Assembly: GCF_001592935.1 (NCBI RefSeq)
Contig: NZ_LRDB01000045.1
Coordinates: forward strand, 1 to 64,000
Source: Roseivirga echinicomitans
GTDB lineage: Bacteria; Bacteroidota; Bacteroidia; Cytophagales; Cyclobacteriaceae
Length of the DNA stretch: 64,000 nucleotides
Reading direction: 5' to 3'
In this document: positions 1 through 64,000 of the stretch, in pieces
How positions within the stretch are numbered: position 1 is the first letter of the stretch
Layout: each line of letters starts with the position of its first letter
Position numbers and translations under genes: made by a program
Notes under the pieces: model-generated
Seen by the model: the letters and a program-made list of their open reading frames with translations, nothing else
Told to the model about the DNA's origin: nothing
The model's database searches: none

Positions 1-5
1 ACTTG

Positions 6-76
6 AGGCGTTGAGCGGATTCGAACCGCTGTACGAGCTTTTGCAGAGCTCTGCCTAGCCACTCGGCCACAACGCC
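6..76 (-). tRNA. tRNA-Cys (GCA)
   Basis: On the minus strand a full cloverleaf can be drawn. The acceptor stem GGCGTTG pairs with CAACGCC, and the discriminator is U, as expected for tRNA-Cys. The anticodon stem GAGCT/AGCTC encloses the loop CTGCAAA, so the anticodon is GCA. The T arm AGCGG-TTCGAAT-CCGCT is perfect. The 3' CCA is not encoded. The gene lies in the same direction as rpsA, downstream of its terminator. Confidence 0.95.
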
Positions 77-148
77 CTTTCGAGAGCGCAAAGATATCAA
101 TTAATGACTATGCACCCAATGTTTGTTAGAATTTTAAACCTCAAAACC

Positions 149-179
149 AAAAAAAGACACCCTATCGCTAAGGTGTCTT
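149..179 (-). terminator. Intrinsic terminator of rpsA
   Basis: An 8-bp perfect stem (AAGACACC/GGTGTCTT at 172-179 and 154-161) with a 10-nt loop is followed on the minus strand by a T-run, about 30 bases past the rpsA stop codon. Confidence 0.85.
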
Positions 180-208
180 CTCTGTATGTATTTGAATAAG
201 CGTTTGCC

Positions 209-2269
209 TTATTTCTCCTCTTCAGACGAAGCTTCGTCAGTTTTTGGAGAAGCCTCTTCAGTTGCTGGTGCTTCTTCTTTAGCACTAACTTCTTTCTTAG
301 CTTTTGGGGCTGCTTTCTCTTTTTTCACCTCTGCTGCTTTTTTAGCCTCGTTAGCCTTTTTCGTATTGTCTTCCATTTCGGCTTTCAATGCAGAAAGTGC
401 ATCAAGGTCACCTAAAGTAGAGACATCTTCGTTATTAGACTTGTTCGCTGCTTTAGCTTTAGCTGGTTTGCTTGCTTTAGCTGGTTTCTCAGAAGGAGCT
501 GGTTTAGTATGAGTGTTTGTGTGTGACAATACAATTCTCTTATCATCTTTAGAGAATTCAACCACAACAAAATCAATAGTTTCACCTACTTCTACTTCAG
601 AACCATCTTCTTTCTTCAAATGCTTGTGAGTAGCAAGACCTTCTAAACCGTAAGGTAATTCAAGTGTTGCTCCTTTGTCATTTTTAGAAAGTACAGTACA
701 CTTGTGCGCTGATCCTTGTTTGAATACAGTTTGGAAAGTATCCCAAGGATTCTCTTCCAATTGCTTATGACCTAGGGCCAATCTTCTGTTATCAATATCA
801 AGTTCTAACACTTGTACTTCAAGCTCTTCTCCTACTTTAACAAATTCAGATGGATGTTTGATTTTCTTAGTCCAAGAAAGATCAGAAACGTGTACCAAAC
901 CATCGATACCTTCTTCTAACTCGATGAATAAACCAAAGTTAGTTAGGTTACGAACAATACCTTTGTGGTTTGTACCCACACCGTATTTCGTTAATACATC
1001 GCTCTTAGTCCAAGGATCCTCAGTCAATTGCTTGATACCCAATGACATTTTCCTTTCTTCTCTATCTAGGGTCAACACAACCGCATCAAGTTTATCACCA
1101 ATGTTGATGAAGTCTTGTGGGTTTCTTAAGTGCTGCGACCAAGACATTTCTGAAACGTGGATCAAACCTTCAACACCTGGGAACAATTCAAGGAATGCAC
1201 CGTAATCGGCAACATTAACGATTGAACCAGATACTTTAGAACCGATTTCGATTGTAGTTTCTAATTTATCCCAAGGGTGCTCAGTCAATTGCTTCATACC
1301 AAGAGATATTCTCTTCTTGTCATCGTCAAAATCAAGAACAACCACGTTCACTTTTTCGTCAAGGTTCAATACTTCAGCTGGATCGTTGATACGTCCCCAT
1401 GAAATATCTGTGATATGCAATAGACCATCAACACCACCTAGATCGATGAATACACCGAAGTTAGTCATGTTCTTGATCACACCTTCGAGTACTTGACCTT
1501 TCTCAAGGTTTTCAAGAATCTTAGCTTTTTGCTTCTCAAGATCTTTTTCAATAAGTATTTTATGAGATACTACTACGTTATCGTTAGTGTAGTTGATTTT
1601 CACAACTTTCACTTCCATTTTCTTACCTACAAAAACATCAAAGTCTCTGATTGGCTTCACATCGATTTGAGAACCTGGTAGGAAAGACTCGATTCCGAAT
1701 ACGTCTACGATCAAACCACCTTTGGTTCTTCTCTTCACCATACCCTCGATCACTTTGTCATTCTCGTAACCATCTTGGATCAATTCCCAAGCCTTAACGA
1801 TCTTAGCTTTTCTTCTAGAAAGAACTAATTGACCTAAGGAGTTTTCTTGCTCTTCGATGTAAACCTCTACTTGATCACCAACTTTCAATCCTGGAGTGTC
1901 TCTGAATTCAGAAGCACCAACTAATCCATCAGATTTGAAACCAATGTTCAAAACCAAATCTCTATCGTTGATAGAAACGATGGTAGCCGATACAACCTTC
2001 TTCTCTTCTACAGTAGTAAGGGTGTTTTCATAGATTGAAGCTAATTCTTCTCTTTTCTTACGAGAGTAACCTTCTCCAAAACCTTTTTTCTCGAATTCTT
2101 CCCAATCAAATTCTTCTCCGGCATCAGCAACTTTTGCAGCTGGTGCAGCTTTGATAGACTTTTCTTTTTTGGGAGCTTTCTCAGTAGAAGGGGCTTCTAC
2201 TGGTGTTTCAACTTCAGCAACGGGAGTTTTCACTTCCTCTACTTCGTTTGTTTTATTTTCTTCTGACAT
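209..2269 (-). CDS. rpsA: 30S ribosomal protein S1
   Basis: This is the mRNA-binding S1 protein of the 30S subunit, which unfolds mRNA and delivers it to the ribosome; Bacteroidota depend little on Shine-Dalgarno pairing. The 686-residue protein has an acidic/Lys-rich N-terminal extension (about residues 1-65) and six consecutive S1 (OB-fold) repeats between about 85 and 600. Repeats 3-5 are the most canonical (NFGVFIDL, YGAFLEL and NFGLFIEL motifs, each followed by an SW-containing segment). The last 90 or so residues form a low-complexity Ala/Lys/Glu tail. It is longer than E. coli S1 (557 residues) because of both ends. Its own promoter and terminator suggest a single-gene transcript. Confidence 0.96.
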   Translation of the reverse strand: MSEENKTNEVEEVKTPVAEVETPVEAPSTEKAPKKEKSIKAAPAAKVADAGEEFDWEEFEKKGFGEGYSRKKREELASIYENTLTTVEEKKVVSATIVSINDRDLVLNIGFKSDGLVGASEFRDTPGLKVGDQVEVYIEEQENSLGQLVLSRRKAKIVKAWELIQDGYENDKVIEGMVKRRTKGGLIVDVFGIESFLPGSQIDVKPIRDFDVFVGKKMEVKVVKINYTNDNVVVSHKILIEKDLEKQKAKILENLEKGQVLEGVIKNMTNFGVFIDLGGVDGLLHITDISWGRINDPAEVLNLDEKVNVVVLDFDDDKKRISLGMKQLTEHPWDKLETTIEIGSKVSGSIVNVADYGAFLELFPGVEGLIHVSEMSWSQHLRNPQDFINIGDKLDAVVLTLDREERKMSLGIKQLTEDPWTKSDVLTKYGVGTNHKGIVRNLTNFGLFIELEEGIDGLVHVSDLSWTKKIKHPSEFVKVGEELEVQVLELDIDNRRLALGHKQLEENPWDTFQTVFKQGSAHKCTVLSKNDKGATLELPYGLEGLATHKHLKKEDGSEVEVGETIDFVVVEFSKDDKRIVLSHTNTHTKPAPSEKPAKASKPAKAKAANKSNNEDVSTLGDLDALSALKAEMEDNTKKANEAKKAAEVKKEKAAPKAKKEVSAKEEAPATEEASPKTDEASSEEEK

Positions 2270-2390
2270 AAAAAAACTCTGTGTATTACTCCATCCGGCA
2301 ACCAGAGCTATAACCGGTGGATTTTATTTAGAATAACCTTTCGTAAAACACGAAAAGCCCGCCTTACTCAAAACGGATTGCAAAGGTAGG
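2270..2390 (-). promoter_or_regulatory. rpsA promoter and structured 5' leader
   Basis: A TACCTTTG box (2381-2388, read on the minus strand) matches the Bacteroidota -7 consensus TAnnTTTG; the upstream -33 element is weak. Transcription would start near 2375 and give a leader of about 100 nt. In it CCACCGG and CCGGATGG segments (about 2294-2321) can pair as an imperfect hairpin ending some 25 nt before the ATG. S1 autoregulation through its own leader is known in E. coli; its operation here is inference. Confidence 0.5.
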
Positions 2391-2424
2391 AAAATCCGTC
2401 AAAAACTAAGAATAGAATAGAGAA

Positions 2425-2922
2425 TTAATTAAGGCTCAAGTATTTGAGCCATTGTTCAGAAGTTAAACCGCTGAAGTTCCTCACAAACATAATGTAAGAG
2501 GGTTTAAAAGGGCGGTTTTTAAGCAGCATCCCTGCTTCTTCTGGTGTTTTATCTCCCTTCATGGAGTTACATTTATTGCATGCTGCCACCAAGTTTTGCC
2601 ATGACGACTTACCTCCCCTTGATTTTGGCACCACATGGTCTAAGGTCAGACTTCTCGGACTTCCACAATACTGACACTCTTGACTATCTCGTTTGAAGAT
2701 ATTTTGTCTAGAAAGCACCACACTTTTAAATGGGGAATAAATATACTTCTGGAGTCTTATAACAGATGGCATTGGAAACTGAGCAGTTACAGTCCTAAGA
2801 AATTTGCCTGGAGCATCATGAACCATATCGGCTTTGCTTAAAAATAAAAGCAGAAAAGCCCTTTCAACAGTACAAACTGTTAACGGGCTGTAATCCTGAT
2901 TTAAAACTAATACGCGCTTCAT
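2425..2922 (-). CDS. HNH endonuclease family protein
   Basis: A 165-residue protein with a C-terminal HNH nuclease domain. A zinc knuckle is formed by Cys83-x2-Cys86 and Cys115-x2-Cys118. The catalytic segment is DHVVPKSRGG (Asp95-His96), followed by Asn110 and KGDKTP. The N-terminal 80 residues (KRVLVLNQDYSPL start) are typical of the short stand-alone HNH proteins found throughout Bacteroidota and other bacteria. The substrate is unknown. It is the last gene of the tsaD operon, starting one base past the NlpC stop. There is no partner modification gene, so a restriction role is not suggested. Confidence 0.85.
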   Translation of the reverse strand: MKRVLVLNQDYSPLTVCTVERAFLLLFLSKADMVHDAPGKFLRTVTAQFPMPSVIRLQKYIYSPFKSVVLSRQNIFKRDSQECQYCGSPRSLTLDHVVPKSRGGKSSWQNLVAACNKCNSMKGDKTPEEAGMLLKNRPFKPSYIMFVRNFSGLTSEQWLKYLSLN

Positions 2923-2923
2923 G

Positions 2924-3718
2924 TCATGTGTAATCTCTCAATATTCGCTTGATTTTAAATAGGTGGTGAGAGTAATTATTTTGTTCTACAGAGAAAACCC
3001 CCTGCTCATCTAATTTATCAATCTTTACTTTGCCAGAAGCATGAATGATTTCCGTTGGGCTTAATACCATGCCTACATGATTCATTTTACCTTCTTTGTT
3101 TGTAAAAAAGGCCAAATCGCCAGGCATTACATTTTCATAGCCCACTTCTTTTCCTTTGGTGATTTGGTCTTTGGAATCGCGCGGCATTCGGTAACCAGCA
3201 ATCCGCAGCACCATTTGAGTAAAGCCAGAGCAGTCAATTCCGAAAGGTGTAGTGCCCCCCCAGAGATAAGGTGAGTTCAAATATTTCTTCGCTAATTCAA
3301 GAGTTAAATCAACACTCCACCGTTGGTGAATACTTTTAGCTTCGCCATTAAAAGCGAAGCGCTCTTGATCCATAAACAACGAATTATTCAAAATAGGCAA
3401 AACAGCACCCAGAGTGATATGAATCACACTTTTACCGTACAGGATTTGTGAAGTCAGATCCGTACATATTTTATATTCTGAATTATCGATTTGCTCAAAA
3501 TATTCTTGAGTAATTCGATAATGTTGTTTGGCATCTATCCAGCCTTCATAACCATCAAAAACATTTTGAATACGCAACCATTGCTTGTTTTTAGACTCCT
3601 CCAAAACAGCATAGTGTTCGCCAAACAGTAACTGAGAGATCATCTCAGAGGCATCTGACCCCTTTGCTCGAATAGGTACAATGCTCAAACGTGAAATTCC
3701 GTAATCAATAGGCTCCAT
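2924..3718 (-). CDS. C40 family peptidase (NlpC/P60, with SH3-like domain)
   Basis: A likely gamma-D-glutamyl-diamino-acid endopeptidase acting on peptidoglycan stem peptides. Residues 1-130 look like a bacterial SH3-like region (GYEGWID around 57). The NlpC/P60 domain (about 140-262) carries Cys163 in GIDCSGFTQMV, His214 in NHVGMVL and His226 in IIHASG, which form the expected Cys-His-His triad. No signal peptide is visible, so export is uncertain. The start codon overlaps the smpB stop by one base, indicating coupled expression. Confidence 0.88.
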   Translation of the reverse strand: MEPIDYGISRLSIVPIRAKGSDASEMISQLLFGEHYAVLEESKNKQWLRIQNVFDGYEGWIDAKQHYRITQEYFEQIDNSEYKICTDLTSQILYGKSVIHITLGAVLPILNNSLFMDQERFAFNGEAKSIHQRWSVDLTLELAKKYLNSPYLWGGTTPFGIDCSGFTQMVLRIAGYRMPRDSKDQITKGKEVGYENVMPGDLAFFTNKEGKMNHVGMVLSPTEIIHASGKVKIDKLDEQGVFSVEQNNYSHHLFKIKRILRDYT

Positions 3719-4185
3719 TAGTATTTTGCACGTTCTAAATCCCGCTTAATATCTTTGTCTTTAATAGAGTTACGCTTGTCAAAAAGCTTTTTACCCTTTC
3801 CAAGGGCTATTTCAAGTTTGGCAAAACCCCTATCGGTAATAAACAATCTTAACGGAATGATAGACAATCCCTTTTCGTCAAGTTTTGATTCTAATTTTGA
3901 AAGTTCTCTTTTTGTTAAAAGCAGCTTTCTTTCTCTGTCGGTAACATGGTTATTATAGCTACCTTCAGAAAACTGGGCAATATGCAATTGTTTAATATAC
4001 AGCTCGCCATTTTTAAAAAAGCAATAGGAGTCTTGTAGCTGAACTTTACCTTCTCTAATAGACTTGATCTCTGTGCCTTGTAATTGCATGCCGGCCACAT
4101 ATTTATCTATGAATTCAAATTCATAACTCGCCCTTCTATTTTTAATATTGATGTTGTTCGAAAACCTATTTTTATCTTTCGCCAT
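3718..4185 (-). CDS. smpB: SsrA-binding protein SmpB
   Basis: Partner of tmRNA in trans-translation, rescuing stalled ribosomes. The 155-residue length, the ELYIKQLHIAQFSEGSYNNH core and the basic C-terminal tail (KDKDIKRDLERAKY) are characteristic of SmpB. It sits within the tsaD operon with no gap to its neighbours (upstream stop at 4186, downstream start at 3718). The tmRNA gene itself was not seen in this window. Confidence 0.96.
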   Translation of the reverse strand: MAKDKNRFSNNINIKNRRASYEFEFIDKYVAGMQLQGTEIKSIREGKVQLQDSYCFFKNGELYIKQLHIAQFSEGSYNNHVTDRERKLLLTKRELSKLESKLDEKGLSIIPLRLFITDRGFAKLEIALGKGKKLFDKRNSIKDKDIKRDLERAKY

Positions 4186-4581
4186 CTATCTTTCTAAACT
4201 AGTAAAAATTTGGTTCAACTTATCCTTCTTTAAAATTTTCTGTCCAGTACGGCCAGTAGCAATCAACCTCCCCCCTGCTAAAGCTCTAATTTCACAGATT
4301 AATTCATTCTTCTCAATGGACAAAAGTTTCGCTTCAAAATTCAACTCAGTATTAAACAACGCTGGAGAAACATGTCTTATCTCTAACATAGTGCCAATTC
4401 CTTCTTCATCGGCTTCTTTCATCTCAAGCGCAAATAAACGTGATGACCATTCCATTTCTCTACCGAGGGCAAAAGTGCTCATTACCTGATGTACTTCGCC
4501 AGCGTCAAAACTGGCTGCATCGGTAGTTTTTACTGTATACCGGTGTATCCTAACCGCTCCCAATCCCACATTATTTACCAT
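4186..4581 (-). CDS. FlK-like hotdog-fold thioesterase
   Basis: A 131-residue single hotdog domain resembling the fluoroacetyl-CoA thioesterase (FlK) group. Visible features are STFALGREMEWSS (the helix bearing the conserved Glu), a following IRHVSPALFNT strand with a conserved His, and GGRLIATGRTGQKIL near the end. It probably hydrolyses a small acyl-CoA; the substrate cannot be told. The start overlaps the preceding coiled-coil gene by 11 bases, and the stop directly precedes smpB. Confidence 0.65.
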   Translation of the reverse strand: MVNNVGLGAVRIHRYTVKTTDAASFDAGEVHQVMSTFALGREMEWSSRLFALEMKEADEEGIGTMLEIRHVSPALFNTELNFEAKLLSIEKNELICEIRALAGGRLIATGRTGQKILKKDKLNQIFTSLER

Positions 4582-4891
4582 TGGTTAAGCCCAATTTAGT
4601 TTTAATCAATTCGGTTTGAAGCTGTTCGGTGAGTTTTCTGCAATCACGCAATTTATTAGAACAAGACTCCAAACTCTCTTTTTGTTGCCTTACATAAAGA
4701 TCCATTTTAATTTGAATCTTCTCTTTTGGCGTCATCTTTTCTTTAACTTCTTTTTCAGCTTTCAGTGCGGCTTCTAGCTTTTTTCTCATTTTAAACTGAT
4801 TTCCCACCTCTGCCTTCAAGGCCTCATTTTCTTTTTCTAATACACTAATATAATTTTTCGCTACTACTAGTTGTTCAAATTCTGACTTCAT
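4571..4891 (-). CDS. Small coiled-coil protein of unknown function
   Basis: I do not recognise this 106-residue protein. It is almost wholly helical and charged, with heptad-like spacing (VLEKENEALKAEV; ESCSNKLRDCRKLTEQLQ), so a coiled-coil dimer is likely. There is no signal peptide or membrane segment. It starts 7 bases after the tsaD stop and overlaps the thioesterase gene, so it is a genuine operon member. Confidence 0.7.
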   Translation of the reverse strand: MKSEFEQLVVAKNYISVLEKENEALKAEVGNQFKMRKKLEAALKAEKEVKEKMTPKEKIQIKMDLYVRQQKESLESCSNKLRDCRKLTEQLQTELIKTKLGLTNGK

Positions 4892-4898
4892 ATTTCTT

Positions 4899-5912
4899 CT
4901 AAAATTTCATCCTCGGTAAAGCGCTTACCTCCTGGCTAGTAAACTCTCCTGCTAAATACTTATAATGTGCAGCCATACCAATCATTGCAGCGTTGTCTGT
5001 ACAATATTCAAAAGCGGGCACATAAACTTTCCAGTTTTCCTTTTCTGCCATAATGTTAAGTCCATTTCGTAAACCACTATTGGCCGATACGCCACCAGCC
5101 AGTGCAATGTTTTTAATTTCAAATTGCCGAGCGGCTTTTCTCAACTTCTGCAAAAGCATTTCCACAAGGGTATGTTGAATACTTGCACAGATATCATTGA
5201 GATTTTCATCAATGAATTTTTCATTCTTTTTTAATTCGTCTCTCAAAAAATATAGAATACCGGTCTTTATTCCGCTAAAGGAATATTCCAACCCAGGCAT
5301 TTCTGTTTGTGGAAGTTTAAACCGGCTAGGGTCACCCAACTGTGCATATTTATCAATTAAAGGCCCGCCTGGATAATTCAACCCCAGAAGTTTGGCCGAT
5401 TTATCAAAGGCCTCTCCTACTGCATCATCCCGGGTTTCTCCCACTATCTCCATTTCTAAATAGCTTTTCACCAACACTATCTGCGTATGTCCCCCACTCA
5501 CTGTCAAACACAAAAACGGAAACTCTGGTTTTGGGTCGTCAATAAAATGCGCCAAAATATGGGCTTGCATATGGTTCACTTCAATCAAAGGAATATTCAA
5601 AGCCAAGGCCATTGATTTGGCAAAAGAAGTACCTACCAAAAGCGCTCCCAAAAGGCCAGGGCCTCGAGTAAAAGCAATAGCAGACAAACTCGATTTGTCT
5701 ATGGCCGCATTTTTGAGTGCTTCGTCTACTACTGGCACAATATTTTGCTGATGAGCGCGTGATGCTAATTCGGGGACAACTCCGCCATAATTTCCATGGA
5801 CAGATTGTGTAGCGATTATATTATTAAGTACTTTGCCGTTATCTACAATAGCTGCAGAAGTTTCATCGCAAGAAGATTCAAGGGCCAGTATTTTGATATC
5901 GGAGGTGGGCAT
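4899..5912 (-). CDS. tsaD: tRNA N6-adenosine threonylcarbamoyltransferase TsaD
   Basis: Catalytic subunit of the t6A37 tRNA-modification enzyme. The 337 residues match the family. Visible features are an ASKHA-type N-terminus (LALESSCDETSA), the metal-binding pair His114 and His118 in HMQAH, SGGHTQIVLV and the C-terminal DNAAMIGMA segment. It heads the leftward operon through smpB to the HNH gene. Its ATG shares one base (5912) with the TTG start of the divergent tamB-like gene, so its promoter must lie inside that gene. Confidence 0.97.
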   Translation of the reverse strand: MPTSDIKILALESSCDETSAAIVDNGKVLNNIIATQSVHGNYGGVVPELASRAHQQNIVPVVDEALKNAAIDKSSLSAIAFTRGPGLLGALLVGTSFAKSMALALNIPLIEVNHMQAHILAHFIDDPKPEFPFLCLTVSGGHTQIVLVKSYLEMEIVGETRDDAVGEAFDKSAKLLGLNYPGGPLIDKYAQLGDPSRFKLPQTEMPGLEYSFSGIKTGILYFLRDELKKNEKFIDENLNDICASIQHTLVEMLLQKLRKAARQFEIKNIALAGGVSANSGLRNGLNIMAEKENWKVYVPAFEYCTDNAAMIGMAAHYKYLAGEFTSQEVSALPRMKF

Positions 5913-8900
5913 TGACAGAGAAAATTAAAAGATCGCAAGTTATTAAAAAACGGATAGTCAAATCAATATTATGGTTGTGCCTTTCGCCAATCATTCTATT
6001 ATTTATAATTATTGGGTTAATCCACCTTCCTCCCGTTCAGAATTACTTAGTTGATAAGGCCGCAGACTACTTAACTGAAAAAACAGGTTATCGTTCCGAA
6101 ATTGGTTACACAAATATTCGTTGGTTCAATTCTGTCACCATTGACGACTTAACAGTATACGATCAAAATGACGTAAAAATGATTGATGTACGGGAGTTAG
6201 TTCTTTCGTTTAAACTGAAAGAATTAATTAGCGGAAAAGACATTTCGATCAACGAAGCTTGGTTAAATAGAGCTTCTGTAAACTTAAGAGATGAAGGAGA
6301 AAGCGGACTAAATATTGATAACTGGGTAGGCAAAATCACTGATTTAACCTCATCAACAGATTCAGACTCTACAAACCTTAACGTCTTTTCTATTGAAAAA
6401 ATCACACTTCTCAATTCAGAGTTTAGTCTTTCAGACTCCAGAAAGGATTCAATTGCTGATGGTTTTGACTATAACCATTTCACACTTAAAAATCTAAGGG
6501 CCGATATTCGCAACCTCGAATCTGTTGGTGGTGATTTTGAAATTAATGTCCAATTTCTCACAGCTGAAGACGAAGCTTCAGGCCTTAAAATAGAGAAATT
6601 GGAAAGCATTTTCCAGACCTCGTTAAAGAAGATGGCCTTTACGAACCTTGACCTTGTGATTGGAAAAAGCCATATCAAAGACTCCATCGTACTGAATTTT
6701 GACGATCCCTCTGCCATGAGTGAATTTGTGACAGATGTAGCATTTGACGTCAACTTCAGAAATTCACTATTACACTCAGATGAGCTTGGCTTTTTTGTGC
6801 CTGAATTCAAAAAATACGATCAGCAAATAAAGATTGATGGTTATTTTCAAGGAAAAGTAAATTCCTTCTATTCGGATGATTTCACCATTTCCTTTGGAGA
6901 ACACTCTAAACTAAATGGGCGACTGGACATTGAAGGCCTACCAAATATCAATGAAACCATTTTTGACATTGACTTAGACGATTCATTTCTAAAAGCCACC
7001 GACCTAAAACAATTCATTAATGATCGTACATTCAAAATCTCAAATAAACTTGGCTTAATTGAATTAGACGGTCAATATGATGGTCTAATAAATGATTTTG
7101 TAGCTGATGGCGAGTTTAAAACTGCTTTGGGTAATGCTAAACCAAATGTTCAAATTACTTTACCAGAAAACAAACTAGCATCATATAGTGGTAGATTATC
7201 TTTAGAAGACTTCAATGTTGGAGTACTTACAGAAGATAGTACTTTTCAAAAAGTAAACTTAAATGGTAGTATTGAGGGGGAAGGTTTTACTCTTGAACAG
7301 GCCAATTTCAAGCTCGATGCTAAAGTGAGTAGGATTGGAATATTAGGCTATCAATATGTAAATATCACTACCAATGGCACATTTGCTCAGTCATTTTTCT
7401 CCGGAGATATATCAGTAGATGATCCCAACTTAATTTTTAAAGCTGAGGGTTCTGTAGATTTACGTAACAACAAAAAACTATTCAAAATCAATGGGCGTTT
7501 GTCTCGTGCAGACCTGGCAGCCATTAATTTAACAAAGGAGGAAGTTTTTGTTGCTTCTGATTTCAACTTGGACTTTGAAGGTGTAAAACTTGATAGCCTA
7601 TTGGGTAATTTTCACCTCACCGATGCATACCTCAAGTATGGCAAGGAAGACATACTGGTAGATTCCGTTTTCTTTTCTTCACAGCGTAGTTCTAGAAATA
7701 GAACTGTGAGATTTAACTCAGATTACTTTAATATTAACATGGATGGCCAATTTGAGTTTTCAACCTTACTGACCGAGCTTCAAAACATTAACGGCCAATA
7801 CAAGCTTGTCTTCTCTAGTCGGAGTAATGAAATCCCTGAATATCTAAAAACCCACAGCAGAAGTGCGCAGGCTTTCGATATTACCTATTCAGCAGAATTA
7901 CCCAATATCAACCCTATCATTCAACTTTTCGACTCTGTTATTTATGTAGGAAAGAACGCTTCGTTAAACGGACGTTTCAATAATTTCAATACAGAAGACT
8001 TTCAGTTAAATGCGAAAATTGATTCGCTGATTTACTCCAATATCTCATTTCTTGAGAATGAAATTGACATCAATGCCAGCAGTTTACGAGACCCTGAAAA
8101 GGTACTCGCCCTAGGGTATTTATATTCTAAAAAACAGATATACGCCAACACCTCAGAAACAGACGCCTTAACACTTGAAGCCGTATGGGATGGCAAAAGA
8201 ATTGAATTAAGGCATAATATTGAGCAAACAACCAGTGGGAACTATGCTGAAATTGGAGCAGGAATCGACTTTTTTGAGAACCGTACTGAGCTTAGATTCC
8301 AAGAATCGAACATTATTGCCTTAGATCAAACCTGGAACATTACGGAAAACAACGTAATCGTTTTTGGTAAAGACAATATCAGTATTGAGAATTTAGACAT
8401 CTATAATGACACACAGTCAATTACATTAGATGGTGACATTTCCGTATCTCGAGATAGCACCGAAAGTATGAGGATAGTTTTTGAAAATGTTGAAGTAGAA
8501 AACTTAAATACACTTACCCTAAAATCTTATTCGGGTAAAATCAATGGTTCTGTTAATATTCAAAACCTACTCTACAACCCATTGATTTTTGGAGATATCA
8601 ATATCAAAGAATTCAAAATTGACGAATTTTTGGTGGGCGACATCAGTGGAGCTTTACTTTGGAACGACTTCAATAGAAAATTCGACATCAATTTAATTGT
8701 AGATAGGTTGGGAAAAAAAATCATTCAACTCGAAGGTGATTTTTTCCCTACTAGGAACAGCAATCAGCTAGATTTAGACCTCACCCTAAACGAGACCAAC
8801 CTTAATATTGGAGAACCTTATATTGAGGATTATTTCACAAAAATAGCAGGAAATATAAGTGGCAAATTAACAGTTGGAGGAACGCTCTCTGACCCGTTAA

Positions 8901-10477
8901 TTAGGGGTAATGGAACCATTAAGAATGGAGGCATTAAAATCAATTATTTGAATACCGAATACAAGTTTGGCGGTGAAGTTAAATTTGATAAAAATCTTAT
9001 TTCCCTATCAGAATTAGATTTTCTTGATATCAATGGGAGTCCTGCCCAATTTAGAGGAGAAATACGCCACAATTCATTCCGGGACATCAGTCTTGACCTC
9101 AACGGAGACCTAGACAGGTTTCAGGTCCTAAATACTACATTCGAAACAAGTGACTTATACTACGGTGATGCCTACGCTTCTGGAAATGTAAGCCTAAGAG
9201 GTGCTGCCAGTAACCTCACTATCAATGCAGACGTAACCACAAGCCAAAATACCAAAATATACATTCCCATTAGTCAGGGGAACGATGATGCTTCGGTCGA
9301 TTACATTAATTTCATAAACCTAACAGACACTACTCAAACCTTTAACTCAAAGGGGGATGAGGTAGATAAAATGAAAATTGAAGGACTCAAGCTAGACCTC
9401 AAGATTAATATTACCCCAGATGCCTATACAGAGATCATCATTGACCCAAAAACTGGAGATATTATCAGAGGAAGAGGCAATGGCCAGTTGAGATTACAAA
9501 TTGATACCCAAGGTGACTTTCAAATGACCGGTGGATTGAATATTACTGAAGGAGCTTATAATTTCTCTTTATACAATATTATCACTAAGGAATTCGATAT
9601 AGAACAACCAAGCCGAATAACTTGGTCAGGCGACCCCTATGCAGGTATAATGGACATCAACGCCTCTTACTCTCAAAACACTTCGTTGGCCCCTATTTTA
9701 AAGCAAACCGGTTTTGACGAGGAAAACACCACCACTGCCGCTGCCAGAAGATACCCTACCAAAGTGCTTTTGCGTTTAAATGGCCCATTGCTATCTCCAG
9801 AAATCGGTTTTGATATTGATTTCTCAGAAGTCAATACACAAGATTTTCAGCTACAAACCGCATTAAATGCATTTAAAAATCGCTTGGCAAGTGATGAACA
9901 GGAACTGACCCGGCAAGTAGTCAATGTCATTGTGCTCAACAGTTTCTCAGATAGTAACACCTTGAATATTGGAGGAAGAACTGCCTCACAAAATGTGAGT
10001 CAATTACTTTCCAATCAATTGAGCCAACTCGTAGCCCAACTGGATGAAAACCTTGAAATAGATTTTGATTTAGCTTCGTTAGACCAAGATGCATATAACA
10101 CCTTCCAATTACGTTTATCTTACACTTTTCTTAATGGGCGCTTAAGAGTAACACGAGAAGGGGGCCTCTCCAACCAGGTGGATGCAGAGAGCTATGCCAC
10201 TGACATTAATAGCATTGCGGGCGATTGGACAGCAGAGTATTTACTAACTTCTGACGGGCGTTATAAAGTAAAAGTCTATTCACGAAGCAATTATAATTTT
10301 GTGACCGCTGCCTATGGCGGAACTACCCAAACCAGTGGGGCTAGTATTACACAATCCAGCAGTTTTAATAGTTTGAGCGAGTTTTTCACAGGTGTTGACA
10401 AAAAAAGAAAGAAACGCAGGGAAGAGGTGTTGACAAAAAAGAAAGAAGAAAATAATTCTGGGAACGGTTCGAACTAA
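5912..10477 (+). CDS. Translocation/assembly module TamB-like protein
   Basis: A very large (1521-residue) AsmA/TamB-type envelope protein. It has a single N-terminal membrane anchor (about residues 17-42) followed by a long periplasmic beta-rich rod of repeated strands (many LDGDIS and INGRF-like turns). The C-terminal TamB domain (DUF490, about 1150-1460) includes the GDIIRGRGNGQLRL region. Such proteins bridge inner and outer membranes and are implied in lipid or outer-membrane-protein transport. The start is TTG: no in-frame ATG occurs before about residue 90, after the membrane anchor, and a stop lies in frame 16 bases upstream. GGAGG at 5901 gives unusually good Shine-Dalgarno spacing. 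The C-terminus is Lys-rich. Confidence 0.88.
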   Translation: MTEKIKRSQVIKKRIVKSILWLCLSPIILLFIIIGLIHLPPVQNYLVDKAADYLTEKTGYRSEIGYTNIRWFNSVTIDDLTVYDQNDVKMIDVRELVLSFKLKELISGKDISINEAWLNRASVNLRDEGESGLNIDNWVGKITDLTSSTDSDSTNLNVFSIEKITLLNSEFSLSDSRKDSIADGFDYNHFTLKNLRADIRNLESVGGDFEINVQFLTAEDEASGLKIEKLESIFQTSLKKMAFTNLDLVIGKSHIKDSIVLNFDDPSAMSEFVTDVAFDVNFRNSLLHSDELGFFVPEFKKYDQQIKIDGYFQGKVNSFYSDDFTISFGEHSKLNGRLDIEGLPNINETIFDIDLDDSFLKATDLKQFINDRTFKISNKLGLIELDGQYDGLINDFVADGEFKTALGNAKPNVQITLPENKLASYSGRLSLEDFNVGVLTEDSTFQKVNLNGSIEGEGFTLEQANFKLDAKVSRIGILGYQYVNITTNGTFAQSFFSGDISVDDPNLIFKAEGSVDLRNNKKLFKINGRLSRADLAAINLTKEEVFVASDFNLDFEGVKLDSLLGNFHLTDAYLKYGKEDILVDSVFFSSQRSSRNRTVRFNSDYFNINMDGQFEFSTLLTELQNINGQYKLVFSSRSNEIPEYLKTHSRSAQAFDITYSAELPNINPIIQLFDSVIYVGKNASLNGRFNNFNTEDFQLNAKIDSLIYSNISFLENEIDINASSLRDPEKVLALGYLYSKKQIYANTSETDALTLEAVWDGKRIELRHNIEQTTSGNYAEIGAGIDFFENRTELRFQESNIIALDQTWNITENNVIVFGKDNISIENLDIYNDTQSITLDGDISVSRDSTESMRIVFENVEVENLNTLTLKSYSGKINGSVNIQNLLYNPLIFGDINIKEFKIDEFLVGDISGALLWNDFNRKFDINLIVDRLGKKIIQLEGDFFPTRNSNQLDLDLTLNETNLNIGEPYIEDYFTKIAGNISGKLTVGGTLSDPLIRGNGTIKNGGIKINYLNTEYKFGGEVKFDKNLISLSELDFLDINGSPAQFRGEIRHNSFRDISLDLNGDLDRFQVLNTTFETSDLYYGDAYASGNVSLRGAASNLTINADVTTSQNTKIYIPISQGNDDASVDYINFINLTDTTQTFNSKGDEVDKMKIEGLKLDLKINITPDAYTEIIIDPKTGDIIRGRGNGQLRLQIDTQGDFQMTGGLNITEGAYNFSLYNIITKEFDIEQPSRITWSGDPYAGIMDINASYSQNTSLAPILKQTGFDEENTTTAAARRYPTKVLLRLNGPLLSPEIGFDIDFSEVNTQDFQLQTALNAFKNRLASDEQELTRQVVNVIVLNSFSDSNTLNIGGRTASQNVSQLLSNQLSQLVAQLDENLEIDFDLASLDQDAYNTFQLRLSYTFLNGRLRVTREGGLSNQVDAESYATDINSIAGDWTAEYLLTSDGRYKVKVYSRSNYNFVTAAYGGTTQTSGASITQSSSFNSLSEFFTGVDKKRKKRREEVLTKKKEENNSGNGSN

Positions 10478-10518
10478 TCACCCTCTACTAGGTTAGTTCC
10501 TAAAACTCCAAATAACTC

Positions 10519-11823
10519 ATGTCGAAAATCAACATATTCTGGTTCAGAAGAGATTTACGTTTTGAAGATAATACTGCCCTTTATTATGCCTTAAAAGAAA
10601 AACTCCCCGTACTTCCCATCTTTATTTTCGACCAAAACATTCTTGACAAACTAGAGAATAAGCAGGATGCCCGAGTAGAATTCATTCAGCGTACTATTGC
10701 TGAGATGAATCATAAACTAAGAGCGAACGGCTCCAAGCTCAAAACATTCTATTCCAAACCTATTGAAGCTTATGAAGCACTGATAGATGAATATGAAATA
10801 GAAGCCGTCTTCACCAATAGAGATTACGAACCGTACAGCACTGCCCGTGACAAACAAATTGAAGAGTTTTTAAAGGAGAGAGGGATTGGCTTTTATACTT
10901 TTAAAGACCATGTGGTTTTTGAGAAGGAAGAGATTATCTCTGGTAACGGCACCTTCTACAAAGTATTTACACCCTATAGTAAAACATGGTTAGAGAAATA
11001 CTCAAAGAGCAAGCCTGCAATACTATCTAATGGGCTAAATGAGAAAAACTGGTATCAAACAACGCACCAAGAAACTCATTCTTTAACTCAGATTGGTTTT
11101 CAAAGAACAGAAATCAACATCCCTCCTGATAGCCTGAAAGAAGAACTAATCAAAAAATACGATCAGCTGAGGGATTATCCAGCGCAGGACGCCACTTCGC
11201 GTTTAGGTATTCACTTAAGATTTGGCACCATTAGTATTCGACAACTGGCAGAAAAAGGAAGTAAAATAAATCAAACCTACCTTAACGAACTGATCTGGAG
11301 GGATTTTTATGCAATGATTTTGGCCAATAACCCACAGGTTATTAATAATGCTTTTAAACAAAAATACGATCAAATCCCTTGGCGACATGATGAAGCAGGT
11401 TTTCAGAAATGGTGTGATGGCGTTACTGGCTACCCTATTGTAGATGCAGGCATGAGGCAACTCAATAAAACTGGCTTTATGCACAATAGAGTAAGAATGA
11501 TAGTAGCAAGTTTTCTAACCAAACACCTACTTATAGATTGGCGTTGGGGTGAAGCTTATTTTTCTGAAAAACTGCTGGACTTTGATTTAGCTTCAAATAA
11601 TGGCGGTTGGCAATGGGCTGCTGGAACCGGTACCGATGCCCAACCCTATTTCCGCATTTTCAATCCTGAATCCCAAACCAAAAAATTCGACCCAGAATTA
11701 AAGTACATTAAAAAATGGATTTCAGAATATAATACTCCTGACTACCCAAAACCAATGGTTGACCATAAGTTTGCCAGACAAAGGGCGCTCGATACTTACA
11801 AGGCTGCGTTAACGGGCAATTAG
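10519..11823 (+). CDS. Deoxyribodipyrimidine photolyase (class I cryptochrome/photolyase family)
   Basis: A 434-residue flavoprotein that repairs UV-induced pyrimidine dimers with blue light. The N-terminal Rossmann-like antenna domain opens with IFWFRRDLRFEDN. The C-terminal FAD-binding domain shows WRDFYAMIL, DAGMRQL, HNRVRMIVASFL and the signature NNGGWQWAAGTGTDAQPY. Its length and the absence of a C-terminal extension favour a CPD photolyase over a cryptochrome. It is preceded by the tamB-like gene with a 41-base gap. Confidence 0.93.
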   Translation: MSKINIFWFRRDLRFEDNTALYYALKEKLPVLPIFIFDQNILDKLENKQDARVEFIQRTIAEMNHKLRANGSKLKTFYSKPIEAYEALIDEYEIEAVFTNRDYEPYSTARDKQIEEFLKERGIGFYTFKDHVVFEKEEIISGNGTFYKVFTPYSKTWLEKYSKSKPAILSNGLNEKNWYQTTHQETHSLTQIGFQRTEINIPPDSLKEELIKKYDQLRDYPAQDATSRLGIHLRFGTISIRQLAEKGSKINQTYLNELIWRDFYAMILANNPQVINNAFKQKYDQIPWRHDEAGFQKWCDGVTGYPIVDAGMRQLNKTGFMHNRVRMIVASFLTKHLLIDWRWGEAYFSEKLLDFDLASNNGGWQWAAGTGTDAQPYFRIFNPESQTKKFDPELKYIKKWISEYNTPDYPKPMVDHKFARQRALDTYKAALTGN

Positions 11824-11902
11824 TATAGATTAAACCTGTCGAAGGTGTTTTTTTAAGGCTATTAAATTAATAACTTCGCCATGCACTACAGTCCAATTTT
11901 TA

Positions 11903-13267
11903 ATGGAATATACACCAGAACCAATAAAGATTTTTGTTGTAGAAGATGACCCTGTCTACCAAAAATTGCTAAAATACATTGCTGAATTAAACCCTGACCA
12001 TGTAGTTAAGGTTTTTTCTAATGGCAAAGACTGTATTGCTCATTTAAACGAGAACCCTTCTGTAGTCACCCTTGATTATTCATTACCAGATATGACTGGA
12101 GATGAGGTGTTAAAAGCTATTAAAAGCAACAACCCAGAAACCAATGTTATTGTAGTTTCTTCTCAAGAGGATATTAACACTGCAATTGATTTGTTAAAAG
12201 TTGGAGCATACGACTACATAACTAAGGACGAAGAGACAAAGGACAGACTCCTCAACGCCATAAATAACGCAAAGAAAAATGCTTCATTAAAGGAGGAAAT
12301 AATTCACTTACGTGAAGAAATTGGTGAAAAATACGAATTCGGAAAAAGCATTATTGGAGAAAGTAAAGCGATCCAAGGTGTATTCAAGCTGTTAGCCAAA
12401 GCCATAAAAACTAATATAATTGTCTCTATTACTGGTGAAACTGGGACAGGGAAAGAAGTAATAGCGAAAGCTATTCACTATAACTCCGCCAGAAAAGGAA
12501 AACCTTTCGTGGCCGTAAATATTGCTGCAATTCCAGACAACCTTATCGAAAGTGAATTATTTGGCCATGAAAAGGGCGCATTTACTGGCGCGATGGCCCG
12601 TAGAAAAGGAAAGTTTGAAGAAGCAGATGGAGGTACTATATTCCTAGATGAAATTGGTGAAATGGATATTAATCTCCAAGCCAAGCTTCTAAGGGTGATA
12701 CAAGAGAGAGAGCTAAACCGTGTTGGCGGAAATGAAGCTGTAAAATTTGATGTAAGAATCTTAGTAGCCACGCATAAGAACCTGGCAGAGGAAGTAAAAA
12801 AGGGAACTTTCAGAGAAGATTTGTATTATAGGTTGCTCGGCATTCCAATTGAATTACCTCCACTGAGAGACAGAGATAAAGACATTCTCCTAATCGCACG
12901 CCATTTGTTAGCCAACTTCGCTAAAGAGAATGGCTTAGGAAAGGTTAACCTTAGTAAAGGAGCTCAAACTAAATTGCTAAAATATGGATACCCTGGTAAT
13001 GTTCGTGAGCTCAAATCTGTAATTGAATTGGCGGCAGTAATGTGCGATAATAATCAAATTGAAGAAGAAGATATCACTTTCAATTCATTGGCCAAGGAAG
13101 GTCAGTTTTTAATGGATGAAATGAGCCTAAAAGACTATACCTTCAAGATCATTAGGCATTTTCTGGATAAACATGATGATAACGTGTTATTGGTGGCAAG
13201 TAAACTCGATATTGGTAAGTCAAGCATTTATCGCTACCTAAAAGAAATGGAAGACGAAGGAATATAA
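11903..13267 (+). CDS. Sigma-54-dependent response regulator (NtrC family)
   Basis: A two-component transcription activator for RpoN promoters. The N-terminal receiver (about 8-125) has the acidic pair Glu14-Asp15 and phospho-acceptor Asp58 in TLDYSLPD. The AAA+ domain (about 145-375) shows Walker A GETGTGKE, the sigma-54 contact loop GAFTGA and FLDEIGEM. The C-terminal Fis-type helix-turn-helix (ASKLDIGKSSIYRYLKEM) ends the protein. No cognate histidine kinase lies next to it. It converges with the orphan receiver gene at 13294. A weak promoter-like TAACTTCG lies just before it (about 11871). Confidence 0.94.
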   Translation: MEYTPEPIKIFVVEDDPVYQKLLKYIAELNPDHVVKVFSNGKDCIAHLNENPSVVTLDYSLPDMTGDEVLKAIKSNNPETNVIVVSSQEDINTAIDLLKVGAYDYITKDEETKDRLLNAINNAKKNASLKEEIIHLREEIGEKYEFGKSIIGESKAIQGVFKLLAKAIKTNIIVSITGETGTGKEVIAKAIHYNSARKGKPFVAVNIAAIPDNLIESELFGHEKGAFTGAMARRKGKFEEADGGTIFLDEIGEMDINLQAKLLRVIQERELNRVGGNEAVKFDVRILVATHKNLAEEVKKGTFREDLYYRLLGIPIELPPLRDRDKDILLIARHLLANFAKENGLGKVNLSKGAQTKLLKYGYPGNVRELKSVIELAAVMCDNNQIEEEDITFNSLAKEGQFLMDEMSLKDYTFKIIRHFLDKHDDNVLLVASKLDIGKSSIYRYLKEMEDEGI

Positions 13268-13293
13268 CTCACACTTGAACTTCATTCAGTGAT

Positions 13294-13644
13294 TTATACA
13301 CGTTCCTTTAGTGTTGAAATTTGCCCTAATTTTTGGACGTTAGCACAATTACGATCTATCCTTTTTCTCACTTCTATTTCCGCTAAACCAGAGGTGACAA
13401 TGATTTGAGCACCCCGGAATCTGTCTTTACTACAAATTTCATCAATAAAATCAAACCCATCCATTTTAGGTGTTTTTAAATTGGTGATGGTTAAATCAGC
13501 ATGTTTGCTTTTTTCTAAACGATTCAATTCCTTTAATCCATTTTCGTGGATAGTTAAATTGTAGCCCTTTGAAAAATAGTGCCTCAATAAAAGTCTCGTG
13601 GATGGTTCATCGTCCAGAATTAATATCCTCTTTCTAACTATCAT
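13294..13644 (-). CDS. Stand-alone receiver-like protein lacking the phospho-acceptor Asp
   Basis: A 116-residue CheY-like domain with no output domain. It keeps the N-terminal acidic pair (ILILDDEPS, Asp11-Asp12) and the TPKMDG turn. The residue at the phosphorylation position is Asn55 (codon AAT, 13480-13482) in DLTITNLKTPKMDG, where the family has Asp. The Lys-Pro motif is replaced by QKLGQ. It is therefore probably a pseudo-receiver that is not phosphorylated in the usual way. It converges with the sigma-54 regulator gene, 26 bases apart. Confidence 0.8.
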   Translation of the reverse strand: MIVRKRILILDDEPSTRLLLRHYFSKGYNLTIHENGLKELNRLEKSKHADLTITNLKTPKMDGFDFIDEICSKDRFRGAQIIVTSGLAEIEVRKRIDRNCANVQKLGQISTLKERV

Positions 13645-13748
13645 GACAATTAACCTTGCGGAATCCGTACCAAAGACACCTTATACCCCTAACGAAGCCA
13701 GATCACCTGACTCCCCAATCTTATTGAATTACAATAACCTTATAATTT

Positions 13749-13760
13749 CCCCAATTGGGG
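13749..13760. repeat. 12-bp perfect palindrome (candidate operator)
   Basis: CCCCAATTGGGG lies in the 255-bp gap between the divergent pseudo-receiver and S9 peptidase genes, about 95 bases before the peptidase promoter. Symmetric sites of this size often bind dimeric regulators; no factor can be assigned. Confidence 0.3.
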
Positions 13761-13854
13761 ATTCTACTCCCCCCCTTTGTCGACCCCGTCTTCCGTAATT
13801 ACCTCTCATAAAAAGCTAAACCTCAATTGAATCTTTTTTAGTTATTTTTCCCTG

Positions 13855-13886
13855 TTGAAACTGAACAAGGTTAATTTCTATATTTA
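13855..13886 (+). promoter_or_regulatory. Promoter of the S9 peptidase/ggt pair
   Basis: TTG (13855-13857), a 21-base spacer, then TATATTTA (13879-13886) fit the Bacteroidota -33/-7 pattern. The expected transcription start near 13893 supports translation from the ATG at 13939 rather than 13900. Confidence 0.55.
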
Positions 13887-13938
13887 GTTTTAATTCCAAT
13901 TGAAAAAAATGAAAATCGACAATCAAATATCTATTACC

Positions 13939-16323
13939 ATGAAGAAATTTTTATTAACGATTTGCTTTTTAATCGTATCAGGCTTCTTAGGTTTTGCCCA
14001 ACAAAAGCCGCTTTCCCAACTTACAGTTGAGGAACTCATGCAAGAGCCTGACCAGTTTGTGGGCATCATGCCTTCAAGGCCTCAGTGGTCTAAGGATAGT
14101 AAGACTATCTATTTTATGTGGAACCCAAGTGGGGAAGGATTTCCAAGCTATCACAAAGTAGGTTTAGATGGCAACACCCCTCAAGAAGTGGAAGACATTA
14201 GTGAGGGTTTTCCTTCGAACTATCAATACAATAAGGATCGTTCCAAAATAGTGTTTGAAAGATCAGGTGACATTTATACTATGGATGTAAAAACCATGGC
14301 TGAGAAGAAAATAATCTCTACAGTCGCCAGAGAGTCCAGCCCTTCTTTCCACAGCGATGAATCTGTTATAACTTTCATCTCCGATAACAACTTATTTTCT
14401 GTTGATACAAAGACTGGTTTGATAAGGCAGTTGACCAATATAAAAATCACTAATAATAGTGAAGACCGACCTAACCGACCTACAATAGCAAGAGAAGGTA
14501 ATAGAGAGATGGACAAATGGATTTCAGACGATCAGCAATCCACTTCTGAAATCTTAAAAGAGCAGCAGAATAGACCAAGACGTTTTTCTGCTGCTGGCCA
14601 AAGATTTTTCCAACAAAGCCAATCAGAAGACAGAATGTCTACAATTGAGTTAGATAATGTAAGTGGACTTCAACTTTCTCCTGACGGAAAATATGTAAGC
14701 TTCAGCGTTCGTGTTGCAGCGGAAAATCCAGCAAAAAACACAATTGTACCCAACTATGTAACCAGCAGTGGTTATACAACAGACATTAATGCAAGGTCAA
14801 AAGTAGGTGGAGATCAATCTTACAGAGAGCTTGGTATCTACAACATTGAGGCCGACAGCTTTTATATTTTAGATACTAAACAGTTACCTGGTATTTCTGA
14901 TTTACCTGATTATGTTACAGACTATCCTGACAAAAAATTCTCTAAAGAGCCAAGAAAAGTGTCTTCAGGGAGTATTATCTGGTCTAATGATGCCAAATAC
15001 ACTGTTGTTCAATTCTCATCTTTAGACAACAAAGACCTTTGGATCATGAGATTACTTCCATCTTCTGGGGAATTAGTCCCAGTAGATCGTCAACGTGACG
15101 AAGCTTGGATTGCAGGCCCTGGTATTGGCAGAGGAATGAGCTTCTTACCAGACAACAAAACCATTTATTACCAGTCCGAAAAATCGGGTTACTCCCACCT
15201 TTACACACACGACCTATCTACAGGAGTTGTAAAGCAGCTTACCACCGGAAATTATGAAGTATATGACCCTCAGCTTTCCAATGATGGAAAAACTTGGTAT
15301 TTCACTGCAAACATTAAACACCCTGGCATCCGTCATTTCTATTCAATGCCGCTTAAAGGTGGGAAACCAACTCAGATTACTTCTGAAGACGGTCACAATG
15401 ATGTAACACTTTCTCCTGACGAGAAGAACTTGGCTATTCTTTATTCTTATACGAATCGTCCGCCAGAGTTATTCATTCAAGCGAATAAGCCTGGTGCTGC
15501 TAAAAAGCAAGTAACCGAAAGCTTACAAGCTGGTTTCAAACAATATGATTGGTACCAACCAGAAGTGATTTCATTCATGGCCGAGGATGGCGAAATGGTA
15601 AACGCAAGAGTATATAAGCCAGAAAACCCAAATGGAGCAGGCGTAATCTTCGTGCATGGTGCTGGTTATTTACAGAATGCACATTACGGATGGAGTAGCT
15701 ATTTAAGGGAATACATGTTCAACAACATGCTAATGGCTAAAGGCTACACTGTCTTGGACATTGATTACCGTGGTAGTGCTGGTTACGGAAGAGACTGGAG
15801 AACAGGAATCTATCGTCACATGGGTGGGAAAGACCTTTCCGACAACATTGATGGAGCGAAGTTATTGATTAGTGACTATGGTGTTGAACCAGGTAAAATC
15901 GGAATGTACGGTGGATCGTATGGTGGCTTTATTACCCTATTCGCTATGTTTAACAACCCAGACGTGATTGCTTCAGGTGCAGCACTAAGATCAGTTACTG
16001 ACTGGGCACATTACAACCATGGATATACTTCTAACATTTTGAATACTCCATTAGAAGACCCAATAGCCTACAAAAGAAGTTCACCAATTTACTTTGCTGA
16101 AGGTTTACAAGGCAATCTTTTGATAGCGCATGGAATGGTAGATACTAATGTCCATTTTCAGGATGTAGTTAGACTGGCTCAAAGACTTATTGAACTAGGG
16201 AAAGACAACTGGGAAATGGCCCTTTACCCTGTGGAAAATCATGGATTTACAACACCAAGCAGCTGGACGGACGAATACAAGCGTATTTATAAGTTGTTTG
16301 AAACAACCATAGGTAAGAAATAG
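13939..16323 (+). CDS. Secreted S9 family peptidase (prolyl oligopeptidase/DPP type)
   Basis: A secreted serine peptidase of clan SC. I chose the ATG at 13939, 13 codons into the longest frame, because a clean signal peptide starts there (KKFLLTICFLIV...GFAQ). The mature protein has an N-terminal WD40-like beta-propeller (several SPDGKY or SPDEKN strands, about 40-520) and a C-terminal alpha/beta hydrolase. The nucleophile Ser660 is in GGSYGG, Asp in HGMVDTNVHF and His in ENHGF. The family cleaves dipeptides or short peptides, often after Pro or Ala. A gamma-glutamyltransferase follows 6 bases later, suggesting joint peptide or glutathione breakdown outside the cytoplasm. Confidence 0.9.
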   Translation: MKKFLLTICFLIVSGFLGFAQQKPLSQLTVEELMQEPDQFVGIMPSRPQWSKDSKTIYFMWNPSGEGFPSYHKVGLDGNTPQEVEDISEGFPSNYQYNKDRSKIVFERSGDIYTMDVKTMAEKKIISTVARESSPSFHSDESVITFISDNNLFSVDTKTGLIRQLTNIKITNNSEDRPNRPTIAREGNREMDKWISDDQQSTSEILKEQQNRPRRFSAAGQRFFQQSQSEDRMSTIELDNVSGLQLSPDGKYVSFSVRVAAENPAKNTIVPNYVTSSGYTTDINARSKVGGDQSYRELGIYNIEADSFYILDTKQLPGISDLPDYVTDYPDKKFSKEPRKVSSGSIIWSNDAKYTVVQFSSLDNKDLWIMRLLPSSGELVPVDRQRDEAWIAGPGIGRGMSFLPDNKTIYYQSEKSGYSHLYTHDLSTGVVKQLTTGNYEVYDPQLSNDGKTWYFTANIKHPGIRHFYSMPLKGGKPTQITSEDGHNDVTLSPDEKNLAILYSYTNRPPELFIQANKPGAAKKQVTESLQAGFKQYDWYQPEVISFMAEDGEMVNARVYKPENPNGAGVIFVHGAGYLQNAHYGWSSYLREYMFNNMLMAKGYTVLDIDYRGSAGYGRDWRTGIYRHMGGKDLSDNIDGAKLLISDYGVEPGKIGMYGGSYGGFITLFAMFNNPDVIASGAALRSVTDWAHYNHGYTSNILNTPLEDPIAYKRSSPIYFAEGLQGNLLIAHGMVDTNVHFQDVVRLAQRLIELGKDNWEMALYPVENHGFTTPSSWTDEYKRIYKLFETTIGKK

Positions 16324-16329
16324 CCTTAT

Positions 16330-18036
16330 ATGAAAAAGCTAATGATAGCGGTTTTGGCATTGGCCCTTGTGGCTTGCCAAAACCAAGCACCCGTTGACGA
16401 TCCTAATATTGCCAGAGGGCTAATTGCTGCAGAAGCAATGGTCGTTTCTGCCCACCCCATTGCATCTAACGTTGGGAAGGAAATCATGCAAAAAGGCGGC
16501 AACGCAGTAGATGCCGCAGTGGCAGTTCAATTCGCATTGGCAGTTGTATATCCTGGCGCTGGTAACATTGGTGGTGGTGGCTTTATGGTTACACGTATGG
16601 CAGACGGAACAGCCAACACCCTAGATTATAGAGAAAAAGCTCCAAATGCAGGCGGTCGCGACATGTACCTTGATGAAAACGGAGATGTAATTTCTGGTTT
16701 GAGTACGCGTGGACATTTAGCAGCTGGCGTTCCAGGCTCAGTAGCTGGAATGGTGGAAGCCCATAAAAAATACGGTAAGCTAGATTGGGCTGAATTGGTT
16801 CAACCTGCTATCGACTTGGCGTCAAAAGGCTGGGTACTTACTGCTAGAGAAGCCTCAGGCCTTAATAGTAACCGTAAGTCATTTATGGAGTTCAACACCG
16901 TAATGCCCGATTTCTTTTTGGCTGAAGAAGGCAAAGAATGGAAAGAAGGTGACTTAGTGAAAATCCCAGAGTTGGCGAAAACCTTTGAAAGAATTCGCGA
17001 CAATGGCCGTGATGGTTTCTATAAAGGTGAAACAGCCGATTTGATTGTTGCCGAAATGAAAAGAGGCAATGGTATCATTTCTCATGAGGATTTAGAGCAG
17101 TACAACGCTGTTTGGCGTACGCCAATCCAAGGCAGCTACGGCAACTATGAGTTTATCTCAATGCCTCCTCCTTCAAGTGGAGGAATTGCTTTGGCTCAAT
17201 TATTTGGAACAATGGAAAATTACAAACTCAGTGATATGGATTTCCATAGCACTGACGCTGTCCATTTGATCGTTGAAGCCGAGAGAAGAGCCTATGCCGA
17301 TCGTGCTGCGCATTTGGGCGATCCTGATTTCTATGATGTGCCACTAAAAGGACTTCAAGACAGAAATTATATTAAAGACCGAATGAAGAGCTTCGACCCT
17401 AGCAAAGCCACGCCAAGTAGTGAAGTGAGCGCTGGTCAGCCAGCCCCGAACGAGAGCATGGAAACCACTCATTTCTCAATTATAGACCCGATGGGAAATG
17501 CAGTATCGATCACAACTACACTGAATGGCGGCATGGGATCGAAAGTGTTTGTAGGCGGTGCTGGATTTCTGTTAAACAATGAGATGGACGATTTTAGTGC
17601 CAAGCCAGGCGTACCAAACATGTATGGCCTTGTCGGTGGGGAAGCGAATGCAGTGCAACCAGGCAAAAGAATGCTTAGCTCTATGACACCAACCATTGTC
17701 TCTAAAGACGGAAAGCTCTTTATGGTGGTAGGAACACCAGGCGGTTCAACCATTATCACTTCAGTTTTCCAAACGATTATCAACGTGACCGATTTTGGAA
17801 TGGGAATGCAGGAAGCAGTGGCTGCACCTCGTTTTCATCACCAATGGTTACCTGACGAAATCAGGTATGAACGCGATGGTTTGGGTGCCGAAGTACTTCA
17901 AGCCTTAGAAGCCAAAGGACATAAATTTAGAGCCTCTGGAGGAATTGGTCGTGTAGATGCCATTTTGGTGATGCCAAATGGTAAGCTAGAAGCGGGAGCT
18001 GACCCCCGTGGTGACGATGCCGCTTCTGGTTTCTAA
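16330..18036 (+). CDS. ggt: Gamma-glutamyltransferase (lipoprotein)
   Basis: An Ntn-hydrolase that cleaves glutathione and other gamma-glutamyl compounds. The 568-residue precursor has a lipoprotein signal with lipobox Cys16 (LALVAC), so it is probably membrane-anchored in the periplasm or outer membrane. The self-cleavage and catalytic site is Thr379 in ETTHFSIID, which begins the small subunit; GGMGSKVFV and [10 protein letters not shown] follow. [10 protein letters not shown] is the large-subunit signature. Cotranscription with the preceding S9 peptidase is likely. Confidence 0.93.
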
Positions 18037-18081
18037 CCTAAAATAAAATCATTAAGGGCTTAACCTTCCTTAAACCCATTT

Positions 18082-18148
18082 AGCCTGTAACTGGCTCCAT
18101 TTATCAATCGATAAAATTTTGGAGACCAATTACAGGCTATTTTTATTT
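18082..18148 (+). terminator. Terminator after ggt
   Basis: AGCCTGTAA (18082-18090) pairs with TTACAGGCT (18130-18138), with extra pairing GGCTCC/GGAGACC inside, followed by ATTTTTATTTT. It lies between ggt and the serine hydrolase. An upstream ATG at 18119 falls within this hairpin and is unlikely to be used. Confidence 0.75.
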
Positions 18149-18169
18149 TATACCTTTAAAATAAAAATC

Positions 18170-19510
18170 ATGAAGAAGCTGCTTTTCATTTCCCTCCTTT
18201 TCAGTAGTGCAATTCTTTCTGCCCAAGATTTTGACAAGCAAAAGTTAGACACTTACCTAAACTCGCTTCAGAAGAACAACAAAGCAAGCTTAGCTGTTGC
18301 TATTTCTAAATCCAACAAGCCCGTCTATGAAGGCTACTATGGTTTTCTCTCAGATAAGAATGAGAAGAAGATTGATTCAAACACCAAGTTCAGAATTGGC
18401 TCAATAACGAAAACCTTTACCGCAGTAATCGTTTTTCAATTGATAGAAGAAGGGAAACTGACTTTAGACACTAAAGTGAGCAGCTTTTTCCCAGACATCA
18501 AAAATGCTAACAAAATCACTATAGAACACCTTCTGAGTCACCAAAGTGGTATCTTCAACTTCACAGATGCTCCTTCATTCATGAACATAATGGTTCAAGA
18601 AAAGTCTAGAGAAGAGCTATTAGAAATCATCAAGGTCCAGACTTCAGACTTTGAACCGGGTACTCAAACTTCCTACTCCAATAGTGGCTATGTACTCTTG
18701 GGTTTAATCATTGAAAAAGTAACAGAAAAAAGCTATGAAGCCCATTTGAATGCAAGAATCATTGATAAGTTGGGACTAAAAAACACGGCTTATGGCGACA
18801 ACATTGAAACAGAGAAGAACGAAGCCTATTCCATGAATTTTCAGAATGGAAAGTGGACTGATTTTCCATTCAAATCGGATATGAGTATCCCCTTTTCAGC
18901 CGGAGCCATCGTTTCTACTCCCAATGATTTGAACGAATTTACCTATGCTCTATTCAACAATAAGCTTGTTTCGGCTAAATCATTAGCTAAAATGAAAGAA
19001 ATCAAAAATGGGTTGGGACATGGTTTGTTCTCCGTTCCTTTCTATAATAAAAGTGCCTTTGGCCACAATGGAAGAATCGACAATTTTGAAGCCAGTGCCT
19101 ACCATTTTGAAGCAGATGATGTTAGTATTTCTGTTTTGACCAACGGGCTCACCATTTCCTTCAATGATATTTTGGTCGGAGTGCTGAGCATCTACTATAA
19201 CAAGGATTTTGACCTCCCCAACTTTGATCAAAAACCCATCGAACTAAGCGCAGAAAGCTTAGAAAAGTACGCAGGCCTCTTTTCTTCCGATGTGTTACCT
19301 ATTCAAATGGTGATCAATGCCGAGGGTGGGAAAATAACCGCACAAGCTACAGGGCAAGGCGCCTTTCCGCTTACGCCTTACAGCAATGTAGAATTTAGAT
19401 TTGATCAAGCAGCAATAGTTATTGTTTTTGGAGGGACTCCAGATGCGGTAGATTATACTACATTCACACTCAAGCAAGGCGGTCAGCAATTCCCTTTTAA
19501 GAAACAGTAA
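18170..19510 (+). CDS. Secreted serine hydrolase (class C beta-lactamase-like)
   Basis: A penicillin-binding-protein-like hydrolase of the beta-lactamase/D-aminopeptidase superfamily (Pfam Beta-lactamase). I chose the start at 18170 because it gives a standard signal peptide (KKLLFISLLFSSAILSAQ), whereas the longer start lies inside a terminator. The catalytic SxxK is in RIGSITKTFTA, YxN in TSYSNSGYVL, and HNG in FGHNGRIDNF replaces the KTG motif. About 120 C-terminal residues form an extra beta domain. Substrate unknown; beta-lactam resistance cannot be inferred from this. Confidence 0.85.
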   Translation: MKKLLFISLLFSSAILSAQDFDKQKLDTYLNSLQKNNKASLAVAISKSNKPVYEGYYGFLSDKNEKKIDSNTKFRIGSITKTFTAVIVFQLIEEGKLTLDTKVSSFFPDIKNANKITIEHLLSHQSGIFNFTDAPSFMNIMVQEKSREELLEIIKVQTSDFEPGTQTSYSNSGYVLLGLIIEKVTEKSYEAHLNARIIDKLGLKNTAYGDNIETEKNEAYSMNFQNGKWTDFPFKSDMSIPFSAGAIVSTPNDLNEFTYALFNNKLVSAKSLAKMKEIKNGLGHGLFSVPFYNKSAFGHNGRIDNFEASAYHFEADDVSISVLTNGLTISFNDILVGVLSIYYNKDFDLPNFDQKPIELSAESLEKYAGLFSSDVLPIQMVINAEGGKITAQATGQGAFPLTPYSNVEFRFDQAAIVIVFGGTPDAVDYTTFTLKQGGQQFPFKKQ

Positions 19511-19614
19511 TGGCGCTTAGTACAAAGACTTCTTTTTTCATAGAATTATCCCAAAGCCTACTATCTTAGTGTCCGGTTGTTAATAATGGTAACTCGCCTG
19601 CAACGCTAGACTCA

Positions 19615-20624
19615 ATGATTTCTCTGTCAAGAATTCGGTTTTGTATTGTATCACTACTATTTTTAGGGATTATCGGCTATGCTGAGGCGCAAGAACAAGC
19701 TGTTGATTTTTTCCCAAAAGAGTTATCGAAAGATCTAATTACCCTGCCAACCGAAGGCAATCTACGCTCCTATACTATTCAAACACAGGAGTACGCAGAA
19801 AAAGCCACTCAAATTTCACTTTCCGAAGTCATTCAAGAATACCTATTGAACAACAACCGGATATATCAAGTGAATCTGAAAACGAGAAAGGCACCTTTGG
19901 TGAGCTATACTTTTGATTCGCTCTCCAGAATAACCGCCATTGAAGACTATACGGGCACAGCTCCTACTCCTTGGATTTTTCACGAGTACAATGACCATGA
20001 TCGAACCAAAACAGAGCTAAAACTAAGGACTGACTCTATTATCTACACTAAAATCGTTTTGACCTTTAACGAAAATGATTTACTCATCTCTAGAAAGGAG
20101 TTCTTTGGTGAATCTGACCTCAAAAGCGAAAAACGTTTCGCTTATAACGACCAGGGAGATGTCAAAACCGAAATATCAACGGGAAACCAAGAAGAAAGCA
20201 CCAGCAACTATGAGTACCAGTATGATAGCAAAGGAGCCAAACTGATGCGATAGAAATTCTCTACGAAAAACTAGAAAACAGAATTGAGCACCAATATTTC
20301 CCTGATTCTTCTGTGCAGATTCTCACCGAATATGGTTTTAATAAAAGGCCAAAATCTCAAAACCTGACCGTATTGCAAGACTCGATAAGGGTTGAAATTA
20401 AAGGGCATTATTCCAACATAGACACCACACAGTACAGGTCTAGCTTTAAGGAATTGTATGTAGGCGAAGATTTACTAGAATACGAAAGTCGAACCATCAA
20501 TGGCGTTTTTGTCAACCGTTTCAAGACTTTCTACGAATATGATGCACATGGCAACTGGATCAAGCGAATGACTTACGAAAACAACAAATTGATTAAAGTG
20601 GAAAACCGCTTGTTTAGATATTAA
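19615..20624 (+). pseudogene. Frameshifted gene for a secreted protein with YD-like repeats
   Basis: Two reading frames encode one apparent protein. 19615-20253 gives a signal peptide (CIVSLLFLGIIGYAEAQ) and a region with repeated FDSLSRITAI, YNDHDRTKTE and YNDQGDVKTE strands like those of YD/RHS-type repeats. It stops at 20251. The next frame (minus one) is open from 20229 and continues as DAIEILYEKLENRI...FYEYDAHGNWIKRM to 20624. The shift must lie between 20229 and 20250. Restored, the product would be about 336 residues. A one-base sequencing error is possible; there is no good slippery heptamer. Function unknown. Confidence 0.7.
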
Positions 20625-20750
20625 CCATATTAACAGAGCGAGTACTTAAGCTTGACTCGTCCTGAAAAAAGTCTACAGGTTTAACATTTAGTACTGTAAT
20701 AGATTTACAGTTGTTTGATTGTCCTGATCTAGGTTTACAATATCAGGTTT

Positions 20751-21062
20751 TTACTTGTAATGGTTCTTCCATACTTTCTTAGGTTTTAGGCTTTCTGCAT
20801 ATACCAGTTCTGGAGTTAACATGCCTAAACTCATGTGCGGCCTTTCTTCATTGTATAGTTTCACTATTTCTTTGAGCAAAGCTCTGGCTTCGGTGAGGTT
20901 ATCTACCTCATATTCATTTATTATAATGCCATTGACTCTCTCTGCTATTGCATTTTCGAGCGGGTCTACATGCTCTGTCATGCTTATGTTGATCTGGTTG
21001 TCGTGTAATAGCTTTACACAAATAATTGTAAGAATGAATAATAGGTATGAGACACTCACCAT
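20751..21062 (-). pseudogene. 3' remnant of an IS3-family transposase
   Basis: The C-terminal part of a DDE integrase-core transposase. ISMTEHVDPLENAIAERVNG and NEYEVDNLTEA...LYNEERPHMSLGMLTPELVY match the end of IS3/IS150-type OrfB, including its catalytic Glu region (LENAIAERVNG). The first 15 or so residues of this frame do not resemble a transposase, so similarity starts near 21020. The rest of the element is absent. Sequences around 20655-20757 (CCTGATCT...ATCAGG) may be the element's terminal region, but the ends cannot be fixed. Confidence 0.8.
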
Positions 21063-21192
21063 TTCTCAAACATCAATATAAATAATTAATTAAATTCAAT
21101 AACAATTAAATAAAAAAATCTATTAATACTAATAATTTAAATAAATCATATTTTTTTATTTAAATTACATATCATCAACAAAATTATTAATT

Positions 21193-21621
21193 ATGAAAAC
21201 CTTTATTTTAATAACTCTATTAGGACTAGGGATCATTCCCCTATCAGCTCCAAATTTACCCATTATTGATGAGTCTTACTCATGCTTGGGGTCAACTGAC
21301 GATTATACTTTGTCTCTTTATAGAGGCGGAGTTCAGTACAATGTATTTAGCGCACCTTATGGACAAGAGTATGACATTGTTGTTGATATGTCATCGTCTG
21401 CAGGTTGTGGTAATAACACAGCATACCGAATTGTAGGGTCTTATAATGTGAGCTTTTCCACTAGCGAAGTTTCATCTACATCATGTGGAGATGCTGTTTT
21501 TGAAGATATTCTGATTCTAGGCACAAACTGGTATGTCGATATTGCACCACTGCCGTTAGGAATTGGAGACATGTCTTATGCCTGTTTGGATGATCTTCAA
21601 CATATTGGCACCATATTCTAA
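21193..21621 (+). CDS. Small secreted protein of unknown function
   Basis: I do not recognise this 142-residue protein. It has an N-terminal signal sequence (KTFILITLLGLGIIPLSA). The mature part is rich in Ser, Tyr and Gly, with four Cys (SYSCLG, SSAGCGNN, STSCGDA, SYACLD), so two disulfides in a beta-rich extracellular domain are plausible. The DNA before it (21070-21192) is extremely AT-rich. It lies beside an IS remnant and ends with a strong terminator, consistent with an acquired gene. Confidence 0.6.
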   Translation: MKTFILITLLGLGIIPLSAPNLPIIDESYSCLGSTDDYTLSLYRGGVQYNVFSAPYGQEYDIVVDMSSSAGCGNNTAYRIVGSYNVSFSTSEVSSTSCGDAVFEDILILGTNWYVDIAPLPLGIGDMSYACLDDLQHIGTIF

Positions 21622-21634
21622 ATTATAAATATTT

Positions 21635-21671
21635 AATAAGGCAACATCTTATTAATATGTTGCCTTATTTT
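21635..21671 (+). terminator. Terminator of the secreted-protein gene
   Basis: A 13-bp perfect stem AATAAGGCAACAT/ATGTTGCCTTATT (21635-21647 and 21657-21669) with a 9-nt loop runs into TTT, 14 bases after the stop codon. Confidence 0.8.
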
Positions 21672-21774
21672 AATATAAAACAAAGAACATTACTTGATTA
21701 CGAAAGCATAAACAAACAAAACGGTTCTAAGTCAGAAGTAAACACCTATACTTCATAAATCATTATTACAAAAA

Positions 21775-21993
21775 GCGGACTCACTCTTTAGTATAGCTGA
21801 AAAGTTATGGCCTGACTATAGTTATGGGCATTACCAAAGATCATTGGTGAAATTTCAGCTTTACGAATACGTAAAAGCTTGGGAGGCTCTTGATAAAGCA
21901 AGAAGTTTGGGAGAAACTAATATTGAAGGTTATGTTCTAGAACGTTTCGAAGCTAAGCTCCCATACGCTGAATATTTGAAGAGCAAAAAATAA
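21775..21993 (+). pseudogene. Remnant of a TPR-like helical protein (C-terminus only)
   Basis: A 72-codon open stretch without any start codon, ending at TAA 21991. The reading (FSIAEKLWPDYSYGHYQRSL, LYEYVKAWEALDKARSLG, ERFEAKLPYAEYLKSKK) looks like the last two or three helices of a tetratricopeptide protein. The frame is closed by a stop just upstream (near 21740), so the rest of the gene has been lost. Confidence 0.5.
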
Positions 21994-22326
21994 GGCTAAC
22001 TTTCAGGTCGCCCCGATGGGGCTTAATGCGAGGTGTATATTTTTTTTGTGCTACAAAGAGGCCGCCCCGATGGTGCGACAAATAGAGTTCATTAAGCATA
22101 GCTAATCGTGTGCCATAGCACTACACCTCAATTGATAATAAAAGCACCAAAACAAATCCCCTAGGGATGGTATGTTTGTAATACACAAATACAGCTAATA
22201 ATACCAAGCTTCTTAGGTACGACCCATTGGATGATCATCTGTGACTGTATAAATAACCTTAAGCTCTAATATCACCTCTTACCTTAAAGTAATTCTTACT
22301 ATTTTTAGCTTTAAGCCAAAGCATCA
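21994..22326. other. Gene-free stretch with interspersed palindromic repeats
   Basis: No gene is seen here. It holds one copy of a GCCCC-type repeat (22005-22080) and a segment with CCCCTAGGGAT (about 22160), which resembles the short intergenic repeats common in this phylum. The promoter of the TMEM175-like gene should lie in the last 80 bases but shows no clear consensus. Confidence 0.5.
22005..22080. repeat. Interspersed GCCCC repeat, copy 1
   Basis: It contains CGCCCCGATGGGGCTTAATG, a spacer ending TGCTACAAAGAGGC, then CGCCCCGATGG. The same order of modules recurs at 34541-34610. Each module is a small GCCCC-N3-GGGGC-type hairpin. Confidence 0.65.
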
Positions 22327-22953
22327 ATGACCAGAACACCATTCGAAAGAGGCCGAATTATCAGTTTTATAGACGCAGTATTTTCTATCGCGATGACATT
22401 ACTGGTTTTAGAGGTGGCCATTCCCACTTATGAAGCCGTAGCCGAAAAAGGCACCTGGGGCATTCTGGCTGGTTTAATTCCAAATTTCATCGGTCTTTTG
22501 GTGAGCTTCTTAGTCACTGCGGTGTATTGGATTGCCCACCTGCGCATCATGAGTTATGTAGTGGACTTTGATAAGAAGCTCCTATGGCTCAATATTTTTC
22601 TACTGCTTTTCGTAGTGCTTATGCCCTTCTCTACTTCATTTTACGTGAATGGATTCGACCTTTTAGGGCCATTTGTTTTTTACAGCTCTAACCTAGCAGC
22701 CATTGGTCTCTTCAATTACCTAATCGTGCGTTATGTGGTGAAAAAAGAAATAGCCACACAAGGCATTGACCCAATTACCGGACAATGGGAAAGTTGGCGT
22801 GCCTTCAATTCCTTTGGGGTATGGGCAATTGCAGCCATTCTAGGTTTCTTCTTTCCGTGGGTAGCCCGGTTCTTCTTTATCGCCATTTTCATCTTTCAAG
22901 CGATCATCAATGCTCACTTTAAGAAGAAAATGAGTAAAACTGTTTCCTCATGA
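22327..22953 (+). CDS. TMEM175 (DUF1211) family membrane protein
   Basis: A 208-residue integral membrane protein with about six hydrophobic segments. The first helix carries the family motif in the form SFIDAVFSIAMTLLVLEV (family FSDAVFAIxMTLLVLxI, with Ile replacing Ser). Bacterial TMEM175 proteins are potassium-permeable channels; the role here is inferred from family. Its stop overlaps the ATG of the cyclase fusion (ATGA, 22950-22953), so the two are translationally coupled and possibly work together. Confidence 0.85.
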   Translation: MTRTPFERGRIISFIDAVFSIAMTLLVLEVAIPTYEAVAEKGTWGILAGLIPNFIGLLVSFLVTAVYWIAHLRIMSYVVDFDKKLLWLNIFLLLFVVLMPFSTSFYVNGFDLLGPFVFYSSNLAAIGLFNYLIVRYVVKKEIATQGIDPITGQWESWRAFNSFGVWAIAAILGFFFPWVARFFFIAIFIFQAIINAHFKKKMSKTVSS

Positions 22954-25283
22954 AAAGTCAAAAGAACCGCAGGTTGGCGGCCATTATGTTTACCGACATT
23001 GTGGGCTACACTGCCCTGATGCAGAAGGATGAAAAATCAGCTGCAACAGTAAGGGTGCGTCATCGTGAGGTTTTTCAAAGCAAACACCAAAAACATCATG
23101 GCGAAATCATCCAATACTTTGGTGATGGAACCTTAAGTGCTTTTCAAAGCGGTGTAGAAGCCGTTGAGTGCGCGATCGCCATACAAAGGATGTTGGGCGC
23201 AGAAGATGGCATCCCCCTTCGGATTGGGCTCCATATTGGCGACATCGTTTTTGATGGTATCGAAATATATGGTGATGGGGTCAATTTTGCTTCCAGAATT
23301 GAAAGCATGGGCGTTGCTGGAGCCATTCTGATTTCAGGACAGCTGAACGAAGAACTTAAAAATCACCTCCATATTTCAACCCTTTCCTTAGGCAGTTTCG
23401 AGCTTAAAAACATAGCCGAACCCGTTGAGGTATTTGCGGTAAACAATGAGGGCATCAAAACGCCCTCTCCTTCTGAGCTTAAAGGAAAGCAGAAAAAACA
23501 CTTGAAAACGATTGCCGTTTTGCCCTTTGCCAACTTCAGTAGCGACCCAGAAAACGAATACTTTACCGATGGAATGACTGAGGAGATTATCAATGCCTTG
23601 GCAAAGATCAAAGCCCTAAAAGTCACTTCCAGAACTTCCTCATTCTATTTCAAAAACAAGAACATCCCCATTTCACAAATCGGGAAAGAGTTGAATGTAG
23701 GTATCATTCTAGAAGGCAGTATTCGCTTATCAGGCAAGGCCATTCGAATTACCGCGCAGCTGATTGATGTAGCTGAGGATTATCACTTTTGGTCCGAAAC
23801 CTGGGATCGCCAGCTCGAAAATGTATTCGAAATTCAGGATGAAATAAGCCTTTTAATTGCGGACAAATTAAGAGAGCAATTCGGCCATTTCGAGATTCAA
23901 GAGCACTTGGTGGCCAAGCAAACCGAGAGCCTTGACGCTTACGAATACTCCCTCAAAGCCCGATTCCATTTCAATAAATGGAATCCAGAGGACATGCATA
24001 CGGCCATTTCGCTTTATGAAAAAGCCCTTGAGCTGGATGACAAACATGTAGAATCTTATTTAGGCTTAGCCGACTGCTATGGTTTTCTGGCCACCACAGG
24101 CTTTATGGATCATGCCGAAGCATGGCAAAAGGCTTCTCAACTCACCCATAAAGCGCATCACCTGAACGATCAACATGCTGGGGTGTATTATCAATTGGCC
24201 AATCTCGCATTTTTCACTGCTGTAAATTACAAAGAGGCGGTGAGACTAACGATCAAAGCATTAGAAATTCAACCCAATTATGTAGAAGCGCAGCAATTCA
24301 TGTCCTTTCTGTATTTAATTGCCGGAAAAAGAGATCGTGGATTTCTTCATCTAAATAAAGCGCTAGAAATAGACCCCCTTTCACAGGAGACACTCTTTTA
24401 CAAGGCTTATTATAATTATAAGACGGAGAATTATGAGCAGGCCATTGAGGTGCTAGATCGATGCCTTGAGCATAATCCAAAAAACATACCTGCAAGCACC
24501 GTCAAAAGCTATTGCCTCATCAAGCAAAACCGACTGGACGAAGCCATCAACTATTTCGACACCATTCCATCCGACATTGTAATTGAAGCCGATAAAATCG
24601 GAGTACAAGCCATCGCCTACGCGCTTAAAAATGATGCGATCAATAGCGAAAAGCTAAAAAATCGATTATTGGAATTTGCGCAGAACATTGAGAACTACCA
24701 TGCGCAATCCTATCTCTTTATGCTCTATGCCGCCACAGGAGAAAATGACAAAGCCTTTGAGTGGATCAGAGAAGCCATGGAAAATAATTCACCATTGCTC
24801 CACCTACATTTTGTAGATCCTTTGGTGAACTCAATCAAGACTGACCCACGATATCCGGAGTTTCAAAAGGTGATTTTTCAGGAAGTTCCCGAAGTTAAAA
24901 AAGTCAAAAACAAAAAGGCACTTCTAGATCAAGAGACGGCTCTTAATTACTCAAATCGACTGCTGAAATACATTGAAGAAGAAAAGCCATTTTTAGACCC
25001 AAATCTATCTTTAAGGACTCTGGCAGAACAAATAAAGATCAACCCGAACCAGCTTTCTTGGCTGCTTAATGAAAGTTTGAATAAGAATTTCAGCGAATTC
25101 ATCAATGGTTATCGGGTAAAACACTTCAAAGAAAAAGTAGCTGATGCAAATCAACGGCACCTTACCCTTTTGGCCTTGGCTTATGACAGCGGCTTCAACT
25201 CTAAAACAGTTTTCAACACCTTCTTTAAGAAAATCACTGGGCAGACCCCCAAGGAATACTGGAAAGAAGTAACCAAGAAATAG
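22950..25283 (+). CDS. Adenylate/guanylate cyclase - TolB-like - TPR - AraC fusion
   Basis: A 777-residue four-part protein. Residues 8-165 form a class III nucleotidyl cyclase with both metal aspartates (Asp16 in FTDIVGYT, Asp59 in FGDGTLSAF) and the transition-state pair Asn112/Arg116 in GVNFASRIESM, so it looks active. Residues about 185-325 resemble the TolB-like N-terminal domain seen in such cyclases (IAVLPFANFSSDPENEYFTD). TPR-type helical repeats run from about 330 to 640. The C-terminus (about 660-777) is an AraC helix-turn-helix domain (SLRTLAEQIKINPNQLSWLL; FNTFFKKITGQTPKEYW). No membrane segment is seen. Cyclase-TPR proteins are widespread; a DNA-binding end would let one chain make and perhaps respond to a signal. 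Confidence 0.88.
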   Translation: MKSQKNRRLAAIMFTDIVGYTALMQKDEKSAATVRVRHREVFQSKHQKHHGEIIQYFGDGTLSAFQSGVEAVECAIAIQRMLGAEDGIPLRIGLHIGDIVFDGIEIYGDGVNFASRIESMGVAGAILISGQLNEELKNHLHISTLSLGSFELKNIAEPVEVFAVNNEGIKTPSPSELKGKQKKHLKTIAVLPFANFSSDPENEYFTDGMTEEIINALAKIKALKVTSRTSSFYFKNKNIPISQIGKELNVGIILEGSIRLSGKAIRITAQLIDVAEDYHFWSETWDRQLENVFEIQDEISLLIADKLREQFGHFEIQEHLVAKQTESLDAYEYSLKARFHFNKWNPEDMHTAISLYEKALELDDKHVESYLGLADCYGFLATTGFMDHAEAWQKASQLTHKAHHLNDQHAGVYYQLANLAFFTAVNYKEAVRLTIKALEIQPNYVEAQQFMSFLYLIAGKRDRGFLHLNKALEIDPLSQETLFYKAYYNYKTENYEQAIEVLDRCLEHNPKNIPASTVKSYCLIKQNRLDEAINYFDTIPSDIVIEADKIGVQAIAYALKNDAINSEKLKNRLLEFAQNIENYHAQSYLFMLYAATGENDKAFEWIREAMENNSPLLHLHFVDPLVNSIKTDPRYPEFQKVIFQEVPEVKKVKNKKALLDQETALNYSNRLLKYIEEEKPFLDPNLSLRTLAEQIKINPNQLSWLLNESLNKNFSEFINGYRVKHFKEKVADANQRHLTLLALAYDSGFNSKTVFNTFFKKITGQTPKEYWKEVTKK

Positions 25284-25312
25284 GTTCGGATTTAGAAATC
25301 CGAACGATCAGG
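25284..25312 (+). terminator. Hairpin after the cyclase fusion
   Basis: GTTCGGATTT-AG-AAATCCGAAC is a perfect 10-bp inverted repeat just past the stop codon. There is no U-run, so termination would be weak or Rho-assisted. Confidence 0.4.
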
Positions 25313-25338
25313 CTTTGAATTATACCCAACTTTGATTC

Positions 25339-26313
25339 ATGAAAGCGATTGAATATCACACTTACGGATCACCTGAAGTTCTACAAATCGTAGAAAGAGA
25401 AATACCCACGCCAAAAGACAATGAAATTTTGGTGAAAGTATTTGCCACTACCGTTACAGCCACTGAAGCCACTTTTCGTCAAGGCAAGCCCTATTTTTCA
25501 AGGCTTTTTACGGGTTTGACAAAACCGAAAATCAAAACCTTGGGTGAAGAACTGGCGGGAGAGGTAATAAAAACGGGAAAAGCAGTAACCCTTTTTAAGA
25601 AAGGCGATCGGATTTTCGGGACTGCTGGCCCTACTTTTGGAGCCAATGCCGAATACATCACCCTACCAGAAGATGCGGTAATTGTGCCCTTGCCTTCTAA
25701 TTTGAATTATGAAGAATCAGCTTCGGCATGCGATGGTTTCTTAACCGCCCTACCCTTTCTTCGTGATACAGGAAAAATCAAGCAAGGCCAGAAAGTACTG
25801 ATTTATGGTGCTTCGGGCAGTGTCGGAAGTTCGGCCATTCAAGTAGCCAAATATTATGGCGCAGAAGTTACGGGAGTATGCAGCACCACCAACCTTGAGC
25901 TGGTCAGTTCATTGGGTGCCGACCATGTTATTGATTACAAAAACGAGGATTTCACGAAAAATGGCCAACAATATGACATCATTTTTGATGCCGTTGGCAA
26001 AACGACCTTCTCAAAGGCTAAAAACGCTCTCAAGAAAGAAGGTCGGTTTTTAGAGGCTGGCATTGGCCTGAATGTTTTTGGCCATGTGCTCATTACTGCG
26101 TTGTTCGGTAAAAAGAAAGCCCTGATTGCCGCCACAGGCTTACGTCCGCCAGTAGAAAGGACCAAAGACCTTCATCTACTCCGGTCACTTTTAGAAGAAG
26201 GCCGTATAAAACCTGTGATCGATAAGACATATTCCTTAAGTAAAATAGCCGAGGCGCATCGCTATGTAGACCAAGGGCATAAAAGAGGAAATGTAGTGAT
26301 AAGGGTAGTTTAA
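25339..26313 (+). CDS. NAD(P)-dependent zinc-free alcohol dehydrogenase/quinone oxidoreductase (MDR family)
   Basis: A 324-residue medium-chain dehydrogenase/reductase. It has a GroES-like N-terminal domain and a Rossmann domain with GASGSVGSSAIQVAKYYGAEV for nucleotide binding. The catalytic zinc Cys and His ligands are missing, as in quinone oxidoreductases. It ends in VDQGHKRGNVVIRV, typical of the family. The substrate is unknown. It is transcribed alone and converges with the LRR-like gene. Confidence 0.87.
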   Translation: MKAIEYHTYGSPEVLQIVEREIPTPKDNEILVKVFATTVTATEATFRQGKPYFSRLFTGLTKPKIKTLGEELAGEVIKTGKAVTLFKKGDRIFGTAGPTFGANAEYITLPEDAVIVPLPSNLNYEESASACDGFLTALPFLRDTGKIKQGQKVLIYGASGSVGSSAIQVAKYYGAEVTGVCSTTNLELVSSLGADHVIDYKNEDFTKNGQQYDIIFDAVGKTTFSKAKNALKKEGRFLEAGIGLNVFGHVLITALFGKKKALIAATGLRPPVERTKDLHLLRSLLEEGRIKPVIDKTYSLSKIAEAHRYVDQGHKRGNVVIRVV

Positions 26314-26328
26314 AAGAACAACCGAAAC

Positions 26329-26943
26329 TCAAAAAATAGGCGCTATTGGGTTTTCGAAAACATCTGTGGTAAAACTCGTATTGAGGTAAAAGCTACAGTC
26401 TGGCATTCGCTCTTTTAAAATGATGACCTTTTCAAGAATGCTTTCTTCATCATCTTCTGAATCTAAAAACACTTCTTTGAGACTCTGGTTGTCCAAACTG
26501 TCACATATATCGGATAAAGAGATTTCTGTTTTTGTGATGTTTAAGCTTTGTAAAGAGGTCATTTCATTGAAAAACGGAATACTTGCTTTAGTGATTTTAC
26601 TATGATTCCTTAGATAGAGAATTTCCAAGTCCTTGAGCTTAGCAATGTGCTTGACGCCCTCATCTGTAACTAGCGTATCTTTCAAATGAATCTCCAATAT
26701 GGATGAAACGCGTAAAGTGAAAAAATAGAGAAATTCATCATCGTTGTCGGAGTCGATTGATTTATAACCACTCCACTTTTGAGGAATGTCTTCCAATTTT
26801 TCAATTCGAAAATGGCGCTGCCAGAATTTCTTTTCTTCTTTTAGGAGGTTCATTTTAAATGATTTATCAACCTTCAAACGCTTTGATATTTTTTCTCTCA
26901 ATGATTTCGCCCTTGTTGGTGTTTTCACCGACAAGCCTATCAA
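26329..26943 (-). CDS. Leucine-rich-repeat-like protein of unknown function
   Basis: A 204-residue protein with short leucine-rich strands in its middle (ILEIHLKDTLVTDEGVKHI, LEILYLRNHSKIT, LQSLNITKTEIS, LKEVFLDSE), about 80-170, in the style of small cytoplasmic LRR proteins. The N-terminal 50 residues are strongly basic. No signal peptide. Partner and role are unknown. It lies 20 bases downstream of the GlxA-type regulator gene, in the same direction. Confidence 0.6.
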   Translation of the reverse strand: MIGLSVKTPTRAKSLREKISKRLKVDKSFKMNLLKEEKKFWQRHFRIEKLEDIPQKWSGYKSIDSDNDDEFLYFFTLRVSSILEIHLKDTLVTDEGVKHIAKLKDLEILYLRNHSKITKASIPFFNEMTSLQSLNITKTEISLSDICDSLDNQSLKEVFLDSEDDEESILEKVIILKERMPDCSFYLNTSFTTDVFENPIAPIF

Positions 26944-26963
26944 TATTCTTTTCCTATTAATGA

Positions 26964-27944
26964 CTAAACTGCCACTTCCACTTTGGCATATTTGTTTCGA
27001 TACTCAATTGGTGTTAGCCCCGTGATTTTCTTAAACACATTGCGGAAAGCTTTGGTATCGGTATAACCCACATCGAACATGACTTCATTGATGTTCTTTC
27101 TGCTGGACTCAAAACTGCGTTTGGCAGCCTCAATTTTGATCCGTTGAAGGTATTCCAATACCGTGTTTCCTGTGGACTGTTTAAACCTGCGCTCAAAACT
27201 TCTTCGGCTTACCGCTACATAATTGGCCACTTCGTCTACTGATATTCTCTCTTGAAAATTCTCTTCTAAATATTGCTGCGCCAGTTTCACCGCTTCATCA
27301 TTATGATCTTTCTGCCCATTGAAAATAGCAAAGGAAGATTGACTGCTTCTGTCGATGTCTATGGCGAAATATTTTGAGGCTAGAATGGCCGTGTCGCGGT
27401 CGGTATATTTTTCAAGAATATAGAGCAGCAGGTTCCAATAGGAGTTGGCGCCTCCGCTAGAATAGATTCCCTTCTCTTCAGTAATAATGCTTCCGTCCAT
27501 GATTTCCACATCGGGAAAAGTCTCACGAAACTCGTTATAATAGGCCCAATGGGTAGAGCATTTCTTGTCTTTTAACAAACCTGTGGAAGCCAATAAAAAT
27601 GCCCCAACACAAAGTGAAGCTACTTCTGCCCCATTATTGTGCTGCTCAACAATCCACGGAATTGCAGCCTGATTTACTTCTACGGCATTTTTCATATCAC
27701 CAAAAAGCGCAGGAATAATGATCAGGTCAGTTTGTTTCACTTCACCAATCAACTTGTCGGCATGAACGGAAAAAACGCCTCCGTGAAGCCTCACTTCTTT
27801 AGTTAATGCCACCAATTGCACATTGAATAGTGGTGCTTTACCTGCCGCTTGCAAAAACTGGTTGGCTGCGGTGAACATGTAGCGGGGATCGGCCACAGCC
27901 TCCATTACAGACGACTCCGGAACAAATATGGAAACGGTTTTCAT
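26964..27944 (-). CDS. GlxA family transcriptional regulator (DJ-1/PfpI + AraC)
   Basis: A 326-residue regulator. Residues 1-190 form a DJ-1/PfpI amidotransferase-like domain with the nucleophile-elbow Cys in SLCVGAFLLAS. Residues about 220-320 are an AraC-type double helix-turn-helix (ISVDEVANYVAVSRRSFERRF; MFDVGYTDTKAFRNVFKKITG). It is divergent from the small-protein run beginning at 28070, with 125 bases between, so control of that run is likely but inferred. Confidence 0.92.
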   Translation of the reverse strand: MKTVSIFVPESSVMEAVADPRYMFTAANQFLQAAGKAPLFNVQLVALTKEVRLHGGVFSVHADKLIGEVKQTDLIIIPALFGDMKNAVEVNQAAIPWIVEQHNNGAEVASLCVGAFLLASTGLLKDKKCSTHWAYYNEFRETFPDVEIMDGSIITEEKGIYSSGGANSYWNLLLYILEKYTDRDTAILASKYFAIDIDRSSQSSFAIFNGQKDHNDEAVKLAQQYLEENFQERISVDEVANYVAVSRRSFERRFKQSTGNTVLEYLQRIKIEAAKRSFESSRKNINEVMFDVGYTDTKAFRNVFKKITGLTPIEYRNKYAKVEVAV

Positions 27945-28069
27945 ACCTAAATGTAAATCAAAAGTTTGGCGGAATCAACCCCATAAAGTGTCGGTATCTC
28001 CCCGCTTATATCTAAAACCAAATTCAGATATTTGTTATGTAATCTGTTGAAAACCTTAAGATCAAACAC

Positions 28070-28483
28070 ATGGAAAAAATCACAATCAAAGCAACCGTAA
28101 ATGTACCCATTACCAAAGTTTGGGAATACTGGGGAGCACCAGAACACATTACCCAATGGTGCCAGGCTTCTGACGATTGGCATGCGCCTAGCGCTAAAAA
28201 TGACCTAAGAACAGGTGGTAAATTCACCACTAGAATGGAAGCCAAAGACGGTAGTTTCGGTTTCGATTTTGGCGGAATTTATGATGAAGTAATCGAGCAT
28301 CAACTGATTGCTTATACCATGGAAGATGGCAGAACCGTAAAAATCACTTTTGAAGAAAAAGGGGGCGCTACTGAAATCATAGAAACCTTTGATCCAGAAA
28401 GCGAAAACCCAATAGACATGCAGCGCGGTGGATGGCAAGCCATTTTAGACAACTTTAAAACTTATGCTGAAAAGGAAAAATAA
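28070..28483 (+). CDS. SRPBCC family protein (AHSA1-like)
   Basis: A 137-residue START-like fold protein of the AHSA1 branch. VPITKVWEYWGAPEHITQWC at the start and the GGWQAILDNFKTYAE C-terminal helix are characteristic. These small cytoplasmic proteins bind hydrophobic ligands; the ligand is unknown. First gene of the rightward small-protein run. Confidence 0.88.
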   Translation: MEKITIKATVNVPITKVWEYWGAPEHITQWCQASDDWHAPSAKNDLRTGGKFTTRMEAKDGSFGFDFGGIYDEVIEHQLIAYTMEDGRTVKITFEEKGGATEIIETFDPESENPIDMQRGGWQAILDNFKTYAEKEK

Positions 28484-28494
28484 ATAGTAATACT

Positions 28495-28713
28495 ATGTCA
28501 TTTCAAGCTTACTTAGATAACATTCAAACCAAAACAGGAAAAACGCCAGAAGACTTTAAAGCTCTGGCTTCAGCCAAAGGCTTTACGGAAAGTGGTGAGC
28601 TCAAGAAAAATGTAAAAGCCACAGAAATCACCAATTGGCTCAAAGAAGAGTTTGATTTGGGACACGGGCATGCCATGGCCATGTTTGCCTATATAAAAGG
28701 GAAAAGGAGTTGA
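28495..28713 (+). CDS. DUF4287 domain-containing protein
   Basis: A 72-residue protein matching DUF4287: FQAYLDNIQTKTGKTPEDF at the start, then TEITNWLKEEFDLGHGHAMA. Such proteins commonly neighbour AHSA1 and VOC proteins in other genomes. It lies 11 bases after the AHSA1 gene and 3 bases before the VOC gene. Biochemical role unknown. Confidence 0.85.
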   Translation: MSFQAYLDNIQTKTGKTPEDFKALASAKGFTESGELKKNVKATEITNWLKEEFDLGHGHAMAMFAYIKGKRS

Positions 28714-28716
28714 CCA

Positions 28717-29124
28717 ATGAGTCGGCTGCACGCATACCTCACCTTTAATGGCAACTGCCGTGAGGCCATGACTTTCTATCATAGCTGTTTTGGTGGCAAA
28801 ATTCAATTTCAAACCATAGGCGACTCTCCTCTTGGAAATAAATTGGATCCTGAAATGCGGCAATATATTCTACAAGCTTCCATTTCTACGGACCATTTCA
28901 CATTGATGGGAACAGATATGGTTGGTGAAAATGACTTAATGCAAGGCAACGCCATCTCCATTTGGGTCGAATGCAAGAGCAAAAATGAGCTGTATACTTA
29001 CTATCAGAAACTTGCAGAAAAAGGTGAAGCTCGTCAGCCCGTTGAACAAACCTTTTCGGGTGCATTATTAGGAGGACTTACTGACCAATTCGAAAAGCAT
29101 TGGCTATTTCATTGGAGAGCGTAA
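28717..29124 (+). CDS. VOC family protein (PhnB-like)
   Basis: A 135-residue glyoxalase/bleomycin-resistance-fold protein of the PhnB type: AYLTFNGNCREAMTFYHSCFGG at the start, TLMGTDM in the middle and GLTDQFEKHWLFHW at the end. These domains use a metal site or act as binding proteins; no reaction can be assigned. Second related genes are at 30772 and 31590. Confidence 0.87.
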   Translation: MSRLHAYLTFNGNCREAMTFYHSCFGGKIQFQTIGDSPLGNKLDPEMRQYILQASISTDHFTLMGTDMVGENDLMQGNAISIWVECKSKNELYTYYQKLAEKGEARQPVEQTFSGALLGGLTDQFEKHWLFHWRA

Positions 29125-29253
29125 ACGCTAAAAAAAATATGCACCTCTGTCGCAATCACCCCATTACAATGACGGATACACACCACCTTAAACTCATTTT
29201 ATGTGAGCAAATTTGTAATGAATCAATAAAAACTAACCTCAATCAAACACATC

Positions 29254-29628
29254 ATGAAAAAGAGCAAAATCATTTTCTGGAGCACTACCATTCTTATTTT
29301 TCTATTTGAAGGGGTAATGCCCGCCCTTACTTCGCAAACCGAACTGGCCGTAGAAGGAATTCGCCATTTGGGCTACCCCGACTACTTTGGCGTAATGCTT
29401 ACCGTTTTTAAAGTCTTGGGCTCGCTAGCGCTTATCATTCCTGCCGTACCCAAGCGAATAAAAGAATGGGCCTATGCCGGCTTTGCCATTGATTTCATTT
29501 CCGCATTTGTAAGCATCGCAGCAGTCGATGGCTTCGGACCAGCCTTACTTTTACCTTTAATATTTATGGTTGTGTTAGTGCTTTCTTATATTCATTATCA
29601 TAAATTGAATCCAGAAATAAAAGGTTAA
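29254..29628 (+). CDS. DoxX family membrane protein
   Basis: A 124-residue protein with four transmembrane helices. The layout (VEGIRHLGYPDYFGVMLTVFKVLGSLALIIPAVPKRIKEWAYAG) is typical of DoxX-like proteins. Family members are associated with redox or thiol stress in other bacteria. Part of the small-protein run, though a 129-base gap before it may hold a promoter. Confidence 0.85.
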   Translation: MKKSKIIFWSTTILIFLFEGVMPALTSQTELAVEGIRHLGYPDYFGVMLTVFKVLGSLALIIPAVPKRIKEWAYAGFAIDFISAFVSIAAVDGFGPALLLPLIFMVVLVLSYIHYHKLNPEIKG

Positions 29629-29649
29629 AGCATTAACAGCAAACTGTTT

Positions 29650-29862
29650 ATGATCGAAGTTTTCGCTACAAATATTACGAGTGAGGGAAAAGCAAAAAGG
29701 ATTCTAACTCAAATTGAAGAAGTTTTTCCAGCCTATATAGCCAACTTCGATTTGGAGGATTGTGACAAGATTCTTCGTATCGAAACAGAACAAACTATGA
29801 TTGATACCAAGTCCATTATTCAGTTGGTAAACGAAATGAATGGCGAAGCTTCGCTTTTGTAA
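29650..29862 (+). CDS. Small HMA-like protein without the metal Cys pair
   Basis: A 70-residue protein with a beta-alpha-beta pattern (MIEVFATNITSEGKAKRILTQI; DKILRIETEQTMI) like a heavy-metal-associated or ferredoxin-like fold. The CxxC metal motif is missing. It lies 21 bases after the DoxX gene, and its role is unknown. Confidence 0.6.
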   Translation: MIEVFATNITSEGKAKRILTQIEEVFPAYIANFDLEDCDKILRIETEQTMIDTKSIIQLVNEMNGEASLL

Positions 29863-29881
29863 ACTATAGCAAAACATAACC

Positions 29882-30436
29882 ATGCGTAAACTCAGTTCAT
29901 TTACCTTTTTATCACTCAATGGTTACTATAAAGACTTGAACGAAGACACCAGTTGGCATCAACATGGTGAAGAAGAAGCTAAATTTTCCGAATCATCGCT
30001 TCAATCAGAAAACACACTTTTGTTCGGAAGAACCACCTACCAAATGATGAGTAGTTTCTGGCCTAGCCCAATGGCAGCAGAGATGTTCCCTAAGGTAGCA
30101 CAGGGGATGAATAAGGCTAAAAAGATAGTTTTTTCAAGCACCTTAAATGAAGTCGAATGGAAAAACACTTCTATAATGAGTGGAAATATTACTGAGCAAA
30201 TAGCAAAGCTGAAGTTAACGCCAGGAAATGACATGACTATCCTTGGCAGTGGAAGTATTGTGGCTCAGTTTTCTGACGCAGATTTAATAGATACTTATCA
30301 AATCATGATCGATCCTGTTGCACTACCCAATGGGCATACGTTATTTAGCGGCTTAAAGGATACTTTAAACCTTAAACTCATTAATTCAAAAGTGTTCAAT
30401 AGTGGCGTAGTTCTACTCACGTATGAAAAACCATAA
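29882..30436 (+). CDS. Dihydrofolate reductase family protein (RibD C-terminal-like)
   Basis: A 184-residue protein with the RibD C-terminal/DHFR-like fold: SSFTFLSLNGYYKD at the start, LLFGRTTYQMM (NADPH-binding loop region) and ILGSGSIVAQF in the middle. This group is distinct from true folate-pathway DHFR; the substrate is unknown. It follows the HMA-like gene after 19 bases. Confidence 0.86.
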   Translation: MRKLSSFTFLSLNGYYKDLNEDTSWHQHGEEEAKFSESSLQSENTLLFGRTTYQMMSSFWPSPMAAEMFPKVAQGMNKAKKIVFSSTLNEVEWKNTSIMSGNITEQIAKLKLTPGNDMTILGSGSIVAQFSDADLIDTYQIMIDPVALPNGHTLFSGLKDTLNLKLINSKVFNSGVVLLTYEKP

Positions 30437-30441
30437 GGCAT

Positions 30442-30747
30442 TTGACTATGGTAACAGGAAAGGAAAAACAATTAAGAACTTGCACGGAAGGGCACCAGTA
30501 CTACAAAAGTAGCGACTGCCCTACTTGCCCAATTTGTGAGGCAGAAAGAAAGCCGAAAACTGGTTTCCTTTACCTCATCAGCGCTCCTGCAAGAAGGGCC
30601 TTGGCAGGTGAAGAAATTTCCAGTTTAGAGCAGCTATCTGAATACAGCGAAAAAGAAATATCAGCGCTTCACGGTATGGGACCAAAGGCCATCACTCTGT
30701 TAAAAACCGTGTTGGAAGAAAATAACTTATATTTTAAAACAAATTAA
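30442..30747 (+). CDS. Zinc-knuckle plus RNA-polymerase alpha-CTD-like protein
   Basis: A 101-residue protein with two parts. Residues 13-35 hold a Cys/His cluster (CTEGHQYYKSSDCPTCPICE) that probably binds zinc. Residues 50-95 form a helix-hairpin-helix domain like the C-terminal domain of RNA polymerase alpha (RRALAGEEISSLEQLSEYS, LHGMGPKAITLLKTVL). Nucleic-acid binding is likely. It lies 5 bases after the DHFR-like gene. Confidence 0.8.
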   Translation: MTMVTGKEKQLRTCTEGHQYYKSSDCPTCPICEAERKPKTGFLYLISAPARRALAGEEISSLEQLSEYSEKEISALHGMGPKAITLLKTVLEENNLYFKTN

Positions 30748-30771
30748 AACCAACATCTAAAACTTAAAATT

Positions 30772-31212
30772 ATGGCAGCAGTAAGCACTTACCTCAATTT
30801 TTCTCGCAATACAGAGGAAGCATTTAACTTTTACAAATCTATATTTGGTGGAGAATTCTTTGGAAACGGCATTATGCGCTTTGGAGACATTCCAGCCCAA
30901 GAAGAAATGCCCCCAATGGCCGAAGAAGACAAAAACCTTGTTATGCACGTTGAACTCCGCATTTTAGGATGTCACACATTAATGGGTACAGACGCACCAG
31001 AAAGCATGGGCTTCAAGGTAAACTTTGGCAACAATAGCTACATTAACCTTCAGCCCGATACCAGAAAGGAAACCAAAAAGCTATTCGATGCCCTTTCAAA
31101 TGGCGGAAAAGTAACACAAGAACTTGAAGAGATGTTTTGGGGCGATTATTACGGAAGTTGCACAGACAAATTTGGAGTGCATTGGATGTTCAATTGTGGT
31201 GAAAAGGCATAA
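30772..31212 (+). CDS. VOC family protein (PhnB-like)
   Basis: A 146-residue VOC protein: STYLNFSRNTEEAFNFYKSI at the start, GCHTLMGTDAPE in the middle and DKFGVHWMFNCG at the end. It resembles the VOC protein at 28717 and is probably an ancient paralogue. No enzymatic reaction can be assigned. Confidence 0.88.
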   Translation: MAAVSTYLNFSRNTEEAFNFYKSIFGGEFFGNGIMRFGDIPAQEEMPPMAEEDKNLVMHVELRILGCHTLMGTDAPESMGFKVNFGNNSYINLQPDTRKETKKLFDALSNGGKVTQELEEMFWGDYYGSCTDKFGVHWMFNCGEKA

Positions 31213-31227
31213 GTCAAGTTTTCCATC

Positions 31228-31593
31228 ATGACCGATCACAACAAAGACATTGCAACAGCCTTTTCCAAAGGTGAATTCAGCTCGGTGTATGATAAACTAG
31301 CAGATGATATTGAATGGAATATTGTTGGTGAAAGCCTATTAAAAGGAAAAGAAGAAGTCATAGCCTATTGTGAGAAAACAGCTCAATACTTTTCGGAAGT
31401 CAGCACTGACTTCCGATTAAAGAGCATCGTTGCAGAAAACAATCATGTCATGATCAACGGAACAGCCGAATTCATCGGTAAATCGAACAAATCCACTTAT
31501 ATTTCTTCTTGCGATGTATATGCTTTTGAAGGAGGTCAACTTCGAGAAATTACTTCTTACTGTATAAGGACGAACAAACCCAAGACACCATGA
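31228..31593 (+). CDS. NTF2-like (SnoaL-type) protein
   Basis: A 121-residue cone-shaped NTF2-like fold protein. Visible are the N-terminal helix (IATAFSKGEFSSVYDKLADD), IEWNIVGESLLKGKEEV and the C-terminal strand VYAFEGGQLREITSY. Such proteins bind small ligands or act as isomerases. The stop overlaps the next start (ATGA at 31590). Confidence 0.8.
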   Translation: MTDHNKDIATAFSKGEFSSVYDKLADDIEWNIVGESLLKGKEEVIAYCEKTAQYFSEVSTDFRLKSIVAENNHVMINGTAEFIGKSNKSTYISSCDVYAFEGGQLREITSYCIRTNKPKTP

Positions 31594-31964
31594 AAATACC
31601 TCAAGGACACCAATCTGTAATGCCTTACCTCATATTACCTGAGGCGGAAGGCTTTAGCGAATTCGCAAAGCAAGTCTTCAATGCAAAAGTAAGCTTAACC
31701 AAGCTGCGCGAAGATGAGAAAACCATTATGCATTCTGAATTAATGATCAGCAACAGTACGATCATGTTTGCTGGGGCTACAGAACAATTCACTCCTCAAA
31801 CAGCAAACCTATTTGTTTATGTCCAAAACGCGGACGAAACCTATCAAAAAGCATTGAACAATGGCGCTACTTCAGTAATGGGCTTATCTAATCAAGATTA
31901 TGGAAGAACCTGTGGAGTGTTAGATCCATTTGGCAATACCTGGTGGATTACATCGGTGAAGTAA
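31590..31964 (+). CDS. VOC family protein (glyoxalase-like)
   Basis: A 124-residue VOC protein, third in the cluster: VMPYLILPEAEGFSEFAKQV at the start, MHSELMISNSTIMFAGA in the middle and YGRTCGVLDPFGNTWWITS at the end, the last being a hallmark of the PhnB/glyoxalase branch. It closes the run, after which an inverted-repeat element follows. Confidence 0.87.
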   Translation: MKIPQGHQSVMPYLILPEAEGFSEFAKQVFNAKVSLTKLREDEKTIMHSELMISNSTIMFAGATEQFTPQTANLFVYVQNADETYQKALNNGATSVMGLSNQDYGRTCGVLDPFGNTWWITSVK

Positions 31965-32002
31965 AGGGTATTGAGTATTGGGAAAGCCAACCCCATCGGC
32001 TC

Positions 32003-32142
32003 CGTCATTGCGAGAAATGAAACCTGTGCTAACAAGGTTTTATGACGCGGCAAACTGTTTGTCCTTGTCCACATCAGTATTGAACTGACAGATTGCCGCG
32101 TCACAGCCTTTCGCACTCGCAATGCCTGCTTCTCGCAATGAC
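32003..32142. repeat. CGTCATTG...CAATGAC interspersed element, copy 1
   Basis: A 140-bp intergenic element with terminal inverted repeats (CGTCATTGCGAGA at 32003 and TCTCGCAATGACA at the right end). Internal hairpins include AACCTGT...AACAAGGTT and GACGCGGCAA/TTGCCGCGTC. A related 169-bp copy sits at 58153-58321. It has no coding capacity, like REP/BIME or miniature elements. Confidence 0.75.
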
Positions 32143-32262
32143 AGTACAGAGGCGAGTCCAGCTTTCTTCCTACTTCGATCTTCCGCCTTCCAACAACCTT
32201 AAAATTTGTTTACCTTCGGAAATATTCAAGAGTGAAGGCTTAAAAAGGGGATTTCCCACGCC

Positions 32263-33042
32263 ATGTTAAGAACTGTAAATGTAACCCGATACATCCAACC
32301 CTTACGCGAGGGCGGCTCATTGCCCGCTTTAGCCGAAGCGGACGATGACTTCAAATACGTATTAAAATTCAGGGGCAACGGCCATGGCCCCAAAGTGCTG
32401 ATTGCCGAATTGATTGGTGGAGAAATCGCCCGTGAACTCGGTTTAAGAGTCCCAGAATTAGTGTTCGCACACTTGGATGAAGCCTTTGGCCGTACCGAAG
32501 GTGATGAAGAAGTACAAGACTTATTGAAAGGAAGCCAAGGCCTAAATATTGCGCTGCACTTTCTTTCTGGCGCAATTACCTTCGATCCGGTGGTCACGCA
32601 AATTGATGCAGAAACTGCTTCGAAAGTGGTGTGGCTCGATTCCTTCATCTCTAACATCGACCGCACGGTGAAGAACACCAATATGCTGATGTTCAATAAA
32701 GAATTGTGGCTGATCGATCATGGTTCTTCTTTGTCTTTTCACCATGCATGGATGCACCTTGAGGAGCGTGCCAAATCACCTTTTCCATTTGTGAAAGAGC
32801 ATGTACTTCTGGCCCAAGCCTCTTTGCTAAAAGAAACCAACGAGGCATTCAAAAAGCTGTTGACGCCTGAGAAATTACAGGCCATTGTCGCCTTAATTCC
32901 CGATTCGTGGCTCGAATGGCCCGATACCGATGAAAGCCCTGAGGCGTTAAGAGAGGCATACTCCCAATTTCTGATTACGCGTTTAAATCATTCCGATATT
33001 TTCACCAACCAAGCCCAAGATGCAAGAGAAGCACTTATATGA
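32263..33042 (+). CDS. HipA-like kinase family protein
   Basis: A 259-residue protein of the HipA-like group (short, without the N-subdomain and HipB partner). Visible are the nucleotide-loop region KYVLKFRGNGHGPKVLIAEL, the catalytic-type segment DSFISNIDRTVKNTNMLMF and the metal Asp in LWLIDHGSSL. These fit a Ser/Thr kinase-like fold. It overlaps the DUF3037 gene by 23 bases, a pairing seen in other genomes. Function unknown; a toxin role is conjecture. A TACCTTCG box at about 32208-32215 may be its promoter. Confidence 0.8.
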   Translation: MLRTVNVTRYIQPLREGGSLPALAEADDDFKYVLKFRGNGHGPKVLIAELIGGEIARELGLRVPELVFAHLDEAFGRTEGDEEVQDLLKGSQGLNIALHFLSGAITFDPVVTQIDAETASKVVWLDSFISNIDRTVKNTNMLMFNKELWLIDHGSSLSFHHAWMHLEERAKSPFPFVKEHVLLAQASLLKETNEAFKKLLTPEKLQAIVALIPDSWLEWPDTDESPEALREAYSQFLITRLNHSDIFTNQAQDAREALI

Positions 33043-33403
33043 ATATGCGATGATTCGGGTGGTCCCTGTTTTGGAACGTGAAGAGTTTCTGAATGTGGGA
33101 GTGGCTGTATTTAGCAAAAGAGCGAAATTCATTAAAGTGCTTTGGACGATTAATGAATCAAAAATTGCTTTGCTTTCAGACGAACTGGACATTGATCAAA
33201 TCCGATTGAATTTGCAGAGTTTCGAAAAAGTAGCCTTGGGCGATAAAGAGTGTGGCCCTATAGCAAAATTAGACATTACCGAGCGTTTCCGTTGGTTAAC
33301 CTCCACCCGAAGTTCGGCCCTTCAGGTGTCTAAAACCCATGCAGGCTTATCTGATGATTTAGAGAAAACTGCCCAGCGCTTATTTGAGAATCTAGTATTA
33401 TAA
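33020..33403 (+). CDS. DUF3037 domain-containing protein
   Basis: A 127-residue protein matching DUF3037: YEYAMIRVVPVLEREEFLNVGVAVF at the start, the acidic middle, and RFRWLTSTRSSALQVSKTH at the end. Translation is coupled to the HipA-like kinase gene by a 23-base overlap. Function unknown. Confidence 0.85.
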   Translation: MQEKHLYEYAMIRVVPVLEREEFLNVGVAVFSKRAKFIKVLWTINESKIALLSDELDIDQIRLNLQSFEKVALGDKECGPIAKLDITERFRWLTSTRSSALQVSKTHAGLSDDLEKTAQRLFENLVL

Positions 33404-33412
33404 AAGCCCACC

Positions 33413-33805
33413 ATGCCCGCTATTTATGAATCTACATTTGAAGTAACTACAGCCGACTTGGACGATATGCAACACGTGAATAATGTGCGCTATTTGCAGT
33501 GGGTACAAGATGTTTCCGAAGCCCATTGGACACAATGGGCAAAACCCATTTGGCTAAAACAATACAAATGGGTGGCGATTAATCACTTTATAGAATACAA
33601 AAAGCCAGCCTTTTTGGGTGACCAAATCCAGATTAACACCCATGTACACGAACACACCGGAGTAAAAAGTAACCGACTGGTGCGTATGTTCAATGCCACT
33701 ACAGGCGACCTACTCATGCAGTCCAGTTCATGGTGGTGTATGATTGATGCCAGCAGCCTAAAACCCACCCGAATCCCCAAAGAAGTTACTGAGGCGTTTG
33801 TGTAA
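33413..33805 (+). CDS. Acyl-CoA thioesterase (4HBT hotdog fold)
   Basis: A 130-residue 4-hydroxybenzoyl-CoA thioesterase-type hotdog. DDMQHVNNVRYLQWVQDVSE carries the catalytic Asp-like residue and the HVNN motif. INHFIEYKKPAFLGDQIQ follows. The acyl chain specificity is unknown. It starts 9 bases after the DUF3037 stop. Confidence 0.87.
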   Translation: MPAIYESTFEVTTADLDDMQHVNNVRYLQWVQDVSEAHWTQWAKPIWLKQYKWVAINHFIEYKKPAFLGDQIQINTHVHEHTGVKSNRLVRMFNATTGDLLMQSSSWWCMIDASSLKPTRIPKEVTEAFV

Positions 33806-33854
33806 TTACACCGAATCCTGCCATATTACTAACACTCAAAATAGAACTACTCCA

Positions 33855-34343
33855 ATGATCAAACTAAGACCAGCCACCTTACACGACCTTGAGTTATTGA
33901 AGTTTTGGGACACCCAGCAACATGTGATTGATTGTGACCCAGATGATGATTGGAATTGGGAAATAGAATTGGGCAGAAATCCTGAATGGAGAGAACAGTT
34001 GGTGGCAGAACTGAATGGAGAACCTATTGGCTTTGTCCAAATCATAGACCCTTACCATGAAGAAACGCACTATTGGGGAGATGTAGAACAAGGTAAAAGG
34101 GCCATTGACATCTGGATAGGAGAAGAAAAAAACCTAAGTAAGGGATACGGAACCACAATAATGAAGCTGGCCATAGACAGGTGTTTCAGCCACCCAAACA
34201 TCAGTGGAATTCTAATCGATCCTTTAAAGACAAATACCAAAGCACATCAATTTTATAAGCGACTCGGCTTTGAATTCGTGGAAGAAAGGGCGTTTAACGA
34301 AACGGCTTGCTATGTCTATGAGTTAAGCAGAAAGCGTGCTTAG
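33855..34343 (+). CDS. GNAT family N-acetyltransferase
   Basis: A 162-residue GCN5-type acetyltransferase; I use the ATG at 33855 because the fold starts there (IKLRPATLHDLELLKFWD), and 19 codons of a longer frame look non-homologous. EKNLSKGYGTTIMKLAIDR is the acetyl-CoA binding loop, and NTKAHQFYKRLGFEFV is the C-terminal motif. The layout is close to aminoglycoside 6'-acetyltransferase-like proteins of this fold, but the substrate cannot be assigned. Confidence 0.85.
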   Translation: MIKLRPATLHDLELLKFWDTQQHVIDCDPDDDWNWEIELGRNPEWREQLVAELNGEPIGFVQIIDPYHEETHYWGDVEQGKRAIDIWIGEEKNLSKGYGTTIMKLAIDRCFSHPNISGILIDPLKTNTKAHQFYKRLGFEFVEERAFNETACYVYELSRKRA

Positions 34344-34368
34344 ATGCTATCAGAATAGGAAATCATTA

Positions 34369-34397
34369 GTCCGACCACTCGGAGTGATCGGGCCAAT
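34369..34397. repeat. CACTCGGAGTG-centred palindromic repeat, copy 1
   Basis: GTCCGACCACTCGGAGTGATCGGGCC is an imperfect palindrome centred on CACTCGGAGTG; a close relative occurs at 34912-34940. Confidence 0.65.
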
Positions 34398-34516
34398 TAC
34401 GCACTAGAGCAAGCTTCGGATCATCGGTTGTTTATAAATAAAAACTATTGCGCCCTTCAGGGCTTAATTCACTTAATATTCAACTAGGAATGGGTTGCAC
34501 CCATTCCTATTATATT

Positions 34517-34610
34517 CCGCCCCGTTGGGGCTACAAAGGTGTCGCCCCGCTGGGGCTTAATGTACCGTACATGTTTTTCCATGCTACAAATATGCCGCCC
34601 CGATGAGGCT
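34517..34610. repeat. Interspersed GCCCC repeat, copy 2
   Basis: Three GCCCC modules: GCCCCGTTGGGGCTACAAAG, then CGCCCCGCTGGGGCTTAATG, a spacer ending ATGCTACAAATATGC, then CGCCCCGATGAGGC. The last two match the order and spacing of copy 1 at 22005-22080. Confidence 0.65.
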
Positions 34611-34828
34611 TTTGCTCAAGCATTAGGCCACACCAAGCCCTGAAAGGGCGTGATATCCTAATGAAGGTTGAAACCCTTCGTAAAACAGAACCATATCGTC
34701 ATAGAAATCCTGTAAGAATGAAATAAGGGTATCACTTTGCGCTACTCAGCCGAATTGCGTAGGGCGCAATGACGAAGCGAATAAGCTTTCATTCCTAAAT
34801 GGTTAAAACCATTACAATGTCACATTTA

Positions 34829-34866
34829 TGCACATAGCCCACGGTTTAAACCGTGGGCTATGTGCA
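34829..34866. repeat. 38-bp perfect palindrome
   Basis: TGCACATAGCCCACGGTTT (34829-34847) is followed directly by its exact reverse complement to 34866, giving a 19-bp arm with no spacer. It is flanked by partly matching ATGGTTAAAACCATT and CCGTTTTAATGGTTT segments, which extend the symmetry. Confidence 0.9.
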
Positions 34867-34911
34867 TGGCAGCAACACTAACCGTTTTAATGGTTTACCT
34901 CTGGCGCCTAC

Positions 34912-34940
34912 TGGTCTGATCACTCGGAGTGGTCAGACCA
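34912..34940. repeat. CACTCGGAGTG-centred palindromic repeat, copy 2
   Basis: TGGTCTGATCACT-CGG-AGTGGTCAGACCA is a near-perfect 13-bp hairpin (one G/T pair), lying just upstream of the ParD promoter. Confidence 0.65.
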
Positions 34941-34951
34941 ATATAATCGTC

Positions 34952-34982
34952 TTGATATTGGTGCGAATTTGATGTAAATTCG
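34952..34982 (+). promoter_or_regulatory. parDE promoter with overlapping operator-like palindrome
   Basis: TTG (34952-34954), a 20-base spacer and TAAATTCG (34975-34982) fit the Bacteroidota promoter pattern. The palindrome CGAATTT-GATGT-AAATTCG (34964-34982) overlaps the -7 element. Antitoxins of this class normally repress their own operon at such sites, so this is a candidate autoregulatory operator. Confidence 0.55.
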
Positions 34983-34999
34983 AATCAAACATTATTCTT

Positions 35000-35239
35000 A
35001 TGGCAAGACAAAGTATTTCACTGACAGACCCCAATGATGAATGGCTAAAAAGCCAAGTAGATAGTAAAGAGTACGCTAGCAAAAGTGAGCTGGTAAACGA
35101 TTTGATTAGACAGGCCAGAAAGCAACAAAAGCAAATTGATTGGATTGGCGCGAAACTGGAAAAAGCCGAAAATAGCGGATTCACAAATGACAGTAAAGCC
35201 CAAATACTAGCCCAATCAAAGTCTTTGCTCAATGGCTAA
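35000..35239 (+). CDS. ParD-type antitoxin
   Basis: A 79-residue ParD/CopG-family (CC2985) antitoxin. The ribbon-helix-helix N-terminus (RQSISLTDPNDEWLKSQV, then KSELVNDLIRQA) is followed by a flexible, charged tail that would bind the toxin. It overlaps the toxin gene by 8 bases (ATGGCTAA), the usual coupled layout. It should neutralise the ParE-type toxin and repress the operon. Confidence 0.88.
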   Translation: MARQSISLTDPNDEWLKSQVDSKEYASKSELVNDLIRQARKQQKQIDWIGAKLEKAENSGFTNDSKAQILAQSKSLLNG

Positions 35240-35519
35240 ATACAGGTTAAGTAATATAGCCAAAGACGACTTAATTAGAATTCATCAATATGGAGTCAAC
35301 AGGTTTGGAGTCTCACAAGCCGATAAATATTTCGATGCTTTCTTCAAGTATTTTGATATGATAGCCGAACGCCCGCTCTCTTTTGAATCAGTTGACTTTA
35401 TCAGATTAGGTTACAGACGATGCGTCTGTGGTTCGGATAGTATTTACTACAGAATAAATGATGGTGTAGTAGAAGTTATGACCATTATTGGAATTCAAGA
35501 TTTGGACAATATCCTATAA
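35232..35519 (+). CDS. ParE-type toxin (RelE/ParE superfamily)
   Basis: A 95-residue RelE/ParE superfamily protein: KYRLSNIAKDDLIRIHQYGV at the start, FRLGYRRCVCGSDSIYYRI-like core (IRLGYRRCVCGSDSI) and the end VMTIIGIQDLDNIL. ParE toxins poison DNA gyrase and RelE cleaves mRNA; the sequence alone does not decide between them, though the ParD partner favours the ParE type. It is followed by a CTCCGA...TCGGAG hairpin near 35524-35555. Confidence 0.86.
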   Translation: MAKYRLSNIAKDDLIRIHQYGVNRFGVSQADKYFDAFFKYFDMIAERPLSFESVDFIRLGYRRCVCGSDSIYYRINDGVVEVMTIIGIQDLDNIL

Positions 35520-35769
35520 CTGACACTCCGATTTATTCCGCCCTTGTCGGAGTTCTCCACCAAATCATATTTTCATTTACAGCTTAGTCTCTTCTGTGTT
35601 TCTGAAAAAGACAAAGACCTCTACGGGTTGACTTAGCTGTTGTAGAGGGTTCTGTCTAATCAAACCCGTAGCAAACAAGCCTAATACTATGAAATTCTTG
35701 TAACTTGAGAAGAGTTAACCCGCACTTACTACGATTCTTATAAAAATGTAGTAGATATGACTAAACAAC

Positions 35770-36546
35770 ATGGGCAGAATACATCTATTTGAATTTGAAG
35801 ACCAAAAATGGTTTCCGACTTTTTTAAGAAATTACGGAACCGACTTTTTACAGTTTTTGTCGAACAAAACAAAAATGTACAAACCGATAATTCCTATTAT
35901 CGAAAAAGGTTTGAAAAAAGGTGAAACAAATCAAATTATTGACCTCGGTTCAGGTGGAGGTGGCGGACTAATTTGGTTAAACTCTGAATTGAAAAAAAGA
36001 ATTCCTAACCTAAAAATCACCCTTACAGACTATTACCCAAACATTCCTGCATTCAAACTTGCTAAAAAGCATGCTGACAATTTTGAGTACATAGAAAAGC
36101 CTGTAGATGCACGAAACGTACCAATCGATTTGAAAGGGTTAAGGACTCAATTTTTGTCGTTACACCATTTCAGGCCAAATGACGCAAAGCAAATATTACA
36201 GAATGCCGTTAACTCAAGTAGTTCTATTTCAATTTTTGAGGCACAAGAAAGAAGTTTTCTAAGTATTTTGGCAATGTTGTTTTCACCATTAACTGTACTT
36301 TTGATAACACCTTTTATAAAGCCATTTAAGCTTGGCCGTATTATTTTCACCTACCTGATTCCTATTGTGCCTTTGTTTGTCTTATGGGATGGAGTTGTTT
36401 CATCGTTTCGAACATATTCATTGAAAGAAATGAATGAATTTGTAGCAGGTTTAAACGGAACGAAAAACTATGAATGGGAGATTAATAAAGTAAAGTCAGG
36501 CCCAAGTGTGGTGCTATATTTATTAGGAACAAAGAAAGAAAACTAA
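35770..36546 (+). CDS. Class I SAM-dependent methyltransferase
   Basis: A 258-residue protein with the SAM-binding glycine loop IIDLGSGGGGG (about residues 56-66) and an acidic loop in LTDYYPN. A strongly hydrophobic stretch at about 155-210 (ILAMLFSPLTVLLITPFIKP...YLIPIVPLFVLWDGVV) could sit on the membrane. The substrate is unknown. It lies 15 bases upstream of the HEFAH membrane protein gene, so the two are likely cotranscribed. Confidence 0.75.
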   Translation: MGRIHLFEFEDQKWFPTFLRNYGTDFLQFLSNKTKMYKPIIPIIEKGLKKGETNQIIDLGSGGGGGLIWLNSELKKRIPNLKITLTDYYPNIPAFKLAKKHADNFEYIEKPVDARNVPIDLKGLRTQFLSLHHFRPNDAKQILQNAVNSSSSISIFEAQERSFLSILAMLFSPLTVLLITPFIKPFKLGRIIFTYLIPIVPLFVLWDGVVSSFRTYSLKEMNEFVAGLNGTKNYEWEINKVKSGPSVVLYLLGTKKEN

Positions 36547-36561
36547 ATACAAACTACGATA

Positions 36562-37110
36562 ATGACTGATCAGAAAATAACATCAAAATACGTTTCAGCA
36601 TTAGTAGCCATTGTTTTCATTACTTGGATTATCCACGAGTTTGCACATTGGCTTACGAGCGAGGCTTTGGGTTATGACACCATCATGCGATTAAACGGAA
36701 CATCACTCGTCAAGGGGCAAGATCCCACTGACCTCCACAATACGATTTCATCTGCCGCAGGGCCACTTATCACCATAATTCAAGGCTTAGCCGCCTATAC
36801 CTTTCTAAGGTATGAGAAATGGAATAAATACATCTATGGCTTTTTATTCACCGCTTTCTTCATGCGATTTTTGGCCAGTGCAATGAATTTCATAATGCTA
36901 AATGATGAAGGTCGGATTAGCGCATACATGAAATTGGGCGTTTTCACTTTGCCCATTATGGTGAGTGGACTTCTATTCTATATGGTGTATAAAACATCGA
37001 GGAAATACAAACTCAACTGGAAATTTCAGGCTTTAACAAGCCTCATTGTCGTGATTGCACTTAGTGCATTAATATTTATCGACCAATATTTTAAGATACA
37101 ATTGCTGTAA
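36562..37110 (+). CDS. M50-like membrane protein with HExxH motif
   Basis: A 182-residue integral membrane protein with about five transmembrane segments. The first carries HEFAHW (His25, Glu26, His29), a zinc-metalloprotease motif, and SSAAGPLITIIQG resembles the AAGP turn of site-2 proteases. The second metal-ligand motif of M50 (a DG pair) is not clear, so activity is uncertain. Function unknown. Confidence 0.65.
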   Translation: MTDQKITSKYVSALVAIVFITWIIHEFAHWLTSEALGYDTIMRLNGTSLVKGQDPTDLHNTISSAAGPLITIIQGLAAYTFLRYEKWNKYIYGFLFTAFFMRFLASAMNFIMLNDEGRISAYMKLGVFTLPIMVSGLLFYMVYKTSRKYKLNWKFQALTSLIVVIALSALIFIDQYFKIQLL

Positions 37111-37233
37111 ATGGCCTCTTGGTCATTCTTTTATCTTAGGCACGAACCAAGGGACAAAACCTACTACCAACAATTTGGCTCCAACTACTTTCTATAAGAA
37201 AAATCTCATAAATTGTAAGCCAAAGGTCTATTT

Positions 37234-38430
37234 ATGAAAACTACGGTCAATACACTCCTATTTGTATTCTTGCTTAGCCTAACGGCTTGCGGCACTTCAT
37301 CCAAGGAAGAGTCAGAAGCAGGAAACGTAAAATACCAGCTTACGCAGCTAGAAGACAAAGTCTTTATGCTGGATGATGAAACTTCTGTTGATGGGATTCA
37401 GGCCCAGTATGTAGTGATTGATGGTGTTGAATATTACAGCTTTTTCAATCGACCAAATCGACACATCTATTTCTATAATTATAAAACAGGGGAAATAACC
37501 CATAAAGTCAAAATCCATGAAGATGGCCCTAACGAAATTCTTTATCCTTATTACTTCTTTGAATATTGGGTACATGATTTTGACAACATTTTCATCAACA
37601 CCATGCAATTCTATTATAGAATTAATAAAGAAGGTGAAGTGTTAAAAAGAATAAAGACGCAAGAGAGGTTTTCTTTCAGTCAGTCTATGCTTTCCTTTGA
37701 TGCAAGTACAAGTTTCAAGGACGGAATACTATATTCATCAAATACCTCATCAGTAACTGCCGAAGGTGACACCAGTTGGTTAAGAGCAATTTATGATTTT
37801 GAGAAAGGTGAGGTTGAAAAGTATTATTTAGACGAAAGAACAATTGTACCTGACTTTGAGGAGAAAGCAGAAAAAACAAGAGAGATGGCTAAGACGGGTG
37901 GCATTTCAACAATGAGCTTGTTTTCTGCTGGTGACTATCAAAACCTCTATGTTTCATCTGAGATAAGCGACAGTCTCTATTTGTTCGAAAACAGCGATTT
38001 AAAAGGAACCTTTTTTGCAGGAGATCCTGAAATACCGTCAACCGACTTAGATGGGTTTTTCACAAAGATGATCGTGACCAAGTTCGAGAATGGTGTTTCC
38101 GTTACCTCCAACCCTACGCAGCAACCCTATTTTTCAACAATATTGACTAGCCCAGATAAACAGCTCATCTATAGAGTATTGGTGCACGGCACCAAGCCTA
38201 GAATTAACCCAGAAACTAATAAGGAAGAACCTAAGATTTTTGGAGCATCATTGATTGTTTTCGATACCCAAACCAAAAAATCGGGGGCTCTCACCCTACC
38301 TACTGAATTAATAGATCAAGTCCGTCTAACCAGTGCTTTTGTAACAGAAGAAGGCATCCATTTTTCTTTAAAGGAGGCAAGCTCAGAAAACGAAAAAGTC
38401 TATAAGGTATTTAGAGTGAGTCAACTTTAG
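37234..38430 (+). CDS. DUF4221 family lipoprotein
   Basis: A 398-residue protein with a lipoprotein signal (LLSLTACGTSS, lipobox Cys) and a beta-propeller-like body: YYSFFNRPNRHIYFYNYKTGEI and DGPNEILYPYYFFEYWVHDFDNIFI are typical of DUF4221. Function unknown; probably outer-membrane anchored. It is followed by the cysteine hydrolase gene after 3 bases. Confidence 0.75.
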   Translation: MKTTVNTLLFVFLLSLTACGTSSKEESEAGNVKYQLTQLEDKVFMLDDETSVDGIQAQYVVIDGVEYYSFFNRPNRHIYFYNYKTGEITHKVKIHEDGPNEILYPYYFFEYWVHDFDNIFINTMQFYYRINKEGEVLKRIKTQERFSFSQSMLSFDASTSFKDGILYSSNTSSVTAEGDTSWLRAIYDFEKGEVEKYYLDERTIVPDFEEKAEKTREMAKTGGISTMSLFSAGDYQNLYVSSEISDSLYLFENSDLKGTFFAGDPEIPSTDLDGFFTKMIVTKFENGVSVTSNPTQQPYFSTILTSPDKQLIYRVLVHGTKPRINPETNKEEPKIFGASLIVFDTQTKKSGALTLPTELIDQVRLTSAFVTEEGIHFSLKEASSENEKVYKVFRVSQL

Positions 38431-38433
38431 TCG

Positions 38434-38985
38434 ATGAAAAACACAAAAGCCTTATTGGTTATCGACATGCAAAAAGGCTCCTTTACGCCTAAAAAAATCA
38501 GGTTTGATACCGATGGAGTGGTTAGGCGAATCAATGAACTCGCCAAATTATTTAGAGAATTAAACTACCCTGTGATCTATATCCAACACGATGGAACTGG
38601 AACTGGAGCGTTTGAGAAAAACGCTACTGATTGGGAGAATTTGGACGATCTGACCGTGAAATCTACTGATATCAGAATTGACAAATATGCGAATGATGTT
38701 TTCTATAAATCTGACCTTCTCTCAAAATTAAATGAGATGAATATCGGTGAGTTATTCATCACTGGCTGTGCTACTGATTTTTGCGTAGAATCAACAATTC
38801 AATCTGCTTTAACCAAGGATTACAATGTAAGAGTTGTTAAAGACGGACATACAACTGGTGACAGGCCACACTTGACAGCAGAACAGGTGATTGAACACTA
38901 CAATTGGGTTTGGCAGAATATGATCCCCACAAAAGGACAAATCAAAGTGGAGACGACTGAGCAAATAAAAGCTATTTTGCCATAA
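38434..38985 (+). CDS. Isochorismatase-like cysteine hydrolase
   Basis: A 183-residue hydrolase with the Asp11-Lys84-Cys117 triad (LLVIDMQKGSF; RIDKYANDVF; TGCATDFCVESTIQSA) of the isochorismatase/nicotinamidase fold. HDGTGTGAF is present in the middle. The amide substrate is unknown. Its start is 3 bases after the DUF4221 stop. Confidence 0.88.
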   Translation: MKNTKALLVIDMQKGSFTPKKIRFDTDGVVRRINELAKLFRELNYPVIYIQHDGTGTGAFEKNATDWENLDDLTVKSTDIRIDKYANDVFYKSDLLSKLNEMNIGELFITGCATDFCVESTIQSALTKDYNVRVVKDGHTTGDRPHLTAEQVIEHYNWVWQNMIPTKGQIKVETTEQIKAILP

Positions 38986-39027
38986 AATATACAGCATAGC
39001 CAGTAAGCCTAAACCAACAAAACAACA

Positions 39028-40140
39028 ATGAAGTATTTAATGCTATTTTTCTATCTATCAATGCCTTGTTTAGTAATTGGACAAGAGATTGAATTTGTCA
39101 CAAGTTCCAGGTTAGTCTTAGGTGTAGATAAAGATAGGTCTGCCTCAATAAGCGCTGGAGACATCGATAATGATGGGGATATAGATTTAATAGTCGCCAA
39201 TGGCAGGCATTGGCCTCAAGCCAATAAGGTGTTCTTCAACAATGGGTTTGGCATATTTACAGTATCAAGACTACTCGACAATATCCAAGAGACCAGTTAC
39301 GCAACAGAATTAGCTGATTTTGACGGTGATGGCGATTTAGATATAGCGGTGGGCAATGACATGGCGCCAAATACCATTTATCTGAATGACGGAAATGGAA
39401 ATTTTTCAAAGATAGGGCATTTTGGAGATCCGTACGCGCCAACACGCAACTTAAGAACCACTGATATTGATTCGGATGGAGACATTGATATCCTCATCAC
39501 GAATAGAGGAAAAGTAAATGAAATATGCCTAAATAACGGAAAGGGTGAATTCACCAAAGTATTGAAATTTGGATCAAAAGATGACTCCACTATTGATGTA
39601 GATGTTGTGGATATCAACAAAGATGGCCATAAGGATTTGATCTTGGCCAATAGAGATGGACAACAAAACTATATCTATTTAAATGATGGAAAACTAAACT
39701 TCGCTGAGAAGATTCCTTTTGGTAGCGGAAGTGATGAAACTAGATCAGTAGGCGTAATTGACATTGACAATGATGGTCATCTGGACATTATTACAGCCAA
39801 CATTGGTGAGCCAAATGTCATCTACTTCGGAAATGGAAAAATGGATTTCAGCAGAAAAGTAGCGTTTGACAATACTCCTAGCGGTTCCTATTCCTTAGAC
39901 TTTGGAGATATCGATGCAAATGGAAGTATTGATATTGTAGTGGCAAATTCAGGAGAACCCAACAAGGTGTTTCTCAATTTCGACAATGGAGCTTCATGGA
40001 CGGAAACCATGCTCAGAGATGAGAAGCAATCTACTTATGATATCATTCTTGCCGATTTAAATAATGACAAAAGAATGGACATTATCGAAAGCAATTCAGA
40101 AGGCATTAATTACTTCTACCTAAATATTGAAAAAAAATAA
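39028..40140 (+). CDS. FG-GAP/VCBS repeat protein (secreted)
   Basis: A 370-residue secreted protein. The signal peptide (KYLMLFFYLSMPCLVIGQ) is followed by about seven FG-GAP/VCBS-type repeats, each with a calcium-binding-like motif such as DIDNDGDIDLIVANG, DFDGDGDLDIAVGN or DIDNDGHLDIITANI. This is a beta-propeller of the integrin-like type. No C-terminal sorting domain is clear. It probably works at the cell surface; partner unknown. Confidence 0.88.
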   Translation: MKYLMLFFYLSMPCLVIGQEIEFVTSSRLVLGVDKDRSASISAGDIDNDGDIDLIVANGRHWPQANKVFFNNGFGIFTVSRLLDNIQETSYATELADFDGDGDLDIAVGNDMAPNTIYLNDGNGNFSKIGHFGDPYAPTRNLRTTDIDSDGDIDILITNRGKVNEICLNNGKGEFTKVLKFGSKDDSTIDVDVVDINKDGHKDLILANRDGQQNYIYLNDGKLNFAEKIPFGSGSDETRSVGVIDIDNDGHLDIITANIGEPNVIYFGNGKMDFSRKVAFDNTPSGSYSLDFGDIDANGSIDIVVANSGEPNKVFLNFDNGASWTETMLRDEKQSTYDIILADLNNDKRMDIIESNSEGINYFYLNIEKK

Positions 40141-40300
40141 GGGTTAAGATTAATTCATTACTGAAGCTCATAAAACCAGATGAGTCAACCCTATTCACCA
40201 GTGAACGAAAAATCAAGTGCAATCACATAATCTTTGGCCTCAACTCAAAAACGACTATCTTAAAAGTTAAACCTCTCTCGAATAAAAAAGATAAGGAGTA

Positions 40301-41284
40301 ATGAATATCAAATCAAATTTCGCAATTGCATTTTGTTTAATCTCACTAACATTTTCGTGTAGCAACGATGATGGCCCAACAAAGGAAGAACCAATTACAA
40401 GTGACCATGAACTACCCAACAGTATCATTCTAAAAAATATTCCAGCAGGAAGTTTCACCATGGGTGGCTCCACGACTGGTGATGCTCCTTCTGTAAGCAT
40501 CACCTTGTCAAAGTTTCAAATATCAGAGAAGGAAATCACCAACCAACAATACATCGACTTTTTAAACAACGCATACCTTGATGGCTGGATTACCCTTTCT
40601 TCACAGTCAACTTCTGACCCCTGTGGAACATATACTGAAAACATGATTGTTGGTGCAGGCGATGCACCAAACGCTGGTCAAATATTCTTACAGTTAGGAG
40701 AAACAGGCGGATGTACAAGTGGTGGAGAATCTGAACATATAGATAACAAAAGTTGGATCTCATTTAACAGCTCAAGCAGCACTTTTGAGTTACTAGATGC
40801 CACAAAAGGAAATTGGCCTGTAAATTGGGTGAAATGGTATGGAGCAAATGCATTTGCACAATACTATGATGTAAGTCTGCCTACAGAAGCACAATGGGAG
40901 TATTCTGCTAGAGGCGGACAGCAATTAGATTTTCCAACTGATAATGGTACAATGTCAATATCAAAAGCCAACTACAATGGTGACAGCCCAGGGGTTTATA
41001 ATCCAAATGGACATTCAGTAGCTGTTGGCTCTTACCCTGCCAATCCATTCGGCTTATATGATATGGGTGGCAATGTTTGGGAATGGTGTCAAGATTATTA
41101 CAGCAGTTCATTTTATGCAGATGCTACTGATCCAATTAACACGGTGGCTGGAGCCGATTCAAAAAGGGTTAGACGTGGTGGATCTTGGAACTATCATAAG
41201 ACAACTTTATTGACTTATGAAAGGGCCAGTGATTTTGAAAATAGAGGAAATAATCATTTTGGATTTAGAATTGTTAAGAACTAA
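40301..41284 (+). CDS. SUMF1/FGE-sulfatase-domain lipoprotein
   Basis: A 327-residue lipoprotein with a lipobox-like Cys (ISLTFSCSN). The body is a formylglycine-generating-enzyme-type domain: NIPAGSFTMGGSTTGD, ISEKEITNQQYIDFLN, LPTEAQWEYSARGGQQ, GGNVWEWCQDYY and RVRRGGSWN. Catalytic Cys pairs needed for true FGE activity are not obvious, so it is more like the GldJ/GldK group and other SUMF-like envelope proteins. Function unknown. It is not close to a sulfatase gene here. Confidence 0.82.
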   Translation: MNIKSNFAIAFCLISLTFSCSNDDGPTKEEPITSDHELPNSIILKNIPAGSFTMGGSTTGDAPSVSITLSKFQISEKEITNQQYIDFLNNAYLDGWITLSSQSTSDPCGTYTENMIVGAGDAPNAGQIFLQLGETGGCTSGGESEHIDNKSWISFNSSSSTFELLDATKGNWPVNWVKWYGANAFAQYYDVSLPTEAQWEYSARGGQQLDFPTDNGTMSISKANYNGDSPGVYNPNGHSVAVGSYPANPFGLYDMGGNVWEWCQDYYSSSFYADATDPINTVAGADSKRVRRGGSWNYHKTTLLTYERASDFENRGNNHFGFRIVKN

Positions 41285-41405
41285 AATGCTCTGCCCTTGC
41301 ACCCTGGTTGGTGTTATTCACCAACTACCTTCAACAAGCAACTTAACTACTGTCTTAGGCTCTATGAACCTGTGACCACTATTAATCAAGGACTTTGTCC
41401 TTTAC

Positions 41406-42308
41406 CTAGAAAAAAATCTCTTGCGCCAACCGAAAGGTGTTTGCGTGGGCTTCAACAATATGTGTTACTTTTTCGGAGTAGCCTCCACCCATACAAGCCA
41501 TGATAGGAATATCGTTTTGCTTGCAGGCTTCTAGCACAATTCTATCGCGCTGCTTGCAGCCTTGCAAGGTCATTCCTAAACGACCTAGCTTGTCGGTTGC
41601 CAAAACATCTACTCCGCACTGAAAGAACACAAAATCAGGCTGAACTGTATCAATCAAGGCTTTTAAATTGGCCTCTAATAAACTTAAATAAGTATTATCA
41701 TCAGTGCCATCTTTAAGCCCAATATCTAAATCAGATTTTTCTTTGTGTAACGGGTAGTTGGCAGCACCATGCATACTAAAAGTAAAAACCCTTGGTTCGT
41801 TCTCAAATATTTGTGCAGTTCCATTGCCTTGGTGTACATCTAAATCTACCACCAACACCTGAGTGGCCAGTCCGTTATCGAGCAAGTCATGGGCAGCTAT
41901 GGCGATATCGTTGAGCAAACAAAAGCCCTCTCCCCTGTCGGTAAACGAATGATGTGTGCCACCCGCCATATTCATGGCAATTCCATTTTCAACGGCAAAG
42001 CGAGCGGCCATTACCGAACCATGCATAATCACACGTTCCCTCTCCACCAAAGCCGCTGATAGCGGGAAACCCGTTTTTCGTTCTTCTTTTCTTGATAAGG
42101 AAAGCTTCTTAAGCTTTTCCCAATAGTCTGCATTATGCGTTCTTACGATGGCCGCTTCACTCAATAACTCAGGGGTGAAAAAATTACTTTCCGAAATGGT
42201 GCCTTCATACAAAAGCTGCTCAGGCAGCAGGTTGTATTTCTCCATCGGAAAGCGATGATTATGGGGTAACACGTGAGCGTAAAGGTCTTTCCAAGCTATT
42301 TTCAACAT
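41406..42308 (-). CDS. Histone deacetylase-like deacetylase
   Basis: A 300-residue zinc-dependent deacetylase of the arginase/deacetylase fold. The active-site pair is His119-His120 in GGTHHSF. The zinc ligands are Asp157 and His159 in VVDLDVHQGNG, with a third Asp in QCGVDVLATDKLG. Bacterial members act on acetyl-lysine or on acetylated small molecules such as polyamines; the substrate is not evident. It is transcribed leftward and converges with the SUMF-like gene. Confidence 0.9.
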   Translation of the reverse strand: MLKIAWKDLYAHVLPHNHRFPMEKYNLLPEQLLYEGTISESNFFTPELLSEAAIVRTHNADYWEKLKKLSLSRKEERKTGFPLSAALVERERVIMHGSVMAARFAVENGIAMNMAGGTHHSFTDRGEGFCLLNDIAIAAHDLLDNGLATQVLVVDLDVHQGNGTAQIFENEPRVFTFSMHGAANYPLHKEKSDLDIGLKDGTDDNTYLSLLEANLKALIDTVQPDFVFFQCGVDVLATDKLGRLGMTLQGCKQRDRIVLEACKQNDIPIMACMGGGYSEKVTHIVEAHANTFRLAQEIFF

Positions 42309-42357
42309 AAAAACGATAAACTACTATTGAAGGTAAATGTTTACTGCAAAGGTGATA

Positions 42358-42401
42358 AAAAGAAAAATCCCTAAAAGTCGAACTGGCGACTGTTAGGGAT
42401 T
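42358..42401 (-). terminator. Terminator of the acidic-protein gene
   Basis: AATCCCTAAAAGTCG (42366-42380) pairs imperfectly with CGACTGTTAGGGATT (42387-42401), followed on the minus strand by TTTTTCTTTTT. It lies after the stop of the gene at 42426. Confidence 0.75.
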
Positions 42402-42425
42402 TTCTATATTGAAATTGATCAATTC

Positions 42426-42983
42426 TTATTCTTCGTCATCCTCATCATCCATTTGGAAAGAGAAGTAAGTTGGATCAAGCTCTAATGTATCGTTGGTGAA
42501 ATTTTTAATAAATTTCTCAATCACCTCAGGAGTGATTTTTTCCACATTCAACCCAACATCTAGCCCTACGCCAAAGTCAATGTTCTCGTCAATGTCGATG
42601 TGCTCCTGAACCTTCACAGCATCTTCCTCTTCAAGCTCTTCCATCACTTCCGCCATGTAAAGCCCAATCTCTTCTTCTAAATCACCCAATGGAGCAATAT
42701 CTCCATTTTCGTCTTCATCGTAGGCAATCGCTTTATACTCTGGAAATTTTTTTGCGGCCTCATGCTCAGCCAACTCATAAATTTCACTTGCGTGTTGAAT
42801 CTTCAAAGTATAAAGTGCAACATCATACACTACTTCTCTACCGTCAAAGTCTCCAACAAAATTGAAGTTCATATAATCATCAGAATTATCTTCTGATTCG
42901 ATCACAGTATATGATTTTCCTGACGCCTTAATTTTGGCTTTTATTTCTTCAATTTCTTGGGGATCAAATCCTTGATTTTCCAT
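42426..42983 (-). CDS. Acidic conserved protein of unknown function
   Basis: A 185-residue, strongly acidic protein (runs such as ELEEEDA and DEDDEE), with no signal peptide or membrane segment. The N-terminus is helical (DPQEIEEIKAKIKASGKS); a beta-rich middle (NFNFVGDFDGREVVYDV) follows. I do not recognise a family. It has its own terminator and an AT-rich upstream region. Confidence 0.6.
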   Translation of the reverse strand: MENQGFDPQEIEEIKAKIKASGKSYTVIESEDNSDDYMNFNFVGDFDGREVVYDVALYTLKIQHASEIYELAEHEAAKKFPEYKAIAYDEDENGDIAPLGDLEEEIGLYMAEVMEELEEEDAVKVQEHIDIDENIDFGVGLDVGLNVEKITPEVIEKFIKNFTNDTLELDPTYFSFQMDDEDDEE

Positions 42984-43077
42984 GGCTACGGTACAAATAT
43001 ATTAACAGTTCTTTTTTGTGGTGGCAAGATAATAGCCAGCCCGAATCTTTAATAAGATAATCTTCTATTTTGATAAA

Positions 43078-43599
43078 TCAAAAGATTGAACGTGTCTCGT
43101 TTTTAACCTGATAAACGCGTTCATCAAATTTCGCCGAGTGATATTCAACCCCAGGATACAATATAGCCTTTAAATAAGCCTCTACTTCTTCTGAATGTTC
43201 TACCGTTCTGCTGGTATTCATACCTACGTACTTAAAGGTGGTCCACATCAGGGTTTTCAAGTAGCTTTTTGAGTCATCAAACATACAGTACTCTACTACC
43301 AAGGTGTTTTGGTTGTACCAAATCACTCGGCTCACTATCCGCACCCACTCCGCCATATTCGCAGGTTTTAGGTAAGCAATATGATGATTGTACACTACCC
43401 AAACGGCATCGAATGATTTAATAATCTCCCGCATTTCTACTCCGTAAATTTTTGGCACTTGATCTTCTCTAGCGTTGAAAAAATAATCAAAGTATTTCGC
43501 ATTATTCAGGTGACGCAAAGGATCGCAATCCTGAAAACGGATCAATACTCTGGATTCTGTTTCTTTGGGGTAGTTAAAATTTGGGTCGATGATGAACAT
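43078..43599 (-). CDS. Acyl-CoA thioesterase (4HBT/YbgC-like)
   Basis: A 173-residue hotdog-fold thioesterase: RFQDCDPLRHLNNAKYFDYF carries the YbgC-like catalytic Asp and HLNN motif, and IAYLKPANMAEWVRIVSR follows. Probably releases a free acid from an acyl-CoA; substrate unknown. Its ATG overlaps the stop of the DinB gene (43599). Confidence 0.83.
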   Translation of the reverse strand: MFIIDPNFNYPKETESRVLIRFQDCDPLRHLNNAKYFDYFFNAREDQVPKIYGVEMREIIKSFDAVWVVYNHHIAYLKPANMAEWVRIVSRVIWYNQNTLVVEYCMFDDSKSYLKTLMWTTFKYVGMNTSRTVEHSEEVEAYLKAILYPGVEYHSAKFDERVYQVKNETRSIF

Positions 43600-44111
43600 T
43601 ATAGATACCTTTCTTTGATGATTTGAATATGATGGGCGGCATGCCCTACTGTCATGGCGGCAAGTGCCCGAACCGTTACTTCATTTTCGCTGGCCGTTCC
43701 TTCTTTCAAGGTCTCTTCTTCCCTTAGGTTTTCGAAGAATAAAATGGAAGCCGATCGGATGGCTTCAAACTCGGCTAAATAACTACTCAATGGACGCGCT
43801 GGATTGGAAGCTGCTGCCTGATATCCATCTTGATCCATTCCAGGAAGTGACTGCGTGTCGCCTCTGGCAATGGCCAAAGCACGGTAAGTGAAAATACGCT
43901 CCACATCATTGATATGGTTCAACACTTCTTTTATCGTCCATTTACCATCGGCATAAGCCGTGTTCGATTTCTCTTCAGATATGAAGTTAAAAAGTGCCGC
44001 TATTTCTGCTTTTTGCTCACTGATGCGTTCTAGAATATTTTGGCCTTCTAGCTGGCTAATGTAGGTCTGATAAAAAGGATTGTACTCACCCTTTGTTGGA
44101 AGTGAAATCAT
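43599..44111 (-). CDS. DinB family protein
   Basis: A 170-residue four-helix-bundle protein of the DinB/YfiT-like superfamily: GKWTIKEVLNHINDVERIF, TYRALAIARGD and AAMTVGHAAHHIQIIKERYL carry the conserved His residues of the metal site. Members include bacillithiol or mycothiol S-transferases; this one has no known substrate. Cotranscribed with the thioesterase downstream. Confidence 0.86.
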   Translation of the reverse strand: MISLPTKGEYNPFYQTYISQLEGQNILERISEQKAEIAALFNFISEEKSNTAYADGKWTIKEVLNHINDVERIFTYRALAIARGDTQSLPGMDQDGYQAAASNPARPLSSYLAEFEAIRSASILFFENLREEETLKEGTASENEVTVRALAAMTVGHAAHHIQIIKERYL

Positions 44112-44160
44112 ACTTCAAGATAATTTATTTTTTGAAAATGCCACAGGAATAAATGAGAGA

Positions 44161-44685
44161 TCAAGGGTTTGGAAGGTCTTCGATCCAGCCGCTGTACATA
44201 ATGTAGTTTTCCGGTGTTTTATCAATCACCATTCTCAGTCGGGAATCGATCTCCTTAATTTTTTTTGCAGGTGTTCCAGCATAAAGCGAATTGGGTTCAA
44301 CCACGGTATTGGCCAGTACTACTGCCCCAGCCGCAATCATAGAACCTGTGCCAATTACTGCATTGTCCATTACAATGGCCCCCATTCCAATCAACACATT
44401 ATCTTCCACAATACAGCCATGCACAATAGCATTGTGGCCGATGCTTACATTCTTACCCAAAACGGTTTTGGACATATTTAAAGTGCCGTGAATCACTGTC
44501 CCGTCTTGAATATTACAGTTATCTCCTATCTCTATTCGACATACATCACCCCTTACTACCGCATTGAACCACACACTGCAATTGTTGCCCATGTGCACAT
44601 CGCCTACTACGGTAGCATTGTCTGCCAAAAAACATTTTTCACCAAAAACAGGCTGTACGCCCTTTACTGCCTTAATTACTGCCAT
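44161..44685 (-). CDS. Gamma carbonic anhydrase family protein
   Basis: A 174-residue left-handed beta-helix protein with hexapeptide repeats. It carries the three zinc His ligands: GTVIHGTLN, and SIGHNAIVHGC. The C-terminal helix (KKIKEIDSRLRMVIDKTPENY) is typical. It may hydrate CO2 or be an acyltransferase-like relative. It starts 50 bases before the DinB gene on the same strand. Confidence 0.88.
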   Translation of the reverse strand: MAVIKAVKGVQPVFGEKCFLADNATVVGDVHMGNNCSVWFNAVVRGDVCRIEIGDNCNIQDGTVIHGTLNMSKTVLGKNVSIGHNAIVHGCIVEDNVLIGMGAIVMDNAVIGTGSMIAAGAVVLANTVVEPNSLYAGTPAKKIKEIDSRLRMVIDKTPENYIMYSGWIEDLPNP

Positions 44686-44709
44686 TGAATAAAATTATAT
44701 GTACATACA

Positions 44710-44739
44710 TTGAACTTAACCACTCCTGATGTAGTTTTG
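44710..44739 (+). promoter_or_regulatory. Promoter of the YceI-type lipoprotein gene
   Basis: TTG (44710-44712), a 19-base spacer and TAGTTTTG (44732-44739) form one of the best Bacteroidota promoters in the window. Expected leader is about 75 nt. Confidence 0.7.
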
Positions 44740-44818
44740 CATTCGATAAACAAAATGGGTAGAAAAACGATTACCCATTACATCTTGAAAAGCAATTAAC
44801 AACAATTAATTAAACTAA

Positions 44819-45559
44819 ATGAGAACTTTGAAATCAACCTTGGCAATGGTGGCCGCAGTACTTCTTGTAGTAGCATGTGGACCAAGTGACAAAACCGTAG
44901 AAACCTCTGACGCTAAGGCCGTGGCTTCTGCCGAAAACGCTACTACAGTGGCTATCAATACTGAAAGCAGTATGATTACTTGGATTGGAAGCAAGCCTGC
45001 TGGAAAGCATAACGGAACCATTCCAATTACAGCCGGTGAATTAAACGTGGAAGGTAATGAAATCGTAGCAGCGAATTTTCAAATGGACATCACCAACTTA
45101 GTAGTATTGGATTTACCCGCTGATTCTGAATACAATGGCAAGTTAAAAGGTCACTTAATGTCTGCTGACTTTTTTGATGCAGAGAATTACCCAACAGCTA
45201 CATTCGAAATGACTGGTACTGAAATATTTGATGCCACTAAAGTTTCTTCTGACTTAGATGAACCTAAGACAGACAACACTCCTGCATCAATGGGCGACAT
45301 TATGGTAGAAAACCCTACTCACATCATTTCAGGAAACTTGACGATGCGTGGTACAACAAAAAACATCTCTTTTCCTGCAACAGTAACTATGGAAAATGGA
45401 ACGGTTAAAGCTAGAGCTAACTTCAATATCGACAGAACTGAATGGGGTTTAACCTTCAAAGAAAGAGCGTCACTTGCTGAAAAGTTAAAAGACGACTTTA
45501 TTTATAATACTGTAAACGTAGGTTTTGAGTTAGAGGCTGGAACAAAGGCATCTCTTTAA
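44819..45559 (+). CDS. YceI family lipoprotein
   Basis: A 246-residue secreted protein: lipoprotein signal (VAAVLLVVACGPS) followed by a YceI-like lipocalin barrel: TESSMITWIGSKPAGKHNGTI, YNGKLKGHLMSADFFDAENYPTATF and FNIDRTEWGL. YceI proteins bind isoprenoid-type lipids and are often induced by base or stress; the lipid is unknown here. It has its own promoter and terminator. Confidence 0.9.
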   Translation: MRTLKSTLAMVAAVLLVVACGPSDKTVETSDAKAVASAENATTVAINTESSMITWIGSKPAGKHNGTIPITAGELNVEGNEIVAANFQMDITNLVVLDLPADSEYNGKLKGHLMSADFFDAENYPTATFEMTGTEIFDATKVSSDLDEPKTDNTPASMGDIMVENPTHIISGNLTMRGTTKNISFPATVTMENGTVKARANFNIDRTEWGLTFKERASLAEKLKDDFIYNTVNVGFELEAGTKASL

Positions 45560-45582
45560 TAAAAATTGAAATAGAACAATGA

Positions 45583-45605
45583 GGGAGCCTTTGGCTCCCT
45601 TTTTT
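45583..45605 (+). terminator. Terminator of the YceI-type gene
   Basis: GGGAGCC-TTT-GGCTCCC (45583-45599) followed by TTTTTT, 24 bases past the stop codon. Confidence 0.88.
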
Positions 45606-45621
45606 ATGCTCATTGCTTTAC

Positions 45622-45629
45622 TAACTTTG
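45622..45629 (+). promoter_or_regulatory. -7 box of the chorismate-binding gene
   Basis: TAACTTTG matches TAnnTTTG exactly; the -33 region (TTTTT around 45600) is weak and overlaps the upstream terminator. Transcription would start near 45635, only about 15 bases before the TTG start codon. Confidence 0.5.
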
Positions 45630-45649
45630 CATCGCTTTAGTAAAACGCA

Positions 45650-46906
45650 TTGAAAACTACTTCCATTAATAACAAAACGCTCTTCCTTGAAAAGGCCCTA
45701 CACTGGGCGAATGGCTTTTCGCATTGCACCTATTTTCAATCCAACGGGATTCCTTATCCCTATCATGGTTTTGAAGAAATATTAGCCGTTGGGGTAAAGC
45801 GTCTTTTTTTACCGAATGAAAAGGATCGTTTTGAAGCACTTTCTGCCTTCCACCAAAACAAATGGCTGTTTGGCTACTTGGGTTACGATCTGAAAAATGA
45901 TATCGAAGACTTATCGAGCAATAATACCGACAAGGTTCAATTCCCCGAAATCTCATTTTTTGAACCACAACACATTTTGTTCTTCAAGGGAAACGAAGTC
46001 GAAGTTTGGTCGGAAGAAGATGTTTTAGGGCAAATTGAAAAAGTCGAGGTCAATTCTTCACAAAGTAAACTGAGTACACCACAAGCCAGTATTTCTCAAC
46101 CAGAGTATTTGACCATCGTTGAAAAACTACGACAGCACATTGAAGAGGGCGATTGCTATGAAATCAATTTCTGTCAAGAGTTTCATGGCGAAATAGAAAC
46201 TGCCAACCCTATTCAGCTTTACTTAGATCTTAATAAACTCTCTCCTAGCCCTTTCTCCTGTTTTCAAAAACACGTAAACCACTATATAATTTCGGCTTCG
46301 CCAGAAAGGTTTATGAAGAAAGAAGGCGATAAAATCATTTCACAACCCATCAAAGGCACCCGTGCAAGAGGAAAATCCGATGCAGAAGATGAGGAGTTAA
46401 GAAAAGACCTTCGATCGGACGAAAAAGAGTTGGCTGAGAATATGATGATCGTGGATTTAGTACGAAACGATTTAGCCCGTTCATCCAAAGTTGGCAGTGT
46501 TAAAGTAGAAGAGATTTTCGGGGTTTATTCATTTCAGCAAGTGCATCAAATGATCTCCACCATTGTTTCAGAAAAGCGCCAAGAGGTGAATACTTTTGAG
46601 GTGATCAAAAATGCTTTTCCCATGGGCAGCATGACGGGTGCACCAAAGGTAAAAGTAATGGAGCTGATTGAGCATTACGAAAACACCAAGCGTGGTGCTT
46701 TTTCTGGTGCCGCAGGCTACATCAGCCCCAATAGCGATTTCGATTTCAATGTATTGATCCGCAGCCTCTTTTTAAACAATTCCTCAAAAACCTATTCCTT
46801 TCAAGCAGGAGGTGCCATTACCTACGATTCCGTACCCCAAAAAGAGTATGAAGAATGTATGGTAAAAGCCAAAGCCATAGTTTCCCTTATTCAGCAAGAT
46901 GCATAA
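45650..46906 (+). CDS. pabB: Chorismate-binding enzyme (aminodeoxychorismate/anthranilate synthase component I)
   Basis: A 418-residue PabB/TrpE-type enzyme that aminates chorismate, most likely for p-aminobenzoate. Signature segments are EGDCYEINFCQEF, SASPERFMK, IKGTRARGKSDAEDE, MIVDLVRNDLARSSKVGSV, TGAPKVKVMELIEHYE and the C-terminal GGAITYDSVPQKEYEEC. The start is TTG: an in-frame stop lies 9 bases upstream and no ATG exists near the N-terminus. There is no PabA glutaminase gene next to it. PabB is preferred because of the length and GTRARG form, but a TrpE-like role is not excluded. Confidence 0.85.
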   Translation: MKTTSINNKTLFLEKALHWANGFSHCTYFQSNGIPYPYHGFEEILAVGVKRLFLPNEKDRFEALSAFHQNKWLFGYLGYDLKNDIEDLSSNNTDKVQFPEISFFEPQHILFFKGNEVEVWSEEDVLGQIEKVEVNSSQSKLSTPQASISQPEYLTIVEKLRQHIEEGDCYEINFCQEFHGEIETANPIQLYLDLNKLSPSPFSCFQKHVNHYIISASPERFMKKEGDKIISQPIKGTRARGKSDAEDEELRKDLRSDEKELAENMMIVDLVRNDLARSSKVGSVKVEEIFGVYSFQQVHQMISTIVSEKRQEVNTFEVIKNAFPMGSMTGAPKVKVMELIEHYENTKRGAFSGAAGYISPNSDFDFNVLIRSLFLNNSSKTYSFQAGGAITYDSVPQKEYEECMVKAKAIVSLIQQDA

Positions 46907-46938
46907 AAAAAGCCCCTGAGATTACTCTCAAAGGCTCT
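46904..46938 (-). terminator. Terminator of the Kelch-like lipoprotein gene
   Basis: AGCC-CC-TGAGA-TTAC-TCTCA-AA-GGCT (46911-46936), with TTTTTTT on the minus strand. It lies between the convergent pabB and lipoprotein genes and overlaps the last codon of pabB. Confidence 0.75.
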
Positions 46939-46958
46939 TCGATATGGCAGAAAAATCT

Positions 46959-48599
46959 CTAGTTGTTTACGGTATTCTTCGTCACTGTTACTTTCCAAAT
47001 TTTATTTGAAGCTGCTGAATTACCAGGACCATAAGTACCAGGCCCGGCATTGAAAGCCTCTATTCCTCCATAGATATAGCCTACATCAACACTCTGACCA
47101 GATTTGAAGGTTGCATTCGCGTCAATTACTTCCGTAGTCTTGCCATTGACTTGAGTAAAAACCAGATTGGCATTTGAATTATAAATAAAGGCAGACTCGG
47201 CACCATAAAAATTATCGGTATTGAAGATGTTCTCTGATTCTAACTTGGGTGTGCTCGTTCCTTTTTCCAAATCATAGGTTATATGCATTAAGCTATTGGT
47301 AAAACCTGACAACATTGACGTTTGTACCTGAGTTTCTCCATCTCCAATTCCACCAATAAGTAATGTATGTACTGTTTTTGTTGTAGCATCATAGAATTCA
47401 ATGTCCGAACAAGAGTAAACGTTCAAATTATTCTGACTGTATTTTGAATCTAAAGTATAATAAGGACTTTCAGGAATAGGATTTGAATCACCAAAGGCCG
47501 GGTGAACATAAATAGCTGTATTCCAAGCTCTGTTATAGGTAGAGTCTGGATTTTCATTTGGTGCCACTCCTTTAGAACTTGGTTGAAACACACCGCCATA
47601 AAAAGTTAATCCTTCCGTTAAACTCTTGTTACTATCATAAAATAATGCTGGTACAATTGGCCCATCTCTTCTTCGGAATTTAGAAGTGGTATCAGCATTA
47701 ACAGTCCCTAAATCGGTCAAAGCAACATCTGTGATCGCTGTCTTTACCTCAATTGTCAAATTGATAGTACCCGGCTCCACCTTCAAAGTAAAAGGGTATA
47801 CCGCATCTTGGTACTGTTGACCATTGCTGGCCGAAGGAGCCGAACTTCCAAAATTATGCCCACCAGACAAATAGAAAGTGTCACCAAGTTGATAAACCTC
47901 ACCACCAGTAGCCATTAGTCTTGAATTTTGTCCAAAAGCAATCAAATTCCACCAATCAATCTGATCCAAGTTTTGATTCTTCACCAAATTGATCATGGAA
48001 GGCACATGAATTCTCGCCACTTGATTGAAAGTTTGATAAGCGCTAGAAACTGTATCAGAGCCTATCGGTGTTCCATAGCCTCCAATTACATACAGAAATC
48101 CGTTTTTATCTTGGGTTACTTGTGGGTTTGTAGCTCTAAAAATGGTTTGATATGTTGGTAAGGCAGCTATAATTTGAGGAATGGCCCGCATAACATTGCC
48201 TGGCCCTGGGTGCGTTGCTTGGTAATCTCTCAGTCTTTCCACCATCTCGTCCATCGACATGGTATAAGGCTCAGCATTAGATTCTAGGTTATAAACATAA
48301 ATCATTTCGTTAAATGAAGGAGGAAGAAAAGATGTTGATGAATAATTAGAGTTGCCATTGATTTTATGTAGACCTCCGTTGTCACTATCACTATTGGTTC
48401 TGCCAGCAAAAAGCAGTAAATCCAAACCATTTACTCCGTGGGCAAATGATTGTAATGCGGGGGCATTATCGGCCTCTACTCGCGTGATTACTACTGCATA
48501 AGATGGAATCAGGGTAGCCTCTTCTTTTGTAGGTTTGCAAGATAAAAAACAGGTAGTCAATACTATCAGCATTGAACTACCAAGTGTAAAGCGTTTCAT
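46959..48599 (-). CDS. Kelch-like lipoprotein of unknown function
   Basis: A 546-residue lipoprotein (signal LIVLTTCFLSCKPT with lipobox Cys). The body shows Kelch-like propeller strands such as NGFLYVIGGYG, DTFYLSGGHNFG, LLIGGIGDG and LTFYGGVF. Function unknown; likely at the outer membrane. It is transcribed as a single gene with its own terminator; the AT-rich upstream region should hold the promoter. Confidence 0.65.
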   Translation of the reverse strand: MKRFTLGSSMLIVLTTCFLSCKPTKEEATLIPSYAVVITRVEADNAPALQSFAHGVNGLDLLLFAGRTNSDSDNGGLHKINGNSNYSSTSFLPPSFNEMIYVYNLESNAEPYTMSMDEMVERLRDYQATHPGPGNVMRAIPQIIAALPTYQTIFRATNPQVTQDKNGFLYVIGGYGTPIGSDTVSSAYQTFNQVARIHVPSMINLVKNQNLDQIDWWNLIAFGQNSRLMATGGEVYQLGDTFYLSGGHNFGSSAPSASNGQQYQDAVYPFTLKVEPGTINLTIEVKTAITDVALTDLGTVNADTTSKFRRRDGPIVPALFYDSNKSLTEGLTFYGGVFQPSSKGVAPNENPDSTYNRAWNTAIYVHPAFGDSNPIPESPYYTLDSKYSQNNLNVYSCSDIEFYDATTKTVHTLLIGGIGDGETQVQTSMLSGFTNSLMHITYDLEKGTSTPKLESENIFNTDNFYGAESAFIYNSNANLVFTQVNGKTTEVIDANATFKSGQSVDVGYIYGGIEAFNAGPGTYGPGNSAASNKIWKVTVTKNTVNN

Positions 48600-48896
48600 A
48601 ATAATTTGGTTGAGTTAATTAATTATTAAAAAATTAAAACTGACCTTTTAGCAACAATCATATGAATGATATATTAATTAAATCATCATAATTTATTGTA
48701 GATCGATTTTATCCTGATAAATATAATACAATACATACTGATTTATATACCCAAAAAGAGGTATCGGATATATAACTATTAAACCAAGTTTAGACCTAAG
48801 GTGCTGAGGTGGCTAATCACCAATTCATCAAGCCTTAAGTAAATTAACCAAAAGGGATCAACAAAAATTTATCAATAAAATAGTTACATTAGTTCT

Positions 48897-49124
48897 ATGG
48901 GAATCACTGACATATTAGTTCTCGCAGTAATCTTGCTCACCATAAGTTTATGGGTTTGGGCAATGGTGGACTTATCTAAATCAAGGTTTAAGTCAGGTAA
49001 AGCCAATTTATTATGGCTTTCAATCATTCTTTTCTCCCCTATTGTGGGTTCCATTCTTTACTTTCAATTGAAGAAGGGCTATACAGAAAGACGTCCGAGA
49101 CAATTTCAGCCGAAATTTAATTAA
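48897..49124 (+). CDS. PLDc N-terminal-domain membrane protein
   Basis: A 75-residue protein with two transmembrane helices and the PLDc_N-type motif WVWAMVDLSKSRF ... SPIVGSILYFQLKK, as in the N-terminal region of phospholipase-D/cardiolipin-synthase proteins. No catalytic HKD domain is present. Role unknown. Confidence 0.75.
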   Translation: MGITDILVLAVILLTISLWVWAMVDLSKSRFKSGKANLLWLSIILFSPIVGSILYFQLKKGYTERRPRQFQPKFN

Positions 49125-49207
49125 GCATATTTCACGCCTTACACAGTACTCAAAATTGCTTTGAGTTGATTATTTGGTTAACTATCGGTACCAAATAATT
49201 AACAACT

Positions 49208-52045
49208 ATGTTGAAGAAAATAACACTGCTTGCAGCTTTAGTCATTTCGGCATTTGCTTGCACCCCAAAAAGCGAAGCCCCGAAGGTCGATTTCAAAGTC
49301 GATTACGAAAAATTCACCCTCGATAATGGCTTAGATGTCATTTTACATGTAGATAAATCTGATCCTGTAATCGGAATAGCCCTGACCGCTCATGTGGGTT
49401 CGGCCAGAGAAGTGGAAGGAAGAACTGGTTTTGCTCACCTTTTCGAACACTTACTATTCTTAGAATCTGAAAACCTTGGTAAAGGCGGATTAGATAAAAT
49501 GAGTGCCAGAATTGGCGGTTCAGGTGCCAATGGTTCTACCAGTCGCGACCGCACCAATTATTTCCAAACCGTCCCTAACGATGCGCTAGAGAAAATGATT
49601 TGGGCCGAGGCCGACAAACTAGGCTGGTTCATCAATACGGTAACGGACCCGGTATTGGCCAAAGAAAAGCAAGTTGTTAAAAACGAAAAAAGACAAAGTG
49701 GAGATAACCAGCCCTATGGTCATACTTCATATGTAATCGATAAAAATCTTTATCCAGCCGACCATCCCTACAACTGGCAGGTAATAGGTTCCTTAGAAGA
49801 CTTGCAAAACGCAACACTTCAGGATGTAAAAGACTTTTTCAAACGTTGGTATGTGCCCAACAACGTAACGTTGACTATTTCTGGTGATTTTGACCCTGAG
49901 CAAGCAAAAGCATGGGTGAAGAAATACTTTGATGAAATTCCAGCAGGAGAACCTATTAAGCCTCTTTCTCCTCGTCCTGGAAAAGTAGCCGTAACCAAAA
50001 AGCTTTATCACGAAGATAATTTTGCGCGTGTTCCTGCCCTTACTTTAACATGGCCGACAGTGGAGCAATACAGCACTGATGCTTACGCACTTGACGTATT
50101 GAGTAATTATCTTTCTAGAGGTAAATCGGCTCCATTAAATCAGGTTTTGGTGGAAAACAAAAAACTCACCTCTGGTGTAGGCATGTCTAATCGTACTTCT
50201 GAACTGGCGGGTCAATTGCAGATTTCTGTAAGGGCTTTTGCCGACAAAGATTTGGATGAAGTGTTGACCGCCATTGAAGAAGGATTAACCAAATTTGAAA
50301 ACGAAGGAATTACTCAAAAGGATTTGGAGCGAATCAAAGCTGGCCAAGAAACTGGCTTCTACAATAGCCTTTCTAGTGCTTTAGGTAAAGGTTTCCAACT
50401 CGCTCAGTACAACATCTTTGCTAACGACCCTGGCTTTATCAGCAAAGACATTGAAAACATTCTTGCTGTGACTACAGAAGATGTAATGAATGCTTACAAC
50501 AAGTACATTAAGGGCAAAAATTACATTGCCACCAGCTTTGTGCCTAGAGGTCAAGTGGACTTGGCCTTAGAAGGTTCTGAAAAAGCTGAAGTAGTAGAAG
50601 AACAAATCGTTGAAGGTGCCGAAGAAGGCTTCGATCCTTCAATCATTGCTACTTACGAAAAAACGCCTTCGACCTTCGATCGCTCAATTGAACCACCAAG
50701 TGGAAATGCTCCAGAAGTTAAAACCCCTGAGGTTTGGCAAGAGTCTTTAGAAAATGGACTTAAAGTTTATGGAATCGAAAGTAAAGAAGTGCCATTGATT
50801 CAATTCAATATTGTTATAGATGGTGGTCAATTACTAGACGACCCGAACAAGGGCGGAGTAGCCAACCTTACTGCTGAAATGATGGCCAAAGGCACAGCCA
50901 CTAAGACCACTGCGCAGCTTGAAGAAGCAATTGAGCAGTTGGGAGCCTCAATCAGAGTGTCTGCGTCTACAGAAAGCATCAACATATCGGTCAATACTTT
51001 GAAACGTAACTATAATGCGGTGATTGATTTGGTTGAAGAAATTTTACTCGAGCCAAGATGGGATGCTAGTGAATTTGAATTGGCCAAGCAAGCCGTAATT
51101 GCTAGAATTAGACAGCAAGAGGCCAGCCCTAATTCAGTCGCTCAAAATGCCTACAACCGTCTGATTTATGGTGAAGGAAACATTAGAGCACAGAACATTT
51201 TAGGTACTGTGGAATCGGTGAATGCAGTCACAATGGATGATTTGATAAAATATTACGCTAATTATATTTCACCATCTGTGGCTAAAATGCATGTGGTAGG
51301 CGATATCAATATGGTTGGAGTAATAACTTCTTTGCGCGACCTCAACTCTAAATGGGAAGCCAAGGTTGTCAATATCCCTACTTACGATCCACCTGCTAGA
51401 CCGACTGAATCAACAGTATATTTCTTCGATATTCCAGATGCAAAGCAATCTGTTTTAGACTTCGGTTACCCTGCTTTAGCGGTTACAGATGAAGACTACT
51501 ACCCTGCTACCGTAATGAATTACATTCTTGGTGGTGGTGGTTTTGCCTCTAGACTAACGCAAGAGTTAAGAGAAGGAAAAGGCTATACTTATGGCATTAG
51601 GTCTGGTTTTTCAGGAAGTAAAACCAAAGGAGCTTTCACAATCTCAAGTGGAGTAAGAACTAACGTAAGTTATGAGTCGGCTCAGTTGGTGAAGGACATA
51701 TTGACCAATTATGGTGAGACCTACACTGAAAAAGACTTGGAAACCACCAAGAGCTTTATGATTAAAAGTGGAGCAAGGGCATTTGAAACGGCTGGCGCTA
51801 AACTGAACATGCTCGAAAACATGAGTGAGTACGGTTGGAGTGCTGATTATGTGAAGCAGCAACAGCAGATAGTAAAAGACATGACAGTTGAAGAAATTCA
51901 ACGTTTAGCCAAAGAATACCTTGATCCAGAAAAAATGATTTGGTTGGTGGTTGGTGATGCCAAAACCCAATTGAAGAAAATGGAGCAATTAGGCTTTGGC
52001 AAACCTGTTTTGATTAACAAAACTTCTGGGCCTGAGAATAAATAG
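49208..52045 (+). CDS. M16 family zinc metallopeptidase (lipoprotein)
   Basis: A 945-residue pitrilysin-family peptidase with two M16 units. The signal ends in a lipobox (SAFACTPK, Cys18). The catalytic inverted zinc motif is HLFEH (His77, Glu80, His81). The second unit (about residues 510-930) resembles the inactive C-terminal half (IDGGQLLDDPNKGGVANL in place of HxxEH). It probably degrades small peptides in the periplasm or at the outer membrane. Confidence 0.92.
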   Translation: MLKKITLLAALVISAFACTPKSEAPKVDFKVDYEKFTLDNGLDVILHVDKSDPVIGIALTAHVGSAREVEGRTGFAHLFEHLLFLESENLGKGGLDKMSARIGGSGANGSTSRDRTNYFQTVPNDALEKMIWAEADKLGWFINTVTDPVLAKEKQVVKNEKRQSGDNQPYGHTSYVIDKNLYPADHPYNWQVIGSLEDLQNATLQDVKDFFKRWYVPNNVTLTISGDFDPEQAKAWVKKYFDEIPAGEPIKPLSPRPGKVAVTKKLYHEDNFARVPALTLTWPTVEQYSTDAYALDVLSNYLSRGKSAPLNQVLVENKKLTSGVGMSNRTSELAGQLQISVRAFADKDLDEVLTAIEEGLTKFENEGITQKDLERIKAGQETGFYNSLSSALGKGFQLAQYNIFANDPGFISKDIENILAVTTEDVMNAYNKYIKGKNYIATSFVPRGQVDLALEGSEKAEVVEEQIVEGAEEGFDPSIIATYEKTPSTFDRSIEPPSGNAPEVKTPEVWQESLENGLKVYGIESKEVPLIQFNIVIDGGQLLDDPNKGGVANLTAEMMAKGTATKTTAQLEEAIEQLGASIRVSASTESINISVNTLKRNYNAVIDLVEEILLEPRWDASEFELAKQAVIARIRQQEASPNSVAQNAYNRLIYGEGNIRAQNILGTVESVNAVTMDDLIKYYANYISPSVAKMHVVGDINMVGVITSLRDLNSKWEAKVVNIPTYDPPARPTESTVYFFDIPDAKQSVLDFGYPALAVTDEDYYPATVMNYILGGGGFASRLTQELREGKGYTYGIRSGFSGSKTKGAFTISSGVRTNVSYESAQLVKDILTNYGETYTEKDLETTKSFMIKSGARAFETAGAKLNMLENMSEYGWSADYVKQQQQIVKDMTVEEIQRLAKEYLDPEKMIWLVVGDAKTQLKKMEQLGFGKPVLINKTSGPENK

Positions 52046-52068
52046 GCTGAGATTCAATTTCATATAAG

Positions 52069-52103
52069 AAAGCCCTGTGTTCGTAAGAGTACAGGGCTTT
52101 TTA
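52069..52103 (+). terminator. Bidirectional terminator after the M16 gene
   Basis: AAAGCCCTGT (52069-52078) and ACAGGGCTTT (52091-52100), with TTTTT on the plus strand. It separates the M16 gene from the convergent plug-like gene. Confidence 0.82.
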
Positions 52104-52115
52104 ATAACTACGCAT

Positions 52116-52664
52116 TTAATTCTTTGTCCAAATTGTTATCAATCCATTTTTAGCGTCAGCGCCATAAATAGATAGTGGAGCGTGTTTATTAATTCTAATA
52201 TGGTCTATGCTTCTAGGCTTCAAAACAGAAAGAGATTGTCTAGCCTCTTCAATACTTAATTGTTTGTCATTTATCAGAAAAGCAGGAAATTCTGAGACAC
52301 TTAAAAATGCTTCTCTAACCTTTTGAAGTTCTTTTTTCTTGTCCTTCAGCTTTAAGGGAGAAGTTTTATGAATCAAGACAATCAATAAATTGGGTTTAAA
52401 AATAGTTGTTGAAATTGAATCAGAAAAGAGATAATCAATGGAGAGAAATTTATCATCAAGATTGTATTTCACGAGTTTAGACCCAATTCCAACACTATCA
52501 TAAGGAACACCATCAACAACATACAGCTTTTCCCTGCCTCCAAACTCCATCTCTGGCTGACTCATTTGAATATACTGATCAACATATTCTAAGGTAAGTG
52601 ATTGCCCGAGCAAACAGTTAGATTGAAAAATGACTACAAGGAAAAGTAGAATTCTAGTACGCAT
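52116..52664 (-). CDS. Small secreted protein with a TonB-plug-like C-terminus
   Basis: A 182-residue secreted protein (signal RILLFLVVIFQSNCLLGQ). Its end, LSIYGADAKNGLITIWTKN, resembles the plug-domain ending of SusC/TonB-dependent receptors (YGxxAxNGVIxIxTK). No beta-barrel follows, so it is a stand-alone plug-like protein. Function unknown. It is followed by the propeller-protein gene at 52675, upstream on the same strand. Confidence 0.6.
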   Translation of the reverse strand: MRTRILLFLVVIFQSNCLLGQSLTLEYVDQYIQMSQPEMEFGGREKLYVVDGVPYDSVGIGSKLVKYNLDDKFLSIDYLFSDSISTTIFKPNLLIVLIHKTSPLKLKDKKKELQKVREAFLSVSEFPAFLINDKQLSIEEARQSLSVLKPRSIDHIRINKHAPLSIYGADAKNGLITIWTKN

Positions 52665-52674
52665 AGGTTTCGTG

Positions 52675-53940
52675 TTAATTCAACTTAATTCTTCTAATTT
52701 CAATAGGCTTTACTTTACTTAAATCAAGCTCCCTGTCTTCATTGTAGGCGATCCAAGGGCTATTGGCCAAATAATAGAAATAACCATCTTTCACTTGACC
52801 CAAAGTAGGTTCTCCTAAGGAAGCTCCACCTTGATTAATCACTCTTCCGAACAAAATGTACTGGCCAGTCTCGTCTAAAAAGTACTGCATCACTCTGTAA
52901 GGCTTTACTCCATTATGGATGGCGATTAAACTGTTTTCATAATAATACAATCCATCAATTCCTTTCAGCAAAATTTCCTCTGGGGCGAACACCTTAACCA
53001 CATCATCTGTTTCAGTATCAATGCGATGAATTCCTGTGATATAATCGGCCAAATAGAGGTACTGCTCATTATCATTCAAAGCCAAGCCTTGCGGGTTAAA
53101 AAACCCATTTGCTAGATCAAGTTGCTTTCTCATAAACGGGCCCGTATAATCAGTAGTATCGGCATTACTTCTGGCTAAAGATGGCTCCAGCGAATTAGAA
53201 AGCCAAACCCTAGACTCTCTATCAATGGCCAAATCCCCGATGGTTGTTCCTTCATCATATTCCAAACCCTGAATCACCACACCTGAAGACGGGTCAATTT
53301 GCATGATCAGACTTTTGCCTTTATCCGCTGGATTGTAATCTATCATTTCTGGCATGGCCGAAGTGGCTGCCCAAAGCAACCCGTTGGCAGGATCAATGTG
53401 CATGCCCAAAACAGCATATTCTGTTTTCACTAAATCAATTCTACTTCCCTCTGGATCAACCCTAACAATTTTCTTCTCCCGAACACTCCCCAAAAGAATG
53501 TCGCCATTGTCCATGATCACAAAGCTTTCAGGGTGAATTTCTCCTGCATCTATAGTTCTAAAAACTTCATCATGCTCTTCAATTCTATTGAGTTTTGCTT
53601 GAAGGGCGATCAACTCATCATATCCCTTGTTTCTTCTTATTTTCTTAAAATCTCCATCCTGCTGGAAATCATAGGTGGCGTCCATCAATAGCAGTTGATT
53701 AAGTCTCTGAACGCTTCTGATCTTCCTTCCGTTCAAGGCATAAGCTCCAGCCAAATTGTAGACTACAGCTGGATTGTTAGGCCTAATTTCATCAAGGGTT
53801 TGCATTACTTCCAAATACAGCTTATAGTCTTTGGCTTCATAGGCAGCCATGCCCTCATTAAAGTATTCCCTAAATGTTTTTTGGCTAAAAGCTAAAGTTG
53901 AAATAAAAAGAAGCGAGATCGTTAAATAGAATTTAATCAT
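52675..53940 (-). CDS. Secreted TPR/beta-propeller (SMP-30-like) protein
   Basis: A 421-residue protein with a signal peptide (FYLTISLLFISTLAFSQ). Residues 25-110 look like TPR helices (MAAYEAKDYKLYLEVMQTL). Residues 125-415 form a beta-propeller resembling SMP-30/NHL-type sugar-lactone proteins (IDRESRVWLSNSLEPSLAR, NPQGLALNDNEQYLYLADY). Function unknown. The plug-like gene follows 10 bases later, so they may be an operon. Confidence 0.7.
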   Translation of the reverse strand: MIKFYLTISLLFISTLAFSQKTFREYFNEGMAAYEAKDYKLYLEVMQTLDEIRPNNPAVVYNLAGAYALNGRKIRSVQRLNQLLLMDATYDFQQDGDFKKIRRNKGYDELIALQAKLNRIEEHDEVFRTIDAGEIHPESFVIMDNGDILLGSVREKKIVRVDPEGSRIDLVKTEYAVLGMHIDPANGLLWAATSAMPEMIDYNPADKGKSLIMQIDPSSGVVIQGLEYDEGTTIGDLAIDRESRVWLSNSLEPSLARSNADTTDYTGPFMRKQLDLANGFFNPQGLALNDNEQYLYLADYITGIHRIDTETDDVVKVFAPEEILLKGIDGLYYYENSLIAIHNGVKPYRVMQYFLDETGQYILFGRVINQGGASLGEPTLGQVKDGYFYYLANSPWIAYNEDRELDLSKVKPIEIRRIKLN

Positions 53941-53954
53941 AATCGGAGTGGCCT

Positions 53955-53987
53955 TAAAAAACGAATTCCAGTGTTTAGCTGGAATTC
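53955..53987 (-). terminator. Terminator of the CoA-transferase gene
   Basis: GAATTCCAG-TGTTTAG-CTGGAATTC (53963-53987) with TTTTTT on the minus strand. Confidence 0.75.
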
Positions 53988-54092
53988 AAGGTAGTTAATG
54001 TGAAGATTTAATCTTCAAAATGTCTCGTTCAAATAACACCCAGTTAAAAGCATACCCTTAGTTAGGCTTAAAGTCGAAACCACTTTTCACTC

Positions 54093-55364
54093 TTAAAAAT
54101 GAACAAAGCGGGTAAAAGCTTCACGCTCCAAACGCTCTCTATGATCTGGATGAGCAATATCAATCAAAGCCTTTGCGCGTTGTCTTAGTGATTTGCCATA
54201 AAGATTTGCCACACCATATTCAGTAACAATATAATGGACGTGAGCCCTGGTGGTCACCACGCCTGCTCCAGGCTTTAAAAAAGAAGCAATTTTACTCTCT
54301 CCTTTGCTTGTCACAGAGGACAAGGCTATAATCGGCTTCCCTCCCTCAGAAAGCGAGGCTCCACGAATAAAATCCATTTGGCCTCCCACACCAGAATATA
54401 TTTTTGTACCGATAGAATCGGCACAGACCTGTCCAGTAAGATCCACTTCTATGGCACTATTAATACTAATCACTTTGGGGTTCTGACGAATTACCCTTGT
54501 ATCATTCACATATTCTATGTCCAGCATTCGAATAGAAGGGTTATCGTCTACAAAATCGTACAACTCCTTTGAACCAATCATAAAACCTGAAACTAAGGCG
54601 TAAGGATGTTTCTTCTTAAACTTATTATTAATTACTCCGCTCTTCATTAAAGGGATTACCCCATCAGAAAACATTTCAGTATGTACACCCAAATCTTTAT
54701 GGTTTCCTAGCGCAGCCAAAACAGCGTCTGGTATTGATCCAATCCCCATTTGTAATGTTGAACCGTCCTCAATCATTTCAGCGATATAACCACCCATTTT
54801 CACCTCATCGTCAGAAAGATGATGTGCTTTTGCCTCATAAATTGGTTCCTCGCTCCAAACCATTGCGTCAAAATTCCGCATGTGTATCATCCCATCTCCA
54901 TGAGTACGTGGCATATTGGGATTGACTTGAGCAATTATTGTCTTGGCACTTTCTGCAGCCGCCAGACTCGCATCTACGGAAACACCTAATGAGGTAAAGC
55001 CATGGGCATCGGGTGGCGAAACCTGTATTAGGGCCACATCTAGTGGAATTACACCTCTTCGGAACATGATAGGTACTTCGCTTAAAAAGCAGGGAATAAA
55101 GTCCGCTTGTCCTTCAGCAATTGCATCACGACAATTCCCCCCAACAAAAAGCGAATTGGTATGAAAGCTCCTTGATAGTTCCTTTCTCGTATAAGGCGCT
55201 ATTCCCTCGGTGTGTAAGTGAAAAATCTCAACGCCTTTCAGCGCATAAGCACGATCCGTCATGGCTTGGACCAAGTCTTGAGGTGTAGCTGCTGCAGTAT
55301 GAATAAACACCTTGTCACCTGACTTTATTAATTCAACTGCTTTTTCGGCCGTAGTATATTCCAT
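54093..55364 (-). CDS. Acetyl-CoA hydrolase/CoA-transferase (Cat1/4-hydroxybutyrate type)
   Basis: A 423-residue class I CoA-transferase of the acetyl-CoA hydrolase/4-hydroxybutyrate CoA-transferase group. Motifs: KSGDKVFIHTAAATPQDLV at the N-terminus, the catalytic Glu region HTEMFSDGVIPL, and GVGGQMDFIRGASLSEGG. It would move CoA between acetyl-CoA and a short-chain acid. The exact donor and acceptor cannot be told. Single-gene transcript. Confidence 0.9.
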   Translation of the reverse strand: MEYTTAEKAVELIKSGDKVFIHTAAATPQDLVQAMTDRAYALKGVEIFHLHTEGIAPYTRKELSRSFHTNSLFVGGNCRDAIAEGQADFIPCFLSEVPIMFRRGVIPLDVALIQVSPPDAHGFTSLGVSVDASLAAAESAKTIIAQVNPNMPRTHGDGMIHMRNFDAMVWSEEPIYEAKAHHLSDDEVKMGGYIAEMIEDGSTLQMGIGSIPDAVLAALGNHKDLGVHTEMFSDGVIPLMKSGVINNKFKKKHPYALVSGFMIGSKELYDFVDDNPSIRMLDIEYVNDTRVIRQNPKVISINSAIEVDLTGQVCADSIGTKIYSGVGGQMDFIRGASLSEGGKPIIALSSVTSKGESKIASFLKPGAGVVTTRAHVHYIVTEYGVANLYGKSLRQRAKALIDIAHPDHRERLEREAFTRFVHF

Positions 55365-55480
55365 GGTATTGTCTTTTTCTTAAACAAAGATAAAGGCAAT
55401 ACAAAGCATCACGACTGATTGTAATTAGTTAAAAAGGTGACTTAAATCAGGTAAGATCACTGACGCGATTTGACGAAGGG

Positions 55481-56416
55481 TTAGTCTAAAACTTCGCTTA
55501 CATTAATTCTGTAATTGATTGAAAAAGTGTCCCAGTCCCATTGTCTTAATCCGTGATGATAACCTAAACTAATAGTTCCTCCACTCAGTTGTCTAGTCAA
55601 ATTAAAACGAAGGAAAGAAGGGTTGTCTCTATGCTTCTGATATCCCTGATAATTAGACCAATCTGCATCCATTTGCCATTTAGAATGGTGATACTCTAAA
55701 CCCAAACCATACAATGGTGCATCATTCTGTCTTTCAGTTGATCCATTGATTAAACGGTTAACATTGGTTTGGAAAGTATAAAAACCTAACATCATTTTCC
55801 CCAAAAAACGCGAGCTCTCCTGCTCCAAAAACGACTTACTAAAAGTCCCTTCCCAATACAACATACCAGCATCCGTATACCGAGCATTTGCTAAGTTACC
55901 ACCAGTAGTTGTTTTAGCATGAGCGCGCATAGCAAAATTGAACGGCCCCATTTTATCTTCATCAAAGATTTTATACACTACGCCAAAAGCGATATCTCCT
56001 GTTGTTCTTCCCTCTCCAGAAATACCCATCATCCTGCGTTCATCACGGGTTGAGGCTTCTACATTCCATTTTTCAAGCGGAATACTGTTCACGTAGAACA
56101 TGGCCCTGTCTCTTTTTATGGGAAAATTAAATTGGAGAAAAGCATTATCTGTGATGTCTCCGTTCCCTACATGGTGTTCGTAACGAATGTCAAATGATAT
56201 ATTATTATCGATAATCACATTTCCCAAAACAGGCATTCTAAGCGCATTTGGCCCCATAAAACCAGGTGAAATGGAAATATAATCCAAACGATCTGGGCCA
56301 GCAGCCTCGGGATAATTATGCATTTGATCCCACCAATCTAAACTTTGAGCCTGAGCTTGCCCCATCAATAACAAGGCGAAAAAAGCCATTAAAAATTTCA
56401 TCGTTCGAAATAACAA
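55481..56416 (-). CDS. Outer-membrane beta-barrel-like protein
   Basis: A 311-residue secreted protein: signal (MKFLMAFFALLLMGQAQAQ), then many short alternating strands ending in an aromatic-rich C-terminus (ISLGYHHGLRQWDWDTFSINYRI), as in outer-membrane barrels. Function unknown. Its ATG could also be the internal Met at residue 6, which would give a more compact signal peptide. Confidence 0.65.
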   Translation of the reverse strand: MLFRTMKFLMAFFALLLMGQAQAQSLDWWDQMHNYPEAAGPDRLDYISISPGFMGPNALRMPVLGNVIIDNNISFDIRYEHHVGNGDITDNAFLQFNFPIKRDRAMFYVNSIPLEKWNVEASTRDERRMMGISGEGRTTGDIAFGVVYKIFDEDKMGPFNFAMRAHAKTTTGGNLANARYTDAGMLYWEGTFSKSFLEQESSRFLGKMMLGFYTFQTNVNRLINGSTERQNDAPLYGLGLEYHHSKWQMDADWSNYQGYQKHRDNPSFLRFNLTRQLSGGTISLGYHHGLRQWDWDTFSINYRINVSEVLD

Positions 56417-56599
56417 AATTTTAAATTAATCCTGCGACCAATATCAGATATAGAATTCCGTTCAAATAAATTCTAACTACTGGATCTTTTGGTAGATAGA
56501 ATCCTATGATTGAGCCCATCATATCATTCGTTGGTATATTAGTGGTGAACTGATGTTAACTAATTGGTTTACTGGGAGGTCGTATCAATAAAAACAGAC

Positions 56600-56983
56600 A
56601 TGAAAAATATATCCCATCCCTTATTTAGAATTTTTGTAGTAGCAATACTTACAGGCTTCCTTTCACTAAATCTTTCTGCGCAGTCGGAAACAACACAAGA
56701 CAAAAAAGTCAGCATCGCTAAGGAGTTACTAAAGTCATATGCAGGTGATTATGAAATGAATCCAGGTTCCATATTAAAAATCGTTTATGAAGGTGACTCT
56801 ATTAAAGCCGTAGGACCAGACCGAGTACCTGTACAATTGAAGCCGATAAAGGAAAACCTGTTCTACTTAAAAAAATTCGGAGTAGACATTGAGTTTGTAA
56901 AAGGGCAAGATGGAAAAATTGAAAAACTACTAATGATTCGCGGAGACGGGCAAACTTTAGAAGCCAAGAAAGTTATTAAATAA
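56600..56983 (+). CDS. Small secreted protein (DUF3471-like)
   Basis: A 127-residue secreted protein. I use the ATG at 56600, which begins a signal peptide (HPLFRIFVVAILTGFLSLNLSAQ). The mature part (LLKSYAGDYEMNPGSILKIVYEGDSIKAVGPDRVPVQL) resembles the small beta domain DUF3471 found at the C-terminus of some beta-lactamase-like hydrolases. Function unknown. Confidence 0.65.
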   Translation: MKNISHPLFRIFVVAILTGFLSLNLSAQSETTQDKKVSIAKELLKSYAGDYEMNPGSILKIVYEGDSIKAVGPDRVPVQLKPIKENLFYLKKFGVDIEFVKGQDGKIEKLLMIRGDGQTLEAKKVIK

Positions 56984-56989
56984 ATAATG

Positions 56990-57015
56990 AACAGCCGAGG
57001 TATTTCTCGGCTGTT
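56990..57015. terminator. Bidirectional terminator between the DUF3471-like gene and hisB
   Basis: AACAGCCGAG-GTATTT-CTCGGCTGTT is a perfect 10-bp hairpin between the convergent genes. The tracts following it are AT-rich rather than pure U-runs. Confidence 0.65.
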
Positions 57016-57035
57016 GTAATATAATTAGGAGCAAA

Positions 57036-58136
57036 CTAAAGTACACCTTTAGTACTTGGTAGCCTGTCCATTTCATCTGCATTTCGCTTTACGGCCATTT
57101 TGATGGCCTTAGCAAAAGCTTTGAAAATCGATTCGATTTTGTGATGTTCATTATCGCCTTCTACCTTGATATTTAGGTTGCATTTGGCGGCATCGGAAAA
57201 TGATTTAAAGAAGTGCATGAACATTTCAGTTGGCATGTCACCCACCATTTCGCGGTTGAAATCTGCTTCCCAAACCAACCAAGGCCTGCCACTAAAGTCG
57301 ATGGCTACTTGAGCCAAAGCTTCATCCATTGGTAATAAAAATCCATATCGGTTTAAGCCTTTCTTATCTCCTATGGCTAGCGCATACGCCTCGCCCAAAG
57401 CCAAAGCGGTATCCTCAATCGTATGGTGTTCATCAATGTGCAAATCACCTTGAACCTTCACGGTTAAATCAGCACCAGAGTGTTTGCCCAACTGATCGAG
57501 CATATGATCAAAGAAACCTAAGCCAGTTTCATTATTACATTGGCCCGTTCCGTCTAAATTTAACTGAATTAGAATATCAGTCTCTTTGGTTACACGATGA
57601 ACTTCCGCCTTTCTTTCTGGCATTTGCAAGAACCTGAAGATTTCATCCCAGCTATTGGTGCTCAACGCTGCTTTAGCGTTTTGTTCTTCAGCAATAAAAA
57701 TGGCTTTCGCGCCTAGGTTTTCCGCCAATTGGATGTCGGTTTCCCTGTCGCCCAAAACGAAAGAATTGGCCAAATCATAATCACCGTTAGTGAATTGAGT
57801 AAGCAAAGCGGTACCTGGTTTACGCGTTGGCGCGTTTTCGTGCGAAAAAGTACGATCGATGATAATTTCATCAAACACTACCCCTTCGCCCTCAAGGGTT
57901 TTAAGCATCTTATTCTGTGCTGGCCAAAAGGTATCTTCGGGGAAAGAATCCGTCCCCAGTCCATCTTGATTGGTCACCATTACAAGTAGATAGTCTAATT
58001 GCTCTGCAATTTTCCTGAGGTTAGAAATGGCACCTGGTAAAAACTCAAGTTTCTCTAAAGAGTCTATTTGAAAGTCGGTTTTGGGTTCATCGATGATCGT
58101 ACCGTCACGATCTATAAAGAGTATTTTTTTCATCAT
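57036..58136 (-). CDS. hisB: Bifunctional histidinol-phosphatase/imidazoleglycerol-phosphate dehydratase
   Basis: Steps 6 and 8 of histidine synthesis. Residues 1-165 are the HAD-type histidinol phosphatase ([20 protein letters not shown]). Residues 175-366 are imidazoleglycerol-phosphate dehydratase ([63 protein letters not shown]), with its metal-binding His motifs. The fusion is 366 residues, like the E. coli enzyme. It is the last gene of the his group here, separated from hisC by an inverted-repeat element. MMKK at the start leaves two possible ATGs. Confidence 0.96.
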
Positions 58137-58152
58137 TTGGTCAATGGTTGTT

Positions 58153-58321
58153 CGTCATTGTGCCTTCGCTGAAGCTACAGCGCAAGCGTTGCGAGGAAAA
58201 AACCATGCCCCGAAGTTTCGGGGAGCAATGGTTTGTGACGAAGCAATCTCAATATTAGACACAGAGAGATTGCTTCAGTCGTAACCTTGTTTTCAACAAG
58301 GTTTACTCCTTCGCAATGACG
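58153..58321. repeat. CGTCATTG...CAATGACG element within the his operon
   Basis: A 169-bp element between the hisC stop and the hisB start. Ends are CGTCATTG (58153) and CAATGACG (58314-58321). Inside are CCCCGAA/TTCGGGG, GAAGCAATCTC/GAGATTGCTTC and AACCTTGTT-TTC-AACAAGGTT hairpins. The 140-bp copy at 32003-32142 has the same ends and an AACCTTGTT-type hairpin. Confidence 0.82.
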
Positions 58322-58324
58322 GGT

Positions 58325-59371
58325 TCAATTTAAGTTTTTGAGTGCATCAATTAGTAATTCATTTTCCTTTTCAGTGCCCACAGTGATTCTAATTCCACCT
58401 TCGCAAAGCGCTACTTTTGAGCGGTCGCGTAGAATGATTTTTTGATCAATGAGTTTCTTATATACGTCAGAAGCATTCTCTAATTTCACTAAAAAGAAAT
58501 TTGAATCGGTAGGGTAAATCGTCTTAATCATAGGGACTTGCTTTAAGGCTTCACCTAAAAATTCTCTATTCTTAAGAATTTGATCTACCATCTTATCCTT
58601 CTTCTCAAGGTTTTCCAAAGCCTTCAAAACGGTTCTCTGAACTAAGCCACTTAAATTATATGGTGCTTTGATTCTATTCAAAATGGCCAATATTTCTTCC
58701 GAAGCGAAAGCCATTCCTAGTCTTAAAGCCGCTAAACCCCAAGCTTTGCTAAAAGTCTGAAGCACCAACAAATTAGGAAATTCTTCAAGCCTCAGTGCAA
58801 AACTCTGTCTGATTGTAAAATCTACATACGCTTCGTCTACCAAAACAATTCCGTTGAAAAAGCACAATATCTCTTCGATCTTATCCAACGAAACATCATT
58901 GCCTGTTGGGTTATTGGGCGAACAGATAAAAATGATTTTCGTGTTTTCGTTTACTGCGCATTTAATCGTCTCAATATCCAAATCATATTCGGCTGTCAGC
59001 AATACTTCGCGTGCCTCTACATTATTAATGTCGGCACTTACCTTGTACATGCCGTAGGTAGGCGGATTGATGATCACATTATCCTTTCCCGGCTCGCAGA
59101 AAGCTCGGAATAATAAATCAATAGGTTCATCACTGCCATTCCCCAAAAAGATATTCTTGGGGTCAATCTCCTTCACCTCTCCAATCCTAGCCTTCAGCTC
59201 CTTTTGATAGGGATCAGGATAGCGATTCCAATCTTCTTCCGTAATTGAACCCAATGAGTTTTCGTTGGCATCCAAAAAGACACCTTCGTTACCCTTGTAA
59301 TCATCTCTGGCAGACGAATAAGGCACCAACTTCTGCAAGTGCGTTCTTAAGAGCGCGTTCGGATCAAACAT
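58325..59371 (-). CDS. hisC: Histidinol-phosphate aminotransferase
   Basis: Step 7 of histidine synthesis, a PLP enzyme of aminotransferase class I/II. 348 residues; ICSPNNPTGN (phosphate/PLP ring), IVLVDEAYVDF and the PLP-Lys motif QTFSKAWGLAALRLG are visible. It overlaps hisD by 8 bases (59364-59371). Confidence 0.96.
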   Translation of the reverse strand: MFDPNALLRTHLQKLVPYSSARDDYKGNEGVFLDANENSLGSITEEDWNRYPDPYQKELKARIGEVKEIDPKNIFLGNGSDEPIDLLFRAFCEPGKDNVIINPPTYGMYKVSADINNVEAREVLLTAEYDLDIETIKCAVNENTKIIFICSPNNPTGNDVSLDKIEEILCFFNGIVLVDEAYVDFTIRQSFALRLEEFPNLLVLQTFSKAWGLAALRLGMAFASEEILAILNRIKAPYNLSGLVQRTVLKALENLEKKDKMVDQILKNREFLGEALKQVPMIKTIYPTDSNFFLVKLENASDVYKKLIDQKIILRDRSKVALCEGGIRITVGTEKENELLIDALKNLN

Positions 59372-60653
59372 TGTTCAATGATTTAAGTCTCAAAGTAACC
59401 GCATTTTTATGTGCTTCTAGCAATTCAGCCTCCGCCATAATCTCCACCACAGGCCCTAAGTTCTTAAGTCCTTCTTTCGTGATTTCCTGATAGGTGATTT
59501 TCTTCACATAACTATCTAAAGAAACACCGCTGTACATTTTCGCATAGCCGTTAGTGGGTAAAGTGTGGTTTGTACCCGAAGCATAATCTCCTGCCGATTC
59601 TGGTGTGTAATTGCCTATAAATACAGAACCTGCATTAATGATTTGATCCGCTACTTCCCACGGTTTTTCAACACACAAAATCAAGTGCTCAGCCCCGTAT
59701 TCGTTCAACAAATCAATGGCCTGTGCTCTATTCTCTAACACAATTGACACACTGTTTTTCAAGGCTTTAGAAGCCAATCCCTCCCGTGGTAAAACCAATA
59801 ATTGCCCTTGTACTTCCTGTTGCACCGCATTAACAATTTCTTCAGAAGAGGCCACCAACACCACTTGAGAGTCGGCACCGTGTTCTGCTTGTGAGAGCAA
59901 ATCGGCAGCTACAAAGGCAGGCACAGCCGTTTCATCTGCATACACCGCTACCTCCGAAGGGCCAGCAGGCATATCGATAGCCAAACCATACTTGGTTGAA
60001 AGCTGTTTGGCAGCAGTGACAAACTGATTTCCAGGACCAAAGATCTTATTCACTTTAGGGATAGTAGCAGTTCCAAAAGTTAAGGCTGCAATGGCTTGCG
60101 CCCCGCCTACCTTATAAATCTTAGTGACGCCCACCAGTTGTGCCGTAAACAAAATGGCTGGATTTACATTTCCGTTTTTATCTGGAGGTGTACACAACAC
60201 GATCTCTTTGCAGCCTGCAATTTTCGCAGGAACAGCCAACATCAAAACAGTAGAAAATAATGGAGCAGTACCTCCGGGGATGTACAAACCCACTTTTTCG
60301 ATGGCCACAGATTTACGGTAGCAATTCACACCGGGCATCGTTTCAACCTTAAGCACTTCGCCTTTTTGGGCTCTGTGAAAAGTCTCAATATTCTGTTTTG
60401 CAATGCGAATAGCTGCCTTCAGTTCTTCAGGCACTAGGTCTACTGCCTCATTAACCTCAGCCGAAGACACCACGAAATTGGTCATTTCCACCCCATCAAA
60501 CTTCTTGGTGAAGTCTATCAAGGCCTGGTCTCCATCTGCTTTCACCGCTTCCATTACAGGCTTCACAATGGCCTCAATGGTTTCCAATTCCATGGTAGGC
60601 CGTTTTAATAATGCCTCCCACTCTTCTCGTTTTGGGTTAATCGCGACAATCAT
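59364..60653 (-). CDS. hisD: Histidinol dehydrogenase
   Basis: Last two steps of histidine synthesis, oxidising histidinol to histidine with NAD. 429 residues, normal for the family; GLYIPGGTAPLFSTVLM, GVTKIYKVGGAQAIAAL, FGPGNQFVTAAKQ and AEHGADSQVVLV (zinc/substrate region) are visible. The start overlaps the hisG stop by 4 bases (60650-60653). Confidence 0.97.
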   Translation of the reverse strand: MIVAINPKREEWEALLKRPTMELETIEAIVKPVMEAVKADGDQALIDFTKKFDGVEMTNFVVSSAEVNEAVDLVPEELKAAIRIAKQNIETFHRAQKGEVLKVETMPGVNCYRKSVAIEKVGLYIPGGTAPLFSTVLMLAVPAKIAGCKEIVLCTPPDKNGNVNPAILFTAQLVGVTKIYKVGGAQAIAALTFGTATIPKVNKIFGPGNQFVTAAKQLSTKYGLAIDMPAGPSEVAVYADETAVPAFVAADLLSQAEHGADSQVVLVASSEEIVNAVQQEVQGQLLVLPREGLASKALKNSVSIVLENRAQAIDLLNEYGAEHLILCVEKPWEVADQIINAGSVFIGNYTPESAGDYASGTNHTLPTNGYAKMYSGVSLDSYVKKITYQEITKEGLKNLGPVVEIMAEAELLEAHKNAVTLRLKSLNNV

Positions 60654-61510
60654 AGAATCATCTTTTCAATTGGCACCACTAGAATTCCTTGTGCCCCCGC
60701 ATTGCGAAGTTCTTCAATAATTTCCCAAAAATCATCCTCCTGTATTACCGAGTGAACAGAGCTCCAGCCCTCAGTTGCCAAAGGTAAAACCGTTGGACTT
60801 TTCATTCCAGGAAGAATGCTGATGATGCTCTCCAAAGCATCGTTTGGCGCATTCAATAAAATGTACTTGTTGTTTTTCGCGGTCTGAACTGCATCAATTC
60901 TAAAGACAAGTCGATCGAGGATTTCCCTTTTCTCCACTGAAAGGTTCTTGTTGGCCAACATTACGGCTTCAGACTTGAAAATCACTTCAACTTCTTTCAG
61001 GCCATTGCTCATTAAGGTTGAACCAGAACTAACTATATCGCAGATCCCATAAGCCAAACCGATACTCGGGGCAATTTCTACCGAACCACTAATTTCGTGG
61101 ATATCAGCATTGATGTTATTCGCCTTGAGGTAATCACCTAAAATTTTCGGGTACGAAGTGGCCAAGCTCTTGCCTTCAAAATCTTCAATTCCATTGTAGC
61201 TTTCCGCCTTGTCGATGGCCAAAGAAAGACGACATTTTGAAAAGCCGAGTTTCTTAACCCAGTCTACTTGCTTATCCTTTTCTTCAGCTTCATTGGCTCC
61301 AACTATTCCGATATCTGCAATACCATCTTGGACATAACCCGGAATATCGTCATCTCTTAAGAATAAAAATTCCATTGGAAAATTTGAAGCCTCGGCCTTG
61401 AGTTTCCCCATGCCGTTATTCACTTTAATACCGCATTCTTTGATTAATGCGAGCGAATCATCGCTCAATCTGCCACTTTTCTGTACTGCTATTCGCAAAG
61501 TATTTTTCAT
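60650..61510 (-). CDS. hisG: ATP phosphoribosyltransferase (long form)
   Basis: First step of histidine synthesis, and the classic feedback-inhibited enzyme. 286 residues is the long HisG form, with a C-terminal regulatory ACT-like domain (about 215-286, LPLATEGWSSVHSVIQEDDFWEII). Catalytic part: RIAVQKSGRLSDDSL, GIADIGIVGANE and EISGSVEIAPSIGLAYGICDIVSSGSTL. First structural gene of the operon, 185 bases after the leader peptide stop. Confidence 0.97.
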   Translation of the reverse strand: MKNTLRIAVQKSGRLSDDSLALIKECGIKVNNGMGKLKAEASNFPMEFLFLRDDDIPGYVQDGIADIGIVGANEAEEKDKQVDWVKKLGFSKCRLSLAIDKAESYNGIEDFEGKSLATSYPKILGDYLKANNINADIHEISGSVEIAPSIGLAYGICDIVSSGSTLMSNGLKEVEVIFKSEAVMLANKNLSVEKREILDRLVFRIDAVQTAKNNKYILLNAPNDALESIISILPGMKSPTVLPLATEGWSSVHSVIQEDDFWEIIEELRNAGAQGILVVPIEKMIL

Positions 61511-61695
61511 TTGTATGTTATTGTAGAGTTCAGGTAAATCGAAGTTTAAGGCCTACCTAACTCCAAATGTTTAGAAATTGATTTGAGTTTTTTCAGAAAA
61601 GCGAACATAGTAATGAACTGCTAAACTGAAATGGGAATTAATTGAATCGAATGTTCCGGCAGAACCTGCCGGGTAGGGTGTTATATATCTCTCTC
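61511..61695 (-). promoter_or_regulatory. his operon untranslated leader with hairpins
   Basis: The 185 bases between the leader-peptide stop and hisG hold two obvious hairpins on the transcript. One is CTCTC-GTAA-GAGAG, spanning the leader stop codon. The other is the GC-rich CCGGCAG-GTT-CTGCCGG (61655-61671). It is followed by an AU-rich stretch, not a U-run. No alternative antiterminator pair was worked out by eye. Confidence 0.55.
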
Positions 61696-61764
61696 TTACG
61701 AGAGATGGTGGAAATGATGCACATGAGGTGCGGTAGTAGAAGCGATATGTGTGTTTTTCAACAT
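61696..61764 (-). CDS. His-rich leader peptide of the his operon
   Basis: A 22-codon ORF beginning with ATG at 61764 and ending with TAA at 61696. The peptide is MLKNTHIASTTAPHVHHFHH plus Leu-Ser, with His at positions 6, 14, 16, 17, 19 and 20, so six of 22 residues and five of seven at positions 14-20. It is the first ORF on the transcript, 185 bases before hisG, in the same direction. In enterobacteria a His-rich leader peptide makes the ribosome stall when charged tRNA-His is scarce. A similar role is strongly suggested here. Confidence 0.9.
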   Translation of the reverse strand: MLKNTHIASTTAPHVHHFHHLS

Positions 61765-61770
61765 CGAGAG

Positions 61771-61802
61771 CAAAGGTAACCAAGCAAATGGTTTAGGCAA
61801 AA
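61771..61802 (-). promoter_or_regulatory. Promoter of the his operon
   Basis: On the minus strand, TTTTG (61798-61802), a 19-base spacer and TACCTTTG (61771-61778) form a full Bacteroidota promoter. The ATG of the leader peptide (61764) is only 6 bases past the TACCTTTG box, so transcription probably starts at or a base or two from the start codon, giving a nearly leaderless leader-peptide mRNA. Confidence 0.75.
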
Positions 61803-61838
61803 GTTATTTTAAAAAAATGGTATTGTCTGAATAATCTC

Positions 61839-62195
61839 TTATTCGAGCGAAAGCCACTCTTCTTTAATCTTCTTGGGTAAACCTTCCACCACAAGGTTAT
61901 AGGAATGATCTATCAGTTCCTTCATTAGATTTTCAGCAACTGTACCATCGGTCTTTACTGAATTCCAATGGGTTTTATTCATATGCCAGCCTGGGGTAAT
62001 TCCGGGTTCTTTTTCCCGTAGTTCGGCCGCATACTCAGGATCACACTTTAAATTGATGTATTCGTATACATCGAGGCCTGTGAGTGCAAACATTTTGCCC
62101 ATCACTTTTAACACCAAGGTATCTGGGCCGAAAGGAGTGTGTTCAGTTACCCCTTTTTTGGCAATACAATATTCTCTGAATTCATCAATGTACAT
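61839..62195 (-). CDS. MmcQ/YjbR family DNA-binding-like protein
   Basis: A 118-residue protein of the MmcQ/YjbR (DUF419) family: YCIAKKGVTEHTPFGPDTLV at the start, YINLKCDPEYAAELREK and GITPGWHMNKTHWNSV in the middle. The fold is CyaY-like, and some members bind double-stranded DNA. Function here unknown. It lies upstream of the his promoter on the same strand. Confidence 0.88.
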   Translation of the reverse strand: MYIDEFREYCIAKKGVTEHTPFGPDTLVLKVMGKMFALTGLDVYEYINLKCDPEYAAELREKEPGITPGWHMNKTHWNSVKTDGTVAENLMKELIDHSYNLVVEGLPKKIKEEWLSLE

Positions 62196-62222
62196 AGTTT
62201 AAAAAATTAGGTAAGCCTATAT

Positions 62223-62447
62223 CTACATCCGTCCAATCGCTCTGCTCACAATCACAATAACTGCGATTAAAAACATAATGATCGAAATCTTATTGACAGT
62301 ATGCATGGCCTTGATATTAAAATTAGTAGGCCGCGAAGGATCCTTCTTTCTGAAAAAATACCCTAAAACAGGACCCAAATTAAAGGCTTCTTTGGCGGTT
62401 AACTTTGAATCCTCTTGCTCTTCATTTTTAATTTCTTCGCTCATCAC
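62223..62447 (-). CDS. Small membrane protein (DUF6728-like)
   Basis: A 74-residue protein with a charged N-terminus (SEEIKNEEQEDSKLTAKEAF), the segment FFRKKDPSRPTNFNIKAMHTV and one C-terminal transmembrane helix (ISIIMFLIAVIVIVSRAIG). Small proteins of this kind are conserved next to ispG or other genes in the phylum. Function unknown. It begins 9 bases after ispG ends. Confidence 0.7.
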   Translation of the reverse strand: MMSEEIKNEEQEDSKLTAKEAFNLGPVLGYFFRKKDPSRPTNFNIKAMHTVNKISIIMFLIAVIVIVSRAIGRM

Positions 62448-62456
62448 ATTTCAATT

Positions 62457-64000
62457 TTAAAATTCGGCATTTGCCAATTCGGGCTCCAACCATTTGCCAT
62501 CTTCGCGTATGATCTCAATCAATTCGTCTACGGCTTTTTCGGAGGCTACTCCCCTTTTCATTACTTCCTGGCCTTTGTACAAGGTAATCTTTCCTTTGCC
62601 CGAACCCACATAACCGTAATCTGCATCGGCCATTTCACCTGGGCCGTTTACGATACAACCCATGATTCCGATTTTCACTCCTTTCAAATGATCGGTGCGT
62701 TTACGGATCATGGCCGTGGTTTCTTGTAAGTCGAACAATGTTCTTCCACAAGACGGACAAGAAATATATTCGGTTTTGGTCATTCGCGTACGAGCCGCTT
62801 GAAGGATACCAAAGCCGGTTTCATTCTTCAACTTTAAATCTGCCAGTTGGGTTTCCTTATCGGACTGTTTATCTACCTGAAGCATAACGCCATCTCCAAA
62901 TCCATCGACTAACAGACCACCAAAATCTGTTGAAGCATGAATCAAAAACTCCTCGGCATCAGTTACGGTGTAGTTTCTAGACACGATGACCGGAACCGAT
63001 AATTTCCTTTTTACCAATTCAAAAAAGAAACGCCTCAAAGCAGGCATGGCATGTTCATTCTCAGTTTCGAGAATTACCACCAAGTTAGAAGCCTCCAACA
63101 CCGACATTACATCCTCTGACAATTCATCGGCTTTTAGCTTTATGAAATTGAGTTGATCATCAGCGTTTTCTGCTTCGGCCAACTGATCGAAAGTAAAAAC
63201 GGGGTAACGATTCGCTTTATCTTCCAAGTCATTCCATTGCGGGTAATCGACCAGCTCTTTCAAGCCATTCGGCAACATAAAATCGATCGCATTATTGCCC
63301 GAGTAAACGTAATCTGCACCTTGATCATTCATTCGCCATTTATCGGGTTCTGGCAAATAGAAGTGTCCAACGTTCTTTAAATCTTTAATGGTAATTTCTT
63401 CAAACTGACTCAAGTCAGCAATGACGCGTGGCACATTAGAAGCGCCAATATTTACTACTTCTCTCGACTGACGTTTGTGATACAAGAATGGATCAATCGG
63501 ATTTTCATCAATCTCAGCAATGGTTTTGTGTTCATGTCGGTTATGATAACGATCGACAAGCTTTTGCGCCACAGGAGCTTCGAATTCTGGTTCCTCTGTC
63601 AAGGAAACACGGACAGTATCTCCTAATCCATCTTCCAGCAAAGTACCAATCCCCACTGCGGATTTGATTCGGCCGTCTTCGGCTTCACCTGCTTCGGTTA
63701 CACCCAAATGCAACGGATAAGGTTTTAGACCTTCTTCATCTAATTTCTGCACCAGCAAACGATAGGCCTCTACCATCACTTGTGTGTTACTCGACTTCAT
63801 AGAAAGCACAATATTATAGTACTCCAAGTCTTCGCAAATACGCAAAAACTCAAGTGCCGATTCCACCATACCCAAAGCGGTATCGCCATAGCGGCTCATG
63901 ATTCTATCCGAAAGCGAACCGTGATTAGTCCCAATCCGCATGGCAGTTCCATGTGCTTTACAAATCTCTACTAAAGGCGTAAAGCGCACCCGAACTCTGT
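62457..64000 (-). CDS. ispG: (E)-4-hydroxy-3-methylbut-2-enyl-diphosphate synthase, partial (3' part)
   Basis: Step 6 of the MEP isoprenoid pathway, an iron-sulfur enzyme. This is the long, plant-like form (with a large insertion between the TIM barrel and the C-terminal domain) usual in Bacteroidota. The window cuts its N-terminus: the frame is open to the edge, and GTG at 63987 is not the true start (RVRFTPLVEIC continues upstream). Cluster ligands: Cys in CPSCGRTLFDL and IGIMGCIVNGPGE. GTNHGSLSDRIMSRYGDT and LHLGVTEAGEAEDG are TIM-barrel motifs. Confidence 0.95.
   Translation of the reverse strand, partial: RVRVRFTPLVEICKAHGTAMRIGTNHGSLSDRIMSRYGDTALGMVESALEFLRICEDLEYYNIVLSMKSSNTQVMVEAYRLLVQKLDEEGLKPYPLHLGVTEAGEAEDGRIKSAVGIGTLLEDGLGDTVRVSLTEEPEFEAPVAQKLVDRYHNRHEHKTIAEIDENPIDPFLYHKRQSREVVNIGASNVPRVIADLSQFEEITIKDLKNVGHFYLPEPDKWRMNDQGADYVYSGNNAIDFMLPNGLKELVDYPQWNDLEDKANRYPVFTFDQLAEAENADDQLNFIKLKADELSEDVMSVLEASNLVVILETENEHAMPALRRFFFELVKRKLSVPVIVSRNYTVTDAEEFLIHASTDFGGLLVDGFGDGVMLQVDKQSDKETQLADLKLKNETGFGILQAARTRMTKTEYISCPSCGRTLFDLQETTAMIRKRTDHLKGVKIGIMGCIVNGPGEMADADYGYVGSGKGKITLYKGQEVMKRGVASEKAVDELIEIIREDGKWLEPELANAEF

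Follow-up and report, generated by a model that had tools for sequence, protein, structure and literature searches.

A conserved His-rich leader ORF without an intrinsic terminator before hisGDCB in Roseivirga, and a candidate second class of leaders in Bacteroidota

The window, the whole stretch of DNA analysed, is 64,000 nt from Roseivirga echinicomitans (contig NZ_LRDB01000045.1, assembly GCF_001592935.1, positions 1 to 64,000). On its minus strand lie hisG (60650-61510; TIGR00070 and TIGR03455), hisD (59364-60653; TIGR00069), hisC (58325-59371; TIGR01141) and a bifunctional hisB (57036-58136; NF003937), each matching its families above cut-off. The best named relatives of this HisG are those of Roseivirga ehrenbergii (98% identical) and R. 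seohaensis (97%). Ahead of hisG on the same strand, a 22-codon ORF (61764..61696) runs from an ATG to a TAA stop at 61698-61696 and encodes MLKNTHIASTTAPHVHHFHHLS. Five of its six His fall in the series H-V-H-H-F-H-H and within the last nine codons. An earlier note, made from the sequence of the window, had pointed to a 22-codon ORF with six His, five in seven residues, ahead of hisG-hisD-hisC-hisB and directly behind a promoter. The ORF proved exact in place and content, and family searches confirmed all four genes downstream. Among the 872 ATG ORFs of 8-60 amino acids on both strands of the window, this is the one that reaches at least 4 His per 8 residues; 5 of 7949 short ATG ORFs do so in 636 kb of other, related loci. 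An NCBIfam search with four leader peptides matched no families. At the cluster itself, an adjoining 311-codon ORF (55481-56416, minus) has no NCBIfam or Pfam match.

The promoter of the earlier note is present too, in the form used by Bacteroidota (TTG-N19-TAnnTTTG). A generic scan for an E. coli sigma-70 promoter finds nothing there, and the Bacteroidota primary-sigma type fits (61771..61800, minus): TTG at 61800-61798, a 19-nt spacer, and TACCTTTG at 61778-61771, ending 6 nt before the ATG. The TAnnTTTG box occupies -12 to -5 in Flavobacterium psychrophilum, according to the excerpted text of PMC9723704. With that box position and the 6-nt spacing, transcription is predicted to start at 61766 (minus), which places the AUG at +3 and implies a 2-nt 5′ UTR. 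Because the promoter ends so close to the AUG, the mRNA is probably leaderless by a criterion of <10 nt, and we consider a leaderless start likely from this spacing. In Bacteroides thetaiotaomicron, only ∼3.7% of 5′ UTRs are <10 nt (PMC7366714, in excerpt).

Two hairpins follow. H1 (61687..61706, minus; AUCUCUC-guaaga-GAGAGAU) holds the stop codon in its loop, and its 5′ arm starts in the last His codon; a fold of 185 nt gives it a z score of -4.07. H2 (61656..61672, minus; CCGGCAG-GUU-CUGCCGG) has no U tract after it. The 185-nt interval between leader and hisG (61511..61695, minus) has more C than G. No intrinsic terminator was found in it on the his strand, and the window leader almost certainly lacks one. 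Spacing within the genus is 184-185 nt at three loci (the window included), 132 nt at one and 85-99 nt at the other 15. When 61000-62500 was compared with Rfam at a limit of E 5, seven weak matches came back, with neither a his leader (RF00514) nor a T-box among them, and both identities were rejected. The earlier note mentions neither hairpin, nor the lack of a terminator, nor the probably leaderless start.

Across the 19 genus sequences H2 follows a C-rich linker, and five of its six pairs are changed on both sides. H1 and H2 together have a covariation score of 0.434 versus 0.213 in shuffles, with none of 500 shuffles reaching 0.434, and 97.4% of cells pair versus 38-60% when the partners are slid. 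Of five measures in all, their pairs changed on both sides are matched by 9 of 500 shuffles, and their further pair types by 215 of 500. H1 itself is nearly invariant within the genus, so its support is the comparison between groups given below. A AATCAATTTCTAAA-like stretch (61583-61570, minus) was tried as a partner for the AGAGAU of H1 and found no support, the duplex test being significant in 0 of 19 genus sequences. By eye, variants of this stretch precede hisG in much of the genus, unexplained by pairing with H1.

We scanned the 400 nt upstream of hisG in relatives for ORFs of ≤60 codons with at least 3 His in 8 residues, allowing ATG, GTG and TTG starts. Four groups were used: the genus; the family (109 of 110 further matches, G086 being left out as a partial gene); the phylum (70 of 88 matching genomes, G000 and G099 being in the set already); and named GTDB hits. 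One genome (L156 and L164) is counted in two groups, and loci that could not be parsed are left out of the leader counts (L045, L119, L193, L246, L258 and L271-L274). Some species may be common to the genus set and the GTDB hits, and the two were pooled only in the composition test (all leaders) and the hisG tree.

A His-rich ORF was found before hisG at 19/19 genus, 101/107 family and 43/64 phylum loci and at 68/78 GTDB hits. The reverse strand, as a control, gave 0/19, 3/107, 2/64 and 0/78, and two shuffles gave 2-3/19, 8-9/107, 1-4/64 and 3-7/78. When at least 4 His in 8 were demanded, the counts were 18/19, 86/107, 40/64 and 64/78, while the reverse strand yielded none and either shuffle 0-2 per group. 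The earlier note had proposed comparing relatives for the ORF and for His codons in register, and both are conserved. All 16 distinct tails from the genus keep His at the final two His positions, with CAT in 14 and CAC in 2 at one and CAT throughout at the other, while the three earlier positions are His in 13/16, 14/16 and 14/16. The last two His are likewise kept in 29/29 distinct tails of the HHSS type. Outside the His block the peptide varies freely by lineage, with VHHFHHSS in the family, QLHHHHFHYCSQAMC in Flavobacterium and, in other parts of the phylum, VHHAHHGHHHIHVQ. For one leader of the genus, L083, the scan shows no start at ATG, and some phylum leaders likewise lack one.

The leader is absent at 10 of the 78 GTDB hits (L011-L015, L017, L020, L021, L027 and L028), five of them Siphonobacter; these are apparent losses of the system before hisG. 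It is also absent at 21/64 phylum loci, 18 of which come from a batch with a divergent HisG start. At L154, an ORF encoding MNSLRHHHHHHHARTGSSGG (381-443) is found ∼1.05 kb ahead of the start assigned to hisG; perhaps it serves as leader to a different gene, or to an operon start that has been displaced.

A terminator detector was run between the leader stop and hisG, looking for a stem and then a U tract, with a score threshold of 20 and later 18; the lower value moved L135, L137 and L226 into class T below. At a score of 20, terminators were found in 0/19 genus, 29/100 family and 25/43 phylum leaders and in 53/68 GTDB leaders, the family row covering 100 of its 101 leaders since L216 was left out for its short interval. 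A match of any score occurred in 3.4% of shuffled intervals. The leaders thus fall into those with a terminator (class T) and those without (class N).

Class T is the textbook arrangement, an antiterminator and a U-tract terminator, typically with a near-perfect stem such as AACCCGTTTGAGTACATCAAACGGGTT and then T. The stretch from its His block to just past the stop can pair with the 5′ side of the terminator (mean z -2.35; 38/57 individually significant). In class N, the test for an antiterminator duplex gave the 3′ arm of this class's stop hairpin nothing to pair with downstream (mean z +0.23; 5/105 significant), and within the genus it gave a mean z of +0.35 with 0/19 significant. The last His lies ≤3 codons from the stop in 92/108 class N versus 7/54 class T leaders, classed at a score of 20. 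The window belongs to class N. Flavobacterium loci among the GTDB hits have His leaders wherever upstream DNA suffices, and those looked at are class T with a U-tract terminator.

In class N the stop codon tends to sit within a small hairpin, the 5′ arm of which starts in the last His codon or beside it. Perfect stems of a set strength that enclose the stop were found in 78/105 class N leaders versus 115/637 control positions in the same intervals; the figures for class T are 10/57 and, with terminator stems included among the control positions, 130/353. Class N stop hairpins have 40 different arm pairs, among them AUUCCUCC-uga-GGAGGAAU in the HHSS group, UGUGC/GCACA and AUUGCU/AGCAAU. Mean folding z at the stop hairpin is -3.7 in the genus, -1.8 in family class N, -1.1 in phylum class N and ∼0 in class T. 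Class N leaders outside the HHSS and HHL types have a weaker stop hairpin (mean z -1.1; 8/56 individually significant). In HHSS-type family leaders (e.g. L162 and L200), a strongly conserved ACATATCGCCC separates the stop hairpin from the hairpin-like stretch that follows, and could be a pause or binding site. A CATATCGC stretch within the ORF is a candidate for some relation to the ACATATCGCCC that follows H1 of the HHSS group.

In the genus, 18/19 his leaders have TTG, 18 or 19 nt, and a TAnnTTTG that ends 4-7 nt before the ATG, placing the AUG at +1 to +4. A strict promoter was not found for 42/105 class N and 40/57 class T leaders; among the others it lies within 10 nt of the ATG in 57/63 of class N and 2/17 of class T; in 14/17 of class T the distance from box to leader ATG is 17-35 nt. 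For comparison, of 5762 ATGs on the opposite strand 4 have the same configuration ahead of them, as does 1 among 6174 other ATGs.

On a hisG tree of the genus, family and phylum loci and the GTDB hits L002-L029 with leaders, class N occupies three separate parts. Four changes of class are needed, and starred branches force at least three of them; in the underlying alignment 84 of 167 rows fill under half of the columns. His codons close to the stop are common to most of these parts, and the excess of C over G described below to two of them. With so few origins of class N, tests that count genomes are too generous, and their small p-values count relatives repeatedly.

Other amino-acid operons of the genus show what else these genomes do. 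A WWW leader precedes trpE at 17 of 18 loci (L279-L296, L286 being the window genome). These trp leaders have a -7 box 5-8 nt before the ATG in 15/17 and are probably leaderless, and the same detector as used for his finds an intrinsic terminator in 17/17. A rough scan ahead of the ilvD and homoserine dehydrogenase genes of the genus turned up no conserved leader.

The biosynthetic hisH loci hold a further leader. At 16 of 17, hisH lies behind a gene with a phenylalanine 4-monooxygenase motif and with a mixed leader upstream; the identity of this gene comes from a family search in the window genome and from the motif elsewhere. In the window genome (L366, G000:C5) the leader is at 563-634, the phenylalanine 4-monooxygenase gene at 735-1472 and hisH at 1495-2079. 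At the seventeenth locus, L363, no gene with the motif lies within the available stretch. The mixed leaders have 4-5 Tyr and 1-4 His codons (MLHSSAHHHYYYYYPNDRNGCAM in the window genome), a terminator in 16/16 and, again in 16/16, a promoter box at a distance of 5-11 nt from the ATG. Behind hisH, with names given by eye at 14 loci, a HisA-like ORF start was found in 10 and a HisF-like one in 7; at some loci another ORF lies between, and at some the stretch ends. Apparently this is a single, probably leaderless leader for a mixed Tyr/His operon, and with both kinds of codon in one leader it may sense two amino acids. As a second leader with His codons before his genes, it supports the sensing of His. 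Thus the genus seems to employ classical attenuation, with leaderless leaders apparently habitual in it; an idea that a leaderless start is unique to class N was dropped, the trp and Tyr/His leaders looking leaderless too. Of the three leader systems examined (hisGDCB, trp and Tyr/His), only that of hisGDCB has no terminator.

The earlier note had claimed that the His-rich peptide controls the his operon by attenuation. The comparison supports such control, and we think it very likely that the ORF senses histidine shortage by ribosome stalling on its His codons, by analogy with known attenuators. The intrinsic terminator of the enterobacterial mechanism is the part that does not hold for the window. 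Turning to the output, C minus G is 0.092 in class N intervals versus 0.019 in 145 other upstream regions, with YC at 0.128 versus 0.085; class T with the hairpin taken out has a C minus G of 0.033. Within the same family it is 0.090 for class N versus 0.011 for class T, and in the same 17 genomes it is 0.070 for the his interval versus -0.010 for the trp interval. In one part of the tree, f3, with two class N loci, it is only 0.044. The interval of the window by itself stands at just the 79th percentile of background, so the skew is a property of the class. Rho makes use of C-rich, G-poor RNA free of ribosomes, as the excerpted text of PMC5021804 has it, and rho is present in the genome (TIGR00767, E 1.6e-200).

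Composition and elimination point, tentatively, to Rho-dependent termination as the most likely output. The elements at hand in the sequence are the leader ORF with its conserved His codons, H1, H2 and the lack of a terminator and an antiterminator; stalling is taken from known attenuators, and the leaderless start from promoter spacing. Transcription would begin at the AUG of the leader or 2-3 nt ahead of it, and the leaderless leader would be translated once out of RNA polymerase. When charged His-tRNA is ample, the ribosome would pass the His codons, stop at the UAA inside H1 and leave. H1 would refold, the pyrimidine-rich, G-poor RNA of the His codons and the interval would be bare, and Rho could load and end transcription before hisG or early in it. 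When charged His-tRNA is short, the ribosome would stall at the foot of H1 while reading the His codons, covering the C-rich codons and holding H1 open. With H1 open and the codons covered, Rho could not load or act, and hisGDCB would be made. Most of the interval would stay bare even with the ribosome stalled, so the leader codons and H1 would have to be the main targets of masking. H2, conserved in the genus with covariation, has no role in this Rho model. As precedents, tnaC and mgtL each have Rho controlled by a ribosome stalled on the leader, in the portion of PMC5021804 available. The chain as a whole, from His stalling through a leaderless and terminator-less leader to Rho, is somewhat less likely than not to hold.

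The same sensing of His could instead feed other outputs. A stalled ribosome near the 5′ end might shield a leaderless mRNA that would otherwise decay from the leader, which would suit a leader with neither terminator nor antiterminator, an ORF put at the very 5′ end by promoter spacing, and hairpins at the stop and beyond. The erm leaders are a case of stall-dependent mRNA protection. Nothing examined points to a nuclease site, and control of mRNA stability does not predict the excess of C over G, so we find it unlikely. Alternatively, the leader RNA could hide or free the hisG start. A later study of a mycobacterial poly-Cys attenuator is said to have proposed such translational control for leaderless Cys-rich leaders. 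A leaderless short ORF before an amino-acid operon would fit it. The excerpted text of PMC4633059 describes uORFs of mycobacteria that are rich in Cys and candidates for attenuators. Here the hisG start region is as unpaired in class N (0.588) as in class T (0.577) and in 30 other window genes (0.514); a start no more paired in N than in T counts against sequestration. Nor does the 3′ arm of H1 have a downstream partner above chance (the 5/105 above), and a translational output is quite improbable.

Two readings depart further from Rho-dependent termination. H2 might be an unusual terminator that lacks U, making this a case of classical attenuation. It is GC-rich, and its pairs are changed on both sides in the genus as given above, but it has no U tract in genomes that use ordinary U-tract terminators for trp and Tyr/His, there is no antiterminator in the genus test, and by eye some class N leaders, e.g. 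L131 and L132, have no such hairpin. We judge this improbable as well. It is hardly credible that this small His-rich ORF arose by chance or has no regulatory role, given that its position, His codons and frame are conserved over much of the phylum and that a differently built Tyr/His leader precedes the hisH operon of the same genus.

In the wide sense of a short ORF with codons for the product of its operon, conserved in frame, the locus has, as far as sequence can tell, a leader-peptide attenuator. Candidate attenuators in Bacteroidetes/Chlorobi were reportedly described by Vitreschak et al. 2004 (FEMS Microbiol Lett), and Lopatovskaya et al. 2010 is a further reference. The enterobacterial his leader (hisL, RF00514) resembles the window in its His-rich ORF before hisG and in a hairpin at the ORF end, and the pause hairpin of the enterobacterial leader has that same position. 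The window differs in having no terminator or antiterminator, a probably leaderless start, an interrupted His series (HVHHFHH) and a different peptide. F. psychrophilum shares the phylum and the gene, and for it the excerpted text of PMC9723704 suggests leader-peptide attenuation upstream of amino-acid operons and reports a conserved structured 5′ element at hisG. With flavobacterial attenuation and this hisG element already proposed, the His leader as such belongs to a known kind; the Flavobacterium leaders looked at are class T, whereas the window is class N.

Likeness to tnaC and mgtL would lie in a stalled leader ribosome that decides whether Rho acts. As described in the excerpt of PMC5021804, tnaC senses free Trp through the nascent chain, while mgtL stalls on Pro codons and a stem-loop frees or hides the Rho region. 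The Cys-rich uORFs of mycobacteria (PMC4633059) and trpL of S. meliloti, which is part of a transcription attenuator (PMC7298713), also carry regulatory codons in an ORF at the 5′ end, going by the portions of both papers available; they belong to other phyla and other amino acids, and sequestration of the hisG start was not seen here. His-codon leader peptides have been found comparatively outside Proteobacteria in Gram-positive bacteria, alongside T-boxes (PMC9413887, PMC2965389, both in excerpt). Those systems have terminators, and in PMC9413887 antiterminators as well, whereas the window has no T-box. The terminator-less stop-hairpin class and the mixed Tyr/His leader were not met in the open-licence literature searched, a body with most subscription papers outside it and searched without Tyr leaders as an aim.

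With somewhat less than even confidence, we propose a second class of Bacteroidota leaders. It would occupy three parts of the hisG tree and be leaderless in the clade of the window, its regulatory codons would abut a stop held in a hairpin, and with neither terminator nor antiterminator it would act through Rho or another terminator-free output. Roseivirga would run both kinds, terminator-free for hisGDCB and terminator-based for trp and for the Tyr/His leader of the phenylalanine hydroxylase-hisH operon. Textbook attenuation is a switch between terminator and antiterminator. In part of a large phylum that signal seems to be sensed without the switch, beside classical leaders in the same cell. 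Gene finders gain a rule for leader peptides that annotation overlooks.
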